Positions 1-64,000 of a stretch of 64,000 nucleotides of DNA are shown one piece after another. The position numbers were made by a program, and so were the translations under genes. This DNA is from Terebella lapidaria (lineage: Eukaryota; Annelida; Polychaeta; Terebellida; Terebellidae). The notes beneath the pieces were generated by a model that did no database searches, had not been told where the DNA came from, and was given only the letters and a program-made list of their open reading frames with translations. Location of the stretch: positions 72,865,499-72,929,498 of the forward strand of contig OX424555.1 in the NCBI GenBank assembly GCA_949152475.1. Reading direction: 5' to 3'. The first letter of the stretch is position 1. Every line of letters begins with the position of its first letter.

Positions 1-414
1 GCCTTAATCGAGACTTTTTTCTGGTACAAACGCTGCTTGAATCGTAAAGTTGGTCTATAGCAAAAGAACAATGATGCTGAAAAAAATGAGGTATTGTATT
101 CAAGGTTATTTTCTGTTTTCAATTAAGTTTTTTTCAAATAAACAACATCTACTTCAACATGAAGTTCCTGAGGGTTGAATAAACATATGGTCATATTATA
201 ATAACTATTGTCTGAGGAACAGTAATACTACAAACATGTCCAAGTATAAATAACAAAATTTAACTTTTAATAAGTTTAAAATGAGCTGAATGAAATGATC
301 TCTAATTACAGTATTTCTATGCATATATAGATCAATATGTTTGAAACTTAAGTATGGACCCAATAGGTCTAATAGACTATTCGACGACAGTTTTATCATA
401 AAGCCATCAATCAT

Positions 415-1876
415 TAGCTTACCGGCCCTTTGGGCCGATAAGCTATTATCGTGGTTTTTCGTCCGTCGTCCGTCCGTCGTCCGTCGTCCGTCCGGGTCTG
501 TAACTTTTTTTTGGCATGATGAATTTCCCCATAAATTTGTCAGAACATACCTTAGGCCAATATCTAAAAACGTTTTTTAAATTGTTTTGATTGAATCGTT
601 TTTGCCGATTTGGCGGCCATTTTTGACGAAAAATTGCCTATTTTGGACTTTGGTGGCCATTTTCTCAAAAACTGTCTGATCAGTTTTGAGATTTTGTTTC
701 AAAACATTCCTCTCATGTACCTCTATGACATGTATAAGTTTCGTTGCCCTTGAATCGCCGGTCTGCGTGTGGCGGCCATTTTGATTTTTTGACGGGTCGG
801 CGAAATAAAAAATTTTTCCCAAATCAAGTCACTAGTCTTTTTGAGCCATTTCCAGCAAAAAAAAATAAATTTTTTTTTTGACCATTGAAATTTTTTGGGA
901 TTTAAAAAATTTCACCCAATTTTTCCTTCATAATGGGAGCTATGCAGAGTAATCTCATAGAACACTTCAAGATAGAGCCTAAGTATTGGCACATTCAAAT
1001 GGGAAATCATATATTGCGGTTTGAGTGGTGACCTTGAATTTGACCTTCAATGACCTTGAAAGGTCAAAACGACCTTTTTTGTCGAAAAAAGGATGAATTT
1101 TGCCTTTGGTGGCCATTTTCTCGAAATCTATTCAGACAGTTTTCCTCAAAATCATGTATAAGATTCTCCTTATGTACCTTTGTGATGTGTATAAATTTTG
1201 TTGCCTTTGAAATGACGGTCTGCGTCGGGCGGCCATTTTGATTTTTTGACGAGTCGGCAAAAAAAAAATTTTTTGTCCCAAATCGAGTCAATATTCGTTT
1301 TGAGCCATTTCCAGCAAAAAAAAAAAAATTTTTTTTTTTGGTCATTGAAAATTGTTTTGGACTTTGAAAATTTCACCCAACTTTCCTTCATAATGGGAGA
1401 GTAATCTCATAGAACACTTCAAGATAGAGCCTAACTATTGGCACATTCAAATGGGAAATAATATACTGCGGTTTGAGTGGTGACCTTAAATTTAACCTTC
1501 AATGACCTTGAAAGGTCAAAACGACCTGTTTTGTCGAAAAAACAATGAATTTTGCCTTTGGTGATCATTTTCTCGAAATCTATTCAGACAGTTTTCCTCA
1601 AAATCATGTATAAAATTATCCTTACGTACCTTTGTGATGTGTATAAGTTTTGTTGCCTTTGAATCGACTGTCTGTGAAAATTTGTCATTAACGAAAAAAA
1701 TCTTTCAACATGTAACTTGATTTCGTATTAAAGTCCATACAGAAAATGTGTTTCTATCAACATTTACGACATGTTTTAACATATAGATTTTAACATCAGT
1801 GTAACAATTTATATGTATTCAGTATTCCACGCAATTCACATGATTGCCGGTAAGCTACAGCACCCTTGGTGCTATG
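415..1876 (+). mobile_element. Helentron-like non-autonomous element H1
   Basis: The 5' end is a hairpin: AGCTTACCGGCCC (416-428), TTT, then GGGCCGATAAGCT (432-444), 12 of 13 pairs. A CGTCCGT-rich tract follows at about 460-495. Near the 3' end the subterminal repeat GCCGGTAAGCTA (1846-1857) is the reverse complement of 415-426, followed by a perfect 3' hairpin AGCACC-CTT-GGTGCT (1859-1873). Comparison with the uninterrupted copy at 47510-47560 places the insertion between two T residues with no target duplication. Subterminal inverted repeats, a 3' hairpin, T|T insertion and an internal array are the hallmarks of Helentron-type Helitrons. No Rep/helicase coding is present, so it would depend on an autonomous partner. 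Confidence 0.7.
595..1690 (+). repeat. Internal tandem repeats of H1 (about 465 bp unit)
   Basis: About 2.3 copies of a unit containing GGTGGCCATTTTCTC, GGCGGCCATTTTGATTTTTT, GAGCCATTTCCAGC, poly-A/T runs and TGACCTTGAAAGGTCAAAACGACC. The second unit begins near 1070 and a third partial one near 1525. Short open frames across it come from the repeat. A degraded fragment with the same marker words lies at 40440-40700. Confidence 0.75.
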
Positions 1877-2690
1877 TTTTCAATAGTATGATCATACAAG
1901 AAAACAACTAAAAGTTGATATTGGAGCATTTCATACTGAGTGCCATGATAAGCTTTGCAAGGATTCCTGGAAACTAGTATGTCCATGTGTTTGTATCTGA
2001 TAACCAAGAATGTATCACCAACAAACATAATTCATTCATAATTACAACGACTGAAAATGTAATAAAAAAACTTACTTGAACTATGCATATTGTTTTTCGA
2101 TTGACCATCACCCACCAATAAACCGTTAATGAGTAAAGGCTCTACTTTACTCTAATGTGTTTGAGATAAGACAAATATGACACAATGCACATGCTGATAT
2201 TCTGTTAGATTTTTCTTCCTCAAATCAAATGGCATTTTACAATGATAAATTCGTCGAATATTTTCTGCCTTGCCGCATACGTGTTGGGTGGGAGTGCATA
2301 CGGGTGGAAGATCGTTTGGGTCAGTATAGCGTTCAACCGTGTCATCTTGTGTTTTGATACGATCCATTGCGCCCGAACTGTTGCGTGGACCAATCACGAA
2401 AGGGACACGTCCTTAATATTATAAAGGAGGTAGCAATGATCACATTTATTAACACAATTGAAGCATTACACTCGATAGTGGATCAATATGGTGATCTGTG
2501 TCCAGTACAAATACTAGGGGGCCTGAATGTAAAACTCCCAAGACAGAAGGTTCTGTCCAAACTGTGATATAAACATAAAGGCCCGATTTCCCATCTCTGG
2601 GTTAACCCAGGTAGGCTATGTCCAAAACCAAGGGTTCACCCTGGTTGAGCTAACACAGGGATAACCCTGACCCGTGGGCGTGGGCACATT
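1877..2690. other. No gene seen; end of repeat copy A and unique sequence
   Basis: Up to about 2170 this is the right part of repeat copy A. Beyond that, 2580-2690 carries CTGGGTTAACCCAGG and related GGTTAACCC words that pair imperfectly with each other. I find no plausible exon. Confidence 0.5.
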
Positions 2691-2699
2691 CTAATAACT

Positions 2700-4612
2700 T
2701 ATATCGTACAAAAAATATGCGTGGTTATTGGAACTATTTGAGAAAAGCCCGCAAGGTCAAATCTTTCAAATCAAATATGGTTCCCACATATTTCACAGAC
2801 TTCTTTAAATCTGCTATGCAGTTATCAGGTGCATTGTCTAAAGGGGGAGAAGTAATTGCCCAAAAGGCTGATCAATCGTATTCTGATGAACACGTCTTTG
2901 ATTCGGAGATAGTTGGCTTTACTCCTGAGCTAGTTGATGAATATATTAAATCTTTGAACACTGGTTGTTCTCCCGGTATGGATGGTATCATCTCAGAACA
3001 TTTACAGTGTGGGAACACTGAATCACTACGGAACTGTTTGTCGGATCTTTATAATATTCTGCTTAAGTATTCTTATATTCCTAATATATTATGTTAATAT
3101 ATTCTGTTGTGGTGTGATCGTTGCCATCCTTGAAAAATCTTCCTTAAATCCAAATGTTGCTCCCAACTATCGACCCATCACTCTGAGTTCAGTTCACAGT
3201 AAGGTAGTTGAGATGCGGTTACTTCCACAAAAAAAGGTTGCGGCTAGTCAGTTGGTTTTCAGGCCTAAGCGTGGCACTGCCTTCGGATGTACCTTACTGA
3301 ACGACATAATGTGATATTTTGACCTCAAGCGGAATCCACTATACTTGTGTAGTCTGGATGCAGAAAAATGTTGTGATAGCATATGGCACCCTGCCCTCTT
3401 TTATAAACCTAAAAGTAAAGTCCCAGATATATATGGGAATTCCTTCTCACATGGTAGAGTAGTCTAAGAGCTGTTGTTCGCTGGAAGGGTCAGTACAGTC
3501 ATCCATTCTGTTACTCGTGGCACAAAACAAGGCAGTATTGTATCGCCACAGCTGTTTAATTTTTTTAGGGATGAATTACTTGAAGGATTGTAGCATGCAA
3601 ACTGTGGTGTGTCTATAGGAGGTGATAACTATACATATTTTGCTTATGTCGATGGTATTACGGTATTTAGTGCGACAGTCCCCGATCTTCCGGTTTTGAT
3701 TGATAGATGTGTAGATTATGCAAAAAAATGGCGTTTTAATTTTAGCATAAATAAACTAAATGTACGGTAGTTGGAAATAATTTATTCAAGGTGGAACCAC
3801 ATTTGAACCTGGGATGTCATGTTAAAGATAATGTTTTATCTGTGGATATTATAGGTGTAACATTTAATAGTAATTGTAAATTTAACTCTCATGTTAATAA
3901 TCGCATTCAAAAATGTTACAGCATTCTTTGCGGGGCTGTGAATTTTCCTACCCAGGTGTAAACTGTGATGTGAAGTCATACATGTGGAAATCATTATGCC
4001 TACCAGTATTAACGTATGGATCTGAGTCTATTTATGTTAGTGTGAACGAAATTAAGAAAATGGAAACATGTCAGGGTAATATTATTAAACAAAGCCTAGG
4101 TCTAAGTAAGTCAGCCAGATCAACGTATTACATGCCTTAGGTATAAAGAAAATTACAGATGTCATATCACATAATGTGTTATCATTGTGGAATAGATTGC
4201 CTAGTGTAAAGTCACCAACTAGAACTCTCTGCTCATATTTCTATTCCTTGTACCTTCAAGGTGTTGTCATTCCTGGCACTTTACTGAGTAAAGTTGTTTT
4301 GTCTGGGCACTCGCCTTCAGAATGTGCTCTCCGTAGAACCAAATGTATCCCACATCATGATGTTAACATTGGTTTAGTGGACTCATTACGTATTGTTCTT
4401 CTCAGTGAAAATTTTATGAAACCCTACTCCGAAGAAAACCACCTTGCAAAACTTTTAACCAAGTCATATTGATGTGAATGTTGTACTAAAGTGCCTTAAT
4501 CTTTGAGGGGTTTACGGCCTCCATAGACTGCCTACATGTATACATTATCCTGGTGGAATGTGTGTTGTGTATGAATGGTGTTATTGTACTTTCATGTACA
4601 TGTAATATTTAA
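2700..4612 (+). pseudogene. LINE (non-LTR retrotransposon) reverse-transcriptase remnant
   Basis: Decayed second ORF of a LINE. In order: NTGCSPGMDGI upstream of the fingers (about 2958-2990), NYRPITLSSVHSKVVE (3166-3213), LDAEKCCDSIWHPALFYK (3357-3410), GTKQGSIVSPQLFNFF (3521-3568), and YVDG (about 3648-3659) where active elements have Y-A-D-D, so the catalytic loop is lost. A C-terminal part (SESIYVSVNEIKKMETCQGN, then residues to the stop at 4472) follows in shifted frames. I see a frame change near 3100 and in-frame stops at 3312, 3462, 3591 and 3768. The 3' tail runs to an A-rich stretch near 4612. Truncated at the 5' end. The clade cannot be fixed by eye. Confidence 0.85.
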
Positions 4613-5854
4613 AAAAAACTTGGATACTTATTAGTTAAACCATACTGGCATTGTTTTCACAAGTGTTTAATCAATGATGTATGTTGGTTCAAAACGCACC
4701 GGTCACAGCTGAGTAGTTTTCTGTATGGTTTAAAATAAAGAAACCCCTTAAGTAGCAGGTCTTTATTCAGCATAATCTCGGGATGCCGCTCTCGACCATG
4801 TTTGTTCCTCGGGGTTTCTCTATTTCAGAGTTCACCAGATCAGCCGATGTGGGAGACTTGGTCAAGAACCATGTCGGCTATTGCCTCTATCGACTTGTGT
4901 ACGTTGCCCAACGCTACGATGATATTGGCAATAACATATTAAATGCCCATTTGAATCATTGTTTTAACATTTTGTTGTCATAAAATTGGGTATCAGCCAT
5001 GACCCGTATGTTATCCAGAGCCATTTTTCTCACAACACCAATCAGTCACAAAAATGGTTGAATAAATCATCATATTTCAGAATATTCGTTAAAAAGAGAA
5101 TTTTTAGTTTTTAGGAACATACTTTTAATTAGCACATATTAAACTGGCATATAGATGTATTTTTTCACATAGCTGTATCCATAAGGATGAACTGTATGTC
5201 ACAATGAATGTTGAGCTGAGCTAGTTTGAAAGAAAAGTTGAATGTCAGCTACTAGTTCAGTATATATGTGATTCATCAAGTGGCAAACATGTTTTCATGG
5301 AAACAGGTGCAGCAAAGGTATTCAGAAATTTCAATGCTAAAAAAGCGAGGATATCAGTTTGTGAAGATAACTGCCCAATTTGCTATCATTCCTGGAGTGT
5401 ATCATATATGCTTTATTTTTCATAGTTATTCGCAAAATTTCTGATGTTACTGGTAGTTAGTGATCCAAATCCACACTAGCGTTATCAGATAAGGCAGTGT
5501 GCACTACACATTCTACCGTGTGTCTGATGAAATCATTATCGGGTTTTATCACAGTCAGGTGTCAAATTTGGTCTTTTCGACATACATGTGATCAACCGAT
5601 ATATATGTAGTCTACACAATTTTTTTATCCTAATTACGGGTAGCAAAAACTTTGTTGGTCATAATTCTGCAAACGTATGGCAATAGAGTGTAACGGTAAC
5701 TAAAAAAATCACATTTCCAAGAAAATTGAATTGTAATATCGAACGTTGCCGTATTGTGCCATTTTCTCATATGTGTTTACTCCCAGCGCACTTGTAATGG
5801 TTCCAATTATAATGCACAAAATGTACATTTCAATCATTTGTATTAAGTGATGAT
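4613..5854. other. AT-rich stretch with one weak protein-like patch
   Basis: At about 4765-4985 both strands are open for some 60 codons; the minus strand reads as a plausible helical segment but matches nothing I know. It may belong with the remnants at 5855-6840. The rest shows no supported feature. Confidence 0.3.
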
Positions 5855-6840
5855 AATTATTTTTGGTGGAGATATCTTTTGCCATGCAAGAGGTCAAGGA
5901 TTTCACAGGTCTGCGGTACCCTGGTGCACTTTTAGATCAACTGACACGTCCTCCACGAAAAGATCTTCATAGAAGCGTTGCTTATCTCTGGGTATGTTCT
6001 TGCATAATTTCACCAGGTCCAATTTTTCGTAGATGGGATTTCCCGTGGACCTGTCTCACGTGCAAGCTTGAACTCCACCAAGAAGGGACCTGTGTGATTA
6101 TTAATAATGCCTTCTCAGTTTTTGGACCACTTCTTCATACGTGACACTCGCGGAACCCTTCCTGAACTGGATCTTCATCAGAGTCCTGATGGCTATGCCG
6201 ATCCGTATTTCCGCGTCAGACTGAAACTTCTGATCTGATCAATGTGAGTCAGTATGGTGACCTGCATGTTGGGGAATAATGATAATACCAGGCTAACAAA
6301 ATCCATTTTATCGTGAATATCTTCGGCCTTGTTCAAAGTTGGTCTTTTATTGCGATACACAGAGAAAAGTGTGTCAAACTCCTAGATAATGGATAGTGAT
6401 GGTATCTGCTCCTACATGTATATTCCATTCATCATGACACTATACAATGTCCAGTTTTTGTTCTGTATATTGCAGTAGTCTGATGTGTAATTTGCGATGT
6501 CTCTTCTTAGAAAACATATGTATGCCTTGGCGACGCTGTATGCTATACGTTGTTTTGTTTCCCCTAATAGCAGCATAGTTGGTGACAGTGTGTCATTGAC
6601 AAATGTGTGGTTGAACATGATGAATTTTCCTGAGGAGTAATCTTTTACGCTTAACTTCGGCATAAAGATTACTTTTTGCATGTCTGTGTCTGTAGTCAAA
6701 ATATGTTTTTTGTTAGCCTTGTCATATTTGGCAAGTTCAAAAGCTGATCCAAAATGTATTTTTCCGACTTTGTTTGATTTCAGGATTGTTCCAATCCTTA
6801 GAATGACCTCTTGGCTGACACTGATTTCAGCTCTTTCATT
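5855..6840 (-). pseudogene. Decayed protein-coding remnant, family unknown
   Basis: Several minus-strand stretches have protein-like composition. The longest, 95 codons at 6412-6699, extends upstream in frame to about 6835; weaker stretches follow at about 5890-6340. The dense polar/hydrophobic alternation is unlike the flanking AT-rich sequence. I do not recognise the family; a virus-derived or transposon-derived gene is possible, so it is described only as a broken fossil. No promoter or splice signals are apparent. Confidence 0.35.
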
Positions 6841-7422
6841 TTAGACTGTGGGAAATGCATTGAAACATACAGTATCGCACAATGGCTGACAAGACACATC
6901 ATCCCGATCTATCATGTTGCTATTTTATAATATTGATAAAACAACGGTAATAGGTTGATACATACATTTCATCTGCTGAATTTACATTATTCACACCACA
7001 GCTATGAAGACTCCCTGGAGTAACGTCACAGGTAACACCATTCTCACTGGAAACAAAAGTAAATCATATATACAATTAAACATTATTGAGATTGTTTTCA
7101 GTGAATTTGCGACATGATTAAATGTTTTAATGATGATGCTCAACGAAAAATGGAAAATGTAACAAATTGTAATACGCTACACATACCTTGAGTCAAGTGA
7201 TATCTCCAACACAACGATTTTAAGTATGATGTAACCATAAGTAGCATACCGTACAATACAGTGTCGTAGTGTTCTGATAAAAAGATGTATATATATATAT
7301 ATATAAAAAATAATTGAAGGAACAAACAACAGAAAAAAATTAAAATGATATTCCAAAAATTTGGAAAGCACGGAAAATAAAATTGTATGCAAAGTCAGTA
7401 GATCAGAATACTGTATGCTGAT

Positions 7423-7644
7423 TCACTGGAAAACGGGTTCCTCTTTGTGCTCCTTATTTAGCCTTGCTCTGTACTTTCTGATTTCTGTAAAATTATTTTC
7501 AGCTCTGGGTTTCTGGACAGCAACATCATTCGCTTCAGTGGGAGTTCTGAAGTTGCCTGTTTTTTTCGCTGGGGAGTGTTGAAACGACCATTCAACAGGT
7601 GACAACAGCATTGTAATATGACTGAGTATTGGCGCCATAACCAC
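7423..7644 (-). pseudogene. Possible short coding remnant, unknown
   Basis: A 73-codon minus-strand open stretch with a hydrophilic, Lys/Glu/Arg-rich second half and higher GC than its surroundings. It lies downstream of the 5855-6840 remnant on the same strand and may share its origin. No domain recognised. Confidence 0.2.
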
Positions 7645-7779
7645 TAACGGATATCGTCTGTAATTAACAGTCTAACCTGGTGACTTCACATTGCTTTAGC
7701 ATTTCAGCCATTTCAAAACGTGTTATATCAGTTGATATGTTTTACCAAAACTTATAGCTGCGTTTAAGAAATTTTATGG

Positions 7780-7915
7780 ACGTCATCATGATCTGGTTGA
7801 TAAATACACCAAATCCATGTCTGCCATGCAACTAGATCTATTTTCATGTTAATTTTGGGGCAGGAAATGCTCACTCTTTCCGGAACACCTGATTTCACCT
7901 CCTAATGGCCATTTT
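7780..7915 (+). repeat. Dispersed repeat fragment
   Basis: GGTTGATAAATACACCAAAT and CTTTCCGGAACACCTGATTT recur in the same order, diverged, at 26930-27065 (GTTTGATAAATGCAC, CCAGAGCACCTGATTTTACC). The first part also recurs at 44447-44475 and the second at 8694-8715. No coding content. Confidence 0.5.
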
Positions 7916-8139
7916 TGGGGGTTCATAATTTTCTCTGTCATTTTTGTTTTCTCTCACTTCATATGCCTGATATGACTTTCTGTCCCCAGAATATGAGATT
8001 GGATAACGGACCCTGTTTCGTTTGCTCGGAATACTTAATACTGGGTATTGATTCCACGTCTATAACCCTAGGGCCTACATCAGATTTATGTTTCCAGGAG
8101 CAACGGCCTACAATAACGCCATGAGCGCAACAAAAACAC

Positions 8140-8153
8140 GTTGCCATGGTAAT
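8140..8153 (+). promoter_or_regulatory. X-box-like (RFX) motif
   Basis: GTTGCCATGGTAAT matches the palindromic RFX/X-box consensus GTTGCCATGGNAAC at all but the last position. No gene start is visible nearby, so function is doubtful. Confidence 0.25.
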
Positions 8154-9009
8154 GTTAGTTTGCTCACAATCATTTACCATGTTAGAACAGAAATAATTAA
8201 ATAAAATTCTCGGGACAGGTGACAAAGCCCTCGACGTTTATTGTGCGACAATCACCCAAAATCTACATGTATACAATTTACGTTTACATTGGTAATGCCA
8301 GAAAACGAGTAATGGTTAATGACGTCATGTGAACCAATGAAACAGTGCGACCAGCTGGATTTGCCTAATAGTCTAGGGTATATAGTGTATCACGGGGAAA
8401 AATTGCAACACTAACAAATCATGTGGAATCGTTTGCATTGAAGGCATCCAAATAACATACTAAAAGTCTAAAGAGATAAAAAATCAGGAACATTCCTAAA
8501 CATAGGGTGAAACATTTCTAGCTTTTCACTCTAGAAACGCCACATTACGTATGTTTGTTGCAACAGAACATTGTGTTTATATCGATTTCGCTGCATATAT
8601 ATCCACATATAAGACGGTTACCCATACAGCCTACTTAAAATATGCGTCCCACATAGCGAAACCCCCTATGCGAAAGATTAAGGAATGATCTCACTCTTAC
8701 GGAGCACCTGATCTCACGCTCAGCTGGATGGGTGTCTGTGATGTTCACATGGCTATGACTTCGATACTTTAGTATCACTTCGATTTGACAACGTACACTG
8801 ATTTTGTAAAATTCATCCATGGATTAGGTATTGGAATTATGAATTTGTCTGTTCGTCGGTATCCATTCTAATCCCCCGACAAAGTCATGAAATGGCAGAA
8901 TAGTGTTGACTTCTCCCATTGTCCTACTCATCGGAACAGCACTACTTACAACCTACTCTCCGTGTAACACGTGTCTTTCTCGTTGCTTTTTACCAACTGG
9001 GATCGTTAG

Positions 9010-10640
9010 AATCACCAGATTCATCCCTCTCGGGGCCCGGCCTCCGATAGGAACTCAAACACCGAGTCTGAATGGGTTTTATGCCGGTCGGCTGGCCCTA
9101 TCTGGCTCGGGACCCGGGGGAGGGTCCTGGGAGGAACCTGGTTTCAATTAGGACAATCAATGCCGATGCTTTCAGCAGTGATTCTCCATATCTTATACTG
9201 CAGTCTTGGACCTCTGGGTCGAACATCCTCTTTTCCAGATGATGTCTCAGCCCCGAGGCTTGTCTTCGCTGCCGCCATTGCAACGAAGGATTTAGAACTC
9301 TCCTTTGGGCTCTCCTTGACTATGGGAATGCTTAGTGGGCCTCCCGGCTAAGGCCCTTTCCGTGGGATTTCCGTCTGGTACAACAATACCCCCCAGGAGC
9401 TACCCCAAAGGTCTCAGGCAGTTGGATCGGAGCCTCGGCGCTCGTCTAAAGTTTCAGCCCCAGACGATGTTCAATTTTATGAGTCAGTAGCTGAAAACTC
9501 AGATTACCCATCGCTTGTTGCCTGCCAGGCTGCACAAGAGCTGTCTCCGCCCGGTATCTTCCTGCATTCCGCAGGTTTAACACTGGAAGCCATGTGCAGC
9601 TGGATGTCAACCCTGCTTCGATGCTGCCAGGCTCTCCAGCCCGGGCTCGTACTCAAGGGAACAATTTCTCGTGGTTACTCTGATACAGAGTATTTTTACG
9701 TCCCAATTGATTTTCCTGTGCTTGGTTACACCAGGCCAGCCTCAGCTACCAATAAAATTATCACTGGCTCCACCCTATCCGCTTTCCTCGTTGGTATTGC
9801 ACCCACTGAAATGCCGTCACCAGAAGTCTACATGGGGGTGGATGAGCTCGTCCGGAGTTCCAACATCGCTCGTTCCCAGGAAGTGGATGGCAGGACTTAC
9901 TCTCCACGGAGAAGCTCTTTCTCGTGCATTCACGTATGGGGTCACAGTACCCACGTAAACCCCCAATTAAGTCATCCACTTCGGTGGACCAGGTGGCCTG
10001 CGGCCTTCCCATACCTCCAGCTGGAGCTCATCAGCAGTTACCTCTGAGCTGGAGTGTTTGCCAAGCTTTCAAACGCCGTTGGCAGGGAGCTCTTAAGAAC
10101 AAGGAAGAAAATACCAAGTGGTCGAAGCTCTCCAAGTTCTTTGAATCTTCCCAGAAGGACTTTCTTGCCAAGCCGTTTTGGCCCTCCCAAAGAGGCGTTG
10201 TGCCACTTATCCACCCCTAACTCGGTGTCTGTCCCCATGTCTCAGCCAAGGGAGGTCCAACGACCCCTACAGTCTGTAGCCTTGATAGACACTACCCTGG
10301 ATTGGCTGGCAGCTGCTACAATATATATGCTCGACCACCTTGACTAACGTGAGGTCTTGGAGGAAGTACTGCAGTCGGCAGTTTGGCTCCTTAATAATGT
10401 GGGCTTCATGTTCAGGGAGTGCTTCCACCATGCCGCTTTTGGATCGTTTTTTGTATTGCACAGTTGCGACAAGTCGCTCCATTTCAAGGCCCTCGATATC
10501 CTCTGGACAAAGTTGGACTGCCTCGTGCTGGCGTCCTGTGCTCAGGAAAAATGGAACCAATACCCAAGTACATTCATCATCCACATAACCTGCTACTACT
10601 TCACGACTCGCCGTGTTATTTTTCACAACAAAACATGTTG
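9010..10640 (+). pseudogene. GC-rich coding fossil, Gag-like composition
   Basis: Plus-strand open stretches (longest 151 codons at 9592-10047, then about 100 codons near 10054-10347 and 10357-10674) rich in Pro, Ser, Leu and Trp, followed by a helical-looking segment. GC content is well above the window average, suggesting a foreign or transposon-borne origin. The composition recalls Gag-like proteins of DIRS-type elements, but no zinc knuckle, protease, reverse transcriptase or recombinase motif is visible. Broken; not a working gene. Confidence 0.35.
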
Positions 10641-10684
10641 TTTTGAAAATATCACGTCATGTTGTCATTCATAGTAAACCAATT

Positions 10685-11168
10685 TTAGCAGTTCCTTTGG
10701 AACAGCAGCACCATCCGAGCCAACATTTTGGAACTTTCAAGCTCGTAGTTCCCCTCTGAAACCATTGGGCTCAAAATATATGCCATGCCAAAACTGAACT
10801 TACAGGAACATGCGGGTTGTTGAAGGGATCTCAGCAGAACCACTTGTTTAGGCCCTATGGTTTCATTATGGGTGGGAGTTGTGGATGTGGATGAGCTCAG
10901 ATCCGTTGTGGCAGAGTTCCTGTCATGCAATATTCTCTTTTAGAAGTATATGTAAGCATGCTCCATAAAAATTTATGACATGCTTTGCCGCGCATAAATT
11001 AGCATCAAACTCTCTGGCCACAACAACTGGATAAGCTAGTCTTCCTGTTTGTGAATATGACAAGGGATTATCAAAGCTCTTTGCTGTGCTGAGCAAGCAC
11101 CATTCACACAGTTGTGGTTGAAAGAAGCCTCTTTGTGAATCGAGAATCATTGCATCGTAAGGAGTCAT
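10685..11168 (-). pseudogene. Unidentified minus-strand remnant
   Basis: Two abutting 81-codon open stretches (10685-10930 and 10923-11168) in different frames with protein-like composition. No family recognised. They lie inside the inverted-end fossil at 8375-12150 and may be a second gene of it. Confidence 0.25.
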
Positions 11169-11489
11169 TATTCATCAAAATGGTTGACTTATTCCAAGCT
11201 GCTATCAAACAGATGATTGTGCGAGAGAAAGAGCTACTCTAAGTCACTACAAAGCTGAGCTGCCTGTCTCCAGCATACATGTATGGCTCTGCTAACAAGC
11301 AGTCCCTCTACTTTCCTGCAAAATCAATACCGCAAGTCTGTTCTGTGATGTATGTGTTGGTTAGTTGATTAGTTGAATATGGGTCCACTGGTGCTGGTAT
11401 CCCTTTCTCTGTGTATAAACATCAATACAGGCACCAAATTCTTGCTTCTATCTGTAGAAGAAGCTGATATATAGTCGAAAATTGTCACA

Positions 11490-11830
11490 GATTTTTATGG
11501 CAGCCATGTGTATTTCTGATGCAACCAACAGTTACAGAGACACGGCGGTATCACCACTGTATTTCTTGGGTTAGATAACATCTGACAAAGCAGCTGAAAT
11601 ATAGCTAGAAACGTGTTTTTCTTCGAATTTCCAGGTTTTTCATGGCAGCCATTTCGGATTTTGAAACAATCAACAGTCACAGAAACTCAGCAATACCACC
11701 ATCTGATTCCTTGGGTCAGAAAACATGGGAGTAGACACTTAAATCACCAACGTAGGTGCAGTAGATAACTCGCTAGTTCAATATTAAGCTATTTCGCAAA
11801 TAAATGGTAGCCATCTTGGATTTTTTAGGA
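11490..11830 (+). repeat. Tandem repeat, about 150 bp unit, 2.2 copies
   Basis: TTTTATGGCAGCCATGTGTA... at 11493 recurs as TTTTCATGGCAGCCATTTCG at 11636 and AAATGGTAGCCATCTTGGAT near 11801. CAACAGTTACAGAGACAC and CAACAGTCACAGAAACTC follow at equal distances in the first two copies. Diverged array. Confidence 0.6.
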
Positions 11831-11988
11831 AACCTCCCATGGGATTGATGGGGACTTTTTTGTGGGTTATTGATGTGGTCTCCAGAGTCACTGTGCAAAA
11901 ATTCAACCTTGACACCCAAATTTCTACCCCAGACCCTGACAGTAGACTAACTTCTGACATGGCGAAATGGTGCGGGAAAATACTCAAA

Positions 11989-12006
11989 TGGGGGGGGGGG
12001 GGGGGC
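11989..12006 (+). repeat. Poly-G run
   Basis: An uninterrupted run of about 18 G. Similar homopolymers occur as poly-C at 18889, 21343-21363 and 63326-63348, and as poly-G at 44936-44950. Confidence 0.9.
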
Positions 12007-12960
12007 TAAAGAATTGTGATTTTGTCCAACTTCCCATATTTTGAGAACTTTAGACTTTTGATATGTTGTTCAGCATATATTTCTGTAATCAAATCACGAA
12101 TGATATGTAGTGTTGCAATTTTTTCCTATCTGGCCCCATTTGGGCCATAAAAGCCCTGGACTATAAGATACATGACAAAAAGCCTCCAGGGGCCTAGTGC
12201 ACCAAACCGTCCGTGAAGCGTCGGTGACCACGTCCGTCGTAAATCACCGACGTCCGTCCTGAATTCTGCGTCGGTCAGAAAGTTGGTTTGCACCAAGCTG
12301 TCGGTCGCTGAAAACTAACGTCCACTGGACGTAGAATCTGCGACTCCTACTGAGCAGTACAATATAAGTGGAGTAAAATATTTCTTATTTGCGCGATATG
12401 TTCACATAACACTCTGACAGCGTTGAGAACCAGCTGTTATCACAATTTTAATGATTGCAGAGTATCAGTATATTTATGCTAACGCCTGAGCTGTAATGAT
12501 GGTTGCATTGAGCGCGGAGAAATTATGAAACTGTATTATATCATTTCTTTTATATTTTTTTCCCAAATACTTCCGATATATTGATACACATTGAAAATGA
12601 TAACTCAATGTACACGAGAGATTATATTACGAAAGGGAAGATAACACTGCTCATGCACCAATAGGCATGTTATGGTTGGTCAGTTGCAATTATTTACCTA
12701 GTGTGTCACCCATTACTGAAGTACAATACATGTGTATTGGAATCGCACGGAGTAAAATGTACATTCATTGTCTACAGATTTATTTTAGGCTTCAATACGT
12801 TTATGCTTGCAGCTACAGTGTTTACAGGAGTTGTTACAGTAATTGTTTGTATAATTTAATGTCCACACCATACTTTTTCAGAATCATACTGTACGCGTAT
12901 TTCCTACGCCATCCATCCATGTACTATGCATTTTGACTGTTAAAACTGATAATCTTGACA

Positions 12961-13795
12961 AGGCCTAATAAAATTAATTTTCTGTTCCTCGTTCCCGCCC
13001 ACTATGTTCAGAAGCCTCCTGGGTTTTTTTTATTTGCGACTCTCAAATAAATATTAAAAGGTGTTCCCGCCCCTATTTTGAGGATAGTGAATGATCGAGA
13101 CACCGAATCACAGCATGCAACTTAGGCATATATTTAACTTACCTCCTTGTTTTCACTCTCCTCCAAATGAGACAAACGCTACCAGTTTTCAAAAGCAGTT
13201 TTTCTATGTGGTTACGTGTATGTAATAATACATATAAAATTGTGATCATGAATTGATTTACTATACTCCTTATGTATACTTCAATGGACATATTAACTAC
13301 TGGAACGGTTCTCCATAATTACTCATCATTGGAATATATTATCAACTGACGGTTTTGGATAATACTACTAGTACATAGAATCATCCTGTCTGTGCTGACT
13401 GCTAGGAAGATGGCACACCAGGCAGTAATGTCAAGGTGCCCGGCCAAGAGGTTTCAAACCTAAATAAATCAAGCCTCTAGAAATGAAATCATTAAAGTCA
13501 TGTGTTACACATGATTTCAATTCTTAATGCTTGATTTATTTGGGCTTGAATGCGTCTGTGCGGATTTTTTTTCAATCAATCAATAAATCAAATTTATTCT
13601 CATTTCATACGTATGAAATGTCGTCCCACCAAAAATAAAAAAATGAAAAGTGCCTCCCTACTCAATTTTCTCTTGAGCTGAGGACGGTACTGTTTGCAAA
13701 ATGAAAAAAGAAAAATAGAAAATAAAAAGTCCCTCCCTACCCAGTTTTGAAAAAATAGAAGGACGAGAAACAAAATATTATTTTTTTAGGCCTAA
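12961..13795. mobile_element. TIR element (MITE-like) with internal foldback
   Basis: The left end AGGCCTAATAAAATTAATTT with TCTGTTCCTCGTTCC matches the reverse complement of the right end (AGGCCTAAAAAAATAATATT with TTGTTTCTCGTCCTT), about 35 bp of inverted repeat. Length is about 835 bp with no transposase coding. A strong internal hairpin occupies 13451-13550. Target duplication is not clear because the ends are the self-complementary AGGCCT. Superfamily unassigned. Confidence 0.6.
13451..13550. repeat. Large imperfect hairpin inside the TIR element
   Basis: Left outer arm 13451-13474 contains TAAATAAATCAAGC; right arm 13529-13550 contains GCTTGATTTATTT. Inner arms AAGTCATGTGT and ACACATGATTT pair toward a one- to two-base turn near 13506. 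The region could extrude as a cruciform or be transcribed as a long hairpin. Confidence 0.7.
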
Positions 13796-16700
13796 CCAAG
13801 ACTCGAATAAGTATGCACCGATCCGTCGGTAGGCACGCTGACGCGTCGGACCAACGACCAATTTGCGACTTTTTGGTACACACCACACGGGTGGTGATCA
13901 CCGGTTCAAAATCAGTTTGAAGCTCGCCATAAATGCAAAACACAACTGTTCTACGGGCTTTCCTTGCGATCAAGTGGTACATTAAATATCTTGTTCAGTG
14001 TAATTTTCACGTGCTGATATCTGTTCCAAATGAATATGCTTGAAAACTGAGAAGCATAATATGATGATACGTACGTGACTCTCTAATTTCTGTTTTATTC
14101 AAAATAAATATGTAAAGCAAAACCTCCCATTACTATATATGCGGGCAACGTTTTTCAAACTTTATCAATAATAACTGATAAAATATTGTAATATCCAATA
14201 CCAAGTAAATAAAATGCAACAATATAACACTTGAAGATGGCTCTATGTTCAACTATTTCGGAACACTTCTTAAAACACTATGACAACAACCCAATCATAT
14301 TTTATACCACTGGAATCTTCTCGCTTATCCACAGTAATCTTGACCGTAGATGCACAGAAAAGTAACTTTTTTAGCATATCATCTAAAATCTCTTGGATGA
14401 CATCTGATAGTGTTTTACAACCTTAACAATCCATGTAAATTTCTGTTTCTCTGTTTGGATAGAGGGCTGAACAACGTCGTGGATTACCAGAGGCGCCTAT
14501 TGTCCCAACTCTGACCATTTTGACAGTCCTGAAGCCCAATATATCAACTGGCACTGGGTCACAACTGGGACGTTGACGAGTACGTGGCCATCTTTTTACG
14601 AGGCCATTATTGATCATGAAACCCAGCTAGTTTCCGTGTCCAAATTTACTGGAGGGTGTGAGAAAGACAATTCGCCTCAAACTCATCAGAAGCCGGTGTG
14701 AATTTTTCGAAGAAAAACATTGCACTTGATTGATGATTGATACATAAGTTATTATTATATGTTTATATTTAACAAAATATCAGGTAATTGATTAAGGTAC
14801 TATACTTATCAAACTAATGTAAGCCTACTTATGATCACGCTCATTAATTGCAAGACATAATGCCGGCAAAAATTGCAGAAAACTGTGGAATATCCCAGCG
14901 CTTGAATGGCCATACACTCTTGGGAAATGAATGATTTGCCGGACGTCGCAAATGTGTTACGTTGATCTTGAATGGGACATTGTCATATCAATTGAAGATC
15001 ACACAGCTGTACCCATAGTGATAAAGTAGAAGTCCCGAGGGAATTTGACAAGTGCTACTTTGGAAGGCTATTTTCTTGGGTGAATAGTACGAAGGACTGA
15101 TGCTGGCACTTCATCCATGTGTTTAGTTTGAAAAGAAACGGAAGATGGTGGGTACACCAAACCTTTGACTACCAGATATCTGTCTTATGAACGTGATTAT
15201 ATATCTCAGCGTTATTAGTGTGAATTTCAGTTAACGGTTGATTGCCCTGATCAATCATAGCAATAGTTTAAAACAATTACGTCATTCCCGCCTTCACACT
15301 CTGTGGACACGGGTTATTCTTTATTGATATTATCTCGACGCTGATAATTAATTCAATATTATCCATGTTCTTGAAGATATCAAGTATATATTCACACAGG
15401 GTAAGCGAGAATGCCGAGTTGCGCACTCGGCAAAGAAAAAATCTACCAGTATACGCAAGTATTTGCTCGAGAGACCACATCCTTGATTGGAAACCGCGAA
15501 GAGATTTCCAGATCTCCCTGGACTAAAAAAAACAAGCTTAACGAAGAAAGGAATTAACCTACTTGTTGTTACATTCCCAAACGGCATTTACCTAGTATTT
15601 GAACGTCTGTTCAAGTCTGAAACGTTTTCGTTGTTGCAGAGTTTCTATTATATATAATAAGAATATATTTCCTATAAAATAAGATTCATTACCATGATGG
15701 ATGACACACATGATGGATAATGGTAATACTCGACCGAATAATCTGTGATGATTTGACATATACAATAATGCTTAATTATAGTGGAGGGATTATACAATTC
15801 ATCGACAACTGGACTACAGTTGCTGTTATAATTACACAGTGATACGTGCATATATATTTATATATGACATGATAAGTCCAATAGTCAGTGTGATCAGAAT
15901 CACAGTCATGCCTGCAGCCAGGATCGATTGACTACAGGGATTACCAATGCCAAAAGAAGTAAAAAAAAAGTAGCCCGAATATGACATTCAAGAATAATTA
16001 GCTGGCGAATACTCATTATAATAGTATTATAGTTTGAAACTATAATTTCCACCTGCTTATGACTATCGAGATATTGACGTACTGCAACATCTGTAATTTA
16101 GTCTGACTTTGAAATATAAGTGTTCCCCAGACATGTATACATACCGCTCAGTTCCACTAAAATAATGAGCACAAACATCTTGAGAAGTAGGGAATATGTG
16201 CTGAGGACAATCGGATGATTAATATTGAAGCTTTCCAATAGTAAATACCCTAGTCACCGTAGAAGGTATACATTTAAAGGATCCCGATGCCATTTAAAAA
16301 CCATTAACACCACCCTATGAGTTTTGCCTAGGACCATCTGTGACTTAGAACATTCTAAAAGACTCAAATATTGTCTTGCGGAGTGATTATGGCCACCTGG
16401 TTGCTAAACGCAGACTAACACGAAGATGAGTTATAAATCTGAGGATAATGACAATCAGTGTCGCACAGAATCTGGTGGTATGTAATGACGTGGTGCGTCA
16501 TAGGAAATTCAGAAGTCAGCAGAGCTGATACACGATATCCAGTATCACTGATAGCGGTCACTTGTGAGAGTTGTTTAGTGAAATATTATTGTCCGTGTGA
16601 ACATGCACTTAATATGTGCACGTTGTATGTAATAGGCGGCATGTATGTACAAGTAAGTTCTCCATATAAGTCATCCATATCTACGTGAAGTCTGTACACG

Positions 16701-17089
16701 TAAGTACACGGAATTTGCACGTACATAAGACAACACCAGCGTGTAATATTCTTCGTTCATCTGTGCCTTATTGTGACTCACAGTTTATTCGTGAGTCACA
16801 GAATCTGATGAAATATGAGTTCATTTGTCAGTTGTTCTGATGTTTGGTCCCTCAATTCCAATGGTTATGACCGAACCACATTGACACATGATAAACATCA
16901 TGTTTGCAACTTGCTCAGGATTTTTTTCATTCATTAAAAACTTGATAAAAGAGTAGTAAGTTAGTGGCATTGGACCTGATTCACTTAGATCGTTTGCTAT
17001 CTAAATGGGAATTCAAGAGTTGGTAACCATGTATTATAATCTCTGAAAGCCATTTTCATACTGCTATTTTGAGGTTGCTTCATGCTGCA
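13796..17089. other. No gene seen; AT-rich sequence
   Basis: A short CG-rich patch at 13810-13890 (GATCCGTCGGTAGG, GACGCGTCGGACC) resembles words at 12199-12350 (CGTCCGTC, GCGTCGGT). Both may be terminal scraps of an older element. Short open frames at 14423-14617 and 15277-15587 show no homology I know, and no splice context supports them. Confidence 0.4.
16772..16800. promoter_or_regulatory. Perfect 10-bp hairpin with two AP-1-type sites
   Basis: TGTGACTCAC (16772-16781) and GTGAGTCACA (16791-16800) are exact inverted copies around a 9-base loop. Each arm contains TGACTCA or TGAGTCA, the AP-1/TRE consensus. No gene lies within several kb, so regulatory use is unsupported. Confidence 0.35.
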
Positions 17090-17600
17090 TTATCTGTTGT
17101 TTTGACATCATCAGATTGCGTGACTCATGAAACCTTGCCACAGGAAGCATGTAGCGTGACAAGGGTGATTGCACTTCATTGTTTGTTGCAAATATATACT
17201 GTTATATTACAGTATATTATTGACAGGTATGTATGACGCAAATAATCAATTTCCACGATTTCGTTTGAACATTGCATGACATCGGTTTCCGACGACACGT
17301 GGTGTGTACGCCTAGCTAGTGTTGTTACTCATAATGACTTCCGTGTGATTTTTGGTGATGTGGAGAGTGTATTGATGTTAATATGATACCCAAGTCCATT
17401 ATTGTCGCCGGACTGGGAACAGTGTATCAAATTCTGTTATTATCAAACTTTCATAGGAAATATTCTTTGTAATGTGATAAGGTTAAAAGAATCGGCATTC
17501 CAGCAAGCGACGAACGGGCCGTCGGGATTGGTTACATATACATAACAGGCTTGGGTTGTGCAAAATGCAATCTGTCTGCCATGGCCTGGGCAATAATTAA
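17090..17600 (+). repeat. Dispersed repeat D, copy 1
   Basis: Colinear with 37420-38010 and 44560-45130. Shared words include TCAGATTGCGTGACTCATGA, GTAGCGTGACAAG, TTCTTTGTAATGTGATAAGG and CATTCCAGCAAGCGAC. No conserved reading frame across all three copies. The other two copies belong to a longer duplicated block. Confidence 0.75.
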
Positions 17601-19860
17601 AATAATATGATGGAATCTTAACACCATTGCAATGCATTGAAAGGGTGTTTATATTACAATACGTAATAGCCCGATAATGGTTTTCCTAACAGATGTACTA
17701 GAATGATACAAAATAACAGATATTTATCAATTATTCCAATAATTATCATTTATTCAATAAAATAATCGAATTTGCACTCATTTGATGAATTCATTATAAC
17801 CGGGCACTGTCCAAGGTTCTGATTTATAATACCATCTGATAGTGATCAACAGAGCCAGATTCATGTATGTAGTCTTGTCCAGATTTTAGACCTGATCGAC
17901 GATGAAAGCCTGTACAGGAAATAGGGATTTCAGTATGATGTCTTCACATTGGAAGCTCACACTTGTTCAAATTACCATAATAATAGGCGATCAGGGGTCG
18001 GGGGAATCTATGTTTGCTCTTATTCCACACTCTTTCTCCCGGGCCACTTTGCACAAAGTTGTCATGCTTTAACGATTACGCGATCACAATGAATATATCA
18101 ACTGTCAAAAGTCGAATGTTTCATCACTGTATACCATGCTATGTATACCATGTACATATCACTGACAGCATATACTTATTACTAGTGGTTTACTGAAACA
18201 CTAGTAAACCTGAATAGAATACATTTTGGAATAGAAATAATACAGGGCAAATATTGATATACAATGCCAGGCTGGCGTATTCATGGAAATACAGTGCATG
18301 CACATGGATGTACCTACTGTACGCTCGATCGAGCAGTATAAACTGTCCAACTATTTTATTTTTAAAATGTTCAACACTTCATAGCCAAATGGAATATCAG
18401 GGACCGTGATTTTGAATGCATGGCAGCGAATGCTATCTCCCAGGTGCTGGCAATATCTTTGTTGGATCTTTAGTTGGAGCCTGCCCACGCAAAGTCGCCT
18501 TTGTTAATAGTAATCACTTACTGTCAGGTGGCATTCCTGCTGGATAAGAAAACAAAAGGAATTGGGATTTGTAACGTGTGTATTTCTTTCACCGGCAGAT
18601 CTGCTTTGTACTAATGTGCAATCAATCATTGTCGTAATCATGGTGTTTAGGGCGGACAAATGACACTCTATTACGTTGTACTGTATCATAAATTTCCAAA
18701 CTTACAGTACTCTAATATGTGGGCGCTCTAGCACAATTGCCAAATTTTTCAACCTGACTGGTTTACGTGTGCTATAAAAATATAAAACTATGTAAACAAG
18801 AAAATGCAGCTAACTGCGTGAGTCGACATCAGAGCACGAGCACATCATCAGCACCCTAGACAGCGGAATGTATCCTACTCAACGTTAACCCCCCCCCCCG
18901 GCCCAAAAAAAAAAATGTTACCATATCCTCCCCCACATGATTTCACTTCATTCCCGAATATTAGGATGAAAGCAAAGGCCTATTTCATTCATATTCCTAA
19001 TAAGTAAACATTTAATTTGAACTCAATGAAACAGATACGCCTACTAAAATGATATTGTACCTTAATAAAATATCATTAAAAATATTGGAAATTATGAGGA
19101 ATATCTGCATCTGATATCATGATAATTAACATATGCCCAGTGGGCTAATGAAAAGACCAGTTTAAAATATAAAGGATTATCTTAACACCTTGACATATAA
19201 AATACGTCAAATTATGGTAAATGTACCGTGGCATCGCAGACGAATCGTTGTGTTCACTACGTAAGACCGAGGAATGCCACCCGGCACACCCAGGCTTACA
19301 TGTATGCATGCACGAATTGCTGCACAGGACATTGTGTGCTCCAAAATACGCGTCATTGCGGTAAAATTTGCTTTGCATTCTGGGAACGTCAATTTCCATC
19401 GGCTCCGCCATTTTGACGTTTTCAAAACAATCTCAGCATTTTGCGTAATTTTCCATCGATTTATGCATAATGCATGTGTGGAATATTCAAAGTTTGCCAT
19501 CAATTCGAAATATGTCAAGGACGAAGAAAATTCTCATTTGAAGTAGGTGTCTAAAGGTTTACATGCCAAAACGGGCGTCGATAGGTTGGCATGAAACCTC
19601 CATAAAAAAGTCAGCACATAGACATGGTACAGAGTTGGGGGCTTCGCCCCCAACGCTCTAATATCACAAAAATCAAAAGATCTGTTCATATATCTCTATG
19701 AAATTCGTGACTTGCAACAAGTTGTAGAACAATGTGAAGATCGGTGTTAGAAACAACAGCCGACACGTGTTGAGAGTGAATTATAGTGGCTATTTCTTGT
19801 TTATTGGTCGCCGCATCAGCGACGGCCTATATCAAATAAAAAGTTACTTTAACTTCCGGT
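17601..19860. other. No gene seen; weak CpG-richer patch
   Basis: Mostly AT-rich. 19200-19450 is less AT-rich, has CpG and GCCATTTTGACG words, and is open on both strands for 90-100 codons. It could be an old promoter region or a repeat, but no start, splice or domain evidence supports a gene. Confidence 0.3.
19634..19654. repeat. Perfect GC-rich hairpin
   Basis: GTTGGGGGC, loop TTC, GCCCCCAAC: a 9-bp perfect stem in AT-rich surroundings. Confidence 0.8.
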
Positions 19861-20566
19861 GTAGACAAAGTACGTCTTTCGGGAATACCTGCTGAGGACC
19901 GCAGGTCCGAAAGGAGAAGTACCATGCGTGTTGAAAAGTGTACTTCGATGCGAACGAAATCTCTTCGCTGTTTGAGAGTTCAAAACTTGGTGAAAACTAA
20001 CGAAAATTGCAGCTAATCTAACCAAAATGGCAAGCATAATCATTTCAAAGTTGTTATCTGTGTTAAAATCGTTGATTCATTGTGTTTTACACACATTTTC
20101 AATCGTTTGAACTAAACCGGCAAATCAGGCAAGTTTCTCGCTTCGATTCAATGGCGGTTTCACCATTGCCTCGACAAACTCCGTGACACAGAAATACGGT
20201 GTAGAATCAAATCGAAACGGAAAATGTGTTGCGTAATGCTGAACAACATGTACGCATACACCAAGCCAGTTTCGATTTGATTCAACATCGTATAAAACCG
20301 CCATTGAATCGAAGCGAGAAAGTTGCCAGATTTTGCATCTTTGGTTCAAACGATTCAAGATGTTTGTAAAACATAATAAATCAATGATTTTAGTGCAGAT
20401 AATAACTTGTAAATGATTATCCAAGCCATTTTGGTAGGTTCAGCTGTAATTTTCGTTAGTTTTCACCATGTTTTGAGGTGTCAAACGGCGAATAGATTTC
20501 ATTCGCATCGAGGTACACTTTTATCATGCATGGAACTTCGTCTTTCGGACCTGCGGTCCTCAGCAG

Positions 20567-21035
20567 GGTATAAGCCAGAAATAGACTTGGAGATGCCTCA
20601 CACATTGAGGATTCCGTTTTAAGTGACGTCATTTCGCCAGATGTATGGTTGCCTAGGGAGACAACGCGAAGCGATATTGATCCACATGCTGGTTTATTTT
20701 GCGCGTGTGGAAGTCTGGTTTTGGGAAAAGCAAAAATTCCGATGGTATTCCCCGGGATTTGGAGTAGAGAAAGGTTTTGCTGAATGTATGCTATGTCGGC
20801 AATTGCGATCTGAAAACGAGCTAAATTGACAGGGGTCCTGTTCAACGTCATTTTATGAAAAATTGGTACTATCATGCTCTATAGTGACCTAGATTTTATT
20901 GAAGTACTATGATTATACTATCACACCCTGTCAACCGTTAAGCCCTAATTTTTTTTTGGAAAGGTGAAACGCACACCCGAAGTTGCCCAATTTAACATTG
21001 ATTTAAATGCAGACAATAATTGGTCATTTCAACCC
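20567..21035. repeat. Left terminal direct repeat (469 bp)
   Basis: Matches 21910-22378 at a constant offset of 1343 bases with no difference that I can see. Contains a CRE-like GTGACGTCAT. The same open frames occur in both copies and are repeat shadows. Confidence 0.85.
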
Positions 21036-21909
21036 TTAAGGAATCACAGAAATTTATTTTTTCATGCATCAGGATACTTGTAAAGGCATGAAATGATGAA
21101 TTGTGTGACCACTGAAGATATTCAATACAAATTAAAGAATATTTTGGCATGTTTGGCTGGGCTCCAAGGGAAATGGAAAATTACATGTTAAATACACTGA
21201 CGGCAATGATTGAGAAATTGTCTTCCACACTTATTGGAAGAAATATGTAACTATGTGTACAAATTTGTGTACGAAATAAAAATTATCATTATACAGGATT
21301 TATTCGAGGCCGACTGAGAGCCCAGAAACTGTGGAACACCCTCCACCCCCCCCCCCCCCCCCCGAGGTTGCAATTGACCAAAAATGGGTCGGCCTGGCGG
21401 GGCATCCGAGACTCATAAATAGCATGCCTCGTCACGTGGATATAGCACTGGACCTTACAGTGTGCATCTACATCATAAATATCAGTTGCTTAAAACCTAA
21501 TAAGCTGGTTTTTGCAAGTTTTTGTAGTTTTTGCTATGCTTTACAAACAATATATTGCGTTTCTTTTTGAATTAATATGTATTTTTCGTTAGAATTTGTT
21601 CAAAATAATGTTACTCAGCTAAGGAATATTTCACCAAATTGTATACAGTGCTAATTGCAATCACATCATGTATCAATCCTGAAAATTTGAAACATATCTT
21701 AGGAAAACTCAATTGGCTGTTGAACAATAAACGTTTGATATAGTGCTTCATTGGTGATTTTCAGCACTAGGGGGTACCGGTATGAATTGTGCTGTTACAT
21801 GAGAACGCAATGAGATATGAAGTAGATATTTTAGGTCCTGACTGGCCATATGTCACTCTACCTCATAGTAGAGTATCAAGTCTCTATTCACAATATTATA
21901 TATATGAAG

Positions 21910-22378
21910 GGTATAAGCCAGAAATAGACTTGGAGATGCCTCACACATTGAGGATTCCGTTTTAAGTGACGTCATTTCGCCAGATGTATGGTTGCCTAGG
22001 GAGACAACGCGAAGCGATATTGATCCACATGCTGGTTTATTTTGCGCGTGTGGAAGTCTGGTTTTGGGAAAAGCAAAAATTCCGATGGTATTCCCCGGGA
22101 TTTGGAGTAGAGAAAGGTTTTGCTGAATGTATGCTATGTCGGCAATTGCGATCTGAAAACGAGCTAAATTGACAGGGGTCCTGTTCAACGTCATTTTATG
22201 AAAAATTGGTACTATCATGCTCTATAGTGACCTAGATTTTATTGAAGTACTATGATTATACTATCACACCCTGTCAACCGTTAAGCCCTAATTTTTTTTT
22301 GGAAAGGTGAAACGCACACCCGAAGTTGCCCAATTTAACATTGATTTAAATGCAGACAATAATTGGTCATTTCAACCC
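21910..22378. repeat. Right terminal direct repeat (469 bp)
   Basis: Second copy of the 20567-21035 repeat. Its right edge abuts the duplicated AGCAG of the target. Confidence 0.85.
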
Positions 22379-22419
22379 AGCAGGTATCCCCGAAAGACGT
22401 ACTTTGTCTACTTCCGGTG

Positions 22420-24435
22420 CCGCTTAGCACAGTGCACCTTTTCCACCTGCCGCTCAGCGCACGAACTGATATTCTAGCACAAACATCATTCAATTTTATC
22501 AGTTTATTTGACTGACGATCTTACAGCAAGAATTTTGGCCAACGCATTTGTTTCATGCGGCGACCACTTTTGCTACTCTGGGTCCCTGACGTTTACTTGT
22601 CTAACGATGCCATAGAAAATGACGAGGTCCATCCATCACAATGCGACACGTGCTTATTATTTTCAATCAACATATCGGTAACTTTTTGACGTATCACTCT
22701 TAACAGTGTACGGTAGATCCCGGTGAAAGTTAGAATTAGTGTTAAGAAATGAAATAAAACGAAGTGATAAACCATGACAATGCATTCATTAAATGTTGCA
22801 TTATGTCCTCATTCGTTTCAGGTACAAACACGAAATGAGCCCCGTTTGTTATTCTTTATCAGGCAATTTCCGAAAACACTTTTCTAAAACTTTCCCAGTG
22901 CAGAGTTTTTGTTTTTCTCCGTCATGGATTTCCAACCCATTGCTCTCCTGATCTATTTTATCAGGAAAAATCCATTGTACCATATAAAAATGTCCCTTAG
23001 TGCGTATAGCACTGCTTGTCCCCATTGTTCCTACAATTCAACACTTATTAGGACAAATGAAAAAAAAATCACTTTAGGGCCTACGTCACAACTTTAGTGA
23101 TTTACGTCTTTGGTATCCGGACAATTGAATTGTTTCCAACGCCTTGTGAAACATTAGGACGAGTGCGGCATTCTCTGATACTGCCACTGAAACAGAATTA
23201 TAATGTATGTTATTGTGGACCAAGTCACTTTTCAACTCCAAGTTTGAGAATTATTTTGGCAAAAATAATTTGATCAAGTTCATAACTCAAAATACCGGGG
23301 ATGTCTCCTATTCAAGCCACTAATGAGCATCATCGGTTGTTGTCAATAGATATTTGGATTTATGATATTGGCGCCATGTTTTATAATATAAGTGAAGTGA
23401 TAGTCTTGCCAGTTAACCACCGACACAGGCCGTGCGTTGTGGAATGATGTTGCATCATCAATGCACGTAAACCATCAAAGAATATTGAAGATGGTCATTT
23501 GATATAAATCATAACATATCTATGTCATTCTCGCTTAAGGGTCAGAATCCTTCAACTGTGGAAATAAAAGGCCAGGAAAATCTTGGAGGAGTATGTGGTA
23601 TCTGTCATTTCAAGTGCTCCCAAGATTCTATTATGTGGCACCCAAGTATTCAATAACTATCAATTATCCTTCCCACGGTTACTAATAATTCCTCATCATT
23701 AGCTCATAGATCAACTGAACTATATCAAAATAATATAGGTGTACTGAAGACAATAAATAGTTAAAGTGGGGAACATTTATTATTGGGATCAATGAGGAAT
23801 TGTTTGTGTCCAGAAATGATTTCATGGTTTTACAATCATCAATATCACTGAATTAATTAACATAAATTTTGCCACTTCAGTCTATTATTGAGCACCAAAA
23901 ACAGTTAAAGCTATAACCACTCTTAGAATTGACAACATTTATTTAATCTGCAAAAGCTTCATTTTGTCTATAGAATGAGAATTCATGCAAATTTTGGTTT
24001 GGCACAAATTTTTAGTGAAGATGTAACTGAAGATATGGGGAAAATTTCGATCTTGTATTTTTTTCTACAATCGGGTATTATTACATGTAACTACAGTTTA
24101 AGAATAAAAGTATCAATCTGTTACGACCAATACAACTAGATTTTGTTGATGCCGGAGGCAAACGTAAAATACAGCATTTTGCAATAGAAACAAAACCCAA
24201 CCAATTAGATTATCCCAAGACAGAAAACACTCGCGTCATCAGGGGCAGAGAGTGTGTGAAATGTAGTTGTTTCTACTGTACACCTAATGGAATTAATATA
24301 CAACCTAAGAAGCTAATTTAGAAATCCGAAACAAATCCCACGGAATAGATACATGACAAGTACATAGGTACCTAATCACAAGCCAAAAGGCTACTGAGTT
24401 TATGTAATGTTTATTTTTCGAATGTTCACCGTTAA
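22420..24435. other. No gene seen
   Basis: AT-rich sequence without a supported exon, hairpin or repeat pair that I could find. The short open frame at 22909-23097 has no context. Confidence 0.4.
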
Positions 24436-24909
24436 AGTGGAATGATTTGTTTATTGTTGTAAATCATTGTTGTGTTTATATGTTGTAAATCAATTGGCTA
24501 GCATAGTTGATGATATAGCACCGTTACAAGCTTCAAAATACGTTCGCATGACATTGCAGTGGAATTTGAACATACCGAAAAAAGCAAGATGTGACCGAAT
24601 TGTTTATGCTAACATAAACAAAGACATGAATTTCCCTATAGTGTCGTTATTTACAACACACAATTATCAAACTGAATATTTGGGGTTTCATCATTATTAT
24701 TGGATTATTTTCCTATACTTTTAGCTATTTTTGTTACTTTTGCATCACTGCATGGGATCCGTTCCGTGTGAAACTATTTAAAACATACCATTTTCAATGT
24801 CAAATTTAGACACATTCGAGTGCGTGTTCCAAATTTTGCACCGTACAGCTGCTCAGGGGACAGCTATTGATCACTTTCAACCAGAAAACCAAAAACCGAT
24901 TATGCCACT
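24436..24909. mobile_element. MITE, copy 1 of the AGTGGAAT family
   Basis: About 75% alike and colinear with 52147-52633 over its whole length (shared AATCAATTGGCTAG, ACTGAATATTTGGGGTT, TTTTGCATCACTG, AGCTATTGATCACTTT). Starts AGTGGAATGATT after TTAA and ends ...GCCACTT before TCAA. No coding content. Confidence 0.65.
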
Positions 24910-25039
24910 TCAAATTACTCACACACTCAGAACTGTATATGCATAAACGTCTATTACATGAGCACGGATACCACATGACATACATGACATGAGACAAAAA
25001 ATTTAGCCCAAGGTCTAAGGAAGGCTACCGGACAATATA

Positions 25040-26515
25040 TATTTTAGGTATTAGTCATTTTGTCCCGTGACCTTGAAAATAAGGCAAAAGTTAAGTTCAA
25101 GATCATGAGAATATTCAGCATATATTATTTCCCATATAGTGGCAATTGATTCCTAAGCTAGATATTAACCATTTTGTTCTCTGACCTTGAAAATGAGCTC
25201 CAGGTCAAATTCAAAGTCGCCAGAATATTCAGCAAATATCATTTCTTATATGGTCATTATTGATTCCTGAGACAATAAGCGAGATATTAGCCATTTTGTG
25301 CTCTGACCTTGAAAATATGGTCGAAAGTCAAGTTCACAGTCATGAGAATATCCAGCATAAATCATTTACGCTATGGATTCCTAAGCTGTAAATTCAATAA
25401 TAAATGAGATATTAGCCATTTTGTGCGCTGTTCTTGGAAATAAGGTCAGAGGTGGGTTCAAGGTCATGAGAATATACAACATATATCATTTCCTATATTT
25501 CCACAATTGATTCCCAGGCAGTAAAGTCGATAATAAACGAGATGTTAGCCATTTTGTGGTTTGACCTTGAAAATGATATTTAAGGTAAAATTCAAGGTCA
25601 TGACAATATTCAGCATATATCATTTCCTATGTGTGCACAATTGATTCCTAGGCTGTAAAGTCGATAATAAGCGAGATATTACCCATTTCGTGATCCGACC
25701 TTGAAATTAAAGTCAAGTTCAAGGTCACGAGAAAATCCAGCATACTTCATTTCCTATATGTGCACAGTTGATTGATTAGCTGTTAGGTCGATGATAAGCG
25801 AGATATTAGCCGTTTTGTGCTTTGACCTTGAAAACTAGGTCAAAGTTCAAATTCAATGTCATGACAATATTCAGCATATGTCACTTCCTATTTTTCCACA
25901 ATTGATTCCTAAGCTGTGAAGTCGATAATAAGTGAAATAATACCCATTTTGTGCTCTGACCTTGAAAATAAGGTAAAAATATTCAGCATATATCATTATT
26001 TCCCTATATGTGAACAGTTGATTGCTCAGCTGTTAGGTCGATAATAGGCGAGATATTAGCCATTTTGTACTTTGACCTTGAAAATGAGGTTCAAGGTCAA
26101 ACTCAAGGTCATGACAATATTCAGCATATATCATTTCCTATATGTGCACAACTGATTCCTAAGTTATAAAGTCGATAATAAGTGCTTTGACCTTGAAATA
26201 AGGTCAAATTCAAGGTCACGAGAATATTCAGCATATATCATTTCCTATATGTGCAAAGTTAATTGCTAAGCTGTACAGTCATAAGCGAGATATTAGCCAT
26301 TTTGTGCTTTGACCTTTAAATTGAAGTCCATGGTCAAATTCATGGTCATGACAATATTTCAGGATATATCATTCCCTATATGTGCACAATTGATTCCTGA
26401 GTTGTAAAGTCAATGATAACCGAGATATTCGCAAGTTTGTACTCTGACAAATTCAAGGTCACGAGAATATTCAGCATATATCATTTCATATCAGTCCACA
26501 ATTGATTCCTAATCT
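25040..26515 (+). repeat. Satellite array, about 12 units of 110-145 bp
   Basis: The unit reads roughly TTAGCCATTTTGTGCTTTGACC, TTGAAAATAAGGTCAA, TTCAAGGTCATGAGAATATT, CAGCATATATCATTTCCTAT, ATGTGCACAATTGATTCCTA, AGTCGATAATAAGCGAGATA. Copies begin near 25051, 25165, 25286, 25412, 25546, 25678, 25806, 25939, 26055, 26180 (partial), 26293 and 26428. Copies are diverged with internal deletions, so the array is old. Confidence 0.9.
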
Positions 26516-26929
26516 CATGGGGCAACTGAACGCTCTGCAAAATTTGTTACCAATAAAACACCCTATTTCGATTGTTGGAGACAATGAAATAATTCATCAA
26601 TATATGCGCAGTGGTGACAGTATTGAAGCTTGTTTTACGCCATTCGATGTAGCAAATATATTATTGTATCTTAGATATTGACTCTCAGGTATAGATTGGT
26701 GTAATGCGCTAGTAGTCTCGGTGTGATGCAACAAATATCATGTTGGATTAACAATATGAATAATTTAGTGATGACATGAACAATTAATATATTTTACATT
26801 ATGTGGTGTTTTGCCCACATGGCATGCAACGGTGATTTGATCATGATATGCTTTTCAATATTTCGTGGATTTACAAGTTTCATCGAAGATTATTGGCTAG
26901 TTCAAACAACCTTACACATCATCAAAATC

Positions 26930-27310
26930 TGTTTGATAAATGCACTGAAGCTATTGAAAGACATTGAAAGCTATTGAAAAATTGCAGCGAGATTTCTTTG
27001 CATATTTGTTTCTTTATTCACGACGTACGCCACATACGTCACGTATTCCAGAGCACCTGATTTTACCTCACTCTGGCCTTATATGGAGGGTTCCTATGAG
27101 GACAGGTTGTGCAGTGGTTCGAGCCGCAGTGTTGGCGCTGTTGTGTAATCTGTCTAACACTCTCGGGCAACGTGTGTATCACAATATGTCTCTGTTCACC
27201 CAGGTGTATAAGCGAGTTCCCCATTGGCAGTGTTGGCTATTGTATGTGTGCCTAGTTACGGCCCGAATAGCGCACCTTACTCTGTTAATATTACTCACCC
27301 ACTGAATGTA
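26930..27310 (+). repeat. Composite repeat with possible tRNA-derived SINE
   Basis: The first part matches 7780-7915 and 44440-44520. At about 27098-27250, GTGGTTCGAGCC resembles a tRNA B box, and TGTTCACCCAGGTGTATAAG is a word seen in some marine-invertebrate SINEs. The 113-codon open stretch here (26964-27305) is explained by the repeat. Confidence 0.35.
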
Positions 27311-27935
27311 TACCATATTTAATCCGTCTGGCACATTTTTAATCTTCACTGAATTTAGAAGAAATAGTAAGCTGCGCTACATGGGCCCTAGCTACCTTGC
27401 GCCGAAATGGCCGCCATGTTAGGTGACTGTCTATGCATGGACTCCTAAGGAGTCGGAAATAATAATCGGCTTAACCCTTTCACTGCCGGAGGCGACTTTA
27501 GTCGACCAAAATTAGGGGAAATCAGGGCAAATTGAAACATGATGAATTAACATTGAATTATTGCCCAATAATGAAAATTTGGAACTTAAATTCTATACAT
27601 TGTATTTAGAACAAACCCACTTCATATTTTATTATAACGGAAACTGTTTCACAATAAATATATATTTAAATATATGCTTAATAATTTCTTCAAAATAACT
27701 TGGCAATGGAATACAAGGTCTGAAACAGTTTTTGGCAGTGAAAGGGTTAATAATTGTAAAGTGCTCTGAGCATGCCACGTGTGGAAAAGCGGGCCCAAGT
27801 ACCATACACTGCTCCTTAATACTACTCGTCCACTGAAAACATACCATTTAATCCTTCTCGCACCTTCTTAATCCTTATTGAATATAGAGGAAGGTGCAGG
27901 ATTTGATACTTGGGCCGAAAAGCGCTATGTTAAAA
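27285..27935 (+). repeat. Direct repeat pair flanking a MITE
   Basis: 27285-27410 (ATTACTCACCCACTGAA, CATATTTAATCC, TGAATTTAGA, GGGCC) recurs diverged at 27815-27935 (ACTACTCGTCCACTGAA, CATTTAATCC, TGAATATAGA, GGGCC). The piggyBac-type MITE sits between the copies. Confidence 0.65.
27475..27746. mobile_element. piggyBac-type MITE, 272 bp
   Basis: A perfect 13-bp TIR, CCCTTTCACTGCC (27475-27487) and GGCAGTGAAAGGG (27734-27746), is flanked on both sides by TTAA (27471-27474, 27747-27750). A TTAA target and CCC-start TIR are diagnostic of the piggyBac superfamily. No transposase coding, so it would be mobilised in trans. Confidence 0.88.
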
Positions 27936-28619
27936 TTACAATTATTGTATCCCCCGAACAAAGTTCGGCGGATACTATGGATTTGGCTTCGTCGTCCGCG
28001 TCCGCAGAGATTTCCTTGTGAACGCGCTACAGGCCGCAATTCTCACCCGATCACCATTATTTTTTGCAGGCACATATATAGTGGTAAGATCCCGACACCA
28101 GTCGATTTTGGTTGCCGTGGCAACTGAATTGGTCGTTTGGGGACACATTTTGCATTGAAAACAGCCTGTTTGAGACACATGGCTTGTGAACGCGCTACAG
28201 GCCGCAATTCTCACCCGATCACTATTATTTTTCGCAGGCACATATATTATGGTAAGATCCCGACACCAATCGATTTTGGTTGCCGTGGCAACTGAATTGG
28301 TCGTTTGGGGACACATTTTGCATTGAAAACAGCCTGTTTGAGACACATGGCTTGTGAACGGTCTACAGATGGCAATTTTTGACGAATCTCGATAATATTT
28401 GGAAGTGTTGTTGGGAAGGGCTGTCACACGAAACCAATCGTGTTTTAGAATGATCATATAAATATAAATATGTTAACAGCCTAACTTATTATAGAATTTT
28501 GAAATATCCATTTTAACATGTACGATCATTCCAATAGCCTGTACAATGGAAGGTAATGACACTGGTTTCTTGTTCAGAATCATATGGAGAACTGATGTTT
28601 TCAGCGAAAACAGGACAAT

Positions 28620-29091
28620 ATTACTAAATAAGTTAACATTAGTTTCACTAGTTAAGTCTATTATTGACCACAATAAAATAGTAAAGGTTTTGTCCAGTAC
28701 AGATTTCATGGGTGTAACTGAATAAGTTAACATTATTTTTAGTAGTTAAGTCTATTATTGACCACAATAAAAATAGTTAAGACAGGAAATATTTATTATT
28801 AACCTCAACAAGGTAAAGGTTTTGTCCAGTACAAATTTCATTGGTGTAACCGAATAAGTTAACATTATTTTCACTAGTTAAGTCTATTATTGACCACAAT
28901 AAAAATAGTTAAGATGAGAAATATTTATTATAAAGCTCAACAAGGTGAAGGTTTTGTCCAGTACAGGTTTCATGGGTGTAACCAATAAGGTCAACATTAT
29001 TTTTACTAGTTAAGTCTATTATTGACCACAATAAAAATAGTTAAGTCTATTATTGACCACAATTAAAATTGTTAAGATGATAAATATTTAT
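28620..29091 (+). repeat. Array of about 133-bp units, left part
   Basis: Unit marks: AAGTTAACATTA, TAGTTAAGTCTATTATTGAC, CACAATAAAAATAGTTAAGA, ATATTTATTATTGAGCTCAA, AAGGTTTTGTCCAGTA. The array continues after H3 at 32164-32480 and recurs at 36490-37005. Confidence 0.85.
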
Positions 29092-32000
29092 TAGGGCATT
29101 TCGGCCCGAAATGCCCTTATGGTTTTGTCTGGCTTTTTTTTTTCTTTTTTCTTTTTTTTTTTTTCCTTCTTTTTTTTTTTTTTTTTTTTTTACTTTCCGC
29201 CGTTTGGTTTCCGATCAATAACTCGGGAACGCCTGAACGGATCTTGTCCAAATTTGCACCACTGGTCAGAAATATTACATGGAAGACCCCTATTGTTTTG
29301 GAGGCGGCTCCGGGGTCCGTGAGGTCCGTGAGGATGAAATCAAGGTTGAATTTGAGACTTGGGTTTCCGAGCAATAACTCAAAAAGTATTCATGCAATGG
29401 CAAGTATTCTATGCATGGGAGTTCATATACCACCCGGGAAGAACCCTATTGATTTTGGGATCAATCCGTCGAACGACTTTTGACCTAGAGCTCGGAAGAA
29501 TTTTTGCTGATTCATCCTTGAGGCTTTCATGCATATCTCGGAAACGGTGCGTCGTAGAGCGAAACGGAGCTCAATTTCGGCCTCCTGGCACTAGACAAAC
29601 TAGCCTAGAGGGTATCTTGGGTCGAGACAACCCCTGGTGCCGAAATTTTTTTCGCCGACTCGGCACTTCCTGTTTGGCCGTATCTCGGAAACGGTGCGTC
29701 GTAGAGCGAAACGGAGCTCAATTCGGGCCTCCTGGCACTAGACAAACTAGTCTAGGGGGTATTATGGGTCTAGACGACCCCTGGTGTCAAATTTATTTTC
29801 GCCGACTCGGCACTTCCTGTTTGGCCGTATCTCAAAAACGGTGCGTCGTAGGGCGAAACGGAGCTCAATTCCGGCCTCCTGGCACTAGACAAATTAGGCT
29901 TATGGGTATTTTGGGTCTAGACGACCCCTGGTGTCAAATTTATTTTCGCCGACTCGGCACTTCCTGTTTGGCCGTATCTCGAAAACGGTGTGTCGTAGAG
30001 CGAAACGGAGCTCAATTCCGGCCTCCTGGCACTAGACAAACTAGGCTTATGGGCATTTTGGGTCGAGACGACCCCTGGTGTCGAATTTATATTCGCCGAC
30101 TCGGCACTTCCTGGTTGGCCGTATCTCGGAAACGGTGTGTCGTAGAGCGAAACGGAGCTCAATTCCGGCCTCCTGGCACTAGACAAACTAGGCTTATGGG
30201 TATTTTGGGTTGAGCCGACCTCTGGTGTCGAACTTTGTTTCGCCGACTCAGCACTTCCTGTTTGGCCGTATCTCGGAAACGATGCGTCGTAGAGCGAAAC
30301 GGAGCTCAATTTCGGCCTCCTGGCACTAGACAAACTAGTCTAGAAGGTATCTTGGGTCGAGACGACCCCTGTTGTCGAATTTATTTTCGCCGACTCGGCA
30401 CTTCCTGTTTGGCCGTATCTCAGAAACGGTGCGTCATACAGGGAAACGGAGCTCAATTCCAGCCTTCTGGCACTAGACAAACTAGTCTAGTGGGTATCCT
30501 GGGTCGAGACGACCCCTGGTGTCGGAATTTTTTTTTGCCCACTCGGCACTTCCTGTTTGGCCGTATCTCGGAAACGATGTGTCATAGACCGAAACGGAGC
30601 TCAATTTCGGCCTCCTGGCACTAGACAAATTAGTCTAGGGGGTATTTTGGGTTGAGACGACCCCCTGGTGTCGAATTTTGTTTCACCGACTCGGCACTTC
30701 CTGTTTGGCCGTATCTCGGAAACAGTGAGTCGTAGAGCGAAACGAAGCTCAATTCCGGCCTTCTGGTACTAGACAAACTAGTCTAGAGGGTATATTGGGT
30801 CGAGACAACCCCTGGTGTTGAATTTTTTTTCGCCGACTCGGCACTTCCTGTTTGCCCGTATCTCGGAAACGGTGCGTCGTAGAGCAAAACGGAGCTCAAT
30901 TCCGGCCTCCTGGCACTAGACAAACTAGTCTAGGAAGTATTTTGGGTCGAGACGACCCCTGGTGTCGAATTTATTTTCGCCGACTTGGCACTTCCTGTTT
31001 GGCCGTATCTCGGAAACGGTGCATCGTAGAGCGAAACGGAGCTCAATTCCGGCCTTCTGGCACTAGACAAACTAGTCTAGGGGGTATTATGGGTCGAGAC
31101 GACCCCTGGTGTCGAATTTATTTTTGCCGACTCTGCACTTCCTGTTTGGCCGTATCTCGGAAACGGTGCGTCGTAGACGAAACGGAGCTCAATTCCGGCC
31201 TCCTGGCACTAGAGAAACTAGGCTTATGGGTTTTTTGGGTCGAGACGACCCCTGGTGTCGAATTTATATTCGCCGACTCGGCACTTCCTGTTTGGCCGTA
31301 TCTCGGAAACGGTGCATCGTAGAGCGAAACGGAGCTCAATTCCTGCCTCCTAGCACTAGACAAACTAGGCTTATGGGTATTTTGGGTCGGGACGACCCCT
31401 GGTGTCGAACTTTTTTTTGCCCACTCAGGACTTCCTGTTTGGCCGTATCTCGGAAACAATGTGTCGTAGAGCGAAACGGAGCTCAATTTCGACCTTCTGG
31501 CACTAGACAAACTAGTCTAGGGGGTATTTAGGGTCGAGACGATTTTTTCGCCGACTTGGCACTTCCTGTCTGGTCGTATCTCGGAAACGGTGAGTCGTAG
31601 AGCGAAACGGAGCTCAATTCCGGTCTTCTGGTACTAGACAAACTAGTCTAGGAGGTATTTTGGGTCAAGACGACCCCTGGTGTCGAATTTATTTTTGCCG
31701 ACTCGGCACGTCCTGTTTTGCCGTATCTCGGAAATGGTGCGTCGTAGAGCGAAACGGAGCTCAATTCCGGCCTTTTGGTACTAGACAAACTAGTCTAGGG
31801 GGTATTTTGGGTCGAGACGACCCCTGGTGTTGAATATTTTTTCGCCGACTCGGCACTTCCTGTTTGACTGTATCTGGGAAACAGTGCGTTGTAGAGAGAA
31901 ACGGAGCTCAATTTCGGCCTCCTGGCACTAGACAAACTAGGCTTAGGGGTATTTTGGGTCGAGATGACTTCTGGTGCCGTATCTCGAAAACGGTGCGTCG

Positions 32001-32162
32001 TAGAGCGAAACGCAAAGATGCCTAAGGGCGGGGTCACCTAAACTTTGACTACGGACAGTTCAAGAGTCATCATGGTTCTAGACACGGTCTCTTAGGTATA
32101 TGTTAGGTAGGAATAGAACTCACACGAAATGCCCCAAGGCATCTTCAGGCCTTGACGTCTAG
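29092..32162 (+). mobile_element. Helentron/Helitron-like element H3, 3.07 kb
   Basis: The 5' hairpin is perfect: AGGGCATTTCG (29093-29103), GCC, CGAAATGCCCT (29107-29117). Near the 3' end the subterminal repeat CGAAATGCCC (32125-32134) is the reverse complement of 29094-29103. It is followed by a hairpin CAAGGC-ATCTTCAG-GCCTTG (32135-32154) and then ACGTCTAG|T, a Helitron-like CTAG terminus. It sits inside the H2 array: rejoining ATATTTAT with TATTAAGTTCAAC restores the unit at its normal length, so insertion was between T and T without target duplication. A poly-T/C tract and a 147-bp array fill it. No Rep/helicase coding. Confidence 0.75.
29510..32010 (+). repeat. Central 147-bp tandem array of H3, about 17 units
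   Basis: The unit contains GACTCGGCACTTCCTGTTTG, GCCGTATCTCGGAAACGGTG, CGTCGTAGAGCGAAACGGAG, CTCAATTCCGGCCTCCTGGC, ACTAGACAAACTAGTCTAGG and GTCGAGACGACCCCTGGTGT. Repeat period is close to 147 bp, with GTAGAGCG recurring near 29550, 29699, 29847, 29995, 30142, 30290 and so on to about 31996. Because 147 is a multiple of three, long frames of 49-residue repeats stay open on both strands. These are by-products. Confidence 0.92.
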
Positions 32163-32489
32163 TTATTAAGTTCAACAAGTTGAAGGTTTTGTCCAGTACA
32201 GATTTCGTGGGTGCAACCGAATAAGTTAACATTATTTTTATCAGTTAAGTCTATTATTGACCACAATAAAATTAGTTAAGACAAGAAATGCTTATCATTG
32301 GGCTCAACAAGGTAAAGTCCAGTAGAGATTTTATGGCTGTAGCCAAATAAATTAACATTTTCCTTGCTAGTTAAGTCTATTTTTGACCTCAATAAAAATA
32401 GTTCAGATGAGAAACTTTTATTATTGAGCTCAACAAGGTAACCTGGCCAGTAGAGATTTTATGGCTGTGACGAAATAAGTAAGGTGAAA

Positions 32490-33470
32490 AGTTCGATCTG
32501 GCTCCAAAATTTGTCATCTTGAAATGCGGTTTTGTCAACTCTTAGTTAGAATTTCAACTTGAAACCAAGTTTGGCACATATTATGAGTTCAAAAATAACT
32601 TGTGGCAAAAAGTTCCATCTGGCTCCAATTTCGTCATCTTGAAATGCAGTTTTGGTCAACTTTTAGTTTGATTTTCAACTTGAAACCACGTTTGGTACAT
32701 ATTATGGGTTAAAATATAACTTTTGGTGAACAGCTTGATCTGGCTCCAATTTCGTCATCTTGAAATTCAGTTTTGGTCAACTTTTACTTTGAATTTGAAC
32801 TTGAAACCACGTTTGGTACATATTATGAGTCAAAATATAATGTATGGTGAAAAGTTTGATCTGGCTCCAATTTTGACTTCTTGAAATGCAGTTTTGGTCA
32901 ACTTTTAGTTTGATTTTCAACTTGATACCAAGTTTGGCACACATCATGAGTTGAAATATAACTTATGGCGAAAAGTTTGATCTGGCTGCAATTTCGGCAT
33001 TTTGAAATGCAGTTTTGGTCACCTTTTACATTGGATTTCAACCTAAAACCAAGTTTGGCACATATTATGAGTTAAAATATAACAGTTCGATCTGGCTCCA
33101 ATTTCGTCATCTTGAAATGCAGTTTTGGTCAACTTTTAATTTGAATTTCAACTTGAAACCAAGTTTGGCACTTATTATGAGTTCAAATATAACTTGTGGC
33201 AAAAAGTTCCATCTGGCTCCAATTTCGTCATCTTGAAAAGCAGTTTTGGTCAACTTTTAGTTTGATTTTCAACTTGAAACCAGATTTGGTACGTATTATG
33301 AGTCAAAATATAACTTATGGTGATAGGTTCGATCTGGCTCTAAATTTGTCATCTTGAAATGCAGTTTTGGTATACTTTCAGTTTGAGTTGCAACTTGAAA
33401 CCAAGTTTGGCACATATTATGAGTTAAAATATAACTTATGGTGAAAGTTTGAATTTCAACTTGAAAGCAA
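32490..33470 (+). repeat. Array of about 120-bp units, 8 copies
   Basis: The unit has TTCGATCTGGCTCCAATTTC, GTCATCTTGAAATGCAGTTT, TGGTCAACTTTTAGTTTGAT, TTTCAACTTGAAACCAAGTT, TGGCACATATTATGAGTTAA and AATATAACTTATGGTGAAAA. TTGAAATGCAG recurs near 32518, 32638, 32759, 32881, 33001, 33112, 33232 and 33353. Different from the 133-bp units before it. Confidence 0.88.
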
Positions 33471-33757
33471 ATCAATTTCCTCATAGGGCATATTAATCTG
33501 CTTTGAAGCTAATATCTGACAATTTTAGACATTAGTTGTGTTTTTGTAGTGCTACATTATTCTCTCCCTCTTCTCCACCAGTCTCCTTCCTCTATTGTAC
33601 TCCCAATCTGCTCTGGCATTTGGAGACATTAGTCTGTGTTTGTGTAGCCCAACTTTCTCCCTTGTTTATGTTTATACAGTGTTTTGACTTACATAACTGA
33701 TCAACATACATACCAACACTGTTCTTCACACTCCTCTATACTTTTTCTTCACATCCA

Positions 33758-33830
33758 CCAATCAGATAATTCCTAATCCCATTCTTATGGCTTAAGACTT
33801 GTGACTGCTCATTGGAAAACTATATTTAAG
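33758..33830 (+). promoter_or_regulatory. CCAAT/TATA promoter of the coiled-coil gene
   Basis: CCAATCA at 33758-33764, an inverted CCAAT (ATTGG) at 33811-33815 and TATATTTAAG at 33821-33830 are spaced as in a classical pol II promoter. Transcription would start near 33850, just upstream of the untranslated exon. Confidence 0.55.
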
Positions 33831-33849
33831 CAGATCTTTTCACTGCCCA

Positions 33850-33970
33850 GTATACACACTTGATCGATCCACCACAGTTTCCATCTGACGTGACAAAATC
33901 TGTATTCAGTTCACTTGACTGCAGTTTTATTATTTACCAACACACAGCCAAATCCAAGGGAACATTCCAG
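33850..33970 (+). other. Untranslated first exon of the coiled-coil gene
   Basis: Runs from about 30 bases after the TATA box to the donor CCAG|GTAAGT (33967-33976), which matches the consensus. It contains no ATG that would give a meaningful frame. The start coordinate is an estimate. Confidence 0.5.
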
Positions 33971-34680
33971 GTAAGTTGGAAACAGTTTTACTCACCTTTC
34001 AGAAAATAACTGGTGTGTCAGATGTATATGCTAGCATACTGTCATCGATGTCCATTATGATAAGTGAGTTCATTGTCTTAAATAAATTTGATCCATCACC
34101 TGGTGAAATATACTTTTATAATATGTACACCTTGGAAAAATAGGCAAATAGGCTCTTGCTGAGAAAAAGGAAAACTAGCAAGTATATCGGAACTAACAGT
34201 AAACATCTAATCTGCAAGCCAATATGTCCATATAGTGCCAGAATTTTTTGTAAAAAGCCATTTCAATTTCCAAACTCAGAATAGGGCGTGCGAAGGTTTT
34301 CTTAGCATTTGAGTCAGCGAAATTTGTTCTATGATAAGCAACTGATTCCCCACATTTCATTTTGTTTTAATTGATATATCTCCCATTGCTAGTTGTACAC
34401 TTTCTATTTTGGCTATACAGTAACAGTATCAATACTAGTTGTTATATATTGTGGATTTAGTGCGAAGGTTTTCTTAGCATTTCAGTCAGCGAAATTTGTT
34501 CCACGATAAGCAACTGATTTCCCAAATCTAATTTTGTTCTAATTGATATACATGATATAATATATCTCCCATTGCTAATTGTACACTTTTTATTTTGGCT
34601 ATACAGTAACAGTATCAATACTAATTGTTATATAGTAACAAGTGATAATATTAGATCAAAATATGTATATTTTTTTGTAG
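33971..34680 (+). other. Intron with internal tandem duplication
   Basis: GTAAGT at the start and a T-rich tract TTTTTTTGTAG at the end, 710 bp. It contains a direct duplication of about 175 bp: GTGCGAAGGTTTTCTTAGCA begins near 34287 (as GCGTGCGAAGG) and again at 34460. Each copy runs through CAGTAACAGTATCAATACTA. Confidence 0.55.
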
Positions 34681-34681
34681 G

Positions 34682-35198
34682 ATGGCCTCTCCAAGCAAGA
34701 AATTATGTCTCCCACAAAGACCTCTTGGATTGCTTCAGAACTATAACAGGTACATCAACAGTGCCATAACTCTGTTGGATGGGCCAAAACCTAATGTCAG
34801 TGGGGCGTGCCGTCTACTACGACAAGGAGATGAAATAATCACAAAAGGTTTGCAGGAAAACCTTGACACACACACTGTCATGGAGAATCAGATTGAGGCT
34901 CAGAAATGTACGATCAAAAACCTGATCGACTCAAAATCTGCACTCCTCTCAAGAGCAGAAAGTGCTGAAAAACTGCAGACTACAACAACGTGACCAGGTC
35001 ATAGCGGATCTGGAGAAACAAATCTCCCACTTGTCAAACGAAAGCAAGGACCTGCAGGAACAGGTACAAGAACTGAAAGATTCGCTCTTGGCAGTTATGC
35101 CTGAAGAGAACGATGATGACAAACAGGATGACCTTCATGAGGACAGTGTTGATGCCCAAAATGAGGACAATCTGCTTCGTACCCCATCACACGAATGA
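34682..35198 (+). pseudogene. Coiled-coil protein gene, coding exon with broken frame
   Basis: The ATG lies one base after the acceptor (TAG|GATGGCC). The first frame (34682-34993, 103 codons) begins MASPSKKLCLPQRPLGLL and becomes a heptad-like helix (ENLDTHTVMENQIEAQKC). The coiled coil continues in the +1 frame from about 34970 (QQRDQVIADLEKQISHLSNE) into an acidic tail rich in Asp/Glu and stops at 35198. The two halves join near GCTGAAAAACTG (34964-34975), so either a one-base change has disabled the gene, the assembly is wrong there, or the frame shifts in translation. The direction needed is +1, so a standard -1 slippery site does not explain it. Family not recognised. Intact promoter, splice sites and poly(A) signals argue for a recently lost or still active gene. 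Confidence 0.6.
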
Positions 35199-35650
35199 AC
35201 ATTCCTTATGCTCATTGATCGTTTGCTTCCTTGAATTTTGTGTCTTTTAATTTTCAATCAGGTTTCAATCATTTTATGGTCGAACACTTAAACAAGAGTT
35301 CCTGAAAGGATAAGGTGTTGGAGCTGTGGTCATCCACACATTCTTTCAGAGCGCTTATTACACTAAACAATGTATTCAATATGAGTGTTTGTAGCAATGG
35401 TGTTGGAGCCCCGGTTATCCACATATTTCTGCAAACACATAATTTCTCTTCAAAATTGCCCCTTTTACTAATGCATATTCAAGGCATTGCTATGATGATT
35501 AAGGCCTGATTGCTATGCGCTTTCTAAATCTTTCATGGTAGATTCATGTTAGTGCTTGAAAGCAATGTATATACAGATTTTTGCAATTACAATAAATGTG
35601 TACCTTATGTGTGCCTGATGACAAAATATGTGTGAATAAATAGACTTTTA
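35199..35650 (+). terminator. 3' UTR with two AATAAA poly(A) signals
   Basis: AATAAA at 35591-35596 and 35635-35640 follow the stop of the coiled-coil frame by about 400 bases, a normal 3' UTR length. Confidence 0.5.
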
Positions 35651-35971
35651 GCCCTTCTAGCCCTGGAGATTCCAAAACACAGTCGCCTAGTATAGGTATT
35701 GCTTCCCAAAATATACCAACTAGATAGCTTCATTCTCAGAACAGAATAATATCTTAGTATTTCGCTATGTTTTTGATGAAATTATTCAGATATGGCAGTG
35801 TGGCAGATATCACTACCTACGGAGATCATACTAAGCCTCAATGTATTGGCATCATTCAATTGATTTAGCTGCCATCAATCGATACAGCAGAACAATATTA
35901 CTACCTAAGGCCAGACAGACTCACAGACAGACAGATACTGTAAATCCCTAAATTATTCGTGTCTTTTTATT

Positions 35972-37010
35972 GTATCCCCCGAACAAAGTTCGGCGGATAC
36001 TATGGATTTGCGATCGTCGCGCCGCGTCCGCGTCCGCCGCGTCCGCAGACACTTTCTTGTGAACGCGCTACAGCTTTCAAATCTGGACCGATTTTGATAA
36101 TATTTTATAGGGACATGTCTTATGGTAAGATCCCGACACCAGTCGATTTTGGTTGCCATAGCAACCAACTTGGTCGATTGGTGACACATTTTGTGCTCAA
36201 ATTACCCTGTTTAACACACATGGCTTGTGAACGCCCTGCAGGTGGGAGTTTTCGATGAATGATGATGAAATCGCACAAGCTCGATGAGAAAGACCGTCTC
36301 ACAAAACGTATTGTTTTTCAGAATGATCGAATAAATATTAATTAGTTAGCAGGCTAACTTATTACGACCATTGAAATACCCACTTTGACGTCTGTGATCA
36401 CTCCAATACCCGGTACTATGAAAGCGAATGGCACTGGATTCTTGTTCAGAATAGACAACTGATGCTTTTGGTGAAAACAAAACAATATTACCGAATAAGT
36501 TAACATTAGTTTTACTAGTTAAAAACCAGTTAAAAATAGTTAAGACAAGAAACATTTATTATTGAGCTCAACAAGGTGAAGGTCTTGTCCAGTAGAGATT
36601 TCATGGCAGTAACTGAATAATTTAATATTAGGTTTACTAGTTATGTCTATCATTGACCACAATAAAAATAGTTAAGACACAAAACATTTATTATTGAGCT
36701 TAACAAGGTGGAGGTCTTGTCCAGTAGAGATTTCGTGGCTGTAACTGAATAAGTTAATATCAGTTTTACCAGTTAAGTATATTATTGACCAGTATGAAAT
36801 TAGTTAAGACAGGAAACATTTATTATTGGGTTCAGCAAGGTACAGATTCTACCCAGTAGAGATTTCATGGCTATAACTGAATAAGTTAATATTAGTTTTA
36901 CTAATTACGTCTATTATTGATCGCAATAAAAAAAAGTTAAAACATGAAACATTTATTATTGGGCTCAACAAGGTAAAGGTTTTGTTCAGTAGAGATTTCA
37001 TCGCTGTACC
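35972..37010 (+). mobile_element. Hairpin-headed repeat H2, copy 2
   Basis: The head hairpin at 35972-36000 is identical in sequence to that at 27947-27975, followed by CGCGTCCGC repeats, TTGTGAACGCGCTACAG, GTAAGATCCCGACACCAGTC, and the 133-bp units (36490-37005, about four). It lacks the internal 167-bp duplication and the H3 insertion of copy 1. Both copies begin after a T (…TTTTTAT|TGTATCC and …AATTAT|TGTATCC), consistent with T|T insertion. Confidence 0.65.
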
Positions 37011-37379
37011 CATAATGTTGGGGGGTTGAGCAAGGTTTCGCAATCCATTCCTGTGACCAGCTTCTGGAGATTATTTGGTAAGGAAAAATAAGGTAATGAA
37101 TATTTTAGTTGTTATGAGTGTTACTGCATGGAATAGACATAGTTAAGGTCCGGAATACTGTTTAGGTCCGCAATACTGATATCAATGAAACACACTGCTC
37201 TGGCAGTATAATATTTTGTTTTAATTAACATATTTTGGGCAACAGGGATGATAGGGCCACAGCGGGATACACCATCGCGGTCGTTGGCGACCGAATCGTC
37301 TAGTTTCATAAGTTTTTTTCCCCAAAATATCCCGATTTTGCCTGACACATTACTCAGAGATTGAAAAACGGTCTTGGTT

Positions 37380-38900
37380 ACGTTCGCTCAGAATACTGCG
37401 ATTGCTCCTTGCTGTATTATCTTTTGTTTTGGAAATCTTCAGATTGCGTGTCTCATGAAATGTTGTCTAACAGGTTCTTGTTTGATTCCGTCAACCACAG
37501 CCAACAAGTAGCGTGACAAGTGCGACTGCATTCCATTGTACATAAAATATGCTATATTTTATGATACAAATAATGTAATCAGTGGCCAAACCATTTTCGT
37601 TTCAACATTGCATGTCATTGGTTTCGGGCAACATACTGTCTATATGTGAATTGGTAAGTCTACGAGAGTTCTTTATGGTGTGTATATGTATACAAAATTT
37701 GCCACCTATTAGTGCTGTCACCCAGAATGATTTGGATTTGATTCCGGATGACGTGGAGACACCGTATGGATGTCAACCTGATACCCAAATCCATTATTGT
37801 AGCCGGACTGGGAACAGTATATCGAATTCGGTTAATATCAAAGTTTCAAAACGAACAATGTTTGTAATGTGATAAGGTTAAAAGTTTCGACATTCCAGCA
37901 AGCGACAGAAGCGCTGGGTCGATTACGCGTTCCACAGACATAAAAGAGACCTTCATGTCCATGCAAATCATGCATAGCGACAGGCTTTGGTTGTGCGACA
38001 TGCATGCTGTGTGAGGTTTTAATCCAGATATAAATGAGCGGGAGGAAAAAACAAATGAGTGAAATACATAGGGCGATGACTGTGTTTTATGTATAATAAA
38101 ATGTATAAATGTATTATGTATATTACCATCAACTTACCTAAGCATTTAATTGGATACCGATTTTAGACCATTTGATATCAGCAGTGATTATATGTACTTG
38201 AAACAGATTGTTTTAATATATTTTCATATTGGTTCCCTTCACTTAGCTATTCACATGCAAGATACCAGGCGAGTCATGTTTGTTTCGGATTACTGAATAG
38301 TTTTTGATAGCTTGCTGTGCAGTAGTATACTACTTCCAGCAGGTGCACAGCAGAAAGAACTACACTTCTCAAGCCAATGTGTATTTGGATAAACTATTTG
38401 GCCTGTTTTTCTTTTTATTGTCATCATCAAAATTTAGTTGGATTGGTGGTAATAGGTTGATACTTACATTTATTGAGTGGTACTGACCAGTTTGATTTGG
38501 CCAGGTACCAGAAAGTAGATGTACATATTAGCTAACATTAACCCTGATTGGCTGGAAAGTTGGATAATATCCTTAAAGAAAGATAATATAGCCATGAGTA
38601 TGTATGACCCGAGTGTTCAAATTCAGAGGGCCTAATAAGCGACATTTCCCTCTCTTAAATTTGGCATAACATAGACACGCTTCACCATGTGTAGAAATCC
38701 TCGAAATTTTATCAGCCATCGAATAAATGATACTAAGTAAAATACATACTTGGATTGTTGTGTACACGGCTAGAATGCAGCTGTCAGATGAGTTGCGACA
38801 GAATGACAGGTCACATGTATGTTTATACATCCAATATACAGCCAATGACCACATTTTGATATCAATGTAAGCTATTGCCAGATTACTTACAACACAAATC
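37380..38900 (+). repeat. Segmental duplication block 1, segment D (copy 2)
   Basis: Colinear with 44540-45960 across about 1.5 kb: TCTAACAGG, GCTATATTTTATGATACAAA, CATTCCAGCAAGCGACAGAA, AAAGAGACCTTCATGTC, GGATAAACTATTTGGC, AAATTTGGCATAAC, CTAGAATGC. Only the first 600 bp are also present at 17090-17600. No conserved coding frame. Confidence 0.75.
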
Positions 38901-41039
38901 AACGTTGGGAAATGTGGTAAAAGACATTTGTCGCCCCATAGCAGTGCTTAGTTTGTAGGGCACCGGGAAAAAGCGATCCTTAGATATCTGTCATCAAGTG
39001 AATTTACAAGTTAAAAGTGCCTACTTTCAAGCCACTCAGAACCAGTATTGCACACTGCATATAGTTCGAATCAGTGAAGATCATGATTTTCATGTTTGAA
39101 TTGATAATCTCTAAATGATATTTAAGTGACAAGCAATACTATGGTTAGAGTTTCTAGATGAGGCGTACGGCAAAAGGGTCAGAGCGCTTGATGTAAATTT
39201 AGATAGCAGAGGTATGGATAAATGTCATGGCATATATAAATATTTTCAGGCAATTTGAAGAGGAGTGGAAATCATTGGGCATTATACCTTACAGTACCCT
39301 TGTAGGCCTACTTCAGTCTTGCCAGTTGTGAGTTGACTATTTCTGAGTTGTATACAGTAGGTCTCCACTCGCGAAAAACGGAAAGGTTTATATCGGAAAT
39401 GTTCCCGGATTTACAGTTCCCGGATCCAAAGGCAAATGGATCCCGGATCCATTTACAGTTCCCGGATCCAAAGGCAAAGCCAGCTAAATCAATCAGAGAA
39501 ACGCCCGCAATGTAGACAGGTAAACGGAACAGTATGTTCGTTTCAATTTCGTCGATAGACATCACCGCATCATTGCGATGCTGCCTTTATATGTGCCAAT
39601 CAACAAGATCTACATCGAGAATTTCTGCACTCGAGCGCCCGCACATGAAAGCGGTGATATAATGGTCTTACCACTCCTCTCCCAAAACCCCTCGCGGCAA
39701 GATGGCCGTGCGACCGGGAATACTATTCCACAAACTGATAGATAGTAGTACGGCGGGACTTGCCCAGTAAAGATTAACCCAGACTGTGCGCTTTGAGATA
39801 CTTTAACAATTGATAATATTCCGTTGTATCACCCAGTTAAAATTTGATTGAATGGACTGAGTCATTTTGATGGGGTATTATTTTATATTAGACCAACTGT
39901 CTTCGAAAACAGGCAATACTTTTTTTTCAAAACTATATTTCTGATTAAGCATGTGAAATTATCTGAATGAGTTGTACTCACATCAAATGTTACGAATACA
40001 ACAAGTCTCTTGAGAAATTTTGCGCATTCAAATAGGCGGTTCCTGCATCCAGCACACGCAGATGTAAACAAAGCATAAAAGTGCAAGAAGGACAGAAAAT
40101 TCAACGCACATCACGATATATCACTGATTATTTTCTCATAACTACACTATATATGCAGATACACGCTGAAAAATGTACTCGATGTGGAAATTTTAAGGGC
40201 AATTTGGGCATATGTTCATACCGGGTCTGATGGATACTCTTCATTTGTTTATTTACGAAACTGGTATAAAGTGTGTACTAAACTGGATGGAAAGACAACT
40301 CGGACGGAATGCTATCGTCAAAACAACTGTTCACATCTTTTGGTATCTCGTACTAAAATTTCGTTTCGGAATAAAATATTGCATATTTTTCGAAGGCAGT
40401 TGCTTTAAAATGAGTATTTTTTTAAAGAAATTCTGTCTGTATTACTTTTTTTCTATTTCATGCACCACATTATATAAATTCCGTAACCTCGACTCGCTGG
40501 TCTCTCAGGGGTTATTTTGATTTTCCATCTGGTTGGTGAATTTAATGTTTTCGTCTGAAATCAAATTACTGTGTGTTTTAAGCCATTTCCAGCAAATTCC
40601 ACCATTGGGAAATTTCTTTGGACTTTCATAAACCCTTGAACATGTGTAGTTTCTATAGTTCTACTTTAGTTCCATTTGTCAGAATGGAAACAAATTTTAT
40701 TGTCCAAAATCAAGTCAAGGTGCTATTTTTAGCCAAAAGACAAGTTTGTTTTGGATTGAAAAGTGATTCATTTGTTATTTATCGAAGGACTAGCAGGCGA
40801 TAATTACGATTAATAACCAACGTGAATAACCGTTACCCACACAGCCAATCCATTACAGTCCATACAGCGAACGGACCATAATTACCACACCGACTGCTAT
40901 TGTCAGAACTACATAATTAGTAATTGCACAACGCACACATTTGTTATCGTGTATGGAAGCAAGCTCAGTGAGATTATCGGTGTTCCTGTGATGCTGGTAT
41001 TGTTTTCCCATGTTCCATATGTTTGTCAAGTATATCCGA
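38901..41039. other. Between duplicated segments; no gene seen
   Basis: Contains the palindrome at 39411-39477 and a degraded H1-like fragment at 40440-40700 (AAGCCATTTCCAGCAAATTC). Near 39690-39770, GCAAGATGGCCGTGCG gives a YY1-like word and a 22-codon frame that runs past a possible GTAAAG donor. I do not call a gene on that. Confidence 0.35.
39411..39477. repeat. Palindrome between direct repeats
   Basis: TTTACAGTTCCCGGATCCAA-AGGCAAA-type direct repeats (39411-39436 and 39452-39477) flank the perfect hairpin AAATGGATC-CCG-GATCCATTT (39434-39454). Confidence 0.8.
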
Positions 41040-41730
41040 ATATAATATCACCATCTCATCAGATAATTATCGCCGCGGTGTGGACTGGTTTTGCAGCAAT
41101 AAAACGTTAGAAGTTGCTTCTTTTTTTCTTCCAATAGCAATACGGTATGCAATTAGATAAGCAGGTGGCCATGCATTACGCGAGCCACGAGTACATACCT
41201 CATTCGAACCGGCCAAGAATCAGGTGCGTTCAGCTTCTTCGATTGTTGATTAGATTGAGTTGTTGATTATAATGGACGCGAATGAAATTGGATCGTATCG
41301 GGAATCCTAAATGGACACAAGAAACAACGTTCCGGTGACATCCCCTTTTACCCACGCAAATACCCACTAATTCACATTCCGGTGACATGCCCTTTTACCC
41401 ACGTTAATACCCACTATTCCTTATATCTTATCTTCCATGGCTTCCCAGTTCAAAGTAATTAATCTTTCTGCCGCGCTCCAAACCAACTAAGCTTTATTCT
41501 AGTTTTCTTCCTGATACAAACGCTGATCTGTGCAGTTGGTCAATTGAAAAAAAAGACATCACACACGTTCCAAATGATGTTGACAAAAAACCGTCTATTT
41601 TTTTCTCCTAATTTTCAGATGTTTATAGGACAGTACATGCATTTTCTCATATGTTATAATGTATAAATAAGAATCAGGAAATACAGTAAAAGACATGCGC
41701 CTCTTAGCATTTCGAAGCTTGACTCATATG
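41040..41730 (+). repeat. Segmental duplication block 1, segment B
   Basis: Colinear with 46610-47270: AATATCACCATCT, ACCTCATTCGAACCGGC, TTGTTGATT.TAAT.GACGCG, AATGAAATTGGATCGT, AAAGTAATTAATCTTT, TTGGTCAATTGAAAAA. Includes a local duplication around CATTCCGGTGACATGCCC (41327 and 41371). Confidence 0.75.
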
Positions 41731-42000
41731 TAGGACAATGTGAAAAGGGGGTCCTTAAATATTTTATCAAGTTAATATCAATACTTTCATTATACCATTT
41801 AAAATAACAATTCCAGTACCACAAATGGCAGTGAGTTCATCCCATTCATTACCATTATCTTGAGAAATAGTATTTCAACAAAGACGTGGTTCATGCCCTC
41901 TGAAGAATAGGGCCTATTTGAATATCATGACAATCGATTAGATTTAAAATAACAACTTCATTCATCAAGACAAATTTTTTTTGGCAATTCGTTGAGCTGT

Positions 42001-42198
42001 TTTACTTGGTTTGGGCGGATTAGTATTTCGCCCAAACAAAACTTTACTTGGTTTGGGCGGATTAGTATTTCGCCCAAACAAAATTTTACTTGGTTTGGGC
42101 GAATTAGTATTTCGCCCAAACAAAATGTTATTTTGTTCGGGCGAATTAGTTTTTCGCCCTGGCGAATTAGTATTCCGCCCGGGCGGATTATTATTTTT
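42001..42198 (+). repeat. Minisatellite of hairpin units
   Basis: Three near-identical units of about 46 bp (TTACTTGGTTTGGGCGGATT, AGTATTTCGCCCAAACAAAA), then three degenerate ones ending near GGGCGGATTATTATT. Each unit is itself a stem: TTTGGGCG...CGCCCAAA. Confidence 0.9.
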
Positions 42199-42205
42199 GT
42201 CCTAA

Positions 42206-42511
42206 ATGCGCTTCCGTAGTTTTACGACTCGCTTGCAATACATTTTGTTTTTGCATTGCCTCTTCGGGACCCCGTTGACGCAAAACCAAAACTGTGAATC
42301 TCACCCCTACCCCCCGTTCGAAACCCCGAGCAAGAGCGATGGACAAAGCCACATTTTAACGTACTTCGCAAATTGGAAAGCTTGTGTTGACTCTCTTGAT
42401 CCATATAAAGAAAATGTAGTTTCGTCAATTGCTTACGATCATCCGATTTGTGTAAGAACACAGGCTGCTATACATGATATAGTCGAGATCTCTCGGCCAT
42501 CACATCCATGA
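42206..42511 (+). other. Open stretch with signal-peptide-like start (weak)
   Basis: 101 codons on the plus strand beginning MRFRSFTTRLQYILFLHCLF, a hydrophobic N-terminus, then a Pro/Ser-rich part and SHILTYFANWKACVDSL. No promoter, splice or poly(A) evidence nearby, and it starts directly after the minisatellite. Kept only as a weak candidate. Confidence 0.15.
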
Positions 42512-42999
42512 ACCATGCATCGCACAAGTATTTCCCCTCCCCACATACAACACTGTAATTCTTTTATTTCATTGAACACAGAACTGGATCGTGGTGCGCT
42601 TATGAGTTTCGTTGTAAAAAAAAATACGTCACACATTCATTCATCACTGGACAAAATTCTCGCTGTTCTGAGCGTTTATCACGAAGTCGAGTTCCCTGGA
42701 ATCATTCATTGGTTAGAACTCAAAACAATCGCAATATTGTGAGGTTATTAGAAATGGATGAAATTTAAACCTTATAAGAACTAACGCAAATATTTTCGTA
42801 GGTATTGCTTCGATATATCCGTTGAAACACTATTCTCAGAACAAATGCTGCCGTAAGATAGCATGACCGGACAACCGCATTCACCCATGGACCTCCTGAT
42901 GGAGGCGACAATTATAGTTCCTGATATTTACATGCACCATGCCTTATCCACAGGAGATATCATGCAGTTTCTCATATGTTGTAATTTATTATATTTCCT

Positions 43000-43450
43000 G
43001 ATTCATATTTTCACATAGGGGTTTCACGAGCAATACACGTAGAGTAATTTCTCAATAACTTGATGATTCTTTCGGTTGAATATTTAACTGAACATATTTT
43101 AGTACCGGGTAACTATAGTCTGATATGCTCACACACTTTTTTTCATAAGATATTAACAATATTCACTTTTTCGACTTGTTTCTCATTAACCGGAATAAAA
43201 TAAGTTCCGATTTCAGTCTTATTATGAGTATATACATGATACTGTGTGAAACTACAGTATGGGTTCAATACTCGACTACCCGATCAGAGTCGTTAATCTT
43301 TTCAAAACCATCACTTGCAATATTTATATATATGTATGTGCTCTGTTGTGCACATCTCGGAAGTTTCTGTGCCAAACACACTACCGCTGACATATCGTGC
43401 AAAGGTGGCCTTGATCATGATATGTTGTTCAGGCTCATATCTACTTACAC
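43000..43450 (+). repeat. Segmental duplication block 1, right part
   Basis: GTGTGAAACT.CAGT, TTCAATACTCGACT and GTCGTTAATCTTTTCAA (43236-43310) match 47468-47545 and, before the H1 insertion, 330-414. Beyond 43320 similarity to those copies fades; 43400-43440 weakly resembles 26830-26870 (TTGATCATGATATG). Confidence 0.6.
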
Positions 43451-44539
43451 ATTTAAACAGTGAACATTGTCTAATTCAAACAACTTCATAGAACATATTA
43501 TTTCCCAGGTTCAGTACATCTCATCTATTTGGAAACATCGGATCTCTACCTTATACAATACAGTAAATGTGCAACAAAATGTCGTTTTCCTGTATTTCAA
43601 CTATCCTGTATGTATGAATTTGTGCTCTGTTTAGTATTTTTTATACTCGTTTATTCGAAGCCCAATAGGCTCTGTAAGTCTCGTTCGTCTTAAGTCGTCA
43701 AATAACGTAAATGGGTACGTAATCTACTACTTCCGGGTCCAAACAGTGCCACGTGGTCATTTTCGCCGGATTTCCGTGGGTTCAGAAGCACCGCAGAAAA
43801 AGATGATTTGGAATAGAATAATAAACCTTTTTTATGTTCCATAAAATGGCTCTCCGTTACTTACTTGTGTTGAATATAGCACGATAGATATGATTTGAGT
43901 GACTGAAATTGCCTCTTATTTAAATAGTGTTTTATAGTGTGATTTTCGCCCCTTAAATTGCTGATGATTACATTTTATTGGTGATGTTATGATATAAATG
44001 GTGCCAAAAATACACAACAACACATGCGACCCACGAAACTGTGGATGAGTAGTATACTACTACAGTTTGTCACGATTAATATCACCTTTTCTCTATAAAA
44101 AATACTGTGTCTAAAATATACAAACACAGCATATTCACGCTCTGTATTGAGCAGGAAATATTCGATGAAACTCTAAATACACTAGCTCATGCCAACTAGT
44201 ATCTGTTGAAATATGTGAAGTGGGTATCTTGTGTATTTCCGATAAATTGCTTTTATATAGTGTAAAACCGCGTGTATCCAAATTACATGATTGGGCCGAA
44301 AATTTGGCGGGAAATTCGAATGGTCCCAAAATTACGAAATAACGCAAAATAACGTGACGTTTCAAATCTCGCTTACAGACCCTATCAAAGCCTGTTCGGA
44401 TTCCAGCTTGAATTAAACGATCTCTTCTTGTGAACATCATCAAAATCTGATTGATAAATACACTAAATCCATGAAAAATGGGCAGCGGGACTTGTTTGCA
44501 TATTTGTTTCTGTTTATCATGTTCTCTCATAATAATCGG
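43451..44539. other. Spacer between duplicated blocks; no gene seen
   Basis: A mildly CpG-rich patch at 43670-43800 contains ACTTCCGGG (ETS-like). A 131-codon minus-strand open stretch at 44135-44530 overlaps a dispersed repeat fragment (44440-44520) and has no supporting signals. Confidence 0.3.
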
Positions 44540-45960
44540 ATTGCTCCTTCCTTATCTTTTGTTTTGACATCTTCAGATTGCGTGACCCATAAAACGTTGT
44601 CTAACAGGGCCCTAGTTGATTATGTCAGCCACAGCAAACATGTAGCGTGACAAGCGTGATTGCATTCCATTGTTTGTCCCAAGTTATATAAAACATGCTA
44701 TATTTTATGATACAAACATTTTTGTTTGAATATTGCAAGCCATTCGTATCGGGCAATATCTTTTCATATATATGGATTGATAAGTCTGCGAGATATATAT
44801 GGCGTGTACATGTATATTATTCGACAGTGTGCACCTTAGTGTTTTCACCCAGAATGACTTGAATATGATTTTGGATATGTGGAGACACCGTACTGGTGTC
44901 AACGTGATACCCAAGACTGACACTGTAGCCGAACAGGGGGGGGGGGGGGGTGTATCAAGTTCTGTGAATATCAAAGTTCCACAGAATGTATTCTTTGTAA
45001 TATGAAATCAAGCATTCCAGCAAGCGACAGAAGCTCTGGGTTGGTTACATATCCCACAGACTTAAAAGAGACCTTCATGTCAATGTATATATGCATAAGG
45101 AGAGGCTTTGGTTGTACGACATCTGCATGAGGTCACAAATCAATTATAAATAATTGAACACGCATGGAAACGTATGTATTTTTGTGCATTAGAAACGAAT
45201 TTGCAATAAATTATTATTGTTGATGTTATTAGTATAATTATTAATATTATACCATCAAAACATTATACATGTATGCATACCCAAGCATTTATTGGGATCA
45301 GCAGTGGCGGTATGTACATGAAACATACTAGTATAATTGTCTTAATAATTTTTTCATATCGATTCAACTCATTTAAATATTCACATGTACACATATCAGG
45401 CGAGGCATGCTTGTTTCAAATTTCCAGTGTTTTCATAGTTTGTCGGGCAGGTGTAAATTCCAGCAGATGTAATATAGGAACAACATGTCATACTGCCTGA
45501 CTCTCATGTTTGATCGCTAATGTGTTATTGGATAAACTATTTGGCTGGTTTTGTTTCTATTTGAGAGTGGAAGTCATACCTTAGGCTAAGCTATCGCTTT
45601 GGCAATGATAAACACATAGGAACTAAAAGTATGAGTTTTGCACTCGGCCCTTAGTTTCTTTTCACTTAAACCTTGTTTTGACTTTATCTTTAAATTTGGC
45701 ATAACGTTCGCATGAAGTAAACGTGATTCACCGTCTGTAGCAATCCTCCGAATTCTATTTGCTATCTAATTAATGCTACCAAACAAAATACATACAAAGA
45801 TTTTTGTGTGTACGACTAGAATGCTACTGCACAATGATTGCGATCTTGCCATAGAATGACATCTTACATCTATATGTGGTTGGGGAGGATACCTGTTTCT
45901 ATCATAACTCCATTATCTGCAGCCAAACACAATATGAAATCAACGTAAGCTATTAACACA
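44540..45960 (+). repeat. Segmental duplication block 2, segment D (copy 3)
   Basis: Second member of the pair with 37380-38900. It differs by a 15-base poly-G (44936-44950) where the other copies read GGACTGGGAACAG, and by scattered indels. Confidence 0.75.
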
Positions 45961-46609
45961 AGGTCATTAAACCATTATAATAAACCTAAATTAAAGTTGG
46001 CAACCAGAGATTGCAAATCCTCGCCCGATAGATTTCGTCACTATAGTTTCATATGATGACCTTTATGAATGACCTATATTGAATTTTTGTCATACAAACA
46101 ATCGGCATACACCGAATGATTTGGCCATAGAAAATAATAGCCGGAAGATTTAATCGTGAATATAACCGTAATTACGATATTTTAATTTTGACCAATTTCT
46201 CGACCATGAACTTTTACTATTGAGGCAATCTCCCAAACTTTCTCCGATTTATGTTGCATACATATCGTTCAATATTGGCACCGTCAATGGTTTGGAATAT
46301 AATATACAAGTATTTGAAACTCATAAATTGATGAGTTCATCTGATGACCCTCAATTTTTGGACCAATTTTCGGCGATAACAGTAAATGAAAAGATAAGTA
46401 ACAGTGAATCAAAAAAGATGAGAAATTGGCCACAAAAATATACAAAAAAAAATATTGTGAAACTAATCATGAATATAAGTGGACAATTCTTTATATTGAC
46501 CTTTCCTGTGACGTTGACATCGCCGTTCAACTTTGAGCTCCTAGATTTGACCTTTTTGTTTAAATGATCAAGGCACTATAATCTCGTGATATCGTTTAAT
46601 ATCAGCATC

Positions 46610-47835
46610 AATATACCCTACAATATCACCATCTTATCCGAAAATTATCAAAGCGGAATAACGTAACGGAACTTGCTCCTTTTTCCTTCGAATAGCATTA
46701 TGGTATGCAGTTAGGCAAGTAGGTGTCCATGCGTTGTGCAAAGCACAAATACCCGAACACGAATACTACATTAAGTACCTCATTCGAACCGGCGAGATAT
46801 CAAGAACGCTCAGTTCTTCGATCGTTGCTTAGATTGAGTTGTTGATTCTAATCGACGCGAATGAAATTGGATCGTGTCAGGATTCTTAAATGAACACAAG
46901 AAAAAAACGTTCCAGTGACAACTCCTTTGACCCACGCAAATTCCCCCAACACCCCCTAATTCCCGCATCTTATCTTTCTTGGCTTCCGAGTTGAAAGTAA
47001 TTAATCTTTTTCCCACGCTGCAAACAAACTAAGGCAAACATCAATTAAGTCTGCTTTCTGGTACAGAGGTTGCTTGATCTTTGAATATTGGTCAATTGAA
47101 AAACGCGACTTAATTGATGCTGGAAAAACTTTATTATTTCCCCAATTTTCAGATGTTTCTTCAGTACGTGTCACCCTAGTAATATGATATATGTAATTTT
47201 CATTGTGTATTTTATTCCTTAATATTTAGTGTTTTCACTTAACACTTAATATGATGTTTTCTCAGTTGAATCTTATATTAATGCTCTGAGAACCTAAACA
47301 GTAGGTCAATAATATGTTCACAAACTTTACAAGAATATACATGATATATATTGAAATAATTTTGACTAAGTAGTCCAAAATAACCTGACTTAGACGATCA
47401 GATATAGCAAACCTATTAGATCACCACTATTAGACCCCAATTCTTTTCACTAGTATATAAATCAATTGTGTGAAACTGAAGTTTTGTTCCAATACTCGAC
47501 TGTTCGACGACAGTTTAATTACAAAGTCGTTAATCTTTTCAATACTATTATCTCAAAAGAACAACTAAAAGTTGATATTGCAAAATGTGATACAAAACAT
47601 TATGATAAGCTGTGCAAGGGGTCGTTAAAACTAAAAATATTGACGATAGTCTGTATACAATCAATATTGAGGTATCGAGCAAACTTCATCTCATATTCAC
47701 GATGGCTGGAAAATGTAATCAATAAACCTTCTTAAACGTTTTTTTTATACTTATGCCTATTATTATTCGATTATCCTTCATCACACACCACTAAACCGAT
47801 AATGAGTGACACTTTTTGTCTGAGGCATGTTTGAG
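46610..47835 (+). repeat. Segmental duplication block 2, segment B with right part
   Basis: Matches 41040-41730, then 43236-43310, and matches copy A at the left edge of the window through 47835. It carries the empty site orthologous to the H1 insertion (GTCGTTAATCTTTTCAATAC at 47528-47547). Confidence 0.75.
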
Positions 47836-48863
47836 ACCTGACGCGTTTGAGAAAAATGGAAACTAAACAACAATTCTTAGTCCCATTCCGTTATTTCTTC
47901 GAGGTAAATAGAGAACTGGACCAAAACGAACATAATCTTGTGCTGGGTCTTGGGTGTTATTTATTGACAGAGTTGTTTTACAATTCTAAATGGAATAAGT
48001 TTATGGGTGAAATGGACATGCAATTAGATAACTAATGAATAATATAAATATATTGCAGAAAGTTTTCACAGAGTGGAATTACGAAACTTTGTCAAGTCTG
48101 TTATCCTGTTGAGTATTTTCGATCAATCACTGGGTATGCCAGCGAATGTAATAACTAATGCTGCCAAATTTAGTCTTCAATATACTCTTAAATTATTAAA
48201 AAAAGTTAGCTGTAATAATTTTGAAGCCATAGACATAGAAGAGAGATGTTTGAAGCCAAACGGTGTGTCAGGTATGTTTGTGACAAAGTTCATCGGTATC
48301 AATTTCATGCACATTAAGAACGTTTATTGATAATCACATTTGCGGCACAACTATACATGTATTCCATACAAAACATCATGTACATACTCTCGTACAAAAT
48401 CTCCGGAGAATACCAGCATCAGGCCAAAAACATAATCATTCCAGGTATACTTTTTGAAATATATAGGTATATCTATAATATGCAAATTCCCATCTTACCC
48501 TGGATTGATTTCCCCATCATGTTCATTTTTTTACAGTTTACAATACATACGACATATAAAGCAAATTATGCTACAGCTGCCATGCCGGTAAGAGTAATCG
48601 TACCTGCACAGTGCGATTTTTCTATAATGGGAGTATATGTAATTCATATATCAATACAGCAGAGCGGTACGTGTACGTTAAGACAAAGATCGGATCGAAT
48701 TTGAATTCATCATACAATTAACACAGAGCATATTTCGTGAAAACATCGGATTTCTCTGCGAATACATAGCTCCTTTTCATCTATATCCGTTTTCGTATGA
48801 ATGTGTTTCCTCAGTTCCAAGTGAGCTATTTAACCGTTAACGGCTGTTCTCACGTAGCCAGAC
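47836..48863. other. Downstream of the GPCR stop; no gene seen
   Basis: AT-rich sequence expected to include the GPCR 3' UTR on the minus strand, though no clear poly(A) signal stands out close to the stop. Plus-strand frames at 47847-48330 look random and have no splice context. Confidence 0.35.
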
Positions 48864-49614
48864 TCACATAGAGCTATGTTTGCTGACGTTGGTGGAGACC
48901 ATCGGTGTGAGATGTGTCAGACCGTTCATCTCGGTTGAACTTCCCCGTCGCTTACCGCGCCACTGTCGCCAGAAACACTTGCAGCAGCACACCGTCTTGT
49001 AGAAATGCTTCTTGAAACTCTCGTTCATGAAGCAGTAGATGATCGGGTTGACACAGCAGTTAGAGTAGCCCGAGAGTTGGAAGAAGGCCTGTGCTATGAT
49101 GTAGCGTTGGTCGTGAGGAGAGTGGATCTTGAACAGCACGTACACGTGGTATGTGAAATACGGGAACCACGACACCGCAAAAAGCACAACGATGACGACG
49201 AGCATGCGCACTATGCGCTTCTTCTCTTGCAGACGCCGGTCGCTGTCACGTGGGCAATCCGTCGTCTCCCCGATTGGCTGACGCTTCCACAGCTTGTACG
49301 CGATACGACCGTACGTGATAAATACCACCAGCACAGGAGCTAGGTATAACAGTATGTAGGTGTAAAACGTGAACACGACATTCCAGGTATAGCTGGAAAA
49401 GTATTCGACGCAGCCGTAACCCATAGTCAGGTTGGTGATCATGGTGCCGTTCTCGTCCAAGGTGAAGTCCTCGATGAACGGTTCTAGTCGTTGTATAAAT
49501 ATCTGAGGGAGAACAGACAAAAAGCCTCCAACCCAAAAGGCGAATATCAGAATGCCTGCTCTGGTCAGTGTGTGGACATGGCGAGCCCGCAATGGATGGC
49601 AGATGGCGTAATAC
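48864..49614 (-). CDS. Peptide-type rhodopsin GPCR, coding exon 2 (residues 196-445)
   Basis: Starts after TTCCAG|G and completes the split arginine codon, giving DRYYAICHP at the TM3/ICL2 border. TM4 has W223. ECL2 carries sequons at N251 and N257 and C264, the partner of C171. TM5 has P289. ICL3 is short and basic, with PIGE at 309-312 as in several peptide receptors. TM6 has FAVSWFP (341-347), so Ser replaces the usual Cys of CWxP. TM7 has NPIIY (385-389). The tail holds a Cys cluster (405-409), a likely palmitoylation site, then a Ser/Thr-rich end. FMNESFKKH after TM7 is close to QRFP-receptor-like sequences. The stop is at 48864. Total length of 445 aa is normal for the family and I see no disabling change. 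Overlapping open frames on both strands here are shadows. Confidence 0.95.
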
Positions 49615-50088
49615 CTGGAACGAAATGCGTTCATTGAGAATCGAAGAATGGTTTAGTAAAAAAAACATAGGCACAAATTATACACGTTTTGACATTTTTA
49701 TCGATAATACATCGTCATTTTTTTAAAAAAAATTTGAATTATTTGCTATGCTATCACATTGAAACGTTGGGTTACGCATGCTTAGTCAAGTTTTACAAGC
49801 GTTTTAACGGAGTTAAACCGCACCAACGGATGTGTGTTTTCTTGTTTTTTTTAGTGACCTGTGCATGTGCAGTCGAGTTGTCTGAGCCTTGCATTTGCGT
49901 TCACGGGATAAATGGTGGCTTGCACAAGTGACATGCGCATCGAACATGTGGGAACAGAGTAAATTATCATTTGTGCGTAGTAAATATTGGCCGGTTCAGG
50001 AGGCAAAAACACACACGTAGCTGTTTAAATCGTGAAGATCCGTCAGATTGAACTAGAGTTATGACCTCAAAAGTAGTTTTCAAGATGG

Positions 50089-50164
50089 CCGGACACCCCA
50101 GACGCTATTCAGCTTCGTTTGCATTGTTGTCAGTTTGAATGTTTTCCGAGTTTTGTTGGAGAAA
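50089..50164 (+). other. Possible plus-strand first exon (weak)
   Basis: TTTTCAAGATGGCCGGACAC places an ATG in a YY1-like initiator context, and GAGAAAG|GTGAGT at 50158-50170 is a strong donor. The frame from the ATG closes after 17 codons, so at best this is a 5' untranslated exon of an unseen gene. Confidence 0.15.
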
Positions 50165-50170
50165 GGTGAG

Positions 50171-52146
50171 TTTTTCTCGGGCAGGTCAAACCTCGATTTT
50201 TGTTTTGATATAATGTTTACCTGGTTCCGGATAGGACTGGGGTCGGCCGCGTTATGTATCTACTTGGCGAGTGACATCTCGTACATGTATGAAGGGAATA
50301 TAGTTATTATTTTCAGATTTAGCCTTTATATTTTGATGTTGCTGTTTAAATGTCATCCGTTTATGCATCTTCGATCATATTACACATATCAACTAATAGA
50401 CACAAATAAACTATGCATGCTCTTCACATGACAATTGATCTCATATAGTCTCGTGAAAATTATTCAAATCTCTTGTGGTTTGCTCATTCAATTGGAGGCA
50501 ATGGAAAACGTTTCATTGTGGCTATGGTGTTTAAACTACTGTGTAAAAGCGGAAGAGCAGATGCGGATTTATTGTTGGAATTTCAGCAACACTAAAAAAT
50601 AGTTTTCGATAATGCAAAGTAAAATATAGCATGATACATTGAATAATATTATCAACCTGGACTACACATATCGAAATGATCTTATCGATCGGTCGACATG
50701 GTTCATGTAGTGTCGATATAATGATTGTGTTGTCATATCAGACTGAATGCATGAAAAGAGCCGTCACTTGAACAGGTGTTGTTCTTACATAACGTTCCGT
50801 GATTGATAATTCCAAGAAAACTGCCGCGGAAGAGAACAGGGAATCACTGTGTATTGTCCTTTGTGTTGCTCATGTGTGTTAAGGACGGGTGCATTGATTA
50901 TTTGCGCTTGTGGACCGCCAGTCAGGTTCACAGGGGTCCACACCATTTATGGACAGAGAACATCTGCTCATACCATCAAGATGGTAATATTCACCTTCTT
51001 AACATCGGGTTATACAAAGACCAAAGAAACAGCGAACCCAGTCTATGATGTATGGAGACGGTGCAACAAGACGATATTAATACTGCTTCGGGTTATTAAA
51101 TCGTGGGCAAATGTACCAGCAAATGGAGTGCTGACATTTGCATCGCACAACATAATTAGAATTGATTACCTATGACGGATGTGAACCTGCGAAGAACCAA
51201 TAATGGTACAGTTTCTGTCTTTACTATGAGATTGCTTTACACGTTGGGTATTGCAACTTTCCTTTTCAGGATGATTTTCAACAACGGGATTGACAATGAA
51301 GATACATTATTCCTAGAGGGCAAATACGAAAACCTATCAAAAAGTTAAGTAGTTACATAACAGCCATCATTCTGTGATGTGAGCAATTCAAGAAATTCCA
51401 GAGTGAACTTACAAAGGAAACACCAGCAAGTTATAGAATTATAACAACGAGACGGAACACATGAATTCAAGAACACCTACTCATTATACATATTGCCCGG
51501 TCGTGTGAATGTCTGCATTTAAAGATCGAGCATCAAAGGTCTGCTTTGCATTGTGTGAGATTAAAGATATTGTGAATACAAGTCATCCTGTAATAATTAC
51601 AATGATATTTGAATATTCCCACCTCTCTCTCGGTACTACTGTAGTACTTGGTACCAGACATTATGCCTTTAATATAATAATAAAGGACCTCATAAGAACG
51701 CTTATGAAACTGTTCAAAGTGTTAAACATCTAAGAATCTGACAGACCCTCAGAGGATCCCCAAAATATATTTATTTGGTATATTCAAGGAAATGTGTAAA
51801 TGTATTCGAAAAAGACCCCAGTTCCTCTCGCATTACCTGTATATTTACGTCGTCACATAGCTACTGGTCCGTTATCGGAACTCTCACGGGACATGAAATG
51901 CTAACACTGCAGACAGAAGGCTGACAGCAACAGACTGCAAACGAACTGTTCCCCTTTTGTGGTACGCAACAACACGCAAGGTACCGCAGGGAACAACGAA
52001 TTCGAACGCTAACGCAATTTCCGGAGGCTATTTTAATAGGTAGTCAGGAAAATCGACATTTTAGTCCGGATACGACCCCATGGATGCATACTCGTGAAAT
52101 GCACAGGAGCTATTACATGAAAGTAACAATACAAAAATCAACTTAA
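50171..52146. other. GPCR intron sequence; no feature seen
   Basis: Low-complexity-free AT-rich sequence with scattered short frames. I found no repeat partner or exon. Confidence 0.4.
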
Positions 52147-52633
52147 AGTGGAATAATCGGTTTTTGAAATTCATTATCAATCAATTGGCTAGTATATTAT
52201 AATAGATATATCACCTTTCCAACCCCCAAAATACGTGCGCATGACCCTGCAGTGGAGTTTGAACATATCGTAAAAACGCACGATGTGAACGCATTGTTTA
52301 CATCTGCGCTAACATAAACAAGAGTTTTTCTATATTCTCGTTATTCGCAAAATAAAAGAATCAAACTGAATATTTGGGGTTCCATCACTATAATATACCA
52401 TACATGTACGAGTTTCAAGCGATTGGGTGGTGTATGTTTCTATTTTTTCATGTATTTTTGTTAATTTTGCATCACTGTATGGAAACAGTTCCGTGCGAAA
52501 GTATTTTTAAAATCAGATTTTCAATGGCAAATTTAGACAAATTCGTGTGTGCCTTGGAACTTTTGCGCAGCTGCTCTGAGAATAGAGCTATTGATCACTT
52601 TTAACCGGAAAACCAATAACCGATTATTGCACT
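52147..52633. mobile_element. MITE, copy 2 of the AGTGGAAT family
   Basis: Left end AGTGGAATAATCGGTTTTT and right end reversed AGTGCAATAATCGGTTATT form a TIR of about 19 bp, with TTAA on each side (52143-52146, 52634-52637). Length 487 bp; matches 24436-24909 throughout. TTAA flanks suggest piggyBac-like targeting, but they may be part of the TIR. Confidence 0.75.
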
Positions 52634-52871
52634 TTAATTTGAGTTCGGATTATCATACTGATTTTCAATAAATTTTAATGTTTTCAAGTGAATGCTATTG
52701 TGGTAACTGTGCAGGGTGTAATATACACCGAATGTATATCCTCTAGAATGCGTCTGAATAGTTTTATGCTTTTTAAGGTATATGTATCGAGTTGATGAAT
52801 AATTGCGACATTAAAAAACGAATTAACTTCTAATCTATAGATTTTGAAGAAACTAACGAATCCTACTTATC

Positions 52872-53276
52872 GTAGTCCGCTACAAACAGTGAGGCAAAGA
52901 AGAGTCAAAATTAAAGTCATTTCTTGAATATTATCTCTCAAAAATGACATATTTTAGAGTAACTGATCAGCATCCTAATACTGAAAAGAAACTAGGGGGT
53001 CACCGTGCTCGTTTCTTCTAAATATTCGATCAAATTCACAGACATTTACCTAAAATGAAATAAATTATGGCATTATTGCACATTTTTTGGTCCATATTCA
53101 CATCTTTTTTCGGGTTTCCATGCGAACGGATACGGTGACTCCCTATTTTCTTTTCAGTTTTAGGATGCTGAACAGTTACTCTATAAAATATATCATTTTT
53201 GAAGCTCTTATGTTGATACAGTTATTTATTATTAAAATGCTTTGACCAACTCCCCTCACTGTTTGGAGCGGACTAC
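52872..53276. mobile_element. Foldback MITE, about 405 bp
   Basis: GTAGTCCGCTACAAACAGTG (52872-52891) pairs with CACTGTTTGGAGCGGACTAC (53257-53276). Inner arms also pair: AGAGTAACTGATCAGCATCC against GGATGCTGAACAGTTACTCT, and GGGGGTCACCGT against ACGGTGACTCCC. CTTA/TTA words lie outside each end, so a TA or TTA target is likely. No coding. Confidence 0.8.
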
Positions 53277-56200
53277 CTTAACACAGACTATATGAGATAA
53301 AGGAATATATCCACTTTCAATTGGTGTTCGAGTTATAAACCACGTTGGCTCTACAAACGGTCCTGAAATACATGTAAGTCATTATGGTAATTGCCTGGAA
53401 TTTTCTTCAGGAGTGATTCCTACTCTCACAAATTACTGTGATCTATTCATGTCGTTCTTGAGATACATGCGTATTGCGCAATTAGCTGCTTCATTAACTA
53501 TGTTTACTGATGTACCTGACAGATTAATCAGCAGTGGGTGTGGTGTTGACAGAGATATGATACTGCTGTGGTTATTGATCAATGGCAAGCTGCAATGGCA
53601 AGTCTCAAAAGGTGTCGCAGGTCCACACTACGACTTTGGATAATAGGGACCAATTAGGTTGTTTGATATCGTATCTATCTTGTTCTCTGTCTTCTGATCA
53701 AACAACATCCGAGACCAACTGTTCGAAGATGTTATGAGAGGGGTTCATGTAAATACTGGCTAACAATGCGCTCTAAGCAGTTCAGATTTCATGTCATTTT
53801 TGTATATCTGATCTGTTGCCATTTTGTGCAAGTAATCTGTGGGCATGTCACTGGTCAACATGACAACCATCAACACGGTAGGAACCCAACTACCGTAAAT
53901 AACGCAACGTACGATAGTAGTACGGGCGATGGCGGCAGGCGAGTAGCTTGTGTGGTACGTTTAAGATTGTCGCCTTTAGAACACATGTAGAACAAACAAT
54001 CAATGGTGTGTTTTGATAGTTATTGACGTTTCGCATCTATCGGTGTATGTTATTTTGGTAACATCGCTCTCAGTTGTTCAGAAAATAGAAATCGTCTGGT
54101 CACTATCATAACGTCGGATCAGCAGATCTGGTTACTACCATAACGCCGAGCGTGTACTATCATAATAGTGGAGTTTTTTATCGTGATAAAGGTATGCTGT
54201 GACGGGTGATATCAGGAGACGGACAGACTTATAGCAATATTTATCTCCCGAAATTAATCCCAGAGATATCGATACGCCATGTTTGCACTCAATGGAATGA
54301 GGTTTTCATGGATGATCATGATTGCATTGTACACGTTTATGTACTTTTAATTTTCCTTCATTACTGGTCATCATTCAAAATGTAGGAGAGAAGGCCTAGT
54401 TCATTGGACAATGTGTCGCCCTTGAGCTGCCACCAGTACACAAAAAGGAAGGCTTCAAGTTTATTATTTGCCTAAAAATAGTTAATGCAAAATCAATCGC
54501 ATCAAAGTTACTTCCTTCCGCAGCACAGTCAAAAGAAACTCGGGGAGATCAAGGATATTCCGGCAGATATACGTACAAAGCACTACCCTGTTCATCTGAC
54601 ACTATGTACTAGGCAATATTTGTGAACGGTCTTTGCTGTTCACAAAATGCCCATGCGTCGTCCATTGACACTACACACACAGTGTTCCAAACAAACATTC
54701 AGGCGTACATGTCACGCACTATGAAGACAGCGTGCTGGAACTTTCTGTTTCAATAGGTATAGTCATCCATACCGAGGAACAATGCCAGGTGATCGATGAA
54801 ATGGTTACACCAAATGGTTACACCAGAGCTAGTTCCAACATGACAGGAAACAAAACATAAATTCAGTTCCATTTGCAGTTTAAGTTCCGTTACACATGCT
54901 AAGTCTCGATGCAATTTGTAAGAGATTCCTCTATCGACTGATGTTAGCCACGTCAGCGCTCAATTGGCGCACTTTCCTTGGCATGCATGCCGATCCCACA
55001 GAACTATATTGAAAATTTATCATCATAGTCTTTAGTTACGGAATACAGTTGCCCAAATACTTGTGACCACAAAGGATTGATAAATCTGGGCACGAAGTAA
55101 TATAGGTTAGGACATGTACATTGATTAGACATGTTTTGTCTATAATGTTTTGTCCACCATGCTAGCATGTTACAATTTACATGGACAAGGCTGCTGTTAC
55201 GAAAACACTGTAACATCAGCACAGACATTTCGTAAAGGAATAACCTCCATTCAATCCAAACATTCTAAATATGATATTGGACCTTATTTTAAGTGCCCAC
55301 ATTAGTACACACGACTAATCCACATTTTGTCTTTGTGACGTCAACATTTTCACTTGTCAATACTCACAAGATATGATAATTGAAGCGTTTTTTTTCTCTC
55401 CCGACAAGAAATAACGCTGTCAAATGTCAAGGTAAACTGCTATTTCCCAAGTTGATAGGCCAATTACGATTTGGAAGCTTTCAAGAATTGATTTCCGTTG
55501 TTAAGAACTGCTGGTGCTCTCGAGTCGTCCCGGACAGGACAAGGGTTCACAATGGGACCAGTCGTCTCGCAGACACCAGTGGCCTCCATCGTCTTGGGGG
55601 TTTTCTTCATTACGGACAATTTTCTGGAGACGGGACCTACTTCTGATGTTAGCCACCTACTGAGAGGTTTTCGACCGAAAAATCCCCGATGTGTGGATAA
55701 CCCTATCCTATTTCCTGCACCAAAATCATTTCATGCACCAAAATCATTTGAATTCCCATTTTTGTGCTTTTTATATAAGTCGATAGAGGAAGTTGATACA
55801 GTTTTGCAGACTCAAATTAAGTGTTTCTGTCAGTGTTTCTATCCACTCCAGACAGACTTGTTTCTGTAAGTGTTTCTGTCCTCTCAAGACAGGCGTGGTA
55901 TTCTTTGTGTTTGTATGGCGAAAGTGTTCTTATTCGCTTCCTTCCATTGCGCGACTATTATACTTGTATAACAACAACATATTAATTACTCTCGGACGCT
56001 GGTGTGAGATATCTGCATGGTTCAATTTACACAATCCATCTAAAGTAAGACATCGAACTAGCGGACAATGACATTTCCGGCCTGGATGTACATGTACAGT
56101 TGTATTTATTACCGTCAGTACAAAAAAAAGGGTTTGTGCTAATGTGTGATAATTATCGCATGACCGAGAAACTCAAAGTGCGCACAATAGAATTGTTATA

Positions 56201-58640
56201 GATTTTGTATTCAGTACGACAGACTTACGATGAAATGGCAGTATATAGGTATCACCGAAGAGAAATGTCGGTCTACATCACTAATGGGGCACGAGTGTAA
56301 ATGACGTTTTCCTCAGCACGGAAGACAGGACATCAGTTGTTGGAGTAATCTATTAACGTGCATTCAATAATCGTGGTTTATGAGTTCTAAGTAAAATATA
56401 TGAAGATATTTGGATTGAAATACATGTAGTAGCTGTTGTTTGGGGTGAGTAACAACTTAACTGGTGGGCTCAGAGAAACACCCAGTAACGGAAAAGTAAA
56501 ATCAGCTAACACAAAAGCCAATAATGGAAATCCTAATTTATTTTCTCCCTGAAGATTGCTACAGAATTAAAATGTTCAACGGGTCACACGAAACAAGCAT
56601 AAATTAATAAAATACAGTCACACTTGTTGACTCCTCTAGGGGTCAGTACATGCCTCGTTATCTGTTTCTAATAAATAATATATTCCGAGTTATCCGTGGG
56701 CACTGGTTTCCTGGAATAACACAATCGATCTAACTACCACAAGCTCTCCACCACACGCTCAACCCGGATCATACACAGTGTATATAACAAGTGATACCTG
56801 CTTCAAACACACGTGTCTCACAGTCTATCTCAATTACTACGTCCGACTGTGTAACAGAACTACATTTTCAATTCCAAGATCTATGTCTTTCCATATGTTG
56901 TAAACTGTAATGCTAGTACGACCCCAAATTGTTCATGACATGTTTTCTTTTGCAAGACATGCCTAAGGGTGTTCTTCGCATGAGTTGGATATAATCAAAT
57001 TCAAGTTTCAAAATACAAAAATGCACAGGTTGACATACATGTTCAAAATATTGTTCATTCTACAAAGTTAACGGAACATGTGTGTAAATCGTTGTTTTTC
57101 AAATGTTTCATTATTTGTTTTCGCCGGGGATTTTTCATCTCTAGGTTTGCATATCCTGTTTCATGTTTTTCAGTGGTTTATCCTAGGCTGGTAAATAGTT
57201 CTCGTCGTAAACGAAAATGGTTATTAAAAATCGACTTATTTATCATTAGATATTGACGTAGCGACAGTGGCACTGTTCAGAGTTATGAGCACATAGGAAT
57301 AACCTGCAAAGTGAGTAGTTATATCAGCGATCGTAACCAATGTTATAGCAATCTTATAAATAATACAGAGCCCTGACGCGAGTAAATGACTTGACCAACA
57401 GGTCCTGGTTCGCTAAATGTTAACTTACCCAGGACAACCATTATTTTCCCCTTTGACCCTGCCGAGTTTGAACTAGAGATGAGGAAATGTAAATATCAAT
57501 TTTATATACTTTCAATCAAGGAGACCTGTTCCCATAATTCTGTACATTTAATAAAAATATGATAGACAATATAAGATGTTCTGGCCTTGGCAACTACAAG
57601 AGCTGTTCACTTTAATTTCCTTCAAGTGGGTTGATGAGATACACGTGTGTAAAAACATACATGTGTGTGAAGAAAAAAAAAAGATGTACGCCCCACGTTT
57701 CCATAAAACTATCATTGCCATTACTTAAACCTGAACGAAAGTTTTGGAAAAGGGATCAGGTACGTAAATATTATGTCGGCATTTGTAAAAATTCTCCAAC
57801 CATGAATCATTGCAAACCTTTGTGTAAATATGTGATAACTGGTGCACCGATTGTGATCATGTTATACTAGCTGTTCCTCAAGGCTGGTATACACCAGGCC
57901 ACAACCCACATGCTACGGGGTTTTTTTTCCTTTGCTTCCTACTACGATGCAAGAAAATCATGCGGTGGTCGCATTTGTTCTTCCATAAATCTGAACCCTT
58001 CTGGAGGGAAAAACGAATTAAACTTCTTATATCTGAAGAAGTAGTAAATGGAGTGTGTAATAACGAGCAACGTAATTCAATGAATGGATTCAACAGCCGC
58101 CTACTCGATCCCTGCTACTGGCCTTGATGTTCGCTATCCTGTTTGTGTTGTTTTACAGCTGTTGGTACTGCTGTTATTTTTCGCCGCGAACAAGCGGAAG
58201 AAGGTTGATGTTTCAGTTCCTTGTTTATGACTGAATACGAAGCCGACGACACCGCGGTCTTGTTCACAGGACTCATCCGTTAACAGGAATCATTGATCGC
58301 CGAGATTTCAGAACATATCACCCATGTCTGCCTCTAGAAGTCGTTTTGATCTTTTGACATAAACTTTGCAATGGTCGTAAAAACCCCATTCTCGGTAGTT
58401 GTAAAAAATAACGCAGCTGCGAACACGTCAAAATACGTTTCATTCATATCATTAGTTCCTAGATCTGATATGTGATTTGTACTTTCACCTTTAGGCTCGG
58501 ATTTTCCAATCAATACAACCTAATTCACACTGGTGCACTGGCAGTATACATATACTATGATCCTTTCAACTCGTTTACACTGCTTTTTGCTGATAATTTT
58601 GCGATGCTAAATGGTATCGTATTGGTATCGTAACTTAGCA
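53277..58640. other. GPCR intron sequence with few features
   Basis: Apart from the weak candidate at 53766-53946, a GC-richer patch at 55500-55690 is open for 123 codons (55498-55869) without recognisable domains. The phrase CACCAAAATCATTT is repeated at 55727-55751. Nothing else is supportable. Confidence 0.35.
53766..53946 (+). other. Possible signal-peptide exon (weak)
   Basis: Begins MRSKQFRFHVIFVYLICCHF, a basic start and hydrophobic core, followed by VQVICG and a His/Asn-rich polar part with an NAT sequon. Two possible donors follow (CACG|GTAGGA near 53878 and GTGTG|GTACGT near 53955). A small secreted protein with downstream exons is conceivable, but no promoter or acceptor partner was found. 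Confidence 0.2.
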
Positions 58641-59040
58641 TACTTCACATGGGACCCAAGCGAAAATGTTCTTCCAAATATCGTACTTATGTCGCAAAAA
58701 ATGAAGAAGTTGGCAATCTACCCCAATTTTGAATTTAGTCCCATTGAATTTCTGGGTACGCACACGACTTTGTGCATTTGCTTGCTTTAGTACCGATCCA
58801 GTCTTTTGAAATATGCATGTCTGTGCAGGGTACACCCTAATGTGTCAACTGGTACAAAACTACAACAATAATTCCATCACTGGTGGATGTATACACGACC
58901 AAATACTGGAATATGTCCAGATTCCTGAGATGCCGTTTTGGGCAGAAATCTACCATTGGTATAAATTGCCAACTTTTTACATTTTGGGGACATAGTGTGA
59001 AATTTGGCAGAAAGTTGCTGTTCGACTCCGAAGTGAAGTA
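58641..59040. mobile_element. Foldback MITE, 400 bp, near GPCR exon 1
   Basis: TACTTCAC at 58641 and GTGAAGTA at 59033-59040 form the ends. The arms pair through CTTCCAAATATCG with its diverged partner, and GAAGTTGGCAATCTACC with GGTATAAATTGCCAACTTTT, separated by about 250 bp. Diverged, non-coding. Confidence 0.6.
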
Positions 59041-59266
59041 TTCCAAGTTATATTACAATACCAATAATCGCCGCAAAGATATCAGCGAAAAACAGTGTAA
59101 ACGAGCTAAAGCAATCGGAGTATACATTCAAAACAAAAATCGCTTGGGAGTTTTTGATGATAATTTTTTTCACATAGTATTATTATGTGTAGATTACTAT
59201 TGGGTGACTTATGCGAGGCCTCAATTCAAAAACCGATATATGATGGGTCGATATGATCTTACTGAC

Positions 59267-59853
59267 CTGTCGAGGGCGATCCCGGTGAGAGTCAGGATGC
59301 TAGCGACGATTACCACACCCTGGAAGTAGCGAGTGAACTTGCACATGGCCTCGCCGAGCGTCCAGGAGCGATCGATGTACCAGACCAGCTGTAAGGGCAT
59401 GGTGACTCCGGCCACAAGCAGGTCGCTGACAGCCAGCGACACCAGGAAAGCGTTGGTCACTGTGCGCATCTTAGCGTGGCGGGCCACCACCAGGATCACC
59501 AAGGAGTTGCCGATTAGCGACAGCAGGATGATGACGGCGAACGCTATCATAATGAAGGATTTGACACCTCCCGGAAGTCCCTGCGGCATGTGGTTCAACT
59601 CGTTCCTGATAAAGTCAATCATGTCGTCCTGGTAGTAGTAACTGTAGACACTGTAGTAGTAGTCGGAGAAGTTCGTGAAATTGCTAAGTGCAATGTCGTA
59701 TAAAGGTGCGTCGTGTTCGCTGTCCAGTGCGTGAGTCCCAAGTCCGTCCACTTGTCCGCTCGCTCTGTTTGCCTCGGACGCCAAGGGCGAAGACGCGCCA
59801 GTCACAGTGAGCTCCGTCCCATTGCCGCCACCGCCGATCTCTGGGTAATCCAT
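59267..59853 (-). CDS. Peptide-type rhodopsin GPCR, coding exon 1 (residues 1-196)
   Basis: Encodes the N-terminus to the end of TM3 of a class A GPCR expected at the plasma membrane. The extracellular N-terminus of about 98 residues has sequons at N11, N58 and N61 and a Tyr/acid-rich stretch at residues 64-77. TM1 is about 99-124 with N116 (1.50), TM2 about 135-158 with D144 (2.50), ECL1 has W164, and C171 is the TM3 disulfide cysteine. The exon ends inside the DRY motif: D195 is complete and two bases of the R196 codon precede the donor AG|GTCAGT. The start at 59853 has a good context (G at -3 and +4) and gives a normal N-terminus. An in-frame Met at 60090 would add 79 residues that look untranslated. 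The sequence resembles QRFP, tachykinin, orexin and allatotropin receptors; the exact ligand family cannot be assigned by reading. Confidence 0.93.
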
Positions 59854-61364
59854 GGCCAGGAGCAAGTGGAGGCTAGCGGCTTGTAAAAAATGTCCCCCTA
59901 CGCAAGTTACACGCCGAGATGAGGCAATAGATCGATTGTTTGTCGATGCATATAACTCGAACCCTTTTGGCAAAATTAGCGAGGCAGTGAGTTTTCTGTG
60001 GAAATAGTGACTGTGGTCGCTGATCCGGTATCTCTTCCCCAATTGATTTGACTTGGGATGATGATAAAGCCCTGATCGAACCCTCCGCACTAGTTGGTTG
60101 TTAGACGGGTGTCACTCTGTCGCTTCTGCCCGCCAAATGATTCTCGGCTGGACCTGCTACGAAGCCCCGTCTCAGCAAAAAGCAGGGTAAGGGTGCGGGA
60201 AAAAATCTATCATACAATAGTAATCATTCAGCAGCTATTTTGAAATCACCAGGAGAGGAGACCTGCAGCGGCCTTTAGTGTCGATACAAATAACGCAAAT
60301 TATGTAGACGAAGACTTCCTTTTCATATATCAGTTTCTCTAGTCCATCGTAGACCATGGCGTGTTGATTGGACAGCTCAGAATCCAAGACGCTTTGGAGT
60401 GGGAGAAACGTCTTAGCAATGACATTTATACTCACCGTTCCCCTCCCAATGAAACCCAAGGCAATAGCGCAGATACCCATTGGCTCACCCATGCCACAAA
60501 TCCATTTGTTCGACAAATACCAGAAAATTCCCAGTGTCAACAATGCTGGTTATTATGGCAACAGTTGTTATTGCTCCTTGATAAACTTGTCATTGATTAA
60601 CGGAAGATAAAACAGGTGCGCGAACAGTTTGCACTACACGGAATGCTTGAGTATGATTTTTACACTTTTTGCCAACATTGTTCCAGTTCGTTTTGTTGGG
60701 AATTAATGTCTCGTGTTTTTCCATGGCAAGGAGAGTGCGTTATCGGGTGGAGATCTGTTGTGTCTGCACGTGGAGGGCGGCAGACCCCGGTGAGGCAGGT
60801 TTTGGTCCCGTGTGCCTGCCGCAGACGGCGCCGACCGCTAATGACAGAGTTACAGAATCCACGACTTTATCGCGCTGTTGACTGATGCATATGTCAATAG
60901 AAAATGTTTTTTTTAAATGATATACTACCTCTATTTCTGACAGAGTATGTACATAAAATCTCTTCAGAAGCACTCCATTTCATCAAAAAATCTACGACAC
61001 CGATAATGAGACTGGGTATAAAAGCGTCGCACAAAGAACTGTATTTCAGAAAAAAAAACACTCGATATTCGCAAGTGTATTTACGGTGTCGAACATGCCG
61101 CACAGACATACCGATCGTGTGTAGTATTGAATATCGACATTTCCAATATACCTACCTGTATCACGCTCCAACAATTTTAGAGTGGCCTAAATTTCTCCAA
61201 ACAAAGGTTGGTGTTTTTAGATAAAATGATCAGACGCAGGCGCTGGAGAATGGTTTTAAGCTGCATTCGGTCGAAAATTAAATTAAGGACATTCATGCAA
61301 CCATCATCTTGGACGTTGTCACACGTAAAAACATGATCTGACACACGACTCTACTAAAATAGTA
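59854..61364. other. Upstream region of the GPCR; possible leader exons
   Basis: 59854-60110 continues the GPCR frame upstream but is probably 5' UTR. A GC- and CpG-rich patch at 60760-60850 (GGAGGGCGGCAGACCCCGG, GACGGCGCCGACCGC) stands out and could be a leader exon or promoter on the minus strand. No TATA box or clear donor was found. Confidence 0.3.
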
Positions 61365-61691
61365 TTATAATCATAGACATAGAACAGAGATGGACTGCCA
61401 ACTCATACTCTGTGACCTTGAGCTTGCGTCCAGAGGAAGAGGGGTACTTTATTTCCGGTTTGGCGTTTTCATGGAAAATTGAATTGTCAAAATGCGTCAA
61501 ATATCGTACGTGACATCATCACGCAGAAGATCGTTAAGATAGAATAATGGCAATAAGACGTTATAGGTTAACAACGGAAGTGTAACTACCCTCTTCCTCT
61601 GACCTTTTGTGACCTCAAGCTCAATAACTACAAACAGAGAGATTGATATCAGAGTTGGCAGTCCATCTCTGTTCTATGTCTATGATTATAA
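61365..61691. mobile_element. Foldback MITE with 40-bp perfect TIR
   Basis: TTATAATCATAGACATAGAA then CAGAGATGGACTGCCAACTC (61365-61404) is exactly inverted at 61652-61691. TA flanks both ends, as for Tc1/mariner. Inner arms also pair (GAGGAAGAGGGG against CCCTCTTCCTC; GACCTTGAGCTT against AAGCTCAATAAC imperfectly). Length 327 bp, non-coding. The perfect TIR suggests a young copy. Confidence 0.85.
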
Positions 61692-61697
61692 TAATAA

Positions 61698-61815
61698 CCA
61701 AATACTGCATTATACTGGGATTTATTTCGCACGGGTCCTTTCACGGAGCACGAGTTTACGAGTGCTCCGCGGAAGGACCAAGTGAGAAATAAATTCCAGT
61801 ACAATGTATATTTGG
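61698..61815. mobile_element. 118-bp near-palindrome
   Basis: CCAAATA...TATTTGG ends, with arms pairing through ATTTATTTC.CAC, GGTCCTT and CGGAGCAC around the turn GAGTTTAC near 61755. It lies 6 bases from the MITE at 61365-61691. The whole unit could form one long hairpin; it is probably a miniature foldback element. Confidence 0.75.
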
Positions 61816-64000
61816 TTTATTATATGTCTACAATAACGTTTTACAGAACAAAAGAGACAATGGGTGACGTCACAATGAGCGACGTCATAGCAACGAATTC
61901 TGGCCAGTGCAGTAAAAACAACAAATGCAATATGGATATTTATTGCACTCGCCAAATTACATTGATTAAGATAGGAACGCACTGATGAGACATTTAATAA
62001 AATTATTTATTTATAATAATATTATATTGAAACGATTCGTGTGGTACTGCTTCTTCAGTTGGTTTTTACACGGTAAAAATATTTTTCAATACAATGAACA
62101 GAGAACGAAACCAATCAAATATGTTCCATTTTGTTCATTGATCTCGGGGCCGATATCAATTATATTACCGGGTTTCACACCAATAGTTACTTATAGAAAT
62201 TGTACCCCACATCGAATGCAGAATTGCGGGGAAAATTGAAAAACAAAGAATTGTAAGACCGTTCAATTTATTTGACAAACTAACCGGATTTCGTGGGAAA
62301 ATTGCGCATATTAGAAGTCATTTTGTAATTCACCAGACATCTTGACCTTTTATACAGCAGTGAGGAAGTGCCAATTTCACGACAGACACTCTGCAGTACT
62401 TTACTGTGTTATCGCCCCCGAGTGAGATATATCTGGATTACAAAACAACCGATAAAAATGTAATACTTTACAGGACAAGAAATCTGTTTTGTCAAACTTC
62501 GCCACCTTAGGAGTGGGAGACGTTGCCCAGTAGTTCACACTAAGTAGCTGGCGGGCATAGAAATTTCACAACTTTCAACCACCCAGCCTCCACAGCAGAC
62601 CCTCCCACAGCGGCAGGCGACAATAAAACTTTCCTGTAAACACGACATGCCGACGGCCGTGCATGCTGTTGAAATACCGTCCAGGAACGGGCCCTCACGT
62701 GTATATCCAGGACGACCGTAGCGGTGCGTGGAGAGTATCAACTCTGACGTTATAACGACACAGCCGGATGTGGCACATCGCGAGGAATGCTCGCGTTGAA
62801 ACTGTGAAGTCCATGAATATTTCACCACATGGACACGCAGAAAATACCAATTTCGGTGGGTCTGTTCAAGATATGATATTAAGCTAATATACGATTATAA
62901 CTTCAAATACATCACCCACAGACTGTTGCGTGGTTATGTCATATAAACTCAGTTACAGTCCGCTGACATGGAACCACAATTACCTTAGTTTTTCACATAC
63001 TGTAACTGACTATAGACAATCGAGCATTCTGTGTTTTAGGACGGGGAGGGTGGGGGTGGGTGGTATTGTCGCAATACTAGTGATACAACCCAAACACGAT
63101 GGTCCGACGACTGCTATAGAAATATGTCTATTCGGGCATTTATATTTCCAAATTCACAATTTGAATGTTTGTCGCTTTCCTCACATATCCTCTAAATAGT
63201 TCCCAAACGGTTATACCGATCTGTTCACACGTCCCAGACGACACGAAAATACATATCTTTGTATGAAGACACATTATAATTATTTGCATGAGAAAAGAAG
63301 GTGAGCATTACCAAGTTCAGCGACCCCCCCCCCCTCCCCCCCCCCCCCACTAGTTAGCTGCTCTTGTTTCCGTGATAGTATATTTCCATAAGACTGTCGA
63401 AGGGATGACTCGTTTACTGCTGTATCAGAATACTTACGATTGAGGCTCGCGTATACACAATTACGTACTAGTAATTGAGGTGCTGGGGTAATTAACACTC
63501 TACTAACACTCTATTATCTTGCTCCAACGAGTTACTACCTTGCTTGAGCGAATATATATCATCATCGAGCTAATTAACCCCACAAATAACAATTTCGCAT
63601 GTTACCATCAGCCACATACCGGTTGTACCAATGTCCTAGTCTTCCCAATAATTATTGCACTACTAACGAGGAAACTGAATCGACCCGACATATTGGTAGT
63701 GCATGCACGATGACGATGCCCTTTCGAGTCGACATGTGTCCCAGTGACAGTAAATCCGAATAGGTTGCAGTGAAATCAAGGATCGTCTATACGATCCTTG
63801 GTGAAATCATCTATTGACCATCAAACTATTCTAACGGTACGTATTTCAACGGAATATTCTATTGATACATTAAATGTTATGCATGTATTTCATTCAAAGA
63901 TTTTGTGATTTATGTTATGTTAGTTAAACGTCATTCATTCATCAAACTATTTATTAGCGCACTAAAATGACCCATCTGACTAGTGTTCATTTGGAGAAGG
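61816..64000. other. No gene seen
   Basis: A Cys-rich minus-strand open stretch at 62535-62828 lies in a locally GC-richer patch but has no domain or splice support. A poly-C tract occupies 63326-63348. A perfect 10-bp hairpin, CAAGGATCGT-CTAT-ACGATCCTTG, lies at 63777-63800 between two GTGAAATCA words. Confidence 0.4.

Follow-up and report, generated by a model that had tools for sequence, protein, structure and literature searches.

The element at positions 29,092 to 32,162 of the Terebella lapidaria sequence analyzed here is very probably a non-autonomous Helitron2/Helentron (HINE), moved by the Rep-helicase of an autonomous relative. The window, by which we mean the whole stretch of 64,000 nucleotides, corresponds to C1:72,865,499-72,929,498 of a 761.6 Mb genome. 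An earlier note, made from the sequence of the window, had proposed a rolling-circle element of the Helentron/Helitron2 type, and this proposal is supported, as the terminal anatomy matches published descriptions of Helitron2 and HINEs. We base the classification on fixed ends in many copies, hairpins, constant modules, and empty sites that leave a surplus T; on a sister family built alike, with corresponding end-base differences and own-type pairing of ends; and on Helitron Rep open reading frames in the genome, with an endonuclease domain downstream of one. The features of the window copy and its surroundings are:

28681-29091, plus strand: host tandem array left of the insertion, 132-bp unit (TRF 28681-29045; empty-site alignments)
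29092-32162, plus strand: whole element as first drawn (fixed ends in 21 complete copies; empty sites)
29093-29117, plus strand: 5' terminal hairpin, 11-bp stem, 3-nt loop (fold z; 640 exact genome 25-mers)
29093-29103, plus strand: 5' subterminal (asymmetric) inverted repeat (ATIR), the first arm of the 5' hairpin (pairs with 29107-29117)
29134-29191, plus strand: T-rich tract of the left module, differing among copies (TRF; comparison with other copies)
29192-29533, plus strand: unique portion of the left module (comparison of copies)
29534-31976, plus strand: central array, 147-bp unit, 16.7 copies (TRF, 88% matches)
31977-32162, plus strand: right module (measured across 21 copies)
32125-32134, plus strand: 3' subterminal inverted repeat CGAAATGCCC (ends 28 bp before 32162)
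32135-32154, plus strand: 3' hairpin CAAGGC...GCCTTG, then ACGTCTAG (folding; genome count of the 27-mer)
32163-32478, plus strand: host tandem array right of the insertion (TRF 32191-32478, period 126; empty-site alignments)

The element is non-coding, and the open reading frames listed inside its central array follow the repeat rather than genes. It interrupts a host array with a unit of ~132 bp by TRF. Elsewhere in the window, a tandem array of ~114-134 bp units lies at 25049-26512 (TRF), and another copy of the element (L026) sits in repeats related to it, with the same empty-site pattern. A short array at 42000-42196 is built of 42- and 84-bp units of the palindrome-like GGGCGAATTAGTATTTCGCCC. 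On the minus strand, two open reading frames at 48864-49634 and 59221-60090 resemble, by eye, parts of seven-helix (G-protein-coupled) receptors.

The 5' hairpin folds at -11.9 kcal/mol as DNA (z -5.66), and none of 200 shuffled sequences folded equally well. For the 3' hairpin, significance depends on the stretch that is folded: on its own 28 nt the z-score is -2.96, with 2 of 200 shuffles equally good, while on the last 60 nt it is a non-significant -0.55 (56/200), the minimum-energy fold still being the same CAAGGC...GCCTTG hairpin. Two HINE traits are present here, namely subterminal inverted repeats (subTIRs), the 5' one being palindromic or trailed by its complement, and a short palindrome near the 3' end, downstream of the 3' subTIR. 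The same structures show the placement expected of Helitron2, with a 5' ATIR in a hairpin starting 1-2 bp from 29092 and a 3' ATIR ending 28 bp from 32162. The perfect 5' hairpin, the inverted repetition of its arm near the 3' end, the second hairpin, the CTAG terminus followed by T, and the 147-bp central array had all been described in the earlier note, and each was borne out.

Both ends recur throughout the genome. The 5' 25-mer has 640 exact occurrences and the 3' 27-mer, with one free base, has 3993, the latter including the sister family described below; the reversed-pattern controls gave 0 in both cases, and copy numbers of this size exclude chance. Among the first 100 of the 3993 3' ends, the hairpin-loop base is the window family's C in 21 and T in 79. 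When the first 300 bases were used as a query, all 40 scored matches, from 2175 candidates, began at query base 1; for the 3' 175 bases, 40 of 1201 candidates were scored. Retrieval of 20 genome regions in addition to the window yielded 21 elements with both ends, spanning 1063 to 3517 bp; no 3' end was seen in one region, L020. CTAG closes 20 of the 21 complete copies, with CTAT in L035. The left module measures 422-449 bp in all of them and the right module 155-190 bp in 20, with 693 bp in L025; the array ranges from 3 to 20 units, counting partial ones. The flanks differ among the fetched copies and the end bases stay constant. The prediction of many copies that share both ends and vary in array length therefore held.

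Two groups of copies stood out in this sample. Seven copies on different contigs (L010-L016) are identical letter for letter over their last 140 bases, and they form a recently spread subfamily of the window element. On the reverse strand of L019, element starts at 1284 and 5204 mark two copies 3920 b apart. They match at 99.8% across 1811 b, of which 399 b belong to the left flank; their three differences all lie upstream of the element, by 27, 13, and 3 b, and the first copy lacks a 3' end of its own. This pair is a segmental duplication.

To find empty sites, we joined the two flanks of each of the 21 elements and searched the whole of the retrieved sequence for matches. A junction-spanning match was found for six elements, five of them at ≥75% identity; the sixth, L034, was excluded from the five insertions because its best match reached just 72.6%. 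Exactly one surplus T remained after joining in 11 of 11 matches for the window, all at ≥75% identity, in 30/30 for L038, 21/23 for L025, 70/74 for L026, and 8/24 for L022, counts that contain repeated records, as L002-L008 overlap L019-L024. No surplus T was seen in 17 matches (16 of the 24 for L022, 1 of the 74 for L026), and five showed other gaps. The best match of each of the five insertions has the surplus T, that of L038 at 98.6% identity. The empty site is demonstrable, as the earlier note had said, but its claim that rejoining the flanks restores the host unit exactly needs correction, as the joint of 29091 with 32163 leaves one T too many. The element therefore needs one more T, making a net insertion of 3072 bp, one T beyond 29092-32162, or else there is a one-base duplication of T. 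The related claim of no target duplication stands for lengths above one ambiguous T, judged on the best empty site of each of the five insertions; a single-T duplication is compatible with them. With that qualification, these five insertions display another HINE trait, insertion at TT or T-rich sites without target duplication, and the available text of a mite HINE study describes a similar ambiguity over the number of terminal T (PMC4067079).

The insertion site was described as T|T. T was indeed found on both sides, within a longer sequence, TNATT, which can be split as T|T or as A|TT; the two are not separable by sequence because the extra T fits either end. For the loci best matching the window copy we tabulated 24 left flanks, two of them in the duplicated L019 region, and 33 right flanks, of which two belong to the sister family. 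T occupies -4 in 23 of the 24 left flanks, A occupies -2 in 23, and T occupies -1 in every one; 22 read TNAT, and G is found at -3 in one. On the right, T is at +1 in 33/33 and at +2 in 32/33. In the window outside the element, T stands two bases before ATT in 31% of cases, so the T at -4 is far from chance (~3e-11, or 8e-11 with L019 counted once). The T and A of the target are also present in the best empty sites, and the empty units nearest to L025 read TCAAT, one base away from TNATT. These counts suggest a target sharper than the TT given for HINEs in the publications consulted.

The central array was compared across 230 units. Units are 93.0% alike when adjacent in a copy, 92.6% within a copy, and 91.4% between copies, and it seems from these similarities that the array travels with its copy and is weakly homogenized. 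Compared between copies, first units agree at 95.1% and last units at 91.1%. Spacing in the window family is 147 in 108 and 148 in 67 of 228 cases; in the sister family it is 147 in 24 and 148 in 14 of 49. A query of two units, for which 40 of 3023 candidates were scored, listed places that are short runs over many contigs. The length of core nucleosomal DNA is also 147 bp. One joint reading, which we consider unlikely, is that the moving Rep recognizes a host sequence of five bases, T-(not G)-A-T-T, beyond the element's own ends instead of a simple TT, and that the unit length is held by chromatin, the latter part being drawn from the sister array, which is 75% identical and yet keeps 147.

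The sister family has the same plan as the window family, with a 5' end of TAAGGCATTTC...GAAATGCCTT that occurs exactly 2093 times in the genome (control, 0). Its left module is 77% identical to that of the window family, and its last 27 bases differ only by the T of the hairpin loop. The central array is built of a separate 147-bp unit, 75% identical over 152 alignment columns. Two of three sister 5' ends follow TNAT (L032 and L021, not L013). In comparison with the window family, the 5' end has A for G at its third base, and both the opposite hairpin arm and the 3' repeat have T for C, as read from the sister 5' ends of L013, L032, and L021 and the sister 3' ends of L021 and L031 rather than from a single whole element. 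These matching changes are a further case of the compensatory change known in Helitron2, and may represent a single event. On C1, 5' ends were paired with 3' ends within 6 kb: window-family ends met their own type in 12 of 12 pairings (16 examined) and sister ends in 45 of 45 (49 examined). In controls for the window family, the 3' end was sought upstream instead, with 1/16 on the same strand, and on the opposite strand, with 0/16. The two families are also nested in one another, with a window-family element inserted in a sister array that continues on both sides (L022) and a sister 5' end inside a window-family array (L013). On the reverse strand of L031 (1016-3402), the 3' side of an element adjoins a sister array where that array ends (3265-3402), and the left flank is not sister sequence; this is a rearranged or partly deleted nest.

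Other explanations were weighed against the HINE reading. A non-autonomous canonical Helitron (Helitron1) inserts at A|T, and the element could be read in that way as TTAGGG...CTAG: its 3' end fits the CTRR rule, A at -2 in 23 of 24 left flanks and T first in all 33 right flanks suit such a target, and the ATT sites permit A|TT as well as AT|T. The 5' end, however, is TAGGG with a hairpin and has no TC, and a 5' hairpin together with a subterminal copy of its arm at the 3' end is what separates Helitron2 from Helitron1 in the available text of PMC3627910. We rejected Helitron1 on these three features and regard it as very improbable.

The non-coding sequence and many copies would suit a MITE-kind DNA transposon with terminal inverted repeats, a reading to which we give almost no credence, since the tips are by eye not inverted repeats of each other and the best empty sites of five insertions allow a target duplication of no more than one ambiguous T. 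We give similarly little credence to an ordinary satellite array with flanks made similar by segmental duplication rather than transposition. The L019 pair is a duplication of this kind, but at other sites unrelated flanks meet the same end bases, and empty sites exist; with differing flanks, fixed ends, and empty sites, a satellite flanked by chance was rejected.

Turning to the source of the HINE's mobility, the genome was searched for an autonomous partner. The Helitron_like_N profile gave at least 150 matches, all above the cut-off (150 of 234 candidates scored), many of them in open frames of 2000-2866 codons, and Pif1_2B gave at least 100 (150 of 196 candidates scored). At the Rep loci L041, L047, and L046-L050, Helitron_like_N shares an open frame with DUF6570 and an OTU protease domain, which in two examples both precede it. 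No differences were seen among L046-L050 over the 1204 residues compared, which suggests that they have recently been active. L060, which lies ~4 kb downstream of the L042 Rep match, contains an endonuclease domain (PF03372, E 2e-6), a hallmark of Helentrons (PMC4067079). Judging from a reported frame of 2356 codons, L042 and L060 probably belong to one frame that spans ~1.9 kb between them. L059 looks endonuclease-like by eye and had no Pfam match at 3-254, and neither L061 nor L062 showed a long open frame beginning at its start. An autonomous copy with the same ends had been named as a check on the classification. It is answered in part: Rep open reading frames are present in the genome, and the element ends are absent from the 20 Rep loci and four 3' pieces in which they were sought. 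Of the 12 Rep matches on C1, 11 were compared with exact 5' 25-mers, the twelfth lying past the listed 5' ends. None of the 11 has one within 49 kb, with the nearest at 49,980 bp, as judged from 24 of 100 listed 5' ends, those around Rep loci.

From this anatomy and from work on Helitron2, Helentrons, and DINE-1, we infer a mechanism in which Rep would nick the 5' end and rolling-circle replication would displace one strand. Pairing of the 3' subterminal repeat with the 5' arm, or its binding by the same protein, would together with the 3' hairpin halt replication just past CTAG. The single strand would then be joined into a T-containing site. The array would be cargo, inherited with the copy, its length changing through unequal exchange or slippage.

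We compared the element, by description, with known systems. The available portion of the report on Cg_HINE of the Pacific oyster (PMC7492417) lists a 5' subTIR with a complementary repeat, a microsatellite-like tract, a central satellite-like array, a 3' subTIR, a 3' palindrome, and T-rich insertion sites without target duplication, and leaves the autonomous partner unresolved. The window family shares all of these structural traits, inserts at T-rich sites, and has no linked partner; it differs in its 147-bp unit, its TNATT flanks, and its tract, which is T-rich and occupies, at 29134-29191, the position of the microsatellite in other HINEs. DINE-1 and mite HINEs are non-autonomous Helentrons, according to the excerpts available from PMC4067079. 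Palindromic subTIRs (in mites), a 3' stem-loop, T-rich targets, an ambiguous number of end T, and optional tandem repeats are common to them and to the window family; in contrast, their autonomous partners are identified and the window family has none linked. For Helitron2, the available text of PMC3627910 places the 5' ATIR, which forms the 5' hairpin, 0-2 bp from the end and the 3' ATIR immediately before the 3' hairpin, at a distance of ~20-30 bp from the 3' terminus; it also reports compensatory changes between related elements and, in Helitron-1N1_CRe, a target that exceeds two bases (TTTT, then T/C). ATIR placement, hairpins, compensatory changes, and a longer target all have counterparts here. 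The target itself is different, being TNATT, and Helitron2 is described as without endonuclease in the part of PMC4067079 available, whereas one Rep locus here, unlinked to the window family, has a downstream endonuclease domain.

HINEs are assigned to the same family by at least 11 bp of identical subTIR. A full-text literature search with words from the end sequences returned no transposon paper by title, and in literature on Helentrons, 147 bp, satellites, and autonomous partners the family was not named in the text shown. As far as these searches reach, the family, its TNATT preference, and the sister pair are new, and the kind of element is already known. The element has no genes, carries a satellite-like array, and has landed inside a different tandem repeat; its relatives in oysters, flies, and mites behave alike. 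It thus adds another instance of rolling-circle elements that carry satellite-like arrays through a genome. The partner of the oyster HINEs is unresolved, and here long Rep open reading frames share the genome with the element. The worm also offers an abundant pair of families whose ends are fixed and for which empty sites are known. Coordinated base differences between them, in both hairpin arms and the 3' repeat, make the proposed end-pairing step of Helitron2/Helentron transposition testable.
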